A stretch of DNA of 43,202 nt from Deltaproteobacteria bacterium. Its GTDB lineage: Bacteria > Myxococcota_A > UBA796 > UBA9615. Shown here piece after piece: positions 1 through 43,202 of this stretch. Each line of letters opens with the position of its first letter. The first letter of the stretch is position 1. The position numbers were made by a program, and so were the translations under genes. Location of the stretch: assembly GCA_002724675.1 (NCBI GenBank), contig PBPL01000077.1, positions 1-43,202 on the forward strand, in the 5' to 3' direction. The notes beneath the pieces were generated by a model that saw only the letters and a program-made list of their open reading frames with translations, did no database searches and was not told the DNA's origin.

Positions 1-543
<543 letters not shown>

Positions 544-635
544 GATTCCATCCATTTGAGAGGCATCCAGCCCTCATTCAATTCATCACACCCTATGCAG
601 AGTCACCAGCTTTAGCCTCGGAAGAGGCGGCAAGC

Positions 636-755
<120 letters not shown>

Positions 756-763
756 TTATCTTG

Positions 764-804
764 AGCGCCCCGGAACTTGAATTGGTTCCGGGGCGCTCTT
801 TTTT
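764..804 (+). terminator. Intrinsic terminator of the rrn operon
   Basis: A perfect 13-bp stem pairs AGCGCCCCGGAAC (764-776) with GTTCCGGGGCGCT (785-797). The loop is 8 nt and a T6 tract follows within two bases. It starts nine bases after the 5S gene and closes the ribosomal RNA transcript. Confidence 0.95.
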
Positions 805-856
805 GTCCGGACAGGGCCAAGTCGGCTACGTCACATGCCCGCCTCTAGTCTAGGAA

Positions 857-874
857 CCAATCTTCTTAGATTGG
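857..874. other. Small hairpin between the rrn and murJ ends
   Basis: CCAATCT (857-863) pairs perfectly with AGATTGG (868-874) across a TCTT loop. It sits between the end of the rrn operon and the convergent 3' end of murJ. It might help stop murJ transcripts, but neither strand has a T tract next to it, so a terminator role is only a guess. Confidence 0.3.
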
Positions 875-955
875 CTTGGGGGTTTGTGGAGGGCGCGCCC
901 GCCGAGATGGGTTCTCGAGGTGGTCCTCGATGGGCCTCTTACCGGAGAGCGCTCT

Positions 956-2566
956 CTAGCGCCGGCGCAGCAGTTGTGTGAATTCAGCCAGTTCACCGTG
1001 CTTCAAGAGGGCGCAGCTCAGGGTGTAGGTGGCGACGGCGGCAGCCACCAGTGCGAGGTAGGGCAGCACGAGATCGGAGAAGCCGTGCAGGGCATCCAGC
1101 TGGAGTTGCCGGGAGAGTAGGACCACAACCGCTGACATGGTCAGCGTTGCTGCCAGGCTCTTGGCGAGGGACGAGAAGGTCTCTGTGTCCCGGATTACCC
1201 CGGTGTGCCTGCGCAGTAGAAGCCCGAGCGCCATCGCCTGAGCCATGATCGATAGCGAGTTGGCCATGGCGATGCCGGCCAGGTCGAAGTGCGGGGCGAG
1301 CCCGTAGCAGAGGCTGATGTTCATCACCATTGCCAAGACACCGCAGAGAACAGGTGTTCGGGTGTCCTTGAATGCGTAGAAGGACGAGATCAGGATGCGG
1401 CTTACGGCGATGTGGCTCAAGCCGACTACGTGGAAGGCTAGTGCGTAGGCGGTTGTGCCGGCAGATACGGTTCCAAAAGCTCCTCGCTCAAAGAGCAGCG
1501 ATATCGTCTCGGTACCCACGAGGAACAGGGCTGCGGTCACCGGGAAGCAAACGAAGCAGCAGAGGCGAATGGTGTAGAGCACCGTGTCGCCGACTCGGTC
1601 CATCGCCCCCTCTGCGGCATCGGTTGCCAAGTTGGGCAGGACTACTGTCGACACGGCGACGGCGAAGACCCCGAGGGTAAGCTCGATGAGCCGGGACGAG
1701 TACTGCAGCGATGAGACCGCTCCACTCCCCAGGCCCCAGGCGATGGCCTGAGAGACGAGAACGTTTACTTGATACACCCCAGCACCAAATAGGGTGGGCA
1801 CCAGCAACCACAGTGTCTTCTTGACGGCCGGGCTCAACTGAAAGTCTGGGCGCCAGCTGAAGCCCAGTCGATAGACGTAGGGGACCTGAAAGAAAAACTG
1901 GAGGCATCCACCGAGCACAACGCCAATCGCGAAGCCATAGGCGGGTGTGCCCATCTGGTCGCAGAGGATGACCGCGCTGGCGATGATCGCGATGTTCAGA
2001 AGTACAGAGGTGAACGCGCTGACCCAGAACACGCGAAACGTGTTCAAGACTCCTTGCGCAATGGCTGCCCAGGAGATCAGTGCGATGTAGGGGAACATCA
2101 CGCGAGTCAGCGAGGTGGTGAGCTCGCGGGCCTCGGGGTCGATGTCTTGTCCGCCCAGCGCGGCGAAGACGCTCACGATGAGACCAGCGCCGAGCACCCC
2201 CAACGCGCTGAGTGCCGTGATCGCCAGCAGGGCCAGATTGAAGAACCGGCGTGCGAACACAAAGGCGGCCTGGTCGCCACTGCGGGCCCGGACCTCACTG
2301 AGCACGGGAATGAAGCCCGCACTCATGGCCCCTTCGCCGACGAGTCGGCGCAAGAGGTTGGGGATCTGGAAAGCGAGGCCGAAGGCGTCCGATGCCAAGC
2401 TGGTGCCCAGGAAGTGGGCGCGGACCTGCTCGCGGACCAGCCCTAGGACCCGCGAGACGACAGTGATCCCACTGACCGACATCGCGGATTTGAGTATGCC
2501 GCGGCGGTTAGTCTCCGTATCGCTGGTCAAGCCCCCGCTTGCGCTCTGGAGTGATTCCTCAGACAT
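956..2566 (-). CDS. murJ: Lipid II flippase MurJ (MviN family)
   Basis: A predicted 536-aa polytopic inner-membrane protein of the MurJ/MviN branch of the MOP exporter superfamily. The family moves lipid-linked peptidoglycan precursor across the cytoplasmic membrane. The N-terminal part (SVSGITVVSRVLGLVREQ, then RRLVGEGAMSAGFIPVLSE) is the typical MurJ opening with its conserved arginines, and hydrophobic segments follow over nearly the whole length, consistent with about 14 membrane helices. The longest reading frame begins with ATG at 2593, but that codon has no Shine-Dalgarno and would lie only about 11 nt from the predicted transcription start. The ATG at 2566 has AAGGA upstream, though with a long spacer of about 13 nt. 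The gene stands alone and is transcribed divergently from the VWA lipoprotein. Confidence 0.95.
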   Translation of the reverse strand: MSEESLQSASGGLTSDTETNRRGILKSAMSVSGITVVSRVLGLVREQVRAHFLGTSLASDAFGLAFQIPNLLRRLVGEGAMSAGFIPVLSEVRARSGDQAAFVFARRFFNLALLAITALSALGVLGAGLIVSVFAALGGQDIDPEARELTTSLTRVMFPYIALISWAAIAQGVLNTFRVFWVSAFTSVLLNIAIIASAVILCDQMGTPAYGFAIGVVLGGCLQFFFQVPYVYRLGFSWRPDFQLSPAVKKTLWLLVPTLFGAGVYQVNVLVSQAIAWGLGSGAVSSLQYSSRLIELTLGVFAVAVSTVVLPNLATDAAEGAMDRVGDTVLYTIRLCCFVCFPVTAALFLVGTETISLLFERGAFGTVSAGTTAYALAFHVVGLSHIAVSRILISSFYAFKDTRTPVLCGVLAMVMNISLCYGLAPHFDLAGIAMANSLSIMAQAMALGLLLRRHTGVIRDTETFSSLAKSLAATLTMSAVVVLLSRQLQLDALHGFSDLVLPYLALVAAAVATYTLSCALLKHGELAEFTQLLRRR

Positions 2567-2610
2567 TTCTGGGGGCGCGTCCTTCTCTTGCATCCAACTT
2601 CGGCCGCTTC

Positions 2611-2640
2611 ACTATAGTTTTGCGCACTTACGCTTCACAA
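2611..2640 (-). promoter_or_regulatory. Candidate murJ promoter
   Basis: On the minus strand TTGTGA (2635-2640) and TATAGT (2611-2616) are separated by 18 bases. The match to sigma-70 type boxes is 4/6 and 5/6. It overlaps the -35 box of the divergent promoter for the gene at 2694. This is pattern matching only. Confidence 0.4.
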
Positions 2641-2661
2641 AGAGCCGTTGCTGCTTATGAT
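2634..2661 (+). promoter_or_regulatory. Candidate promoter of the VWA lipoprotein gene
   Basis: TTCACA (2634-2639) and TATGAT (2656-2661) are 16 bases apart, each matching the sigma-70 consensus at 5/6. The start codon follows 32 bases after the -10 box, with GGAG a few bases before it. The -35 box is shared with the murJ promoter on the other strand, so the two genes may compete for polymerase. Confidence 0.45.
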
Positions 2662-2693
2662 GCGGAACGCTCATATCTTGATGGAGATCGTCC

Positions 2694-3803
2694 ATGTCAC
2701 TAAGAATGCCTGCTGCAGGCCTCGTCGTGTGCGTAGCGGCCCTTGTCTTGGGAATTGGGGCTGGTTGCTCGGACACGGAGCTCCGCTTGATCTACGAGCA
2801 GCCAGCTTTCTTTGATCAGCCGAGTGCTTTGGGGCCGACCCAGTGGCGGGACGAGTTCCAGCAGCGAACCGTCGACGCCTCGGACATCTTGTTTGTTGTG
2901 GACGACTCGTGCTCCATGTCGGATGAACAGGATGCCCTCGCGGCCAACTTCGACAACTTTATCCAGACCTTTGTGCAGTCCACAATCGACTACCACGTGG
3001 GAGTCGTTCGTGCGGCGCTGGGGAGCGACACGGATGCCTGGGGGGTCCTTGAGGACGTCCCTGGCTTTGGTGGGAAGTGGATCGACCAGAACACAGGAAC
3101 CAGTGCTCAGGACAAGATTGATGCCTTTACGGAGATGGCGCAGGTGGGCACTGATGGGGGCCAATGTGAGATGGCCCTGCAGGCGAGTTTTTCGGCTCTG
3201 ACCTATCAGACAAATCCGGGTTACCCGAACGAAGGCTTTCTCCGAGAAGACGCCAACTTGGCTGTCATCGTGCTCAGCGACGAGATCGACCATGGACAGG
3301 ACCCGGCCGATCCCTTCTTTGGTCTGACCTGCGATGGGATAGCTCCCGAGGAGTACATCCCCTGGTTTCTGTATGACCTCAAGGGGCCCAACGCACAAGA
3401 TGATCTGGTCTTCACTGGGATCGTGGGAGATCGCCCTGGGGGTTGTGGCTCCGAGGACTCGGGCGCTGATGAGGGCGAGGGCTATTGGGATGTTATCGAT
3501 GGGGTTGGAGGCAGCTTCCTTTCCATTTGTTCTAGTGACTGGTCTCAGTTCTTGACTGAGCTCGGCTATGAGGCGGCTGGGCTTCGCCGATCGTTCCATC
3601 TGCGAAGGGTGCCCAAAGAGGACACGCTGGTGGTTGCCATTGATGATCTGGTCGTCGACGAGGACACCTGGACCTACAATCGTGCGACGAACGCCATCGA
3701 CTTCCCCACGGAGCACATGCCGGCGGAGTTGGCCCTCATCGTAGTGACCTACGAACTGGTCGAGGATGCTGGGAGCAGCGTGCCTGTGGATGCGGACGAG
3801 TAA
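2694..3803 (+). CDS. Lipoprotein with von Willebrand factor A domain
   Basis: A 369-aa predicted lipoprotein. Residues 1-25 form a signal peptide ending in a lipobox (GAGC, Cys25). From about residue 64 a VWA fold starts with the strand ILFVVD followed directly by a MIDAS signature D70-x-S72-x-S74, so metal-dependent ligand binding is likely. A second strand, AVIVLSDEIDHG, matches the later VWA strand with its metal-contacting acidic residues. The C-terminal 70 residues look like a small beta-domain. Similar stand-alone VWA lipoproteins are common in Myxococcota, usually with no assigned function. The start is supported by GGAG about eight bases upstream of the ATG. It faces rarA tail to tail. 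Function is not known; surface adhesion or a sensing role would be guesses. Confidence 0.85.
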   Translation: MSLRMPAAGLVVCVAALVLGIGAGCSDTELRLIYEQPAFFDQPSALGPTQWRDEFQQRTVDASDILFVVDDSCSMSDEQDALAANFDNFIQTFVQSTIDYHVGVVRAALGSDTDAWGVLEDVPGFGGKWIDQNTGTSAQDKIDAFTEMAQVGTDGGQCEMALQASFSALTYQTNPGYPNEGFLREDANLAVIVLSDEIDHGQDPADPFFGLTCDGIAPEEYIPWFLYDLKGPNAQDDLVFTGIVGDRPGGCGSEDSGADEGEGYWDVIDGVGGSFLSICSSDWSQFLTELGYEAAGLRRSFHLRRVPKEDTLVVAIDDLVVDEDTWTYNRATNAIDFPTEHMPAELALIVVTYELVEDAGSSVPVDADE

Positions 3804-3859
3804 CTCGCTTCGGCTTGCCCTATGGTCCGTGGCGCTCTCGGGGGAGTTGGGCTCGGTCC

Positions 3860-5194
3860 TTAGCTGCCGCGTTTCTTCCGTTCCGCCCAGATCCGCAGCC
3901 GCTCCTTGATTATCTTTTCGTAGCCCTCGTCGGTGGGCTGGAAGAACTGAGCTTCCGTGAGGCTCGGTGGCAGGTAGTCCTGGGCCACATATTCGCCCTC
4001 GTACCCGTGGGGGTTCTTGTAGCCTTGACCGTAGCCTAGCTCCCGCATCAAGGGTGTGGCTGCGTTTCGCAGGTGCTTCGGGACGGGCAGAGCGCCTTGC
4101 TTCCGCACGCTCTCTGCGGCCGAGAAGTAGCCTTTGGTGGAGCCGGACTTAGGCGCTGTAGCCAGATACAACGTGGCTTGGGCCAGCGGGTACTTGGCCT
4201 CAGGAAGCCCCAGAAAGTGGACGGCATCCTTGCAGGCAATAGCGATCTGGATTGCCCGGGGGTCCGCTAGACCGACATCTTCGGACGCGAAGATCACCAG
4301 GCGTCGAGCGATGAACAGTGGCTCTTCCCCTGATTCCACCATCCGTGCCAGGTAGTAGAGCGACGCATCGGCGTCCGAGCCTCGCATGGACTTGATGAAG
4401 GCGGAGATCACATTGTAGTGCTCTTCGCCGCTTCGGTCGTATAGCAGGCTCTCTGCTCCTAGCGCTTCTGCCACCTGATCCGGAGTGAGAGGGGGGAGTC
4501 CCAGGGGACGCTCTCGGAAGTGATGACCAATGCGCTCGAGCATTCCCAGGCAGCGTCGTGCGTCTCCGCTCGCAGCCTGAGTGAGTCGTTCGATTGCCGC
4601 ATTGTCCAGCGTGAGCCCGAGAGCCCCGAGGCCCCGCTTGTCATCTGTGAGGCTGCGCTCAACCAACAATCGGAGAGCCTGTTCGCTGAGCGGCTGGAGG
4701 ACGTGCACAGTGCAGCGGCTGAGTAGTGCTCCTATGACCTGAAACGATGGGGTCTCGGTGGTCGCCCCGACGAGTGTGATGCGTCCGGCTTCCACATGAG
4801 GAAGGAACGCGTCTTGCTGTGCCTTGTTGAAGCGATGGATCTCGTCGACGAAGAGCAGCGTCCGCTTTGATGGTGCCTTACGTCGCTCCTCTTCCGCACG
4901 CGCCAAGATGACCCGCAGTTCTTTGAGTCCCCCCAAGACCGCGGAGAAGGGCTCGAAGTGAGCCTCGCTGTAGTTGGCGATGAGCCTGGCCAGCGTTGTC
5001 TTGCCGGTTCCTGGTGGACCCCAGAGGATAATGGATGGGAGGTTGTCGCCTTCGATGGAGCGTCGGAGCGAGCGGCTGGGCCCCAGCAGGTGGTCCTGCC
5101 CGAGTACTTCGTCTAGCGCCAGTGGGCGCATGCGCTCAGCCAGGGGCACCCGGAAGAGCTCAGGCAGTGAGCTGCGGTCCTGGGAGGCTGGCAT
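3860..5194 (-). CDS. rarA: Replication-associated recombination protein RarA (MgsA), AAA+ ATPase
   Basis: A 444-aa cytoplasmic AAA+ ATPase of the RarA/MgsA/WRNIP1 family, which acts at stalled replication forks and is related to clamp-loader subunits. Visible motifs are Walker A GPPGTGKTT, Walker B LLFVDEIHRFN, sensor 1 VGATTETPSF and the arginine-finger segment SRCTV. The C-terminal part carries the family's tetramerisation region and ends with a typical GYEGEYVAQDYLP segment. I place the start at the ATG at 5194 because similarity begins there (LPELFRVPLAERMRP). The frame stays open upstream to 5383, but that extension would run into the divergent ABC transporter gene and does not look like the family. 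No clear Shine-Dalgarno is visible. Confidence 0.95.
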   Translation of the reverse strand: MPASQDRSSLPELFRVPLAERMRPLALDEVLGQDHLLGPSRSLRRSIEGDNLPSIILWGPPGTGKTTLARLIANYSEAHFEPFSAVLGGLKELRVILARAEEERRKAPSKRTLLFVDEIHRFNKAQQDAFLPHVEAGRITLVGATTETPSFQVIGALLSRCTVHVLQPLSEQALRLLVERSLTDDKRGLGALGLTLDNAAIERLTQAASGDARRCLGMLERIGHHFRERPLGLPPLTPDQVAEALGAESLLYDRSGEEHYNVISAFIKSMRGSDADASLYYLARMVESGEEPLFIARRLVIFASEDVGLADPRAIQIAIACKDAVHFLGLPEAKYPLAQATLYLATAPKSGSTKGYFSAAESVRKQGALPVPKHLRNAATPLMRELGYGQGYKNPHGYEGEYVAQDYLPPSLTEAQFFQPTDEGYEKIIKERLRIWAERKKRGS

Positions 5195-5336
5195 CGCCGG
5201 AGGATACCAAAGGCTGCGGTCTCGTCTGTGAGCGAGCCCGCTTCTGTCCCGAGGCCTCTCGTTGGGGACCGGAAGTTTGTACGCGAACTCGGCGGGGCCT
5301 GGGTTGTTGAGGCTGGCTGGGTTAGAAACACGGATC

Positions 5337-7205
5337 GTGACCGACCAGCCCACCCGAAATCCACGGACCTTCGTCCGACTCAAGAAGTATCTGTGGGAGC
5401 AGAGAGCCTCCTATTCGTTAGGTGTGCTGATGCTCTTGTTCACGAATCTCTGCACAGCAGGGATCCCCTTTCTCACCAAATTGAGCTTCGACACCTTCGA
5501 AGGTCTTGGACGTAGCGGCCCGGCATTGCTCGAGTCGATGCTTCCCGGCGCCGATGACGTTGCTGCGAGGATCTCAGCATTGGCTTTGTTCCTTGTCGGC
5601 CTTGCTCTGTTGATGGGGGCTTGTCGTACTGCATCCCGGATCTTCATCTTCAACGGCGGTCGCCGAGTCGAGTTTGTGCTTCGGAATGACCTCTACGCCC
5701 ACATGCTGACCCTCGGGTCCTCGTTCTTTGGTCGCAATTCAGTTGGGGATCTCGTTTCCCGGACGACAAGCGACATTACGGCGGTGCGGCTACTGGGTGG
5801 ACCGGGTGTGCTCCATGCTGCGAACACGGTGCTCGTTTACGTGACGGCCGTGGTTCCCATGTGGCTCATCAGCGCTCGGCTGACGATGCTGGCCTTGGCC
5901 CCATTGGCTCTGCTCTACGTTGTGACGCGCTGGGTAGGGCCGAGGATCTACGCTCGTTCCTATGCAGCGCAAGAAGGGATGGCGAGGCTGTCCGCACTTG
6001 CTAACGAGAGCATCCAAGGCATCCGGATCCTCCAGTCCTACGTGCGAGAGTCGTATCGGCAGGAGCAATTCACCTCCGTGTCCGATGCTTACCGGCAGTC
6101 CTATCTGGGCTGGGTCCTCTATAGAGCGGTGCTCCTCCCGATCCTGGGTGGAATGAGCGGTATCGGCACGTTGATCATTCTCTGGTTTGGCGGTCAGGCT
6201 GTCATCGACGGTCGTCTGACGCTGGGTGACCTGGTGGCATTCCTCGGCTACCTGGGACTGCTCATGTGGCCCACCGTGGCGCTCGGGTGGATGATCAGCC
6301 TGATTCAGCGTGGACGGGCGGCCCTGGATCGTCTCGGAGACATACTTGATGCCACGCCCGATGTGGCCGATGGAGCCTCCGTTCTCTCCCCGGGGCCCGC
6401 CATGCGTGGTTCGGTGGAGTTTCGAGACCTCAGCTTTGCGTATGAAGTAGACAAGGGCGTTCGCGGGTTTGTGCTGCAGCCGCTGTCTTTGAAGATCGAG
6501 CCTGGGGAGGAACTGCTGGTTGTGGGGCCGGCGGGCGCGGGCAAGTCCACTCTCGTCTCCACCCTGCCCCGGATGCTGCCCGCTGCTCGGGGCCAGATCT
6601 TTCTGGACGGTTGCGACATTCATGACATGAGGCTGTCTGAGCTCAGGCGGCGGATCGCATTTGTGCCACAGGATCCCTTCCTGTTCAGCATGAGCGTTCG
6701 TGAGAACATCAGCTTTGGCGTGGAAGCGCCCGAGCAGGGAGCGGCCGAAGAGGCCGCTGCTCTCGTCTGTCTCGATCAGGAAGTCCGCTCCTTTGCCGAG
6801 GGATTTGAGACGCCAGTGGGCGAACGTGGGGTCACGCTCTCGGGCGGACAGCGGCAGCGAATGGCTGTGGCTCGTGCATCTCTCGGCGAGCCCTCCGTGT
6901 GGGTCTTCGATGACTGTCTGTCATCGGTTGATGCGGGGACGGAGCGGGAAATCCTTCTGCGCCTCCGCAAGCACACAGAAGGCGCGACCACCATCCACGT
7001 CAGCCACCGAGTGTTGGGCTACGAGCAAGTGGATCGGATCGTCGTCTTGCAGGCTGGTCACATCTCAGAACAAGGCTCTCACGAGGAGTTGATGGCTCTG
7101 GATGGTTGGTATGCCCAACTGTATCGACGCCAACGACTCGACTCCGACCTTGAGCTTGAACCACAGACAGAGGCCCCGGCTCTCAACCCAACGGAGGTCT
7201 CGTGA
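5337..7205 (+). CDS. ABC exporter, permease-ATPase subunit with a non-canonical ATP site (MdlA/SmdA-like)
   Basis: A 622-aa half-transporter with a membrane domain of about six helices (residues 20-320) and an ATP-binding domain. Walker A is GPAGAGKST near residue 397 and the signature is intact (LSGGQRQR). The H-loop is intact (HVSHR). The residue after the Walker B aspartate is Asp526, where active ATPases have Glu. That substitution is typical of the degenerate-site partner in heterodimeric exporters such as TM287/288 and MdlAB/SmdAB. It overlaps the next gene by a GTGA, so both subunits are made together. The GTG at 5337 is favoured because the conserved N-terminus starts there; the frame is open back to a TTG at 5262. 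Substrate unknown, probably a lipid, peptide or drug. Confidence 0.9.
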   Translation: MTDQPTRNPRTFVRLKKYLWEQRASYSLGVLMLLFTNLCTAGIPFLTKLSFDTFEGLGRSGPALLESMLPGADDVAARISALALFLVGLALLMGACRTASRIFIFNGGRRVEFVLRNDLYAHMLTLGSSFFGRNSVGDLVSRTTSDITAVRLLGGPGVLHAANTVLVYVTAVVPMWLISARLTMLALAPLALLYVVTRWVGPRIYARSYAAQEGMARLSALANESIQGIRILQSYVRESYRQEQFTSVSDAYRQSYLGWVLYRAVLLPILGGMSGIGTLIILWFGGQAVIDGRLTLGDLVAFLGYLGLLMWPTVALGWMISLIQRGRAALDRLGDILDATPDVADGASVLSPGPAMRGSVEFRDLSFAYEVDKGVRGFVLQPLSLKIEPGEELLVVGPAGAGKSTLVSTLPRMLPAARGQIFLDGCDIHDMRLSELRRRIAFVPQDPFLFSMSVRENISFGVEAPEQGAAEEAAALVCLDQEVRSFAEGFETPVGERGVTLSGGQRQRMAVARASLGEPSVWVFDDCLSSVDAGTEREILLRLRKHTEGATTIHVSHRVLGYEQVDRIVVLQAGHISEQGSHEELMALDGWYAQLYRRQRLDSDLELEPQTEAPALNPTEVS

Positions 7206-9022
7206 GAACTCCTGGTAGCCGTTCAGAAGGAGTGCGGGACTGGCAAACCACGGATTGGGGGCTCCTGCGTCGATTGACTGGGTTTGCCTGGCCCCATCGC
7301 CGGTCATTGGCCGTCTCGCTTTGCTTGTTGCCTGTGGTGTCAGGCTTTCAGCTTGTGCAGCCCTACCTCTTGAAGCTTGCGATCGATGGCCCGATCGCCG
7401 AACGCGATCCCGCAGGTCTGGTCCCCATTGCTGCTCTGCTCATGGTGGTCCTTCTCTGCGAGTATGGCCTCCAGTTCGTCCAGGCCCTGGCCAGTCACGT
7501 GGCCGGCCAGGGAATCGTCCACGACCTAAGGGTTGCGGTCCACGGTCACATGCTCCGTCTCAACGATCGGTACTTCCGAAGTCAGCCGGCGGGTCGACTG
7601 CTGACCCGCTGTACAAGCGATGTGGAGGGGATCGGCGAGATGTTCGCTGCCGGCTTCCTCACTCTCTTTGCCGATGTGGTCTTGTTGGTGGGCATCTGCG
7701 TCGCCCTGGTCTTGCTCAATCCCCACCTGGCTCTCGTCACCTTTGTGACCCTTCCTATTTTGGTGGGGGGCTCTCAGTGGTTCCAGTCTCGGCTCCGCGC
7801 GACGTACCGAGAGCTTCGACGACGTGTGGCCATGTTGAATAGCTACCTGGCCGAGAGGATCTCTGGGATCGCGGTGATTCAGTTGTTTGCTCGAGAGGCG
7901 AGGAGCTACTCCGAGTTCGAGAAGCACAGTCGACGTCTCATGGACGAGAATTTCCGGAGCATTCGGCTCGATGCCACCTTGTTCGCCTTCGTGGACTCCA
8001 TGGCCCACGTGGTTACAGCCCTGCTGCTCTGGGTGAGCGTGGGCCCCATTCTGGATCCTGACGGTGCGCTGACCCTGGGTGCTCTTGTTGCCTTCTTGGA
8101 CTACGTGAGTCGCTTCTTCCGACCCATTCGGGACATGAGCCAGAAGGTGGCGACCCTGCAGTCAGGCCTGGCTTCCAGCGAGCGGGTCTTTGCTCTGCTT
8201 GACGAGGACTCCGTGGTGTCGGAAGCCGAGGAGCAGCTGGCGACTTCGGTCGGCTTCCATGAGTCGAAAGGCTTGATCGAGTTCGACTCGGTGGGCTTCG
8301 AATACGCGGAGGGCGAGCCGGTCCTGCGTGGCCTCTCTCTCGCTGTCCGGCCTGCAGAGAGTGTTGCCCTTCTGGGGGTGACTGGAGCGGGCAAGACGAC
8401 TGCGCTGAGGCTACTGAATCGCCTCTACGATGTGCAGTCAGGCTCCGTACGGATCGATGGACGAGACGTGCGAGAGTGGTCCTTGTCACGACTCCGAAAG
8501 ACTGTCGGGATTGTCCCCCAGGACGTGTTCCTGTTTATGGGCTCCTTTCGGGACAACGTGACGTTGGGGGAGCCGGATCTCAGCGATGCTGATGTGTGGC
8601 GAGCGCTTGAAGCGGTCGGGGCAGCGGACCTTGTGCGCAGTATGGGCGGGCTCGATGCCAGCTTAGGCGAGCGGGGAGAGAACCTGTCTTCAGGTGAGAG
8701 GCAGCTCATCGCCTTCGCGAGGGTCATGGCCTATGACCCAGCCATACTCATTCTCGACGAGGCGACCTCGAGCCTGGACACGTTCTCCGAGGAGCGAGTC
8801 CAGGCGGCGATTGCGACCGCGATGGTTGGGCGGACATCGATTGTGGTTGCCCACCGCCTCTCGACCATTCATGCGGTTGATCGAATCGCTGTGTTGCAGT
8901 CGGGTGTCGTTGCGGAGGAGGGTAGCCACAGGGAGTTGCTGACGAGGGGTGGTTTGTACCGTCGTTTGTACGATTCCTATTTCAAGCTCTCGCCGGGGGC
9001 AGAGGTCCGTACGCAGGCTTGA
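7202..9022 (+). CDS. ABC exporter, permease-ATPase subunit with catalytic Walker B (MdlB/SmdB-like)
   Basis: A 606-aa half-transporter that should pair with the product of the gene directly upstream. It has about six membrane helices, Walker A GVTGAGKTT near residue 392, Walker B LDE with the catalytic glutamate Glu520, and an H-loop VVAHRLSTI. Its signature motif is altered to LSSGE (495-499) instead of LSGGQ. Combined with the Asp526 of the partner, this leaves one hydrolysing and one mainly binding ATP site, as known for heterodimeric type IV exporters. The GTG start sits inside the stop codon of the previous gene (4-base overlap). Confidence 0.92.
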   Translation: MRTPGSRSEGVRDWQTTDWGLLRRLTGFAWPHRRSLAVSLCLLPVVSGFQLVQPYLLKLAIDGPIAERDPAGLVPIAALLMVVLLCEYGLQFVQALASHVAGQGIVHDLRVAVHGHMLRLNDRYFRSQPAGRLLTRCTSDVEGIGEMFAAGFLTLFADVVLLVGICVALVLLNPHLALVTFVTLPILVGGSQWFQSRLRATYRELRRRVAMLNSYLAERISGIAVIQLFAREARSYSEFEKHSRRLMDENFRSIRLDATLFAFVDSMAHVVTALLLWVSVGPILDPDGALTLGALVAFLDYVSRFFRPIRDMSQKVATLQSGLASSERVFALLDEDSVVSEAEEQLATSVGFHESKGLIEFDSVGFEYAEGEPVLRGLSLAVRPAESVALLGVTGAGKTTALRLLNRLYDVQSGSVRIDGRDVREWSLSRLRKTVGIVPQDVFLFMGSFRDNVTLGEPDLSDADVWRALEAVGAADLVRSMGGLDASLGERGENLSSGERQLIAFARVMAYDPAILILDEATSSLDTFSEERVQAAIATAMVGRTSIVVAHRLSTIHAVDRIAVLQSGVVAEEGSHRELLTRGGLYRRLYDSYFKLSPGAEVRTQA

Positions 9023-9163
9023 GATGCCGTGCACGAGGAGCCAGCAACCCTTGAAGTCGTTGCGGTTGATCGGGGAGCAGGGAGCGAATTTCGGGGCAAG
9101 AAGGACGCTTGTGCAGTGCAATAGCCCCTTTCTAGATCGCTTGCGTTTTGGTGACACCGGGTT

Positions 9164-11194
9164 GTGTCTCGCTTCACCACGCGCTATCTCACGCTGACAG
9201 TGAGACTCGCCCCCACAGTTTTCGGCTTTCTTATTGCTCTAGGTGGCTTGGCCCTCGGCATTTGGTCGAACCATGGCAGCCTCCTCCAGGCTGTTATGGA
9301 GCGGCGTGACGTTGCTGTCCCCGCCCTGGAGCCCTTTTACCCTGAGCTTGAGCCGGCAGCAGAGGCTCTGGTGCGGTCGTCCCGGCTGGTCCTTGAGCGA
9401 CTTGCAAGCGACGGTGGACTTGATGGGGTGACGACAGCGACTCTCAAGCAGTCTCACCCCGGACTGAGTCAGGTGAGTGGGAGTGGGCCGTGGTTTTTGT
9501 CCTTTTACGCCCCGGGCGCGCGACCACGGTACGAGTGGGTCCAATCGGTCCAGGTTGAGTCGGATCTCATGACGTCGGTTCGTGGGCTCTGGGACGAGTT
9601 GCCTGCGGCTCGACGGAGCATCGAGGCGATTCAAGCGGGGCGACTCAAGGTGGATCGGGTGCTTGGCGAAGAGCGCTCATTTCCCCACGGAGGTGGCTTC
9701 GCGGGCGTCGCGCTGGACAAGGGGCTGGATGGCATCGTCTTACGGCACCCTTTGTACGCTCCATTCTACGCGCTTCCGTCTTGGAGCGTTGAGGCCGAGG
9801 TCCGCAACAACACGAAGAAGAAGACGACTTGGAACAGCCTGAGGCGTTCCGGTATGCACGGGCGGGCGCGGCGACTTGCGCGTGAGATGGCTGGTTGGAA
9901 GTCCAGTCACACGCAGGACGCGAGCTTTGCGGCCTTCCGAACGCGGTCATGGATTGAGAGCAGTCCCGGCGGGGGCGAGATCGTTGCCACGACGCGCGGC
10001 AACCTTGAGGTGGGACCCATTACCCCGGAGCTACTTCGAGAGCGGATCAACTTAGCTGGTGACTACCTCAAGCGAGAAACGGATGGCGAAGGTCGGTTGA
10101 CCTATGACTACCGAGCCGTGTGGGACGAGGAAAACCGGGACTACAACATTCTTCGCCATGCGGGGACGACCTACTCGATGCTTCAGGCCTACCGCTTGAA
10201 CGGGGACCCTGAGCTACTTGAGGCCTCCAAGAGGGCCGTCGACTTCTTCATGGACCGCATGCGCGAGGATGAGGACCATCCTGGAGAGTGGTTTGTGGTT
10301 TGGAAGCGCCGAAGGGCGAAGCTGGGTGGCGTGGGGCTCGGTCTCTGCATGATGGTGGAGTTGGAGAAGGCTGCTCCTGGAAGTGCCGATCTCAAGCGTA
10401 TGGAGGGTATGGCGCGCCACATTGAGCGGATGCAGAATCCGGACGGTTCGTTTGAGTCTTTCTTTCAATATGACGACCGCAAGCCAACGGATCGTAAGAG
10501 CATCTACTACGCGGGGGAGGCCATCCTGGGCTTGGTGCGGCTGCACCAGCTGACTGGAGACACCCACTGGCTGGACATTGCGGTCCGTGGCGCGGATTAC
10601 CTGGTGCATAAGCGCTGGGTTTCGCTGGGCTTGCGCATCTACATTCCTCCCGATGCCTGGCTGATACAGGCGCTCGAAGAGATGGACCGGGTCGCCCACG
10701 ATGACGACCGGGTCAAGTACGCGTTCGCGATCGGGTCGACCATTGCTCGTCACAAGCTGATGGATCCCGAGACGGCGCCCCCCGACTTCCTGGGTGCGGG
10801 CATCAGTGGGCTCCAGCGCTTGCCCAACGCGGCAGGCGCGGGGGGCCTTGGAGAGGCTCTCTCAGCTGCCGCTCGACTGGAAGCACGGCGTTTACCCGGT
10901 GAGACGACCTATAGAAGCTTTGCCTTCAACAACGCCGGCTTTCAGCTACGGAATCAGTTCACTGAGGCCAACTCCTGGTACCTCCCCAACCCAGCTCGGG
11001 CCCTGGGTGGCTTCCGCCGCAACCCGGACCACGCAGAGATTCGCAACGACCACGTCCAGCACAACCTGTCGGGTCTCTTTGGGCTGCTCGACCTGCTCGA
11101 TCCGGAGGCGCCTGACATCGGCTGGCTCGTGCCTGAAGAGAAGCGCCCCTCATGGCCCCCGTCCGAGCGCGGTGTGGGAGAGGATGGCCGGTGA
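9164..11194 (+). CDS. Membrane-anchored protein with an alpha/alpha-toroid-like C-terminal half
   Basis: A 676-aa protein that I cannot assign to a named enzyme. Residues 8-30 form one membrane segment (signal anchor). Residues 40-270 form a domain I do not recognise, rich in charged residues. From about residue 285 the sequence becomes helix-rich, with repeated features such as YNILRHAGTTYSML, RRAKLGGVGLGL, IYYAGEAILGLVRL and AFNNAGFQLRN. This pattern of glycine-rich turns between helix pairs suggests an alpha/alpha-toroid (six-hairpin glycosidase or epimerase-like, or lanthionine-cyclase-like fold), probably acting in the periplasm. It is translationally coupled to the next gene (TGATG). 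The GTG start has only a weak ribosome-binding site. A carbohydrate-related role is inference. Confidence 0.8.
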   Translation: MSRFTTRYLTLTVRLAPTVFGFLIALGGLALGIWSNHGSLLQAVMERRDVAVPALEPFYPELEPAAEALVRSSRLVLERLASDGGLDGVTTATLKQSHPGLSQVSGSGPWFLSFYAPGARPRYEWVQSVQVESDLMTSVRGLWDELPAARRSIEAIQAGRLKVDRVLGEERSFPHGGGFAGVALDKGLDGIVLRHPLYAPFYALPSWSVEAEVRNNTKKKTTWNSLRRSGMHGRARRLAREMAGWKSSHTQDASFAAFRTRSWIESSPGGGEIVATTRGNLEVGPITPELLRERINLAGDYLKRETDGEGRLTYDYRAVWDEENRDYNILRHAGTTYSMLQAYRLNGDPELLEASKRAVDFFMDRMREDEDHPGEWFVVWKRRRAKLGGVGLGLCMMVELEKAAPGSADLKRMEGMARHIERMQNPDGSFESFFQYDDRKPTDRKSIYYAGEAILGLVRLHQLTGDTHWLDIAVRGADYLVHKRWVSLGLRIYIPPDAWLIQALEEMDRVAHDDDRVKYAFAIGSTIARHKLMDPETAPPDFLGAGISGLQRLPNAAGAGGLGEALSAAARLEARRLPGETTYRSFAFNNAGFQLRNQFTEANSWYLPNPARALGGFRRNPDHAEIRNDHVQHNLSGLFGLLDLLDPEAPDIGWLVPEEKRPSWPPSERGVGEDGR

Positions 11195-11742
11195 TGAAGC
11201 CCACGATGACAGGCTGGTTCGTGTACTTGCTGATCCTGGCTTCCTGGGGGCTTGCGGCCCTGCTAGCCCACGGGGCGGAAAACTCCATCCCGACCGGTAT
11301 GGCAGGCGATGGTTGGTCTGCAGCCAGGTATGCCTCGCTCTCTTGGAGTGCCGTGGGGGTTGTTCTGGCCTGCGCCTATCTAGCTCGGCGGAGGGAAACC
11401 GATTCAGCTGGGGTGCTTGCGCTTGTGGCAGCTTCTGGGCTGTTCGTGGCTGTGGCTGCTCTGTACACCCTGGGCATCGCTGTTGAGCGAGAGCGACAGA
11501 ATTACTGGGATGCTTATCACTTCACTGCGTTGATCTGGACCTACTTCTTGGCGTCATGTGCTTCGCTCTGGTCGAGCCTGACCTCTGCGAAAGGTGGCTC
11601 GACTCTAGGCAGCTTGCTCATCGGCCCTGCCACGCTCTCGGTAGCTCTTGCCGTGCTGTGGTGGCTGTGGACGTGGCTCCCCTGGATGCAGAATTTGCAA
11701 GGCTGGTTCGCGCGCTTGGGATTTCTACTGACTCATGGCTGA
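11194..11742 (+). CDS. Small multi-pass membrane protein of unknown function
   Basis: A 182-aa protein with four clear hydrophobic segments (roughly residues 6-24, 40-58, 70-90 and 135-160) and short charged loops. I recognise no family. The ATG at 11194 shares its A with the TGA of the upstream toroid-like gene and is preceded by GGAGAGG, so translation is coupled. An open frame reaches further upstream to 11152 but would overlap the previous gene without a better start. The 3' end overlaps the next gene by eight bases. Co-expression with an exported toroid-like protein and an LpxH-like hydrolase points to the cell envelope. Confidence 0.8.
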   Translation: MKPTMTGWFVYLLILASWGLAALLAHGAENSIPTGMAGDGWSAARYASLSWSAVGVVLACAYLARRRETDSAGVLALVAASGLFVAVAALYTLGIAVERERQNYWDAYHFTALIWTYFLASCASLWSSLTSAKGGSTLGSLLIGPATLSVALAVLWWLWTWLPWMQNLQGWFARLGFLLTHG

Positions 11743-12538
11743 GCAGGTCGGGCGGACGCTTATCGTCTCGGATCTGCATCTTCGTGGGCCTTCTGACCCC
11801 AACCAGCACAGATTCTTGAGGTTCATTGAGTCGCGGATCGCCTCTTGTCCGCAAGCGACACTGGTCATCGCCGGAGACTTGGTGGACTTCTGGTTTGCTG
11901 TGGACTCGGACGTTCCAGCCCCATACCGGCAGGTCGTCAGCCGGCTAGAGGCTCTTCCCCGTGTCTACTGGATTGAGGGTAACCACGATGTTGGTTTGTC
12001 GCGGGCGCTAGGGGGGCGGCGCGGTGGTCTCCGTTTCCTGGACAAGACCCTGCAGCTCTCTTGCGGCCCTTGGCTACTATCGGTAGCGCACGGTGACCAC
12101 GTGGAGCGGTCCGATCGAGGGCACCAGTTGCTCCGCTCGGTGATGCGCTCCAGATTGGCGCGGGGGCTCGCCCGTGGTCTTGGCGCGGACCGAACGTTGA
12201 GGCTTGGACAGCGGATCACCAACAGCCGGTCAAGTGGCTCTATGGACAGCAGAACTCCAAGCCTTCGGTGGCTTCATGCTGCTCGAGGAGAGGCACAGTC
12301 GATGCCGCCAGGCGATGTTTCTTCGCTCCTGGTGCTAGGCCACGGCCACCATCTCGGCTGGTGGCCTGAGGGGCTCATCTGTCTGGGGGACTGGCTGCAC
12401 TTCCACTCCTACCTGGAGGTGGACCCAGACCTGCCACGGCCGCGGTTGCGGAGGTTCCAGACGGACTCGGACGAAGATCCGGTTCTGGCGGACGGGCCCG
12501 TAGGTGACGCCCGACCAGATCCGGGTTCGATCAGCTAG
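11735..12538 (+). CDS. Metallophosphoesterase, UDP-2,3-diacylglucosamine hydrolase-like
   Basis: A 267-aa calcineurin-type phosphoesterase with all five metal-binding motifs in order: SDLHL, GDLVDFW, GNHD, HGD and GHGHH (in place of GHTH). SDLHL, GDLVDFW and the size resemble LpxH/LpxH2, which cleaves UDP-2,3-diacylglucosamine to lipid X in lipid A synthesis. The GNHD motif, where LpxH usually has GNRD, means that assignment is not certain. The last 40 residues are an unconserved tail. The start overlaps the end of the membrane protein gene, forming a three-gene coupled unit. Its stop codon overlaps that of RNase E/G on the other strand within the palindrome CTAG. Confidence 0.85.
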   Translation: MAEQVGRTLIVSDLHLRGPSDPNQHRFLRFIESRIASCPQATLVIAGDLVDFWFAVDSDVPAPYRQVVSRLEALPRVYWIEGNHDVGLSRALGGRRGGLRFLDKTLQLSCGPWLLSVAHGDHVERSDRGHQLLRSVMRSRLARGLARGLGADRTLRLGQRITNSRSSGSMDSRTPSLRWLHAARGEAQSMPPGDVSSLLVLGHGHHLGWWPEGLICLGDWLHFHSYLEVDPDLPRPRLRRFQTDSDEDPVLADGPVGDARPDPGSIS

Positions 12539-15312
12539 CCGAAGAGGCCACCCGGAGGCGGTGGAACCAGTACGTCTCCAGGCGGAGATGACTCAGCGCC
12601 CGCCTCACTGCCCGAAGTCGAGCGTGGTGCCCCGTTGCCTTCGTTTGTATTGGAGCCGGCTCTAGGCGAAGCACTCGATGTGTCGTGGCCACTGGATTCG
12701 GCTCCAGTGTGTGCCGCTCCCGGTCCCCGCCCTCTTCCACCACGTCGTCGTCGTCGCCGTCGACGTCGTGTGCCGCTTGGAGCCTCCGCGTTCGCCTCCG
12801 ACGATTCCGAATCTTGGGACGCCACGTCGCTCCGGGCTGCGCTGTCAGTCGCCGAGGCCGCTTGGCCGCTGCTCGATTCGGCTCCAGAAGGTCCGGAGGC
12901 CTCGCTGGCTCCAGTGGAGTCCGCGCTGGTCAGCGTTGGGCGCTCTTCAGGTTGTGCGTCACTGGCTTCGGTGCTGCTCGCGCTCTTGCGCCCAAAGCCG
13001 GCGAAGCGTGCGAACCGGTCGAACATGGAGTCCTCGGCGTTTTCGCTTTGCTTTCCAGTGTCCACTACAGCATCGCTGGTCACAGCAGGTGCGGAGGTCG
13101 TGGGGCCAGGGGCAGGCTGTTCAGAGGCTTCCAAGCGTCCCTGCTGTCCCCGGTTGCGAGCCTCTCTCTCGCCCGTATGCGTACCATCGGCTTGTTGATT
13201 TCGATTGTCAGGATTCGGGCTCTGGGTCTGGTTGTTGGTGCCGGATCCTGGCTCACGGCCTTCTCGCTCCAACTTCCTCTTGCGCCGTCGCCGTCGCTTC
13301 TGGGATCGGCTAAGGGGCTTCTCCCCGTCCAAGTCCGTGTCGTTGGAGTCCGCTCGAGCACTGCGATGTTGGCGATCGCTTGCCTCGGAGGAGTCGTGAC
13401 TCTCTTCTCGAGCACGGTCTTCACCACCATCACCCCCTCGCCCACGACCGCCCCGCCGTCCCCGGGACCGGCGTCGGCCACGGCTCCTACGAGGACGATC
13501 GTCATCAGTGGCGAGTTGAGTTGAGGGCGTGTCTTCGTCAGAGTCTTCTTGTTGCTCGTCGCCGTCTTGCTCGTCGTCGTCGGCTAGCGCTACATCAGAG
13601 ACAGTGTCGGCCTCAGTATCGGCATCTAGATGTTCGCCGAGGCTCCCGAGGGCGTCGTCTTCGGTGGTCTCCACCTCGTCGTGTTCGGGCTCGTCCGCCT
13701 CTCCTTCGACCTTTTTCTCGTCAGTCGTGCTGGTGTCTCTTGCTCCAGTGCGGTCGGCCTCGGCCTCGGCCTTGAGCTCCTCACGTCGAGCAACCACTCG
13801 CTCCCGCTCGGTCTCTGAGAGATCGGCAAGTGTTCCCCACTGGATGCGCTCTTCGCCTCGTCCACGCCCGGGTCGTCCTTCCAAAGCAACGACAATCCCG
13901 AAGTAATCTTCGAGGTGGATTAGGTCGCGACGCAGATGGTTCTGAATGTGATCGGCCAGCTCGGGGTGCAACTGAACGGTGACCTTTGCGAAGGTGCCGT
14001 TGGCAGCCCTTGCCTCGATCATGCGCAGGATCTTCAGGGCAATGAACTCCACCGAGGGTAGGACTCCGCGCCCCTCGCAGGTGGGGCAGTCACGGTGGGT
14101 CTGCACGGCGAGTGCAGCCTTGAGTCGCTGGCGATTGAGCTCAAGCAGGCCATTCTCACTGATGCGGCTGACGTAGCTACGAGCCTTATCATTCTTGAGC
14201 CCATCCTTGAGTGTCTTTTCGACTTGCCGGCGATGCTTGTTGGTCGCCATGTCGATGAAGTCGATGACGATGAGTCCGCCAAGATCTCGCAGTCTGAGCT
14301 GTCGAGCCACCTCGCGCGCAGCCTCAACGTTGGTGTGGTGTGCTGTGTCAGCCTGGGACTTGTGCTTGGTTGAGCGCCCCGAGTTCACATCGATGGCGAT
14401 GAGGGCCTCGGTGGGGTCAATCAAGATGTAGCCACCGGAAGGCAGGTCGACTCGTCTCGAGAACAGCGCTTCAATCTGTTGTTCCACCTGATATCGGGTG
14501 AACAACGGGATCTTGTCTACGTACTGCGTGAGGACCCTCTTGCTTCGTGGCATGACGGTCTTGAAGTAATCGGAGGCCTTCTCCCAGGCCTCCTGCCGGT
14601 CCACGATGATCTGGGCGATGTCCGAGTTGTAGTAGTCCCGGAGCATTCGAACGACTAAGTCGTCGTCTTCATGCAGAAGCTGCGTTGTCTTTCCTTTGCT
14701 GGCTTCCTTCTGCACACCCTTCCAAGTGCGCACGAGGCGGGCAGCGTCGTTGTTCAGATCGGTCTTGGTTCGGTCCAGACCCGCAGTGCGAACAATGAAC
14801 CCGTACTCCTCTGGAATCTTGAGGCTCTCAGCCAACGCCTTGATCTTCTTGCGCTGACTGTCGTTGTTGATCTTGCGCGATACGCCGCGGCAATCATCGA
14901 GGGGCATCAAGACGATGTATCGGCCAGCAAGGGAGATGCGACTGGTCAGAGCCGCTCCCTTGTCGCCGATGGCATCCTTGACCACCTGGACGACGATCTC
15001 ACGCCCCTTTTGCATTACATCCGTAATGGCGGGCTTCTTGTTCTTCGCCTTGCCCTTGGGCTTCCAGCTCTTGTGCCAGCAGGCTTCAGGGATCTCGCCA
15101 AAGGGAAGAAAGCCCTGCTTGTCGACGCCAAACTCTACAAAGCAAGCGTTGAGCCCAGCGTGGATGTTTGCGACCTTTCCACGATAGATGTTGCCTTTGA
15201 GCAGTCCAGCGTGTCGGACTTCGATCTCAAGTTGTTCGAGGCGGTTGTTCTCTAAGATCGCGGCGCGGACCTCTTGGGGTCGCATCGCGTTGATCAGCAT
15301 GATTTTAGACAA
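12535..15312 (-). CDS. Ribonuclease E/G family endoribonuclease with a very long disordered tail
   Basis: A 925-aa RNase E/G. The catalytic part (about residues 1-510) contains an S1-like region with an insertion near residues 80-95 (KPKGKAKNKK), the metal-binding aspartates Asp308 (IDVNSG) and Asp351 (VIDFIDM), and the Zn-link C409-PT-C412. The remaining 410 residues look disordered. They alternate acidic runs with arginine-rich runs (around GRRRSRGRRGGRGRG, KRRRRRKRK and GTRRRRRRRRRGG) and end in a proline-rich stretch. Such a tail is the usual scaffold and RNA-binding arm of RNase E, so this is probably rne-like in function, acting in mRNA decay and rRNA processing. TTG at 15312 is the likely start because AAGGAG lies four bases before it; an ATG four codons later is the alternative. 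Its stop overlaps the convergent gene. Confidence 0.95.
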   Translation of the reverse strand: MSKIMLINAMRPQEVRAAILENNRLEQLEIEVRHAGLLKGNIYRGKVANIHAGLNACFVEFGVDKQGFLPFGEIPEACWHKSWKPKGKAKNKKPAITDVMQKGREIVVQVVKDAIGDKGAALTSRISLAGRYIVLMPLDDCRGVSRKINNDSQRKKIKALAESLKIPEEYGFIVRTAGLDRTKTDLNNDAARLVRTWKGVQKEASKGKTTQLLHEDDDLVVRMLRDYYNSDIAQIIVDRQEAWEKASDYFKTVMPRSKRVLTQYVDKIPLFTRYQVEQQIEALFSRRVDLPSGGYILIDPTEALIAIDVNSGRSTKHKSQADTAHHTNVEAAREVARQLRLRDLGGLIVIDFIDMATNKHRRQVEKTLKDGLKNDKARSYVSRISENGLLELNRQRLKAALAVQTHRDCPTCEGRGVLPSVEFIALKILRMIEARAANGTFAKVTVQLHPELADHIQNHLRRDLIHLEDYFGIVVALEGRPGRGRGEERIQWGTLADLSETERERVVARREELKAEAEADRTGARDTSTTDEKKVEGEADEPEHDEVETTEDDALGSLGEHLDADTEADTVSDVALADDDEQDGDEQQEDSDEDTPSTQLATDDDRPRRSRGRRRSRGRRGGRGRGGDGGEDRAREESHDSSEASDRQHRSARADSNDTDLDGEKPLSRSQKRRRRRKRKLEREGREPGSGTNNQTQSPNPDNRNQQADGTHTGEREARNRGQQGRLEASEQPAPGPTTSAPAVTSDAVVDTGKQSENAEDSMFDRFARFAGFGRKSASSTEASDAQPEERPTLTSADSTGASEASGPSGAESSSGQAASATDSAARSDVASQDSESSEANAEAPSGTRRRRRRRRRGGRGRGPGAAHTGAESSGHDTSSASPRAGSNTNEGNGAPRSTSGSEAGAESSPPGDVLVPPPPGGLFG

Positions 15313-15732
15313 GGTGCTCCTTGGGGGTATGTGGTGCCTCCGGGGGCAGTCGACCGGTGGGGTCTGCCGCTCCGGAGTCTGATTCTTGTAAGCGTTGAAG
15401 CTTCTAACGAACGGTCGGCGGCGAGAACTAAATAGAGTGTCGCGCGCGCCCCCTCATCTCGGCAAACCCGAGAGATCTCGACGCAATTCTGTCCAATATG
15501 GCTCTATTGTCAAGGGAAGCTGCAGCAATGATGAGCAGTGGCACAGGTCTGAATCCAAGCCCTGGCAAAGGCGCTGGCGGATCTAGGTCGATCGCGGGGC
15601 TGGCACGAGGGTCTTGGTGGGGTTTCCTTGCTCCTAGACCGCAGAACCGGTAGCATGTGCTCGATTGAATGGGGCCGCAGAGCTCAGGGGATGAGCCGCA
15701 GCCCAACCTAAGACAGTTCGGAGAATCTTGCC
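15313..15732. other. 420-bp divergent intergenic region (RNase E/G leader and promoter region)
   Basis: No gene is supported here. On the RNase E/G side there is a possible leader hairpin (GGCAG at 15345-15349 with CTGCC at 15364-15368, flanked by CCGG sequences) just upstream of the ribosome-binding site. RNase E leaders are often long and autoregulatory, so the length is suggestive. On the plus side TTGCTC (15628-15633) and TAGCAT (15651-15656), 17 bases apart, are a poor candidate promoter for the DUF4177-like gene. I see no tRNA or recognisable small RNA. Confidence 0.5.
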
Positions 15733-16017
15733 ATGGTGCGCTGGGAGTACCGCGTTCTGCACGATCTCGCTGCTCATGAGCTCGCTGAGCTTGGAGATGA
15801 GGGCTGGGAATTCGTCACCGTCGAGTTCGACGATGAGGGAGACATCCTGAATGCCTTTGCCAAGCGCCAGAAGTCTGGAAGTGGGTCTCGAGGTGGTGGT
15901 GGTGGTGGTGGTCGACGGAGGCGTCGACGAGGTGGCGGCGGTGGTGGTCAGATGAGCCACGCCGGTCAGCCCAATCACCCCATGAGTGCGGCCGGCGGCG
16001 ACTACGCCGCTTACTAG
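15733..16017 (+). CDS. Small DUF4177-like protein with a Gly/Arg-rich (RGG-type) tail
   Basis: A 94-aa protein in two parts. Residues 1-47 (WEYRVLHD, LAELGDEGWEFVTVEF) resemble the DUF4177 fold, in which a WEY strand and an LNxLGxxGWE motif recur. Residues 50-75 are almost only Gly and Arg, with a poly-Gly run, six arginines and another Gly run, like RGG-box RNA-binding tails. GGAGA lies about eight bases upstream of the ATG. It is transcribed divergently from RNase E/G, whose own tail carries similar Arg/Gly runs, so a role in RNA metabolism is possible but unproven. Confidence 0.75.
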   Translation: MVRWEYRVLHDLAAHELAELGDEGWEFVTVEFDDEGDILNAFAKRQKSGSGSRGGGGGGGRRRRRRGGGGGGQMSHAGQPNHPMSAAGGDYAAY

Positions 16018-16039
16018 CAAGTCGTTGAACGGCTTGAGT

Positions 16040-17011
16040 TCACGGTGTCCCGCCTTCTGGCGGTGCGGCATCGGTGCGCGTGATGAAGTAGGAGAAGCGC
16101 TCGGCGTCCCAGTCGAAACCGGTGCAATCTGGATTTACCTCTCGGTAAGCGTAGGACCAGACATTCACCACGCGCAGGTCTAGGCCGTCCACTGTGAAGT
16201 CTTTGTGTTCTGTCGGAAAGAGTTCGAATCGTTCGACTTCCCAACTCAGGGATGCGTCGCTCGAGTCATCGTCGTCGCCTGATGAATCATCGTCATCTCC
16301 TGTTGCAGGGGCTCGGGTCTCGAACGTGACCGAGAGGTTGTAGGCGCTCGCGCACTGGAGAGCATTGGCGTTAGGGCACGCTCGATCGCGAACCTCAATG
16401 CCCTGAAAGGCTGGGTGTTCCTCGCCGGGGAGATAGGCGAGGCCCACATCGGAAGGCTCAGCGAGGAACATAAGAGCGCCAGACCCGTCTTCCAGGATCT
16501 CCCAGAGCGAGAAGCCGGAGAGAAGCACGCCGGTGGTGTAGTCAATGATGGTGTGAACCCCAATCTCTTCGCCGAGGGTTCCGGGCAGGTCGTAGCCGAG
16601 TGGCATTGAGTAGACGATTCGCACCCAGTTGGGATCATCGATAGGCGGACTATCGGGCGGGGGTTGTTCCGTCAAGGTGATGGCCTTGCGGTTGCTGTCA
16701 GGATCATCGCCTTTCTCAGTAATGAGTCCGAGGAAGGGGAAGTTCAGCGCCGGCGGATTCCAACTGGCCACTAGAGAGGCTAGCTGGTCTGGAGGATAGT
16801 CCTCGCCCGCCCAGTGGATGGTGAGCTCGAAGGTGACGTTCTCTAGAGATGTGTTTGAGCATCCGTCTGCTGGTGGGATCACCCGGTCATCGTCGTCATC
16901 TGATGGAGTCGCATCACAGGCTCCCCCAGCGAGAGCAACCATCAGTGCGACAAATGTCAGAGCTAGGAGTGAACTTAGGTGCTTGGTGGCGAGGGCGGTT
17001 CGAGGGCTCAT
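16040..17011 (-). CDS. Hypothetical lipoprotein with Asp-rich linkers
   Basis: A 323-aa predicted lipoprotein. The signal peptide ends with the lipobox AGGAC (Cys32), followed by a short Asp-rich stretch (DDDDD near residue 40). The body is a mostly beta-type region of about 190 residues that I cannot assign. Near residues 245-260 a linker of two GDDDDSS units separates it from a C-terminal domain of about 65 residues. The linker style matches the matrixin-like protease at 33091-34599, consistent with one genome-wide habit. ATG at 17011 is chosen because AGGA lies eight bases upstream; a GTG one codon earlier is possible. No function can be given. Confidence 0.8.
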   Translation of the reverse strand: MSPRTALATKHLSSLLALTFVALMVALAGGACDATPSDDDDDRVIPPADGCSNTSLENVTFELTIHWAGEDYPPDQLASLVASWNPPALNFPFLGLITEKGDDPDSNRKAITLTEQPPPDSPPIDDPNWVRIVYSMPLGYDLPGTLGEEIGVHTIIDYTTGVLLSGFSLWEILEDGSGALMFLAEPSDVGLAYLPGEEHPAFQGIEVRDRACPNANALQCASAYNLSVTFETRAPATGDDDDSSGDDDDSSDASLSWEVERFELFPTEHKDFTVDGLDLRVVNVWSYAYREVNPDCTGFDWDAERFSYFITRTDAAPPEGGTP

Positions 17012-17046
17012 CACTTGTGTCCTGGTGTCAGAAGAGGGAGCTTACC

Positions 17047-18105
17047 TCAGCTCTCTTGAGTGACTGTTAGCCGTTCGGTTGGAAAGGAATCCAGGGCTTC
17101 GGAGCACGCCCGGGTGAACCGGCTGATATCGCCGGTTTCGTATCCGAGACTCTGGCAGATGCTGTAGGCCTCGAACGACTTCCGAAGGAGCGTGGGGATT
17201 CGGTCGAGTAGCCATCGCTGCATGGCAGCCTGCGCTGTTGGTTCCGGCTTCGCTGTTGGTTGTTGGTTGCTGTAGAACTCCCAGAGTTCGTCAGCGGCGG
17301 CCTGATAAGCACGGCCCAGGTGCAGGGCTGCTGCCGCCGCCCAGGTGGGCACTTGTTGATCGATGGCGGCCACGTAGTAGTCCTGCGCTCGAGACAGCAA
17401 TTCTGCTCGCCGGTTGAGTGCACGGACGGTCCGTTTCACGCCTCTACGATGCATGTCAACACGAGAGGCTTCTGCAACAAAGACATCCCCAAGCGCGCAC
17501 AGTGCCTGGGCTAGGAAATAGGCCTCACTCGTTGGCTCGCTGACTTTGCCGGTCAATACACGGATTGCACCTAAGAGACGGTGCGACGCTCGAGCCAGGT
17601 GTCGGGACTCCACGTCCAGCCATCCCAGCTGTACGTCGATGCGGGCTCGTGCTGTCCGGTCGGTGGTCCTGTGGCGTACCGCCAAGAGATCCCGTCTCGC
17701 AGCGCGCGGTTGATTCTCGGCGATCCGCACTAATCCCCGGCGAAACTGAACGTCAGCATGGATCGCTCTCGCTTCCGCGTCGTTTCGAGAGAGCAGCTGG
17801 GTGTAGTTGGCTGTCGCTCGGTCTAGGCTCCCGAGGGACTCGAAGCACACGGCCTGGTTGTAGAGGGCCAGCACGTGCGTGCGATGCAGGGTTGGCGATG
17901 CGTTCAGGACCTCGTCGTATCGGTGGATAGCCTCGTCGCACGCATCAGCCTCTTTGAGTGCGTTGGCTTCGGCGAACTGCTGGGATGGGCTGCTCGAGCC
18001 CATGGCTGGACCTGTGAAGAGAGTGAGGAGTCCACAGACAGACCCCATCGTCACGCACGCAGAATGCTTGGCGCGCCTAGAAAGACGGAACCGCACAGAG
18101 AACAC
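17047..18105 (-). CDS. Secreted tetratricopeptide-repeat protein
   Basis: About 352 aa. An N-terminal stretch with several arginines and a hydrophobic core (VCGLLTLFTG) looks like a signal peptide. It is followed by helix pairs with TPR-like spacing (CDEAIHRYDEVLNASP, ALYNQAVCFESLGSLDRATANY, and later AALHLGRAYQAAADELW). TPR proteins usually scaffold protein contacts, here probably in the periplasm. The start is uncertain: the frame is open to a GTG at 18162, and GTG codons at 18105 and 18096 both fit a signal peptide; none has a good ribosome-binding site. It ends 35 bases upstream of the lipoprotein gene on the same strand and may be cotranscribed with it. Confidence 0.75.
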   Translation of the reverse strand: MFSVRFRLSRRAKHSACVTMGSVCGLLTLFTGPAMGSSSPSQQFAEANALKEADACDEAIHRYDEVLNASPTLHRTHVLALYNQAVCFESLGSLDRATANYTQLLSRNDAEARAIHADVQFRRGLVRIAENQPRAARRDLLAVRHRTTDRTARARIDVQLGWLDVESRHLARASHRLLGAIRVLTGKVSEPTSEAYFLAQALCALGDVFVAEASRVDMHRRGVKRTVRALNRRAELLSRAQDYYVAAIDQQVPTWAAAAALHLGRAYQAAADELWEFYSNQQPTAKPEPTAQAAMQRWLLDRIPTLLRKSFEAYSICQSLGYETGDISRFTRACSEALDSFPTERLTVTQES

Positions 18106-18182
18106 CCGGGTGAATAGAAGTGAGGAGCAGTCCGCCTCGGCCGCGGGGCAGTGTGTCCGCACCCTTCAATGAAGGGGGGACT

Positions 18183-18211
18183 CGTATAGGCGAATTAGGT
18201 TCCCCTGACAG
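18183..18211 (-). promoter_or_regulatory. Candidate promoter of the TPR protein gene
   Basis: On the minus strand CTGTCA (18206-18211) and TATACG (18183-18188) are 17 bases apart, each 4/6 to consensus. A small CCCCT/AGGGG hairpin (18202-18217) overlaps the -35 box. The rest of the 18106-18486 gap holds the Pal promoter described separately and no gene. Confidence 0.3.
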
Positions 18212-18347
18212 AAGGGGCTCACACAACGCCCAGGGACAAGTCCCAGACAAAAAATTAGGGCGCGAGGCAATTGGGCCACCTCGAACCGCGCAGAAGCTAC
18301 TCTCTGTCCTTCACTCTAAGACTCTCGGGGTGCCTTTCGCAAGGGGT

Positions 18348-18377
18348 TTGACAGGCTCCGTGGCCCGGTACTACTTT
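18348..18377 (+). promoter_or_regulatory. Candidate promoter of the Pal operon
   Basis: A perfect -35 box TTGACA (18348-18353) is followed after 18 bases by TACTTT (18372-18377), a weak -10 box. It lies 110 bases upstream of the Pal start codon and would drive the Pal, CpoB-like and selenoprotein genes. Confidence 0.45.
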
Positions 18378-18486
18378 CCCGCTGGCACGGACCGTGTGTT
18401 TGGCACACCGTCGTCGTCGTCGCGCCACCAGGGGTGTGATCGACGGCGGTCCAAGAGATGGGTGCCCTGAGCAAGCGAGGAACTGG

Positions 18487-19233
18487 GTGTTGACCTACCT
18501 GAAGCCCCGATCACAGACCGTGGGAATGGTTGCCCTGATGGTAGCTGGGCTGCTGGTGTTGGGAGGGTGCCCCAAGCCCAAGCCTCCAGTCGAAGCAGGC
18601 CAGGAATCGGCCTCAAGCGGCCCTGAAATTCGCATTGATGTACTTCGCCCGGACAGCACTCTGGAAGGACGACCCGTCACGGTCCGAGTGGTGGGCATTG
18701 GCTTTCAGGAGGGGGCTGAGGTCTTTCTGGGGAGCCGCCGCGCCCGTGGGGTGGATGTACTGGATGGCGGAGAATTGAGCTTTCGGGCGACCGAAGATCT
18801 GCCCCCGGGTACTTATGACGTCCGAATTACGCGACCGGATGGTGCCGAGGCGCTTCGTCAGGCTGGTTTCACAGTAGAGGCTCTCCCGCGAGACGAAGGC
18901 AACTGTGACTTAGTGACCGTCCACTTCGACTTCAACGAGGCCAGCCTGACCAGCGGGGCCCGAGAGGAACTACAAAAGAACGCGGTGTGCCTCGAGGCTC
19001 GCGAGACGTTAGCCGTTCGTCTGGAGGGTCACGCTGATGAGCGAGGAAGCACGGAATACAACCTCTCACTGGCTCAGAGGCGAGCCGACTCGGTTCGCAA
19101 GTACCTGGTGAGCTTGGGTGTGGACGAGGAGCGACTGGCGACCCTGTCCTACGGCGAAGAGCGACCGGCTTCCACTGGCCACGACGAGAGTGCTTGGGCA
19201 GAGAACAGGCGCGTCGAGTTCAGCGCTCGCTGA
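18487..19233 (+). CDS. pal: Peptidoglycan-associated lipoprotein (Pal-like) with an IPT/TIG-like domain
   Basis: A 248-aa outer-membrane lipoprotein. The signal peptide ends at LGGC (Cys28). Residues 45-130 form an Ig-like IPT/TIG-type domain (RPDSTLEGRPVTVRVVGIGF, then PPGTYDVRITRPDG). The C-terminal 100 residues are an OmpA/Pal peptidoglycan-binding domain with VHFDFNEASL, LEGHADERGSTEYN and LAQRRADSVRKYL, which hold the conserved Asp and Arg that grip diaminopimelate. Standard Pal lacks the IPT/TIG insertion. The GTG start at 18487 has GAGGAA five bases upstream; the frame extends to 18394 without signal-peptide character. The next gene follows after two bases and is CpoB-like, as in Tol-Pal operons, although tolQRAB are not in this window. 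Confidence 0.9.
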   Translation: MLTYLKPRSQTVGMVALMVAGLLVLGGCPKPKPPVEAGQESASSGPEIRIDVLRPDSTLEGRPVTVRVVGIGFQEGAEVFLGSRRARGVDVLDGGELSFRATEDLPPGTYDVRITRPDGAEALRQAGFTVEALPRDEGNCDLVTVHFDFNEASLTSGAREELQKNAVCLEARETLAVRLEGHADERGSTEYNLSLAQRRADSVRKYLVSLGVDEERLATLSYGEERPASTGHDESAWAENRRVEFSAR

Positions 19234-19235
19234 CC

Positions 19236-20357
19236 ATGTATCAACCCGCGCGTTTGCTGCTGTTGTGCCTCGCCGTTGCCGTGTCGGCGCCGGGCTGTGT
19301 GACCGACCGTACTGGGCGTAGCGCCAGCTATTTGATGACGACCAAGCTAGAGACGACGCGGGCCCGAGCTCGCGCTCTTGAAGAGGACCTGTTGTTGGAG
19401 CGGCAGCGCATCGACGACATGCAGAACCGAGCGGTGGCCTCCCGCAAGCGCTTGGCAGAGTCTGGTGCAACACTCGAATCGTTCTTGGAAGAACTTCAAT
19501 CGGTCCGCGGTCAGCTGGCCTTATTGAGGCACGAACTGGACGGTGTCGGTCGCCGGGACGAGGACATGGACTTCCGGTTGACTGAGTTGGAAGTGATGTT
19601 GGCAGACCTAGCGGTGCGCATGGGCGTGGAGCCGGTCGCTGTGGCTCCGGTCGAGGTCGCACCTTCGGAAGACAAGCAGAGTTCAAATAGCCCGCCGTCG
19701 AGTCCCACGGAGGAACCGGTGGGGACGGAGCCTCAAGTGGATGTCTCTGCTGCTGTGGGGAACGAGTCTAGTCCCGCGGGCAGCTCGAGCTCCTCGCCAG
19801 CTGCGCCATCAGAGACTAGCGAGACGTCCCCGGAGGGTGCAGGGCGCGAGGCGGATGCTGATGCTGACACAGTAAAGCTTGGCTCTGCCGTGTCCGAGAT
19901 TGTCATGCAGACCGAGGGCGGCGACCCGAGCCCAGCCCCAGTGGCTTCTTCTGGCGGCCAGGCTTCGCCCGAGGCAGCCATGTTTCAGGCGGGTCTACTG
20001 CTGGTGAAGGCGGGCTCCTGGGAGAGGGCTGGAGGCCACCTGCAGCAGTTTCTCCGTAGCTACCCCAAGAGTCAGTGGGCATCGGAAGGCATGTACCTGG
20101 TGGGGGAGTGCCTCATGGAATTGGCGCGGTACAAGATGGCGATCACCGAATATCAGAAGGTGATCGAGCGGGATGACGGGTCCCCCTGGGCGCCTCGTGC
20201 CATGCTCCGACAGTCCCAGGCGTTTGATGCGTTGGGTACCGCACAGGACAAGGAAGCTTCCCGAATTTTCCTCGCTGAGTTGATTCGTCTCTACCCAGAG
20301 GCGAAGGAGGCTGAGGAGGCTCGAGAACGACTGGAGAACGACAATGCAGGGCAGTGA
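19236..20357 (+). CDS. CpoB/YbgF-like TPR lipoprotein
   Basis: A 373-aa exported protein. A signal peptide with a lipobox-like end (SAPGC, Cys21) precedes a charged coiled coil (about residues 35-125, rich in Arg, Glu and Leu heptads). A low-complexity Ser/Pro/Glu linker follows (about 130-240), then a C-terminal TPR region (MFQAGLLLVKAGSWERAG, YPKSQWASEGMYLVGECLMELARYKMAITEYQKVI). Coiled coil plus TPR after Pal is the layout of CpoB/YbgF, which coordinates peptidoglycan synthesis with outer-membrane constriction. The linker is much longer than in E. coli. The ATG at 19236 lies two bases after the Pal stop. The 3' end overlaps the next gene by 14 bases. Confidence 0.88.
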   Translation: MYQPARLLLLCLAVAVSAPGCVTDRTGRSASYLMTTKLETTRARARALEEDLLLERQRIDDMQNRAVASRKRLAESGATLESFLEELQSVRGQLALLRHELDGVGRRDEDMDFRLTELEVMLADLAVRMGVEPVAVAPVEVAPSEDKQSSNSPPSSPTEEPVGTEPQVDVSAAVGNESSPAGSSSSSPAAPSETSETSPEGAGREADADADTVKLGSAVSEIVMQTEGGDPSPAPVASSGGQASPEAAMFQAGLLLVKAGSWERAGGHLQQFLRSYPKSQWASEGMYLVGECLMELARYKMAITEYQKVIERDDGSPWAPRAMLRQSQAFDALGTAQDKEASRIFLAELIRLYPEAKEAEEARERLENDNAGQ

Positions 20358-22086
20358 AGCGAGTAAGAGACGATGCCTCATGCTGGGCTGGGGGACCTTT
20401 GTCCTTGCGGTTGGCCTGGTCCTAGGGGCTTGCTCCAGTGAAGAACCCGGCTCCGAGCGGTTGGCTGTTGCGGCCGGGCAGGAGAAGGACAACGAGGGCC
20501 AAGCTGCCGAGGGAGGGGATGTTGCTGAGGTGGCTGACCCTGGGGTTCGCGCCCGCTTGACTGTCGTCTACACAAACAACGTGGACGGAGAGATTGAGCC
20601 CTGCGGATGACCCAAGAACCCCCTCGGCGGTCTCGCCAGGCGCGCAACATACATTGATGAACTGAGGCTGAAGTCTGGAGCCCTCCTGCAGGTGGACTCG
20701 GGCGATATGCTCTGGGCCCGCGCTTCGGTCGAAGAGCCGGAGGAGGCTCAGCGCAAGCTAAAAGCGGAGCTGTTGTTGGATGGCTCGGCGCTGCTCGACA
20801 TGACGGCTCTTGGGGTGGGCGATGGCGAGTTGGCGTTCGGAGTCGACTTCTTGGTTCGGGAGGTTCAGCAGCGCAAGTTGCCCTACGTTTCCGCGAATCT
20901 CGCCAACGAGCAGGGGAAGCTTCTGTTCCCCGCCTTCCGAGTGGTCGAGTCGTCTGGGCTTCGCATTGGCATTACCTCGGTGTTGTCCGACAAGTTCAGC
21001 TTTCCTGACGCTCAGGTCTTGCCTGTCTCTCAGAGCCTGAGAGATGCGCTGGCGGTCCTAAAGGATAAAGAGAAGGTGGAGCTGGTCGTCCTCTTGTCCC
21101 ATCTGGGTCTTCCTGAGGACAAGGCGCTCGCCAAGCAATTTCCGAGCATTGACCTGATCTTCGGCGGCCATTCCCGGAGTCACCAGGAAGAGCCGCTCTT
21201 GGTTGGGACCACGGCCATCATGCAGGCGGGGTCCCGGGGCAAGCACTTGGGCGAGGTGACCATTGAGCTCCGGGAGGGAGCAGTAGGTTGGTTCGATCCC
21301 GAGGCCGGAGAACGATCCGCTCGGCAGCGCAAGCGCTTCGAGCTTCAGCTGAAGCGTTTCGAGCAACAGCTGGAGAACATGGCCCCCGATGACGCTCAGG
21401 GGCGTGCGCGACTTGAGCGGGTGCGAGGCTTCACCGAGAAGAAGCTCGCTGACCTGGCTGTTGTCCCCGAGCAAGTGGGGATTTCGAACCTCTTGAGGTC
21501 CCGGAAGGTGGCGATGGATCGGAAGATTGCCGACCACGCTCCCATGCAGGCTCTGGTGGATGCTGCGCTCGAAAAGATGGGGCCCGACGCCCACTCCTCA
21601 TCGGGTCACGACCATCATGGTCACGACCATCATGGTCACGCTCACCACGACCATGGTGTGCACGGAGCGGGCCGTCCCCACGCGGCCAAGAAGACCACCC
21701 GGGAGTACGGGGACTTCGTGGGGGCCAAGATCTGTATGGCGTGTCACCGAGCGATCTATGACGACTGGATGACCACGCGCCACGCCCACGCCTATGGGAC
21801 CCTGGTGGCGGACAAACGACACTTCGACCTGGACTGTTGGTCCTGCCACGTCACCGGTGCAGGGAAGCCTGGAGGACCGTCGGGGCCGTATGACGTGGGC
21901 ACGATGCGGAATGTTCAGTGTGAGGCATGCCATGGCCCCGGTCGGAAGCATATTGCGGACCCAACTGCCGTGGACATGGTTCGCAATCCGGGCGAGGCTC
22001 ATTGCAAGTCGTGCCATAGCGATGAGCAGACCGACAGTCGCTTCGTCTATGAAGAATACCTTCCGAAGGTGGACCACAAGCCCTGA
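20344..22086 (+). CDS. Candidate selenoprotein: metallophosphatase-like lipoprotein with tetrahaem cytochrome domain (UGA = Sec89)
   Basis: Read through the in-frame TGA at 20608-20610, this is a 580-aa exported lipoprotein (lipobox LGAC, Cys30). Residues 70-310 form a metallophosphatase (5'-nucleotidase-like) domain with VDSGD (118-121), SHLG (His253) and GGHSRSH (276-280); the usual first metal motif and GNHE motif are degenerate. At residues 87-89 the sequence reads Cys-Gly-UGA, then NPLGGLARRAT. As I recall the family, homologues have PCGC followed by GGLARRA, so the UGA replaces a Cys. A helical region, a His-rich linker (421-440) and four CxxCH haem sites (464, 498, 526, 554) follow. 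Frame, codon use and domain continue without a break after the TGA, which argues against a pseudogene. A SECIS-like hairpin lies directly downstream. GGAG precedes the ATG, which overlaps the CpoB-like gene by 14 bases. A sequencing error remains possible. Confidence 0.85.
20608..20610 (+). other. Recoded in-frame UGA (selenocysteine codon, Sec89)
   Basis: The TGA follows TGC GGA (Cys-Gly) and precedes CCC AAG AAC. Positions 20344, 20608 and 20692 are all in the same frame, so the codon lies inside one continuous coding sequence. Ordinary termination would yield an 88-residue product cut at the start of the phosphatase domain. Confidence 0.82.
20622..20640 (+). promoter_or_regulatory. Bacterial SECIS-like stem-loop
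   Basis: Counting from the base after UGA, C12, C13 and U14 pair with G30, G29 and A28; C15 bulges; G16-G19 (GGCG) pair with C24-C27 (CGCC); the loop is GUCU. The pentamer GGUCU occupies +19 to +23, exactly where E. coli fdhF has it. U14, G20 and U21 match the fdhF bases U17, G23 and U24 that SelB recognises. A one-base bulge on the 5' side near +14/+15 also resembles fdhF. It is part of the coding sequence. Confidence 0.78.
21604..21648 (+). repeat. 15-bp tandem repeat encoding a His-rich linker
   Basis: The unit GGTCACGACCATCAT occurs at 21604 and 21619, with a diverged third copy at 21634. It encodes the Gly-His-Asp-His-His type linker of the selenoprotein candidate, joining the phosphatase and cytochrome parts. 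Such His clusters can bind zinc, nickel or copper. The repeat could change copy number without shifting the frame. Confidence 0.85.
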
Positions 22087-22217
22087 CCCTTGTGGGGCCG
22101 ATGGGCTGGTGGTACGGCTACCAGGAGTTCCGGCGGCCTCAGCCGAGGCTGGATTCCCATTGCTAGAGGTCGTAGAGTCCGTGGCGATGAGCCCAGGTCC
22201 ATACCTACTCTGGAGTT

Positions 22218-23300
22218 GTGTTGTTTCCCCTACTCGCCATTGAGACATCCTGTGATGAGACTGCCGCTGCCGTTATGGGGCCTGAGGGGCAGCTCTTGTC
22301 CAGCGTTGTTCATTCTCAGATTGATGACCACGCGCTGTTTGGTGGCGTGGTTCCCGAGCTGGCCTCTCGCTGTCATGTGGAGGCGATCCGCGGTGTCGTG
22401 GACCGAGCTCTCTCTGATGCGGGCTGCTCTATCGAGGACCTGGGGTGCGTGGCTGCTACGCGCGGACCGGGCTTGGTGGGCTCTCTCCTGGTCGGGCTCT
22501 CTTATGCGCAAGGTCTGGCGGCAGCCCGTGACCTACCTCTCCTGGGCATCAATCATCTTGAAGGCCACTTGTTGGCGCCGTTTGTGGGAAGCCCCGAGCC
22601 GCCGTTTCCGTTTCTGGCTCTTGTCGTCTCGGGAGGGCACACCGAACTCGTGATCGCGAGAGGACTAGGAGACTACGAAGTCGTGGGCCAGACTCGTGAC
22701 GATGCTGCAGGAGAGGCCTTTGACAAAGGAGCTCGTCTCCTTGGCTTGGGCTACCCAGGTGGGGTCGTGATTGACCGACTGTCCCAGCAGGGCGATGCCG
22801 CTTGCTATGCGCTGCCACGGGGTATGGCCAAGCGGCCAGGCTTCGATTTCTCCTTCTCTGGTCTCAAGACTGCGGTTTGGAAACACGTGCAGGCCAACGG
22901 AGTTCCGCAGGGGAGCGACCAGAATGATTTCTGTGCTTCGCTGCAGGAGGCCATTGTCGACGCCCTCTTGCTCAAGACACGTAAGGCGGCTCGCGAGTGG
23001 GCCATGAGCGACATCGTGGTCACTGGTGGGGTGGCCGCAAACTCTCGGCTCAGAGCGCGCTTCCAAGAGGTTGCCGATGAGGAGGGGTGGACTCTTCACC
23101 GTCCCGTGATGTCGCTGTGTACTGACAACGCCGGGATGATTGGTTACGTGGCAGCGCTGCGCGCGAGCCGTGGCGAGCGGCACTCTCTCAGCACTGCGGT
23201 TTGCCCCGGACTGGCCCTAGGACCGGACAAGCCGCCGACCCCACTACCAGGGGCGCTGCTGGAGTCTGGGCCGAGCGCGGAGGTGCCGGAGCGTGGCTAG
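22218..23300 (+). CDS. tsaD: tRNA N6-threonylcarbamoyladenosine transferase TsaD
   Basis: A 360-aa cytoplasmic enzyme of the Kae1/TsaD family. It transfers threonylcarbamoyl from TC-AMP to A37 of ANN-decoding tRNAs, working with TsaB and TsaE. Visible features are the N-terminal LAIETSCDETAAAV, the metal-binding H113-LEG-H117, VSGGHTEL, the GEAFDK segment, FSFSGLKTAV and the C-terminal CTDNAGMIGY. The GTG at 22218 is taken as start, with GGAG close upstream; a TTG directly after it would give better spacing. The partner gene tsaB lies in this window at 39165. The 130 bases before it hold no gene. The last 30 residues are a non-conserved proline-rich extension. Confidence 0.97.
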   Translation: MLFPLLAIETSCDETAAAVMGPEGQLLSSVVHSQIDDHALFGGVVPELASRCHVEAIRGVVDRALSDAGCSIEDLGCVAATRGPGLVGSLLVGLSYAQGLAAARDLPLLGINHLEGHLLAPFVGSPEPPFPFLALVVSGGHTELVIARGLGDYEVVGQTRDDAAGEAFDKGARLLGLGYPGGVVIDRLSQQGDAACYALPRGMAKRPGFDFSFSGLKTAVWKHVQANGVPQGSDQNDFCASLQEAIVDALLLKTRKAAREWAMSDIVVTGGVAANSRLRARFQEVADEEGWTLHRPVMSLCTDNAGMIGYVAALRASRGERHSLSTAVCPGLALGPDKPPTPLPGALLESGPSAEVPERG

Positions 23301-23844
23301 TCGTCGTCGGGGGCTGGTGGCCTGCATGGCCGCCCCGGCGCGCCTCAACTGGTACCGAGCCTTGCGCTCTCGTCGTGGCGCACGGTACGTGGCCGGCGGC
23401 CTTGCCGTCGGAGTGTTCCTGGCCTTCATCCCGTTATTTGTACTGCACTTTCCCATCGCAGTGATCGCCGCGTATCTGTTGCGGGTTAGTCGTCTTGCTG
23501 CGGTGGCAGGCGTCTGCCTCTCCAATCCGCTGACTCTGGTGCCCTTCTTTATTGTGGCCCGACTGACTGGACTTGCTGTGCTCCCAAGCCCCGGAACTGC
23601 CCCACAGCCCTTACCTGACGGGCTGGGCGGCGGGCAGCTGTGGGCCTACCTATCCTCCCTTGGTTGGTACGACGTGTGGACCATCTTGATCGGTGGGTCG
23701 TTGCTCGGCTTGCTGGGGGGCGGCTTGACGTACAGAGTGGGGATGCGCTGGGCTCTCGATTACTCTGAAAAGCGGCGTGAATGGCGAGACGAGGCTGGGG
23801 CTCGTAGTGTTCAGCGGTCCGGGGCAATCATCGATGGGGACTGA
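23293..23844 (+). CDS. DUF2062 domain membrane protein
   Basis: A 183-aa protein matching the DUF2062 layout: a basic N-terminus (LNWYRALRSRRG), a first hydrophobic segment with the typical GVFLAFIPL, a second around IAVIAAYLLRVSRLAAVAG, then the conserved SNPLTLVPFF motif, and a last membrane segment (ILIGGSLLGLLGGGLTY) followed by a charged cytoplasmic tail. The function of the family is not established. The GTG start overlaps the tsaD stop by eight bases; an ATG at 23326 is an alternative. Its end overlaps rsmA by 11 bases. Confidence 0.85.
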   Translation: MASRRRGLVACMAAPARLNWYRALRSRRGARYVAGGLAVGVFLAFIPLFVLHFPIAVIAAYLLRVSRLAAVAGVCLSNPLTLVPFFIVARLTGLAVLPSPGTAPQPLPDGLGGGQLWAYLSSLGWYDVWTILIGGSLLGLLGGGLTYRVGMRWALDYSEKRREWRDEAGARSVQRSGAIIDGD

Positions 23845-24676
23845 GCGGGGACGGAGCGCCAAGAAGTCGCTAGGTCAGAACTTTCTGGTGGACCCTGGTG
23901 TGATCGATCGCATCGTGGGGTCCGTGGACTTCGGCTCGGGCCAAACAGTGGTCGAAGTAGGTGCTGGGAGGGGGGCGCTCACTCGTGTGCTGGCCGAACG
24001 CTGTGACCGGCTCATTGGCGTCGAGAAGGACGACTCCCTTGCGCCGAGACTGGCCAGGGAGTTTCAGGGCAACGACCGCGTCGCGATCTTGCACTCGGAT
24101 GCGCTGACCGTCTTGCCGGGCGAGATGCCCTTTGAAGGCCCCTATCAGGTGGTAGGCAACCTGCCCTACAACATCGGTGGTCGAATCACGATGCATCTGC
24201 TCGAGAACTGGGGGGCGCAGCTCAGTAGCGCTACGCTCATGTTTCAGCGGGAGGTGGCCGAGCGGCTGGCGGCCGGTCCTGAGAGCCGTTCTTATGGTGC
24301 GTTGTCGGTCTTGGTGCAGGCGTTCTGTGAGGTCTGGTTGCTCTTTGGTGTGCCCCCCGAGGCGTTCCGACCGGTGCCCAAGGTGAACTCAATGGTCGTT
24401 CGCCTTCAGCGACGGTCTCTGCCGCTCTTCGACGGCTTGGACTACGAGTTCTTTCGACGAACAGTGCACGGAGCCTTTCACGCGCGGCGCAAGACCGTGC
24501 TCAACTCTCTGGTGCTTGCTCCAGGGCTGCCTGGGGATGCAGAACTGCTAAGAAGCGCTCTGGAACAGGCCGAGATCAGCTCCCAGTTGCGGGCCGATGC
24601 CATTCCTATCGAGCGGTACCTGGCTCTAGCCCGTGTACTCGACGAGCATCGAAGTGAGGGCCCAGGAAACGACTGA
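23834..24676 (+). CDS. rsmA: 16S rRNA dimethyladenosine transferase RsmA (KsgA)
   Basis: A 280-aa SAM-dependent methyltransferase that dimethylates two adjacent adenines in the 3' end of 16S rRNA during small-subunit assembly. Family motifs are KKSLGQNFLVD at the N-terminus, the SAM loop VVEVGAGRGALT, the acidic GVEKDD, and the catalytic NLPYNI. The C-terminal half has PVPKVNSMVV and the FHARRKT segment typical of KsgA. The ATG at 23834 is chosen because conservation begins just after it; the frame stays open to 23777 within the upstream gene. It overlaps the DUF2062 gene by 11 bases, so it is probably coupled. Confidence 0.97.
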   Translation: MGTERGRSAKKSLGQNFLVDPGVIDRIVGSVDFGSGQTVVEVGAGRGALTRVLAERCDRLIGVEKDDSLAPRLAREFQGNDRVAILHSDALTVLPGEMPFEGPYQVVGNLPYNIGGRITMHLLENWGAQLSSATLMFQREVAERLAAGPESRSYGALSVLVQAFCEVWLLFGVPPEAFRPVPKVNSMVVRLQRRSLPLFDGLDYEFFRRTVHGAFHARRKTVLNSLVLAPGLPGDAELLRSALEQAEISSQLRADAIPIERYLALARVLDEHRSEGPGND

Positions 24677-24744
24677 ACCCTGCGGTTCCCGACGGATAGA
24701 AGCCCTCCCTCGTGCTATGGTCCGGCGCCCTGTTCGGAGGCGTT

Positions 24745-25599
24745 GTGCTCGTCTCAATCCTCGCTAAAGCTAACGATGCCCGCGCCAGGCAGGCTGCGGT
24801 CGATGTGCATGCCTTGCTGGCTGGGGAGGGCCATGGTGTTCGGTTGGACCGGGCGACGGCGGAGGCGGCGGGACTCTCTGAGGGAGTGGGGCTCGACGAC
24901 CTGGTCCGGGACGTGGACCTGGCGGTTGTGCTGGGCGGTGATGGAACGCTTCTGCGGGCTGCGCGGCTGTTTGGGCCCGAGGCTGTCCCAATTTTTGGCG
25001 TCAACTTGGGGCGCCTGGGCTTTCTGACGGATACAGGGCCAGAGAACATGTTGACGGTCCTCCGGCGGGTTCTGGAGGGCGACTATCACGTGCAGGAGCG
25101 CATGATGCTCTCTGGGGAGATCCATCGCGGGGAAGAGCGGGTGCACGGCCCCTTCCTCGCCCTCAATGACATTGTCATCAACAAAGGGGCGCTAGCACAG
25201 GTGGTTCGTCTCGAGACCCGCGTCGATGATCGGCTCGTGTCCAACTACCTGGCGGACGGGATCATTTTCTCGACGCCTACTGGGTCGACCGCCTATGGAC
25301 TGGCGGCGGGTGGACCGATCGTCGAGCCCTGTACGGAGGTCATTCTGGTTGCCCCCATCTGCCCTCACATTCTCACCAACAGGCCCCTCGTCATTTCTGG
25401 TGACTCCACGGTGGAGTGCACCCTGTTGGTGAGCCGCGAGGCCGTCTTCGTCACCATTGACGGGCAAGAGGGCTTCCCGCTTCAGCGTGGCGATCGCATC
25501 CGAGTGTCTCGTTCAGCGCAGGGAGCTCGCCTCGTTCAATGTGCCTCCAAGGATTTCTACGACATTCTTCGAACGAAGATGGGTTGGGGTCTGAACTAG
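24745..25599 (+). CDS. nadK: NAD kinase
   Basis: A 284-aa ATP-NAD kinase producing NADP. Motifs in order are VVLGGDGTLLRAAR (the GGDGT nucleotide-binding loop), NLGRLGFLT, the conserved ND motif in LALNDIVI, and FSTPTGSTAYGLAAGGPIV. The C-terminus holds ICPHILTNRPLVI and a VTIDGQEG strand, all typical. I place the start at GTG 24745 with GGAGG four bases upstream and the family-like start LVSILAKANDARA; the open frame extends to 24712. recN follows after 52 bases. Confidence 0.96.
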   Translation: MLVSILAKANDARARQAAVDVHALLAGEGHGVRLDRATAEAAGLSEGVGLDDLVRDVDLAVVLGGDGTLLRAARLFGPEAVPIFGVNLGRLGFLTDTGPENMLTVLRRVLEGDYHVQERMMLSGEIHRGEERVHGPFLALNDIVINKGALAQVVRLETRVDDRLVSNYLADGIIFSTPTGSTAYGLAAGGPIVEPCTEVILVAPICPHILTNRPLVISGDSTVECTLLVSREAVFVTIDGQEGFPLQRGDRIRVSRSAQGARLVQCASKDFYDILRTKMGWGLN

Positions 25600-25651
25600 A
25601 TGTTCCTCCTCTGGGCGTTCCTTTCGCTCTGGGGCGGAAGCGAGGCTGAGC

Positions 25652-27466
25652 GTGCTCTTTGAACTGCAGATTCGCGATCTGGCGATTATTGAGGACCTGA
25701 GCGTCGAGTTCGGGCCAGGTCTCAACGTTCTCTCTGGTGAGACCGGTGCCGGGAAGTCGATCATCCTGGGCGCGCTCGGGCTGATTCTGGGAAACCGAGC
25801 TTCGGCCGGCATGGTCCGAACGGGGAGCTCGGCCGCTGAGGTCCAGGCTCGGTTCGATCGAACGCCATCGGTGACGTCGGCTCTAGACAAGCTCGGAATC
25901 GCGTATTCGTCCGAGGATGATGGCTTGCTCATTCGGCGAGTCGTGACAGAGGCTGGCCGGTCCCGGGCATGGCTCGGCGATACCTCCGTTCCGCTCTCTT
26001 CTCTTCGTGCGCTTGCCCCGTTGCTTGTGGACTACGCTTCTCAGCAGGAGCATCGGGTCCTTCTGGACGAGGCTGTGCATGGCCGCTTGTTGGATGACTT
26101 CGGGGATCTGGGAGAGCGGCTGCGGGCGGTGGGGCAGGCTGTGGGAGCTTACCGGAGCCTGCTGGTGCGTCGCGCGGAGCTGCAGAAGGAGAACGACGAG
26201 AGGGAGGCGCGGGATGACTTTGTTCGTTTCCAGTTGAGTGAGCTGGAGGAACTGGGCTTCCAGGAGGGGGAGTGGGAGCGCTTGGAGGTCGAACGGCGTC
26301 TCTTGAGGGATGCGGAGTCTCTCCTGGAGGTGGCGCAGCAAGGCGAACAGGCCCTGTACGGCGGGGCAAATGCGGCAGTGGAGCAGCTGACGGTTGGTCT
26401 GCGAGCTGCACGACGTCTCGCCGAGGTCGACCCGCAGCTAAGCCCACTCGTTGCTGAGCTCCAAACGGCTCTCGTGGCTGCCGAGGAAGCTGGACGTGAC
26501 CTGGGCACTTACGCTCGGGGTCTGCATCAGGCCCCCCCCCGCCTCGATGCTGTGGAAGCTCGCCTTGCTGAAGCGCGGCGTCTCAGCCGGAAGCACCGAT
26601 GTTCGGCGGATGAGCTGGTGGAGATTCAAGGACGACTGGAGGACGAGGCCCTTGCCCTCTCCAGCCTAAGCTCAGAGCTCGATGGACTCGCTGATCAACT
26701 ACAGCAGGCCCGCCAGGATGCGCGCCAGTGTGCCGAGGCTCTCCGGGACTCTCGGAAAGCGGCTGCGCTCGAGCTGGGCGGTCGAGTGAAGAATGAGCTC
26801 AAGTCGCTCGGCCTTCCAAAGGCACGATTTGTGGTGAGTGTCGAGCCGCTGGAGAACAGCGTGGGAGCGGTCGGTTTGGGCGAGGCGGGAGCTGAGCCGT
26901 TCGCTACTCAGGGTGGCTGCGACCGTGTTGCTTTCTTGATGTCGTCCAATGTGGGCGAAGACTTGAGGCCTCTGGCGGGGACAGCTTCTGGTGGAGAGTT
27001 GTCTCGCATTGTGCTGGCCCTCCACCAGTCGTTGTCGGGGAATAGCGGTGTCCAGGTTTGTGTCTTTGACGAGATCGATGCCGGCATTGGAGGTGTGACC
27101 GCGGAAGCCGTGGGGCGGAAGTTGGTCGCCATTGCTCAGGTGTCGCAAGTCCTGTGCATCACCCACCTACCCCAGCTGGCTGCCGGTGCAGATCACCACT
27201 TCCGCGTCGAAAAGAGAGTGGACGGTGGTAGGACCCGAACTCAGGTGGTGCAGCTTGAAGCCCAGGCTCGCGTGGAAGAGTTGGTGCGGATGGTGGCAGG
27301 AACAGGTCGGACAGATGCGGCTGAGACGTTCGCCCAGGAACTTCTGGATCGTCTGGCGGCGGAGAGATCGCAGGTGGGCCCCTCCCGCTCAGCCTCGGGG
27401 CCGGCTACACTCACTCGCAATGTTCAGGACGGATCGGCTCCGTCCAGCAAGGGAGCTTCGCGTTGA
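25652..27466 (+). CDS. recN: DNA repair protein RecN
   Basis: A 604-aa SMC-like ATPase of the RecN family, acting in double-strand-break repair. Residues 1-45 give the opening ELQIRDLAIIEDLSVEFGPGLNVL and Walker A GETGAGKS (29-36). A long coiled-coil middle (about 160-380) is followed by the signature SGGELSRIVLAL and Walker B VCVFDEIDAGIGG. ITHLPQLAAGADHHF is the usual C-terminal segment. The last 30 residues are a non-conserved Ser/Pro-rich extension, making it slightly longer than E. coli RecN. The start is a GTG with GAGG upstream. The stop overlaps the next start by TTGA. Confidence 0.96.
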   Translation: MLFELQIRDLAIIEDLSVEFGPGLNVLSGETGAGKSIILGALGLILGNRASAGMVRTGSSAAEVQARFDRTPSVTSALDKLGIAYSSEDDGLLIRRVVTEAGRSRAWLGDTSVPLSSLRALAPLLVDYASQQEHRVLLDEAVHGRLLDDFGDLGERLRAVGQAVGAYRSLLVRRAELQKENDEREARDDFVRFQLSELEELGFQEGEWERLEVERRLLRDAESLLEVAQQGEQALYGGANAAVEQLTVGLRAARRLAEVDPQLSPLVAELQTALVAAEEAGRDLGTYARGLHQAPPRLDAVEARLAEARRLSRKHRCSADELVEIQGRLEDEALALSSLSSELDGLADQLQQARQDARQCAEALRDSRKAAALELGGRVKNELKSLGLPKARFVVSVEPLENSVGAVGLGEAGAEPFATQGGCDRVAFLMSSNVGEDLRPLAGTASGGELSRIVLALHQSLSGNSGVQVCVFDEIDAGIGGVTAEAVGRKLVAIAQVSQVLCITHLPQLAAGADHHFRVEKRVDGGRTRTQVVQLEAQARVEELVRMVAGTGRTDAAETFAQELLDRLAAERSQVGPSRSASGPATLTRNVQDGSAPSSKGASR

Positions 27467-28218
27467 GAATCTCGTCCGCTGGCATCACAAACGTAGGGCG
27501 CAAGCGTCAGAACAACGAGGACAATTACCTCGTAAACGACCGCTTGGGCTTGTACGTGGTCTGCGATGGGATGGGGGGCCATGCGGGCGGTGAGTACGCC
27601 AGTCAGGTGGCCGTCACGACCATTGAAGAGGTCCTGGCCAACATTCGTGATGAGAATGTGGCGAAGGGTGAGATCGACGACCAGATCACGCAGGAGAAGC
27701 TGAAGTATGCCGTTCGGCTGGCTGGCAAGCGCATCTACGATCTGGCTCAGGCAGAGCCCGAGTTTCGGGGCATGGGGACGACGGCTGTCATCCTCGTGTT
27801 TCTCAATGGTATGGCCTATATGGCGCACGTTGGGGATTCACGTGGCTATCTGATTCGCGGGGGCGAGATTACTCAGCGCACGGAGGACCACAGCTGGGTC
27901 AATGAACAGATCAAGGCTGGCTTGATCACGGCTGAGGCTGCAAAGCATCATCGCTTCCGCAACATCATCACCCGCTCTCTAGGCTTCCAGGAGGAGGTCG
28001 AGATCGACACGCAGGTGCTTCGAGCCGAGCCTGGCGATATCTATTTGCTCTGCTCGGATGGTCTCTCGAACCTCGTCACTGAAGATGAGCTACGAGAGAT
28101 GCTGGTGGAGAAGTCCTTCCAGCAAACGGCTCGAGATCTCATTGATCTCGCCAACGACCGTGGTGGTGACGACAACATCACCTTGGTGTTGGCCCGCGTC
28201 GACTCCGTCACGGAGTGA
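27463..28218 (+). CDS. PP2C-type serine/threonine protein phosphatase
   Basis: A 251-aa soluble protein phosphatase of the PPM/Stp1 type. All hallmark motifs are visible: NVGRKRQNNEDNYLV at the N-terminus, YVVCDGMGGHAGG with the two metal-binding residues, GMGTTAVIL, HVGDSRGYLIR, LLCSDGLSNLV and GGDDNITLVL. It probably reverses the action of Hanks-type kinases, which are abundant in Myxococcota; no kinase gene is in this window. It starts with TTG overlapping the recN stop, with GGGAG seven bases upstream, so it is coupled to recN. Confidence 0.95.
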   Translation: MRISSAGITNVGRKRQNNEDNYLVNDRLGLYVVCDGMGGHAGGEYASQVAVTTIEEVLANIRDENVAKGEIDDQITQEKLKYAVRLAGKRIYDLAQAEPEFRGMGTTAVILVFLNGMAYMAHVGDSRGYLIRGGEITQRTEDHSWVNEQIKAGLITAEAAKHHRFRNIITRSLGFQEEVEIDTQVLRAEPGDIYLLCSDGLSNLVTEDELREMLVEKSFQQTARDLIDLANDRGGDDNITLVLARVDSVTE

Positions 28219-28376
28219 CCACCGCAGAAGTCCTGTGGTGAACGTCTCATCACGCTAAGATCCCCTCTATCCCCCGGAAGGCTAGGGCCTCAAGGTCTGG
28301 TCCTCGGCGTCCGAAACGGAAGGTAGAAGTGACCTCGGGGGTCTGTGCATAGCTCCCGGTGCTTTCTACTGGGTCG

Positions 28377-28405
28377 TTGACAGGCCCTGGACCCTCGGCT
28401 ATCAG
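28377..28405 (+). promoter_or_regulatory. Candidate promoter of the M23 peptidase gene
   Basis: A perfect TTGACA (28377-28382), a 17-base spacer and TATCAG (28400-28405, 4/6) lie 60 bases upstream of the start codon. The 247-bp gap also has a weak 8-bp hairpin just after the phosphatase gene (CACCGCAG with CTGTGGTG), without a T tract. Confidence 0.5.
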
Positions 28406-28465
28406 TCGCCGCCGCCTGGAATTGAAGGGCTGTAGCGCACCTGGGAAGGCAGGATTTAGGCTTTC

Positions 28466-29419
28466 GTGAAGACTCGAGTTGTCATAAGCGTTGAGCAGAA
28501 GGGCCGCGTTGTTCGGCGGTTTGGGATCCGGGGAGAGCGGCTGCGCCTCTTGGTGGCCTTTCTCGTGCTCGCGTTTGTCGTGGGTGTTAGCGCGATCGCT
28601 GGAATCACTTGGCAGGGCTATGCCCGTTGGGGCAATGGCCCCTCTGCTCGCGCAGAGAACGTCTTGCTGAGAAGTCGCCTCCAGGCCCTGGAGTTGCGTC
28701 AAGCGCGTGTGGACCGGACGCTCGACCGGGTGATGGCCTCAGACGCGAAGATTCGACAGTTGACTCGCGAGGACAGTGGAGCGAGAGGCTTTGGTATAGG
28801 CCCCTTGTCCGAGCTGGAGGTTGCTGCGGCTGAGCGCGACGGATTGGGGGTCCTGCTCCCCGGTGAGGAGCCCCAAGAGAGTCGAAAGAACGGGGTCTCG
28901 GATCTGGAGGCCCTGCTGGACGATCTGGATCGGCGGACACAGACCCTCGAGGACCGAACGATTCGTGAAGAAGAGAGCCTCCAGGAAGTGCGAGCTTATC
29001 TCGATGACCGCACCTCGCTGCTGCGAGCCAACCCCTCTACCTGGCCGGTGCGAGGCTGGCTGACCTCGGGGTTCGGGTGGCGCCGCAACCCTGTCCTAGG
29101 TACGCGGCGGTTGCATACGGGGCTGGACATCGCGGCTCCTCGTGGAACGCCTGTGATTGCTCCCGCGGATGGGCACGTCGTGTTTGCCGGTTACCATTCG
29201 GCGTATGGCAACCTTGTCGTCATCGACCACGGCTACGGGATCACCACGAAGTACGCGCACACGTCACGAGTCTTGGTGCGCGCTGGTCAGCGAGTTCAAC
29301 GAGGGGATGTGCTGGCGCGTGTCGGCAATACAGGTCGGTCTACAGGGCCTCATCTGCACTTTGAGGTGCACAAGGACGGGGTCCCCACAAACCCGATGCG
29401 CTACTTGACCTCGGGCTGA
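28466..29419 (+). CDS. M23 family (LytM-type) peptidase, membrane-anchored
   Basis: A 317-aa envelope protein. Residues 27-48 are one membrane helix. Residues 60-185 form a periplasmic coiled coil (RSRLQALELRQARVDRTL and later LDDLDRRTQTLEDRT). The C-terminal M23 domain (190-317) has the zinc ligands His217 and Asp221 in HTGLD and His298 in HLHFEV, together with the WRRNP and GNTGRSTGPH motifs. An intact active site suggests a real peptidoglycan endopeptidase rather than an EnvC-like regulator. The GTG start has a modest AGG upstream. It converges on secA with only 13 bases between the stops. Confidence 0.93.
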   Translation: MKTRVVISVEQKGRVVRRFGIRGERLRLLVAFLVLAFVVGVSAIAGITWQGYARWGNGPSARAENVLLRSRLQALELRQARVDRTLDRVMASDAKIRQLTREDSGARGFGIGPLSELEVAAAERDGLGVLLPGEEPQESRKNGVSDLEALLDDLDRRTQTLEDRTIREEESLQEVRAYLDDRTSLLRANPSTWPVRGWLTSGFGWRRNPVLGTRRLHTGLDIAAPRGTPVIAPADGHVVFAGYHSAYGNLVVIDHGYGITTKYAHTSRVLVRAGQRVQRGDVLARVGNTGRSTGPHLHFEVHKDGVPTNPMRYLTSG

Positions 29420-29432
29420 GCCGCGCGAATCC

Positions 29433-32189
<2,757 letters not shown>

Positions 32190-32521
32190 GGTTGCTCCGG
32201 GGTTGTGGGCGATGACGCTATCAGCGTCGACCGGGCGGGTAGATAGCACAGGTCCGACCCGATCCACAGCACACTAATGCCCAGTGGCCGTTAGGCAAGG
32301 GATTGAATGGATGTTGTTGGGAGAGCGGCCCACCTCTTGGAGGCAGTCCGTGATGTCTTGTCTCTGCCTTGTGTCGGGCACAGAGTTGTCTTTGCGGTCG
32401 TGGTCCTGGATTGCTAACTTGCTCGTCGAGCAACACCCGCCCAATGGGTGTGCTGTTGGTGCTCTTCAGCCGTTGGGGCTGTGGGCCTGTTCCTGGCTAC
32501 GTCCTCTTGGAGGAATCCCCA
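32190..32521. other. 332-bp divergent intergenic region upstream of secA
   Basis: No gene is supported. In the secA leader a perfect 5-bp hairpin (GACGC/GCGTC, 32214-32228, loop TATCA on the plus strand) ends 25 bases before the start codon. On the other side a 6-bp hairpin (ACACCC/GGGTGT, 32433-32451) lies 70 bases before the next gene. I see no convincing promoter boxes on either strand. Confidence 0.5.
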
Positions 32522-33090
32522 GTGAGGTTCTTCTCTCAGCTTCTGGCGATGGTGTCTTTGCTTGTCGTGGTGTTCATGCCTGGCACGACTCAGGCGACGA
32601 CGGCCCTGTATGTCGACGATGTGGAGCAGGCCGAACGTAGTACAGCCGTGGTCGTAGCAACCATCGGCGAGGCCGATGTGGGCATTCATCCCAAGTGGAA
32701 TCGGATCATGACTCGTACCGAAGTCTCGGTAGACGAAGTGCTGTTGGGGAATGCGCCGGGACTGCTCGAGATCGAACAGATGGGTGGCACCCTCTATGGT
32801 GAGACCCTGTACGTGCCTGGGGATGCTCGGTTTCGCACTGGCGAGCGGTGTGTTCTCTTTCTTCGGCAGGTGGATGGCGATTGGTTCCTGACGGCCATGG
32901 AGCAGTCCAAGTACCGGCTGGTCCAGACACGGCATGGTGAACTGCTTGAGCGCAACCTCTCCGATGGCATCGTGGTCCGCGATGCGTCGTTTCAACTCCG
33001 GCCCTACAAGGAGCCACCGAAGAAACCCATCAAGACGCTCCGAAGCTTCCGAGCCCTGATGAAGTCCGTCGATTCAACTGGTATGTCCCA

Positions 33091-33094
<4 letters not shown>
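32522..33094 (+). CDS. Secreted protein of unknown function, coupled to a metalloprotease
   Basis: A 190-aa exported protein with a signal peptide (VRFFSQLLAMVSLLVVVF, cleavage probably after TQA near residue 26). The mature part looks beta-rich (AVVVATIGEADV, RTEVSVDEVLLG, GERCVLFLRQVDGDWFLTA) and ends in a basic tail. I recognise no named domain. GTG at 32522 is chosen because GGAGGA lies eight bases upstream; the frame is open further to 32369 but without signal-peptide character. Its stop overlaps the GTG of the matrixin-like gene (GTGA), so the two are made together. A partner, substrate or inhibitor of that protease is possible, but nothing in the sequence proves it. Confidence 0.8.
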
Positions 33095-34599
<1,505 letters not shown>

Positions 34600-34660
34600 T
34601 TTCAGGCCTCGGTACCCTCTCGCACTCCGGGACAGCCGGGTGATGTGTACGCCTTGATCC

Positions 34661-34688
34661 TTGTCAGCGTCATCCACGCGTGTTAAAT
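34661..34688 (+). promoter_or_regulatory. Candidate rpsB promoter
   Basis: TTGTCA (34661-34666, 5/6) and TTAAAT (34683-34688, 4/6) are 16 bases apart. Transcription would start near 34695, leaving a leader of about 155 nt with several GC-rich inverted segments (for example CCCCGACAAGCTCGGGG). S2 often represses its own mRNA through such a leader, so autoregulation is plausible. Confidence 0.4.
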
Positions 34689-34850
34689 GCCCGCGTCCTC
34701 ATGGAGTCGGGCGGGTTGCCCGGCTCGTAGGCACAAATACTCACGCGCCTTTCGGCCCTTCCGGTGCCCCGACAAGCTCGGGGAATTGGGTCCCAGGTCG
34801 AGACGACGGTCCCGAGGTGGGCGCGGTGGTTCAACCGGAGAAGAGAAAAC

Positions 34851-36029
34851 ATGCCTGATATTTCCTTGAGAGATCTGCTCGACGCCGGCGTTCACTTCGG
34901 TCACCAGACCCGCAGGTGGAACCCGAAGATGAAGCCTTACATCTTCGGCGAGAAGAACGGCATTCACATCATCAACCTGCAGAAGACGGCCATTCAGTTG
35001 TCTGCTGCCTGTGATTTCGTGGTCGACTCGATCGCCCGAGGTCAGAAGATCTTGTTCGTTGGGACGAAGCGCCAAGCGTCGGACATTGTTGCCGACGCGG
35101 CTCGCTCTGCGGAGCAGTTTTACGTTACCCACCGATGGCTGGGCGGCATGCTCACCAACTTCAAGACCGTCAAGGGGTCCATTGATCGTCTCAACGTGCT
35201 CGAGCGGGAGCAGGAAGAGGGCAAGTTCGATGTCTTGACCAAGAAGGAGCGCATCAACAAGGAGCGACAGATCGCCAAGCTGAAGCACTCCCTGGGTGGC
35301 ATTCAGGAGATGACGCAGCTGCCTGGTGTGATGTTCGTCATCGATCCCAACAAAGAGTCCATTGCGGTGAAAGAAGCCCGCCGCCTCAATATCCCAATCG
35401 TCGCCGTCGTGGACACCAACTGTGACCCCGATGGGATCTCCTTTGTGATTCCCGGCAATGACGATGCACTCAAGGCGATTCGACTGTTCACGAAGGCGAT
35501 TGCTGACGCTTGTATCGAGGGCCGGCAGATGGCCAAGGACTATGCGCGTCGGGAATACATGAACATTGGTGGTCAGACAGTGACTTCGGGTACCGACGAG
35601 GAGAGCGCAAGCCCTGAGGTACTAGTCAAGGGTGGCGCGGAAGATGAAGAGGGCGCGACGGAGGAGTCTGATGCGGCCTCTTCGGAGGATGCCGCGGAAG
35701 CCCCAGTCGAGGCTGCTGATGAGGAAACGGCTAGCGAGGATGCCGCTGAAGCTCCGGCAGAGGCTGCAGCCGAGGAGGCCGATGCCGCTCCGTCCGAGGA
35801 TGCCGCGGAAGCCCCAGCCGAACCTGCGGCTGAGGAGACCGCACCGGAGGAGGCCGAGGCTGCCACAGAGGACTCCGAGGAAGCCCCCGCCGACGACACA
35901 GCGGCCGCAGAATCGGCTGACGACGGTGGTGACGAATCTCCCGCTACAGATGATGCGGGTGACGACGCCTCAGTGGAGGAGTCTTCAGAAGATGACTCCG
36001 ACGACGGCGACGAAGCCAAGGACGAGTAG
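34851..36029 (+). CDS. rpsB: 30S ribosomal protein S2 with a long acidic C-terminal extension
   Basis: A 392-aa S2. Residues 1-232 are a full-length, ordinary S2 ([47 protein letters not shown]). The last 160 residues are a low-complexity tail of Glu, Asp, Ala, Pro and Ser with three SEDAAEAP repeats; typical bacterial S2 ends near residue 240-260. The tail is one open frame with no sign of a fused enzyme. GGAGAAGAG lies just upstream of the ATG; an open frame from 34764 is not conserved. It heads the rpsB-tsf-frr-uppS-cdsA cluster. Confidence 0.97.
35682..35816 (+). repeat. Imperfect repeats encoding SEDAAEAP units in the S2 tail
   Basis: Three 24-base units starting at 35682, 35733 and 35793 encode Ser-Glu-Asp-Ala-Ala-Glu-Ala-Pro. 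They differ at synonymous sites, so they are old duplications or under selection for composition. They lie 51 and 60 bases apart. Confidence 0.85.
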
Positions 36030-36136
36030 TTTTCGACTGCTCCTAGAGCAGCTACAGCGCAACAACTTTCGCCCTGGTCGCCATCGACTGGGACGAGCCC
36101 ACGGATTACGCCGCAGGAGCGGCACAGGAGAGCCAG

Positions 36137-36787
36137 ATGTCCATCTCAGCTACCATGGTGAAAGACCTGCGCGGTAAGACCGGCGCGGGCATCCTCGATT
36201 GCAAGAAGGCCCTTACGGAGACGGAGGGTGACTTTGAAGCGGCGGTCGATTGGCTCAAGGCCAAGGGAATGGCCATCGCGGCCAAGAAGGCGAGCCGCGC
36301 CGCGACCGAAGGCACTGTCTTTGCCTACATCCACGGCGGCGGCAAGCTGGGCGTCTTGCTCGAGGTCAATTGCGAGACTGACTTCGTCGCTCGAGGCGAT
36401 GAGTTTCAGGGCTTCGCCAAGGACGTGGCCATGCACATCGCTGCAGCTTCACCCCGCTGGGTGTCTCGCGATGAGGCGTCTGCAGAGGAGGTAGAGCGCG
36501 AGAAGGCGATCTTCCTGCAGCAGGCGATTGAGTCCGGTAAGCCTGAGCACATCGCGGAGAAGATGGTGGCCGGCAAGCTGGAGAAGTTCTTCAAGGAGAA
36601 CTGCCTCATGGAGCAGGAGTTCGTGAAGGACGACGACAAGAACATTGAGGAGCTGCAGACAGAGTTCATTGCGAAGTCTGGCGAGAATGTTCGCATTCGT
36701 CGTTTCACGCGCTGGACCCTCGGTGAGGGGCTGGACAAGAAGGCCGATGACTTTGTGGAAGAGGTTGCGCGGATGGCTCAGGCCTGA
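36137..36787 (+). CDS. tsf: Translation elongation factor Ts
   Basis: A 216-aa EF-Ts, the nucleotide exchange factor for EF-Tu. The N-terminal UBA-like part (MVKDLRGKTGAGILDCKKAL) and the key TDFVAR motif that contacts EF-Tu are present. It is of the short class with a single core subdomain, like Thermus EF-Ts and unlike the 283-aa E. coli protein. GGAG lies six bases upstream of the ATG. It follows rpsB after 107 bases. The usual next gene, pyrH, is absent; an inverted repeat follows instead. Confidence 0.97.
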   Translation: MSISATMVKDLRGKTGAGILDCKKALTETEGDFEAAVDWLKAKGMAIAAKKASRAATEGTVFAYIHGGGKLGVLLEVNCETDFVARGDEFQGFAKDVAMHIAAASPRWVSRDEASAEEVEREKAIFLQQAIESGKPEHIAEKMVAGKLEKFFKENCLMEQEFVKDDDKNIEELQTEFIAKSGENVRIRRFTRWTLGEGLDKKADDFVEEVARMAQA

Positions 36788-36811
36788 GCGAGTCTCTCAC
36801 AACAAGAAGCG

Positions 36812-36841
36812 GCGGCCACACCAGAGTTCTGGTGTGGCCGC
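36812..36841. repeat. Perfect 14-bp inverted repeat after tsf
   Basis: GCGGCCACACCAGA (36812-36825) pairs perfectly with TCTGGTGTGGCCGC (36828-36841), with only GT between. As RNA the loop would have to open a few pairs. No T tract follows on the plus strand, so it is not a classical intrinsic terminator. It may be a terminator of another type, a processing site, or a protein-binding palindrome. The rest of the 36788-36968 gap holds no gene. Confidence 0.75.
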
Positions 36842-36968
36842 ACTGCGTTCTGGGACTGTTGACTGTCCACGGCGCGGTGGTTCGAGGACTGGTACACTTC
36901 CTCGCCATCGCTCCGAGTTGTGGTTCGATGGGGATCGCGCGGTGTAGGGGGACAGTCAGGGGCAGGCC

Positions 36969-37523
36969 ATGGATGAGTATCTAGAAGAAGTTACGGCTGA
37001 AATGGAGAAACCCGTAAGGCACCTGCGAGCCGAGTTGGCTCGCGTCCGGACAGGGCGAGCATCTTTGGCAGTCTTGGATGACATTCGCATTGAGTACTAC
37101 GGAACTCCAACCCCCCTCAATGGAGTGGCGAGCCTCAGCGTGCCCGAGCCCCGCATGATTATCGTAAAGCCCTGGGACCCCTCCATGTTGGGTGCGATTG
37201 AGCGGGCCCTGGCGTCGTCCGATTTGGGGATCACCCCCAACAACGACGGCAAGATCATTCGCCTGGTCTTTCCTGAGCTCACTGGAGATCGACGCAAGGA
37301 GCTGTGCAAGCAGGTCGCAGAGAGGGGCGAGGGGGCTAAGGTGGGTGTCCGCAGTGTCCGCCGCGACTACAACGATCTCTTCAAGGCGGGGCAGAAGGAT
37401 GGTGAGATCGGGGAGGATGACCTGAAGGGCTACCTAGATACCGTTCAGCAAGAGACCAACCGTTTTTGTGCTCTCATCGACGAGGTCATCAAGAACAAGG
37501 AGGCCGAGATCCTCGAGGTGTAA
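36969..37523 (+). CDS. frr: Ribosome recycling factor
   Basis: A 184-aa RRF, which with EF-G splits the post-termination ribosome. The three-helix and beta-sheet domains are recognisable from AELARVRTGRASLAVLDDI, EYYGTPTPLNGVASLSVPEPRMI, PNNDGKIIRLVFPELTGDRRKEL and VRSVRRDYNDLFK. Length is normal. The ATG at 36969 has a purine-rich upstream stretch (AGGGGCAGG). It lies directly upstream of uppS, as in many genomes. Confidence 0.97.
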   Translation: MDEYLEEVTAEMEKPVRHLRAELARVRTGRASLAVLDDIRIEYYGTPTPLNGVASLSVPEPRMIIVKPWDPSMLGAIERALASSDLGITPNNDGKIIRLVFPELTGDRRKELCKQVAERGEGAKVGVRSVRRDYNDLFKAGQKDGEIGEDDLKGYLDTVQQETNRFCALIDEVIKNKEAEILEV

Positions 37524-37549
37524 CTCGGCGATCTCGCCAGGCTCCTGCC

Positions 37550-38281
37550 ATGGGTCCGGGTACTTCCGCTGTACCGCGTCACATCGCGATCATCATGGAT
37601 GGCAATGGTCGTTGGGCCCGTTCGCGCGGGCTTGCTCGTGTTCAGGGTCACGCGGAGGGTGTGAACTCTGTGCGCACAGTGACTCGGGCTTGTCGCCGCC
37701 TTGGGGTGCAGGCGCTGACACTGTACTCATTCAGCACGGAGAACTGGGGCCGTCCCGATGGTGAGGTGAGCGCTCTCATGGAGTTGTTGGCGCACTACCT
37801 GGAAGCCGAGCGCGACGAGATCCTGTCCAACGGGATCCGATTGACACATTGCGGTGAAATCGAGCGCCTACCGGACGGTGTTCAGAAGCTTCTTCTGGAC
37901 CTTGAGGAGCAGAGCAAGGACGGCGATGGGATGGTCTTGAATCTGGCCTTGTCCTATGGGGCGAGGCAGGAGATCCTTCGTGCCGTCCGCATGTTGGCGG
38001 CGGAGGTGAAGTCGGAGCGGATCACGTTGGACGAAATCGATGAGGACCTCCTCTCCTCCTCTCTCTATACGGCGGAGTTACCCGATCCCGATTTGGTGAT
38101 ACGAACCGGCGGGGAGTCACGCCTCAGCAACTTTCTGCTCTGGCAGGTGGCCTACTCGGAGTTCTATGTGACTACTACGTCGTGGCCTGATTTTCGAGAA
38201 CCGGACTTGCAATTGGCCCTGGATGACTTTCGAGGTCGGCAGCGCCGGTATGGCTTGACTGGCCAGCAGGTGGGCTCGTGA
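37550..38281 (+). CDS. uppS: Isoprenyl transferase (undecaprenyl diphosphate synthase)
   Basis: A 243-aa cis-prenyltransferase making undecaprenyl diphosphate, the lipid carrier for peptidoglycan and O-antigen. Motifs are HIAIIMDGNGRWA with the catalytic Asp, GHAEGV, TLYSFSTENWGRP, the LSYGARQEI segment and the C-terminal DLVIRTGGESRLSNFLLWQ and TSWPDF. The ATG at 37550 is chosen since conservation starts a few residues later; the upstream open frame to 37466 overlaps frr and is not conserved. The stop overlaps the cdsA start by GTGA. Confidence 0.97.
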   Translation: MGPGTSAVPRHIAIIMDGNGRWARSRGLARVQGHAEGVNSVRTVTRACRRLGVQALTLYSFSTENWGRPDGEVSALMELLAHYLEAERDEILSNGIRLTHCGEIERLPDGVQKLLLDLEEQSKDGDGMVLNLALSYGARQEILRAVRMLAAEVKSERITLDEIDEDLLSSSLYTAELPDPDLVIRTGGESRLSNFLLWQVAYSEFYVTTTSWPDFREPDLQLALDDFRGRQRRYGLTGQQVGS

Positions 38282-39168
38282 CTGCTCAGCAAGGTGGAAC
38301 CAAGACGCGCTTCATCTCGGGGCTGATCGCCTTCGTGGTGATCCTCCCCGTGCTCCTGTACGGCGGCTTTTATGGAGTTGGGCTTCTAGTCTTGGTCGCT
38401 ACTGGCATTTCATGTCGTGAATTTCACGGGATCGCTTTGTCCGGGGCACCTCGAGGCACCCTGGCGCTCTTTGGCACGCTCTCACTCTTCGTCTTTGTCA
38501 TTGCGGCTTATTCCACGGCAGGCGGCGTGCCCATCTTCAAGCCATTCTTGTCGGGACCTGCCGAGCAACTGCTCTTCATTCTCCTGGTCTCTTTTTGTGT
38601 GAGTGGAGCTTGGTTTCTGGTCATGGCCAGGACTACCGAGCGGCTCGCTGACTATTGGGCGAGCTTCATTCTGGGCTTGGTCTACGTGCCACTGATCTTG
38701 GGCCTGATGCCTGCCCTGCTTCATCTCGACGGTGGCCAAGGGTGGCTGTGGGTTCCGCTGTTCATCGCCTGGTGTGGGGACATCGGTGGTTATTTTGCGG
38801 GGCGAGCGTTTGGCAAGCGGAAGCTGCTCCCGACCATCTCGCCGAAGAAGACCTGGGAGGGCTTCGCGGGTGGGCTGGCTCTCGCGGTCTTTGGCCTTCT
38901 GCTCTACCGATTCGTGTTCTACGGCCCGTTTATCGAAGCCACTCGCCCGCTGGATCTGCGCGACTGTGTGTTCCTGGGTGTCTTTGGTTCTGCCTTCGCT
39001 GTGCTCGGCGACCTCGCCGAGTCGATGATCAAGCGGACACATGGGGTCAAAGACTCAGGGAACTTCCTCCCAGGTCACGGTGGGTTGCTCGATCGAATTG
39101 ATGCGGTTCAGTTTGGGATTGTCGTCGTGTTCGTCTGGGCTGTCTTCGTGAGGCCGGTGCTGCCATGA
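38278..39168 (+). CDS. cdsA: Phosphatidate cytidylyltransferase
   Basis: A 296-aa inner-membrane enzyme that makes CDP-diacylglycerol from phosphatidic acid and CTP. About eight hydrophobic segments are visible, with the cytoplasmic WCGDIGGYFAGRAFGKRKL and SPKKTWEG motifs. The C-terminal family signature SMIKRTHGVKDSGNFLPGHGG plus LDRID is intact. It starts at GTG inside the uppS stop and its own stop overlaps tsaB by ATGA. In many genomes dxr follows; here tsaB does. Confidence 0.97.
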   Translation: MTAQQGGTKTRFISGLIAFVVILPVLLYGGFYGVGLLVLVATGISCREFHGIALSGAPRGTLALFGTLSLFVFVIAAYSTAGGVPIFKPFLSGPAEQLLFILLVSFCVSGAWFLVMARTTERLADYWASFILGLVYVPLILGLMPALLHLDGGQGWLWVPLFIAWCGDIGGYFAGRAFGKRKLLPTISPKKTWEGFAGGLALAVFGLLLYRFVFYGPFIEATRPLDLRDCVFLGVFGSAFAVLGDLAESMIKRTHGVKDSGNFLPGHGGLLDRIDAVQFGIVVVFVWAVFVRPVLP

Positions 39169-39947
39169 CAAAGCAAGGGGCTGGCCCTGGTGCGGCCGCT
39201 CGGGGGCGGTTGCCTCGCATCGAGGCGGATCCCTCCAGGCCTCTGGCTCTTGCCCTGGACTCCTCGGGGCCGGTGGAGGTGCTGGCGGTTGTTCAGGGGC
39301 CACTGGTGTTGGGCCAGATTCAGGCCCGCAGGTCGCGTTCAGATGGCGATACGCTCGTGGCTTCGGCGACTCGGCTCTTGGCCTCCCTCGGGCGAAGTGT
39401 TCAGGACGTGTCGGTGGTTGCCTGTGTCATTGGACCGGGCGCGTTTACGGGGATCCGAGTGGGTATTGCCACGGCCGAGGGCTTGTCGGACGGGCTAGGC
39501 ATTCCTGCGCTCGGCTACCTTGCGACCGACGGCTGGGCCTGGGCCGTACGAGACTGTGGCGCTGAGGTGGCCGTGACTCTGGATGCTCGCCGCGGTGAGG
39601 TCTACACGGCGCTGTATGAGACGGCTGCCGGTGTACCGCCAGGACGAGTGGGTGAGGTGGAACTTCAGTCGCCAAGAGATTGGTTCGGGCGGCTGGCTGA
39701 GCGCGGGCTGGATCGAGTCCGGTTGGTCGGCGATGGGGCGCTGCTCTATGCCGACTTGGCCCGAGAGGTGCTGGGAGAGGCGGTCTGGATGGACCCCTTC
39801 GGCTCTAGGGGCCCCGATCTGGTGGGCATTGCCCAGGACGCACTCGGTCGACTCGATGGGGGTCTCGAGGACCCCAAGCACACGCTGCGCCCCTTGTACC
39901 TGCGAGAGCACGATGGGAGTCGCTCCCCGGCCCCCTCTGGGTCGTAG
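39165..39947 (+). CDS. tsaB: tRNA threonylcarbamoyladenosine biosynthesis protein TsaB
   Basis: A 260-aa ASKHA-fold protein, the non-catalytic partner that activates TsaD in t6A synthesis. LALDSS replaces the common LDTS, and the family motif is clear as GPGAFTGIRVGIATAEGL. The C-terminal half (VAVTLDARRGEVYTALYE) is typical. An N-terminal extension of about 28 residues precedes the conserved first strand, so the true start could lie further in. The ATG overlaps the cdsA stop, which supports it through coupling. Confidence 0.93.
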   Translation: MTKQGAGPGAAARGRLPRIEADPSRPLALALDSSGPVEVLAVVQGPLVLGQIQARRSRSDGDTLVASATRLLASLGRSVQDVSVVACVIGPGAFTGIRVGIATAEGLSDGLGIPALGYLATDGWAWAVRDCGAEVAVTLDARRGEVYTALYETAAGVPPGRVGEVELQSPRDWFGRLAERGLDRVRLVGDGALLYADLAREVLGEAVWMDPFGSRGPDLVGIAQDALGRLDGGLEDPKHTLRPLYLREHDGSRSPAPSGS

Positions 39948-39967
39948 AAATCCATAAGTGGTGTGTC

Positions 39968-39997
39968 TTGACCACACCGCCTCGGGTTCCATACGAT
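39968..39997 (+). promoter_or_regulatory. Candidate promoter upstream of the DUF465-like gene and asd
   Basis: TTGACC (39968-39973, 5/6) and TACGAT (39992-39997, 4/6) are 18 bases apart. An inverted repeat GGTGTG/CACACC (39960-39978) spans the -35 box and could be an operator. It would drive the small gene at 40105 and probably asd. Confidence 0.45.
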
Positions 39998-40104
39998 CAA
40001 GGCGTGCCGGGTTGCTGTGTTGTGTTCCACTTCAGTTGCTGTTGAGAGTCTTTCCCGGCGATTTTCACGGGTGGCCCTTGCGCCCGCAGCACTGGAGCGA
40101 CTGA

Positions 40105-40341
40105 ATGGAACGACACGATCTCGACCTCATTGAGCGCCTTGCACCCGACTATCCAGAGTTGGTTCAGTTGATGGAGCAGCACAGAGACTATGAGCGGTCT
40201 CTGGCTCCGTTGGCCGTAGCGCGATGGTTGAGCCCGGAAGAAGAGGCTGAGGAACGACGCTTGAAGAGGTTGAAACTGGTGGGTAGAGATCGCATCGAGT
40301 CTATTCTCACCGCTCACCGCCAGGAGCATGCGCAGGTCTGA
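40105..40341 (+). CDS. Small DUF465-like (YdcH family) helical protein
   Basis: A 78-aa, almost wholly helical, highly charged protein. The pattern of an N-terminal helix (LIERLAPDYPELVQLMEQHRDYERSL), a loop, and a second helix rich in Lys/Arg and Glu (EEEAEERRLKRLKLVGRDRIESIL) fits the DUF465/YdcH family, two-helix proteins of unknown function. GGAG lies seven bases before the ATG. It is 36 bases upstream of asd and probably cotranscribed. Confidence 0.75.
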   Translation: MERHDLDLIERLAPDYPELVQLMEQHRDYERSLAPLAVARWLSPEEEAEERRLKRLKLVGRDRIESILTAHRQEHAQV

Positions 40342-40377
40342 CCTCGCTCTCTCGGCACAGCTGCAACGGATCGGTTC

Positions 40378-41418
40378 ATGCAAAAAAAACAGGGGGGCTA
40401 CTGCGTGGCCGTCGTGGGGGCGACGGGCGCTGTCGGCCGCGAGATGATCAAGGTGTTGGAAGAGCGCGACTTTCCCGTCGCCGAGCTGCGTCTGTATGCA
40501 TCGCCGAGGAGCTTGGGGGAGTCCATTGAGTTCAAGGGCAAGGGGGTGGCGGTGGATGTACTGCCCGAGGACCCTCCAGACGATATCGATATTGCGTTGT
40601 TCAGTGCGGGCTCCAGCGTAAGCAAGAAAGCTGGGCCAGCCTTCGTCAGCCAGGGTGCTGTTGTCATCGACAACTCTTCCGCTTGGCGAATGGATCGTGG
40701 GGTTCCTCTTGTGGTTCCCGAGGTGAATCCAGACCGGGCCCTGGATGCCTTGAGCGCAACGGGAAAGGGCATTGTCGCGAACCCGAATTGTTCGACCATT
40801 CAGCTTGTTGTCGCCCTCAAGCCCTTGGCTGATGCCTTTGGTCTAGAGCGGGTGGTGATCTCCACGTATCAGTCGGTCTCAGGGGCAGGTCAGGCCGGCA
40901 TCAAGGAGTTGAGTGAGCAGGTTGTGTCGTTGTTCAACAATCGGGACCTCAATAGTTCAGCCTTTCCCCACACGATCGCTTTCAACTGCATCCCCGCCAT
41001 CGGGGCCGCGCGGGATGACGGCTACACCGAGGAGGAATGGAAGCTCGTCACCGAGACGCGCAAGATTCTCGCGCTGCCCGACCTGCGTGTTTCGCCGACG
41101 GCTGTGCGGGTCCCGGTGTTTGCCTGTCACTCAGAGTCTGTGCACGTGCAGTGCAGTCGCAAGGTGACACCGAAGCAGGCTCGCGCTGCACTGGCCCAAG
41201 GAGAGGGACTCGTCATCCAGGACCGTCTCGCCGAGAACGAGTACCCCATGGGTGGAGTGGCGGCGGGGACGGACGATGTGTTCGTTGGGCGGATCCGGCA
41301 GGACCCTGATGACGATTGCAGTCTCAACTTCTGGATCGTAGCGGACAACTTGCGCAAGGGAGCCGCGCTCAATGCAGTTCAGATTGCCGAGGCCTTGGAC
41401 GAAGGCCTAGATCAGTGA
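40378..41418 (+). CDS. asd: Aspartate-semialdehyde dehydrogenase
   Basis: A 346-aa NADPH-dependent enzyme making aspartate semialdehyde from aspartyl phosphate, the branch point to lysine, diaminopimelate, methionine and threonine. The nucleotide loop VVGATGAVGREM, the catalytic Cys138 in NPNCSTIQ, STYQSVSGAGQAG, and the C-terminal RVPVFACHSESV and FVGRIRQDPDD segments are all present. It resembles the Gram-positive/archaeal-type short class. Directly after the ATG the gene has an A8 tract and a G6 tract. The ribosome-binding site is weak (ACGGA). The stop overlaps the next start by GTGA. Confidence 0.97.
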   Translation: MQKKQGGYCVAVVGATGAVGREMIKVLEERDFPVAELRLYASPRSLGESIEFKGKGVAVDVLPEDPPDDIDIALFSAGSSVSKKAGPAFVSQGAVVIDNSSAWRMDRGVPLVVPEVNPDRALDALSATGKGIVANPNCSTIQLVVALKPLADAFGLERVVISTYQSVSGAGQAGIKELSEQVVSLFNNRDLNSSAFPHTIAFNCIPAIGAARDDGYTEEEWKLVTETRKILALPDLRVSPTAVRVPVFACHSESVHVQCSRKVTPKQARAALAQGEGLVIQDRLAENEYPMGGVAAGTDDVFVGRIRQDPDDDCSLNFWIVADNLRKGAALNAVQIAEALDEGLDQ

Positions 41419-43202
41419 TTCCCCAGCCTTGGGACTACGCCCTCTGCGTGGTCATTCTTGCGGCGTCTCTCGGCTTGCTCCCTACGACGCTCGAGGCGGC
41501 ACCAACCCGAGAAGCAGGGGTGCTGGATGGTGCGGGTGGAATCGAGGCTCTGGCGCTCTCTGATGATGACCTGTATTTGGCTGGGACCGAGTCGTCGGGC
41601 TCGGGTCTTGCGGTGTGGGACACGACAAGCTTCAGCGCGGGCCCCGTGCTGGCGACAGTCTGCACGAAGGCGACCGATGTGGTCTTCGCCGACTTTGAAG
41701 GCAGCCACCGATTCTACGTGGGCTGCGCCGATGGTCTTGTGCACTACGTCGCTCTGGACGTGGAGAGTGTGCCGCCAGAAGTGACTGTGTCTGACGCGAT
41801 CTCTCTGGGGGCTGATACTGGGGACGTGATCCGGTTGGGTTGGGCGCCTGGTGATGATGTCGTGCACGCGCTCACCTTTGAGGCGCAGGTTCAGACACTC
41901 CATCGCATTGCATTGCAAGACGACAGCGTCACCACAGCGATCGCCGTTCCCCTGTTGGCCGGTTCTCCCGTTGATTTGGGCGTGGGGGCTTTGGGTACTC
42001 CGCTCCTTGTGCCTCGCTCAGATGGTTATCTGGGCTGGTACAGCAGGAGCGGTGCTAGTTACTCCACGGTTCATGCGGCGCTGTTGGTTCAATTCTCGGC
42101 AACCTTGACTGCGGTCGCCCTCCACGACGAGCTCGGTTACGCGCTGGTTGCAGACAGTGAGGAGTCCTCGCTCTGGTCCCTACCACTCGCAGGGACCACG
42201 GTGGCGTTGCCGTTTGGCTCGGGTCTGGGGGAGGTTACAGCCCTTTCTTTCACCCAGGAGTCGGATGCTGTTGTTGTCTATGTGGGCAGTGATGACGGCT
42301 CCATCACGGTGCTTGATGAGCTAGGAGAGAGTCTCCGCTCCATGGATCTGTCCGATGGAGTGGCTAGTGACATCGTGCCGGCCTCGTCGTCGGCCGAGAC
42401 CGTCTACGTGGCAGGCGATGACGGTCTGGTCCACGTCCTGTCGGATCGTCCCTTCCTGTCTGAGGTCCAGGTGGACAAGCAGACAGTGGGCTCGTCCGAG
42501 AGCTTTACGCTCAGCTTCCGGTCGGATCAGGATGGCGACTTCGATGTTCGTGTGGGTGGAGGACCGGACCCGAATGAGGGCAGCTCCCTGGCGACTGGCG
42601 CTGTGGAGGCGGGGCAGACAGTCGATGTCCCATTGGAGTCGGAGAGTCTGTTGTCAGAGGGGGAAAACCGACTCTTTGTCTTCGTGACGTCGCCCACGGG
42701 CCTGGGGGTGGATTCGGCAGCGATTGTGCTGGATCGTCCACCTGCGGCGGTCACTGAGCTCGAAGTTGTTGCGGGTGACTCTCGACTGGTCGTGTCCTGG
42801 TTCTCGGGCGCGGACGGTGATGTCAGTCACTTTCTGCTCTACCTGGCGGAAGAGGAATTCGACGCTACGGACGCCAGCCTGCCTGAGCTGGTGGTGGAGA
42901 CCGAGGAAGGTTCGGTGGGCTATCCGATGTCGGTGACTGCCGGTGACGCGTTGAGTGTCCAGTCGGTGTCGCTGAATGGTTTGCTCAACAACCAGACCTA
43001 CTTTGTGGGCGTGCAGGTCTTCGATGAGGGCGGTCAATCGAGTGCCCTGACAGAGATTGTTTCGGGCACACCGGCAGATACCTGCGGTGCTGCCGAGTGT
43101 GCCGGTGAGGAGGGAGGCTGCTCGTGCCGCGTCCTGTCTTCTCCTGTCCCGGCTCGCGGAACGCTTCTTGTCTTGTGGATTGGAGCGATGCTGCTGGGGT
43201 GG
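41415..43202 (+). CDS. Secreted beta-propeller/FN3-like protein with MYXO-CTERM (partial, runs off the right edge)
   Basis: An uninterrupted frame of 596 codons from GTG 41415 to the window end, overlapping the asd stop by GTGA. A signal peptide (CVVILAASLGLLPTTLEA) starts the protein. Residues 30-350 contain WD/PQQ-like beta-propeller repeats (IEALALSDDDLYLAG, RFYVGCADGLVHYVAL, VVVYVGSDDGSITVLDE, VYVAGDDGLVHVLSD). Residues 355-440 look like an Ig-like strand-rich domain, and 445-555 an FN3-like domain (VSWFSGADGDVSHFLLYL, TYFVGVQVFDEGGQSS). The C-terminus begins a MYXO-CTERM (GGCSCRVLSSP, then LLVLWIGAMLLGW), so only a few residues are missing. Substrate or partner unknown. Confidence 0.88.
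   Translation, partial: MIPQPWDYALCVVILAASLGLLPTTLEAAPTREAGVLDGAGGIEALALSDDDLYLAGTESSGSGLAVWDTTSFSAGPVLATVCTKATDVVFADFEGSHRFYVGCADGLVHYVALDVESVPPEVTVSDAISLGADTGDVIRLGWAPGDDVVHALTFEAQVQTLHRIALQDDSVTTAIAVPLLAGSPVDLGVGALGTPLLVPRSDGYLGWYSRSGASYSTVHAALLVQFSATLTAVALHDELGYALVADSEESSLWSLPLAGTTVALPFGSGLGEVTALSFTQESDAVVVYVGSDDGSITVLDELGESLRSMDLSDGVASDIVPASSSAETVYVAGDDGLVHVLSDRPFLSEVQVDKQTVGSSESFTLSFRSDQDGDFDVRVGGGPDPNEGSSLATGAVEAGQTVDVPLESESLLSEGENRLFVFVTSPTGLGVDSAAIVLDRPPAAVTELEVVAGDSRLVVSWFSGADGDVSHFLLYLAEEEFDATDASLPELVVETEEGSVGYPMSVTAGDALSVQSVSLNGLLNNQTYFVGVQVFDEGGQSSALTEIVSGTPADTCGAAECAGEEGGCSCRVLSSPVPARGTLLVLWIGAMLLGW

What the first reader, a model, noticed from the sequence alone, without database searches (positions are those of the whole stretch)
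20344..22086. Candidate new selenoprotein: metallophosphatase-cytochrome lipoprotein with Cys-Gly-Sec
Seen: an in-frame TGA at 20608 interrupts a frame that is otherwise open from 20344 to 22086, with signal peptide and first strand before it and the rest of the phosphatase domain and four haem motifs after it. Known: selenoproteins typically have Cys homologues at the Sec position, and as I recall this phosphatase subfamily carries PCGC just before GGLARRA. Inference: UGA encodes Sec89, forming a Cys87-Gly-Sec89 redox or metal-binding site in an exported, haem-bearing lipoprotein. I know of no described selenoprotein in this family.
Basis: partly seen in the sequence, partly recalled or inferred. 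Interest (0 to 1): 0.93.

Follow-up and report, generated by a model that had tools for sequence, protein, structure and literature searches.

The report
Known-family selenoprotein: UshA-like, haem-bearing
The in-frame stop codon almost certainly encodes the rare amino acid selenocysteine in an exported, haem-carrying protein, but the protein belongs to a selenoprotein family that databases and reviews already list, so the find is sound but not new.

Summary
In detail: one TGA (20608-20610) interrupts a frame otherwise open over 20344-22086, with the signal and first strand before it and the rest of an UshA-like domain plus four CxxCH motifs after it.

Selenocysteine is well supported. Of 75 loci from other genomes that cover the column, 56 have TGA and 19 Cys; all 24 close-relative loci readable there, own included, have TGA. 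The genome has selA, selB and a selD with its own TGA. selC was not found in this 90%-complete draft but occurs in 3 of 5 same-family genomes.

'New selenoprotein family' is wrong. The protein matches NCBIfam NF041198, 'UshA-like (seleno)protein', at 363 bits (cut-off 275), haem part included; papers of 2008, 2022 and 2026 list it with the motif CxU.

One addition: most phosphoesterase metal ligands vary across 51 aligned members, while Cys-x-Cys/Sec and the haem motifs are invariant, which suggests a redox enzyme on a phosphatase fold.

The parts
20344..22086 (+). UshA-like (seleno)protein gene, NF041198, with one in-frame TGA
20608..20610 (+). TGA read as Sec89 (P-C-G-U)
   Evidence: homologues have TGA, TGC or TGT at this column
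20622..20640 (+). putative bacterial SECIS hairpin: 7 base pairs with one bulge, apical loop GUCU, 19 nt between the TGA and the loop
   Evidence: (minimum-energy fold; z-score of the 61-nt stretch +1.18, so not remarkable on its own)
20344..20433 (+). N-terminal signal with lipobox-like LGAC (residues 27-30)
   Evidence: helix 7-30 in the model
20548..21300 (+). UshA/5'-nucleotidase-type domain with degenerate metal ligands (residues about 69-319)
21733..22017 (+). four CxxCH haem motifs (residues 464-558); Pfam Cytochrome_C554 on residues 464-531
19194..20357 (+). upstream TPR protein, YbgF-like (79.3 bits against a cut-off of 90.1), overlapping the start of the selenoprotein gene by 14 bases
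18394..19233 (+). OmpA-family protein, Pal-like (124.1 bits against a cut-off of 125.35)

Best explanation
This is a real selenoprotein gene of the known NF041198 'UshA-like (seleno)protein' family. UGA at codon 89 is decoded as selenocysteine by SelA, SelB, SelD and a tRNA-Sec, directed by a hairpin just downstream. The product is exported. I infer that its 5'-nucleotidase-like domain has lost phosphatase chemistry, and that the Cys87-Gly-Sec89 pair, 8 to 10 residues after the position of the first metal ligand, does selenol/thiol redox chemistry on an unknown extracytoplasmic substrate and exchanges electrons with the C-terminal tetrahaem domain. Shown here: family membership, Sec/Cys exchange in homologues, invariance of CxU and haem motifs in the aligned members, variation of most metal ligands, presence of selA, selB, selD. 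Inferred: actual Sec insertion, presence of selC, redox function, electron route. The confidence below is for 'real Sec gene of this known family'; I give about 0.6 to the redox function.
For: NF041198 match 363.3 bits (cut-off 275), residues 69-570 on model 21-519 of 519. Column 89: 56 TGA and 19 Cys of 75 covering loci, out of 80 fetched from genome contigs; none of the six search peptides contains that column. These two sets overlap: L025/L130, L026/L136 and L027/L133 give the same identities and look like the same genes. Sec and Cys labels need 4 changes on a 51-row tree, at least 2 forced by well-supported branches. selA 468.7, selB 306 and selD 364.6 bits, all over cut-off; the selD reads G-U-A-S-K. 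bSECIS-like hairpin of -5 kcal/mol or stronger in 57 of 57 TGA loci against 8 of 21 Cys loci; GGTCT in the loop region in 27 of 57 against 2 of 21. 51 of 51 aligned members keep C87, C/U89, G95 and the four CxxCH, while the His of DxH is kept in 5 of 51 and the His of GNH is not among the 8 commonest residues of its column.
Against: selC was not found in the own draft genome by a covariance model (150 of 759 first-look candidates scored), two patterns, a DNA search with a kin selC, or ARAGORN on selA/selB/selD stretches. It was also not over cut-off in 4 other TGA-bearing kin (G003, G005, G006, G019), where 98 candidates per genome were scored. The window's own hairpin is no stronger than synonymous-codon shuffles (fraction 0.485), so much of it may follow from encoding GGLARR, and the 61-nt stretch folds worse than its shuffles on average. 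Against the redox reading: the window keeps 3 of 8 ligand positions (D121, H253, H276) and the family keeps the GD aspartate in 26 of 51, the SHLG histidine in 22 of 51 and the first GHxH histidine in 21 of 51, so metal binding is not excluded; the columns come from a low-identity alignment (mean 22%); and the 2008 paper names UshA-like as an exception among families with Cys-based redox motifs. No peptide or activity evidence exists here.
Confidence: 0.93

Rival explanations
1. Sequencing or assembly error: the codon is really TGC or TGT (Cys).
For: Single draft assembly; no reads were available to me. Cys is the alternative residue in homologues.
Against: The same TGA is found in 56 loci of other genomes and in all 24 close-relative loci readable at the column, own included.
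Confidence: 0.02
2. Genuine stop: pseudogene or two separate genes.
For: An internal GTG at 20692 opens a 464-aa ORF; selC was not found in the draft.
Against: A decay mutation would not recur at one column in 56 other loci of several phyla; no second stop in the frame; the ORF from GTG lacks the N-terminal signal, which c-type haem attachment needs (recalled).
Confidence: 0.02
3. UGA read as another amino acid (reassignment or suppression) rather than Sec.
For: selC was not found in this draft.
Against: The gene's own terminator is TGA; the alternative residue in 75 covering loci of other genomes is Cys only; selA, selB and a Sec-type selD are present; kin have tRNA-Sec.
Confidence: 0.03
4. 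Sec form as above, but C87 and Sec89 act as metal ligands of a still-hydrolytic (SoxB-like) enzyme rather than as a redox pair. This rival competes only with the functional part of the best explanation.
For: By sequence the motif follows closely on the usual first metal ligands; SoxB and 5'-nucleotidases are the fold relatives; some ligand positions persist.
Against: Most canonical ligands vary across the family, while the four haem motifs are kept in 51 of 51 aligned members.
Confidence: 0.25

Closest known systems
NCBIfam NF041198 UshA_like_PCGU, 'UshA-like (seleno)protein'
   Same: Match over the cut-off on model positions 21-519 of 519, the PCGU motif of the model's name, UshA-like domain plus C-terminal haem part within the match
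   Different: I saw no difference of substance
COG0737 UshA-like CxU selenoprotein of the GOS survey (PMC2398784) and of reviews PMC9312934 and PMC13188914
   Same: UshA-like, CxU motif; the 2008 table lists 76 Sec and 92 Cys forms (passages)
   Different: The passages I saw do not discuss the haem domain or the loss of metal ligands
NF049981 UshA-like (seleno)protein family 2
   Same: Related sequence, 60.1 bits
   Different: Under its cut-off of 140; listed with CxxU instead of CxU
5'-nucleotidases (UshA, CD73) and SoxB
   Same: Fold of the N-terminal domain (Foldseek E 3.5e-20 for CD73, 2.0e-18 for UshA 1ush, 7.5e-18 for SoxB 2wdc)
   Different: Most metal ligands not conserved; CxU motif and haem motifs added
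Cytochrome c554 (PF13435)
   Same: C-terminal domain, 52.2 bits
   Different: Fused behind an UshA-like domain

Membership tests
NF041198 UshA-like (seleno)protein | score over the curated cut-off (275 bits) | tested here: met
   363.3 bits, model positions 21-519 of 519
NF041198 UshA-like (seleno)protein | P-C-G-U/C motif | tested here: met
   PCG-TGA at residues 86-89; C87 and C/U89 in 51 of 51 aligned members, P86 in 44 and G88 in 48
Bacterial selenoprotein | in-frame UGA aligned with Cys in homologues | tested here: met
   56 TGA, 19 Cys of 75 covering loci, 80 fetched
Bacterial selenoprotein | selA, selB, selD in the genome | tested here: met
Bacterial selenoprotein | selC (tRNA-Sec) in the genome | tested here: inconclusive
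   not found in the 259-contig, 90.32%-complete draft; over cut-off in 23 of 30 genomes searched, among them 3 of the 5 same-family kin
Bacterial selenoprotein | SECIS hairpin 3' of the UGA | tested here: inconclusive
   a hairpin fits the model quoted (G at the start of a small loop, 16-37 nt from the UGA), and 57 of 57 TGA loci against 8 of 21 Cys loci have one of -5 kcal/mol or stronger, but the window's own is no better than synonymous shuffles
Bacterial selenoprotein | Sec shown in the protein | not testable with these tools
   needs mass spectrometry or selenium-75 labelling
Active 5'-nucleotidase / SoxB-type metallophosphoesterase | DxH, GD, GNH, H and GHxH ligands (roles recalled, positions) | tested here: not met
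   window has N79, D81, D121, D160, G161, H253, H276, R278 at these columns, 3 of 8 as in the active enzymes; the family columns vary

The most novel reading that the evidence does not exclude
The NF041198 family is a phosphatase fold converted into an extracytoplasmic oxidoreductase: the dinuclear metal site has decayed, a selenolate/thiol pair took its place, and a fused tetrahaem domain wires it to respiratory electron flow.
Probability: 0.5. Interest if true: 0.5.

Novelty: new member of a known kind. Interest (0 to 1): 0.22.

Why it matters
The unaided reading of raw sequence was right about the biology but wrong about novelty. The passages I saw assign the family no function; the conserved-site comparison makes one hypothesis testable, namely that a phosphatase fold was repurposed for selenium-based redox chemistry linked to haems.

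Tried and rejected
Rejected: sequencing error, pseudogene and another reading of UGA, because the TGA recurs at one column in many genomes and alternates with Cys.

Led nowhere: selC in the own genome. The covariance search gave 12 hits of 42.1 bits and below (cut-off 47; 150 of 759 candidates scored); the 8 that became loci are ordinary tRNA genes by ARAGORN, 4 were not scanned. The TTCAA pattern gave one site, not a tRNA by ARAGORN. A kin selC as DNA query gave matches of 14-25 bases only. The anticodon-arm pattern gave 6 sites with three mismatches; two lie inside the tRNA-Ser(TGA) gene on C233, four were not scanned. ARAGORN on all of the selB and selD contigs and 20 kb of the 47.7-kb selA contig found no tRNA.

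The hairpin control weakened the SECIS argument: TGA loci mean -10.58 against -7.35 kcal/mol for synonymous shuffles (49 of 57 below their shuffle mean, 11 of 57 at a fraction of 0.05 or less); Cys loci -4.72 against -3.79 (15 of 21, 1 of 21); the window's own locus is at 0.485. My scorer allows no bulge.

Neighbourhood: a tsaD homologue lies beside the gene in 15 of the 24 fetched relative loci L130-L153, whose flanks are only about 1.5 kb, and in L025-L027; Pal/YbgF-like genes lie upstream in nearer kin. These genes do not point to a substrate. Paper searches: selenoprotein + metallophosphatase + selenocysteine + bacteria, 0 papers; selenoprotein + UshA + cytochrome, 15 papers, judged by title and start of abstract except the two reviews read in passages; selenoprotein + Myxococcota, 4 papers, judged likewise. 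Structure coordinates could not be read, so no distances between Sec89, metal site and haems were measured.

Rows dropped or chosen: one search has 80 alignments; 5 are of the own genome (the window's locus L001, paralogue L002, L004 and L007 which are one place, and L006, an ordinary UshA-type protein with ATG at the column); the 75 counted are genome-contig loci, and 5 of the 80 fetched did not cover the column. Searches use 57 TGA and 21 Cys loci (L007 left out, L006 not in the tallies). In one search, 4 of 28 loci did not cover the column. Alignment A2 holds 51 sequences that I picked from the rows, which skipped minus-strand hits; L104 and L152, the two rows there with no CxxCH in their open frame, are not in A2, so 'invariant' is a statement about A2 only.

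Full report
Observation. The frame 20344-22086 is open except for one TGA at 20608-20610. 491 sense codons follow it, where the base composition would give a stop in about 3% of codons (chance of none about 2e-7), and the two other forward frames carry 12 and 16 stops. Before it lie a hydrophobic signal with LGAC and the first strand; after it the rest of an UshA-like domain and four CxxCH motifs.

Identity. The read-through protein matches NCBIfam NF041198, 'UshA-like (seleno)protein' (UshA_like_PCGU), with 363.3 bits against a cut-off of 275, over model positions 21-519 of 519. Pfam gives a cytochrome c554 domain. The structure prediction (mean pLDDT 84.2) matches 5'-nucleotidases such as CD73 and UshA, and SoxB. 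Fold and fusion are thus inside an already curated family.

What is in print. I read passages only. The 2008 Global Ocean Sampling survey lists 'COG0737, UshA-like', CxU, with 76 selenoproteins and 92 Cys homologues, and in its discussion names it, with SelD and FdhA, as an exception among major families that otherwise have Cys-based redox motifs (PMC2398784). The 2022 and 2026 reviews list it as CxU (PMC9312934, PMC13188914), the latter under NF041198. The 2007 Olavius paper and two papers by Haft and co-workers are not held.

Is it Sec? In 75 loci of other genomes that cover the column (of 80 fetched), the codon is TGA in 56 and TGC or TGT in 19. The six peptides used to fetch them do not include the column. 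The two sets overlap in at least three genes (L025/L130, L026/L136, L027/L133; same identities). One locus, L152, has PTGU in place of PCGU. On a 51-row tree the Sec and Cys labels need 4 changes, at least 2 forced by well-supported branches. The genome holds selA, selB and selD above cut-off, and its selD has its own TGA at what I recall as the catalytic position.

What does not fit. selC was not found in the own draft genome. The draft is 90.32% complete in 259 contigs. selC is over cut-off in 23 of 30 genomes including 3 of 5 same-family kin, and ARAGORN calls tRNA-Sec in the four loci tested. Of the 25 genomes with a TGA copy, 20 have selC over cut-off (searches compared); 98 first-look candidates per genome were scored. 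I read the absence as a gap in the draft or the search, which is inference. The SECIS-like hairpin fits the published model quoted and separates TGA from Cys loci (57 of 57 against 8 of 21 at -5 kcal/mol or stronger), yet in the window itself it is no better than synonymous shuffles, and the 61-nt stretch folds slightly worse than its shuffles.

How it may work. Aligning the family profile to 5'-nucleotidases shows where the metal ligands should be. In the window the DxH pair reads N79 and D81, the Asn and His of GNH read D160 and G161, and the last His of GHxH reads R278, while D121, H253 and H276 are kept; across 51 members these columns vary, with His at the DxH position in 5 of 51, Asp at the GD position in 26, His at the SHLG position in 22. 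By contrast C87, C/U89, G95, the four CxxCH and two further histidines (480, 536) are invariant in the 51. The alignment is of low identity (22% mean), so single columns may be misplaced, and two relatives without CxxCH in their open frame (L104, L152) were not in it. An active hydrolase would be expected to keep its metal site; this family keeps the selenol/thiol pair and the haems. I therefore infer a redox enzyme passing electrons between Cys-Gly-Sec and the tetrahaem domain. Substrate and direction are unknown.

Verdict. A real selenoprotein gene, correctly spotted, in a family already named as one. New member of a known kind; low interest overall, with a moderately interesting functional hypothesis.

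Noticed in passing
L024 1319-2272, minus strand (own genome, C204): selD of the same genome carries an in-frame TGA in G-U-A-S-K, i.e. probably a Sec-containing SelD.
   Followed up: partly
L152 (unnamed kin G012): UshA-like relative with PTGU instead of PCGU and no CxxCH motif in its open frame: Sec kept, the partner Cys and apparently the haem part missing.
   Followed up: no
L004 199-1929 (own genome, C87): The same genome encodes a Cys paralogue (PCGC) with four CxxCH motifs.
   Followed up: partly
window 18125-18299, minus strand: 6S RNA (Rfam RF00013, 58.2 bits) upstream of the Pal-like and YbgF-like genes.
   Followed up: no
window 1-543 and 638-754: 3' part of 23S rRNA and a 5S rRNA at the contig start.
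   Followed up: no
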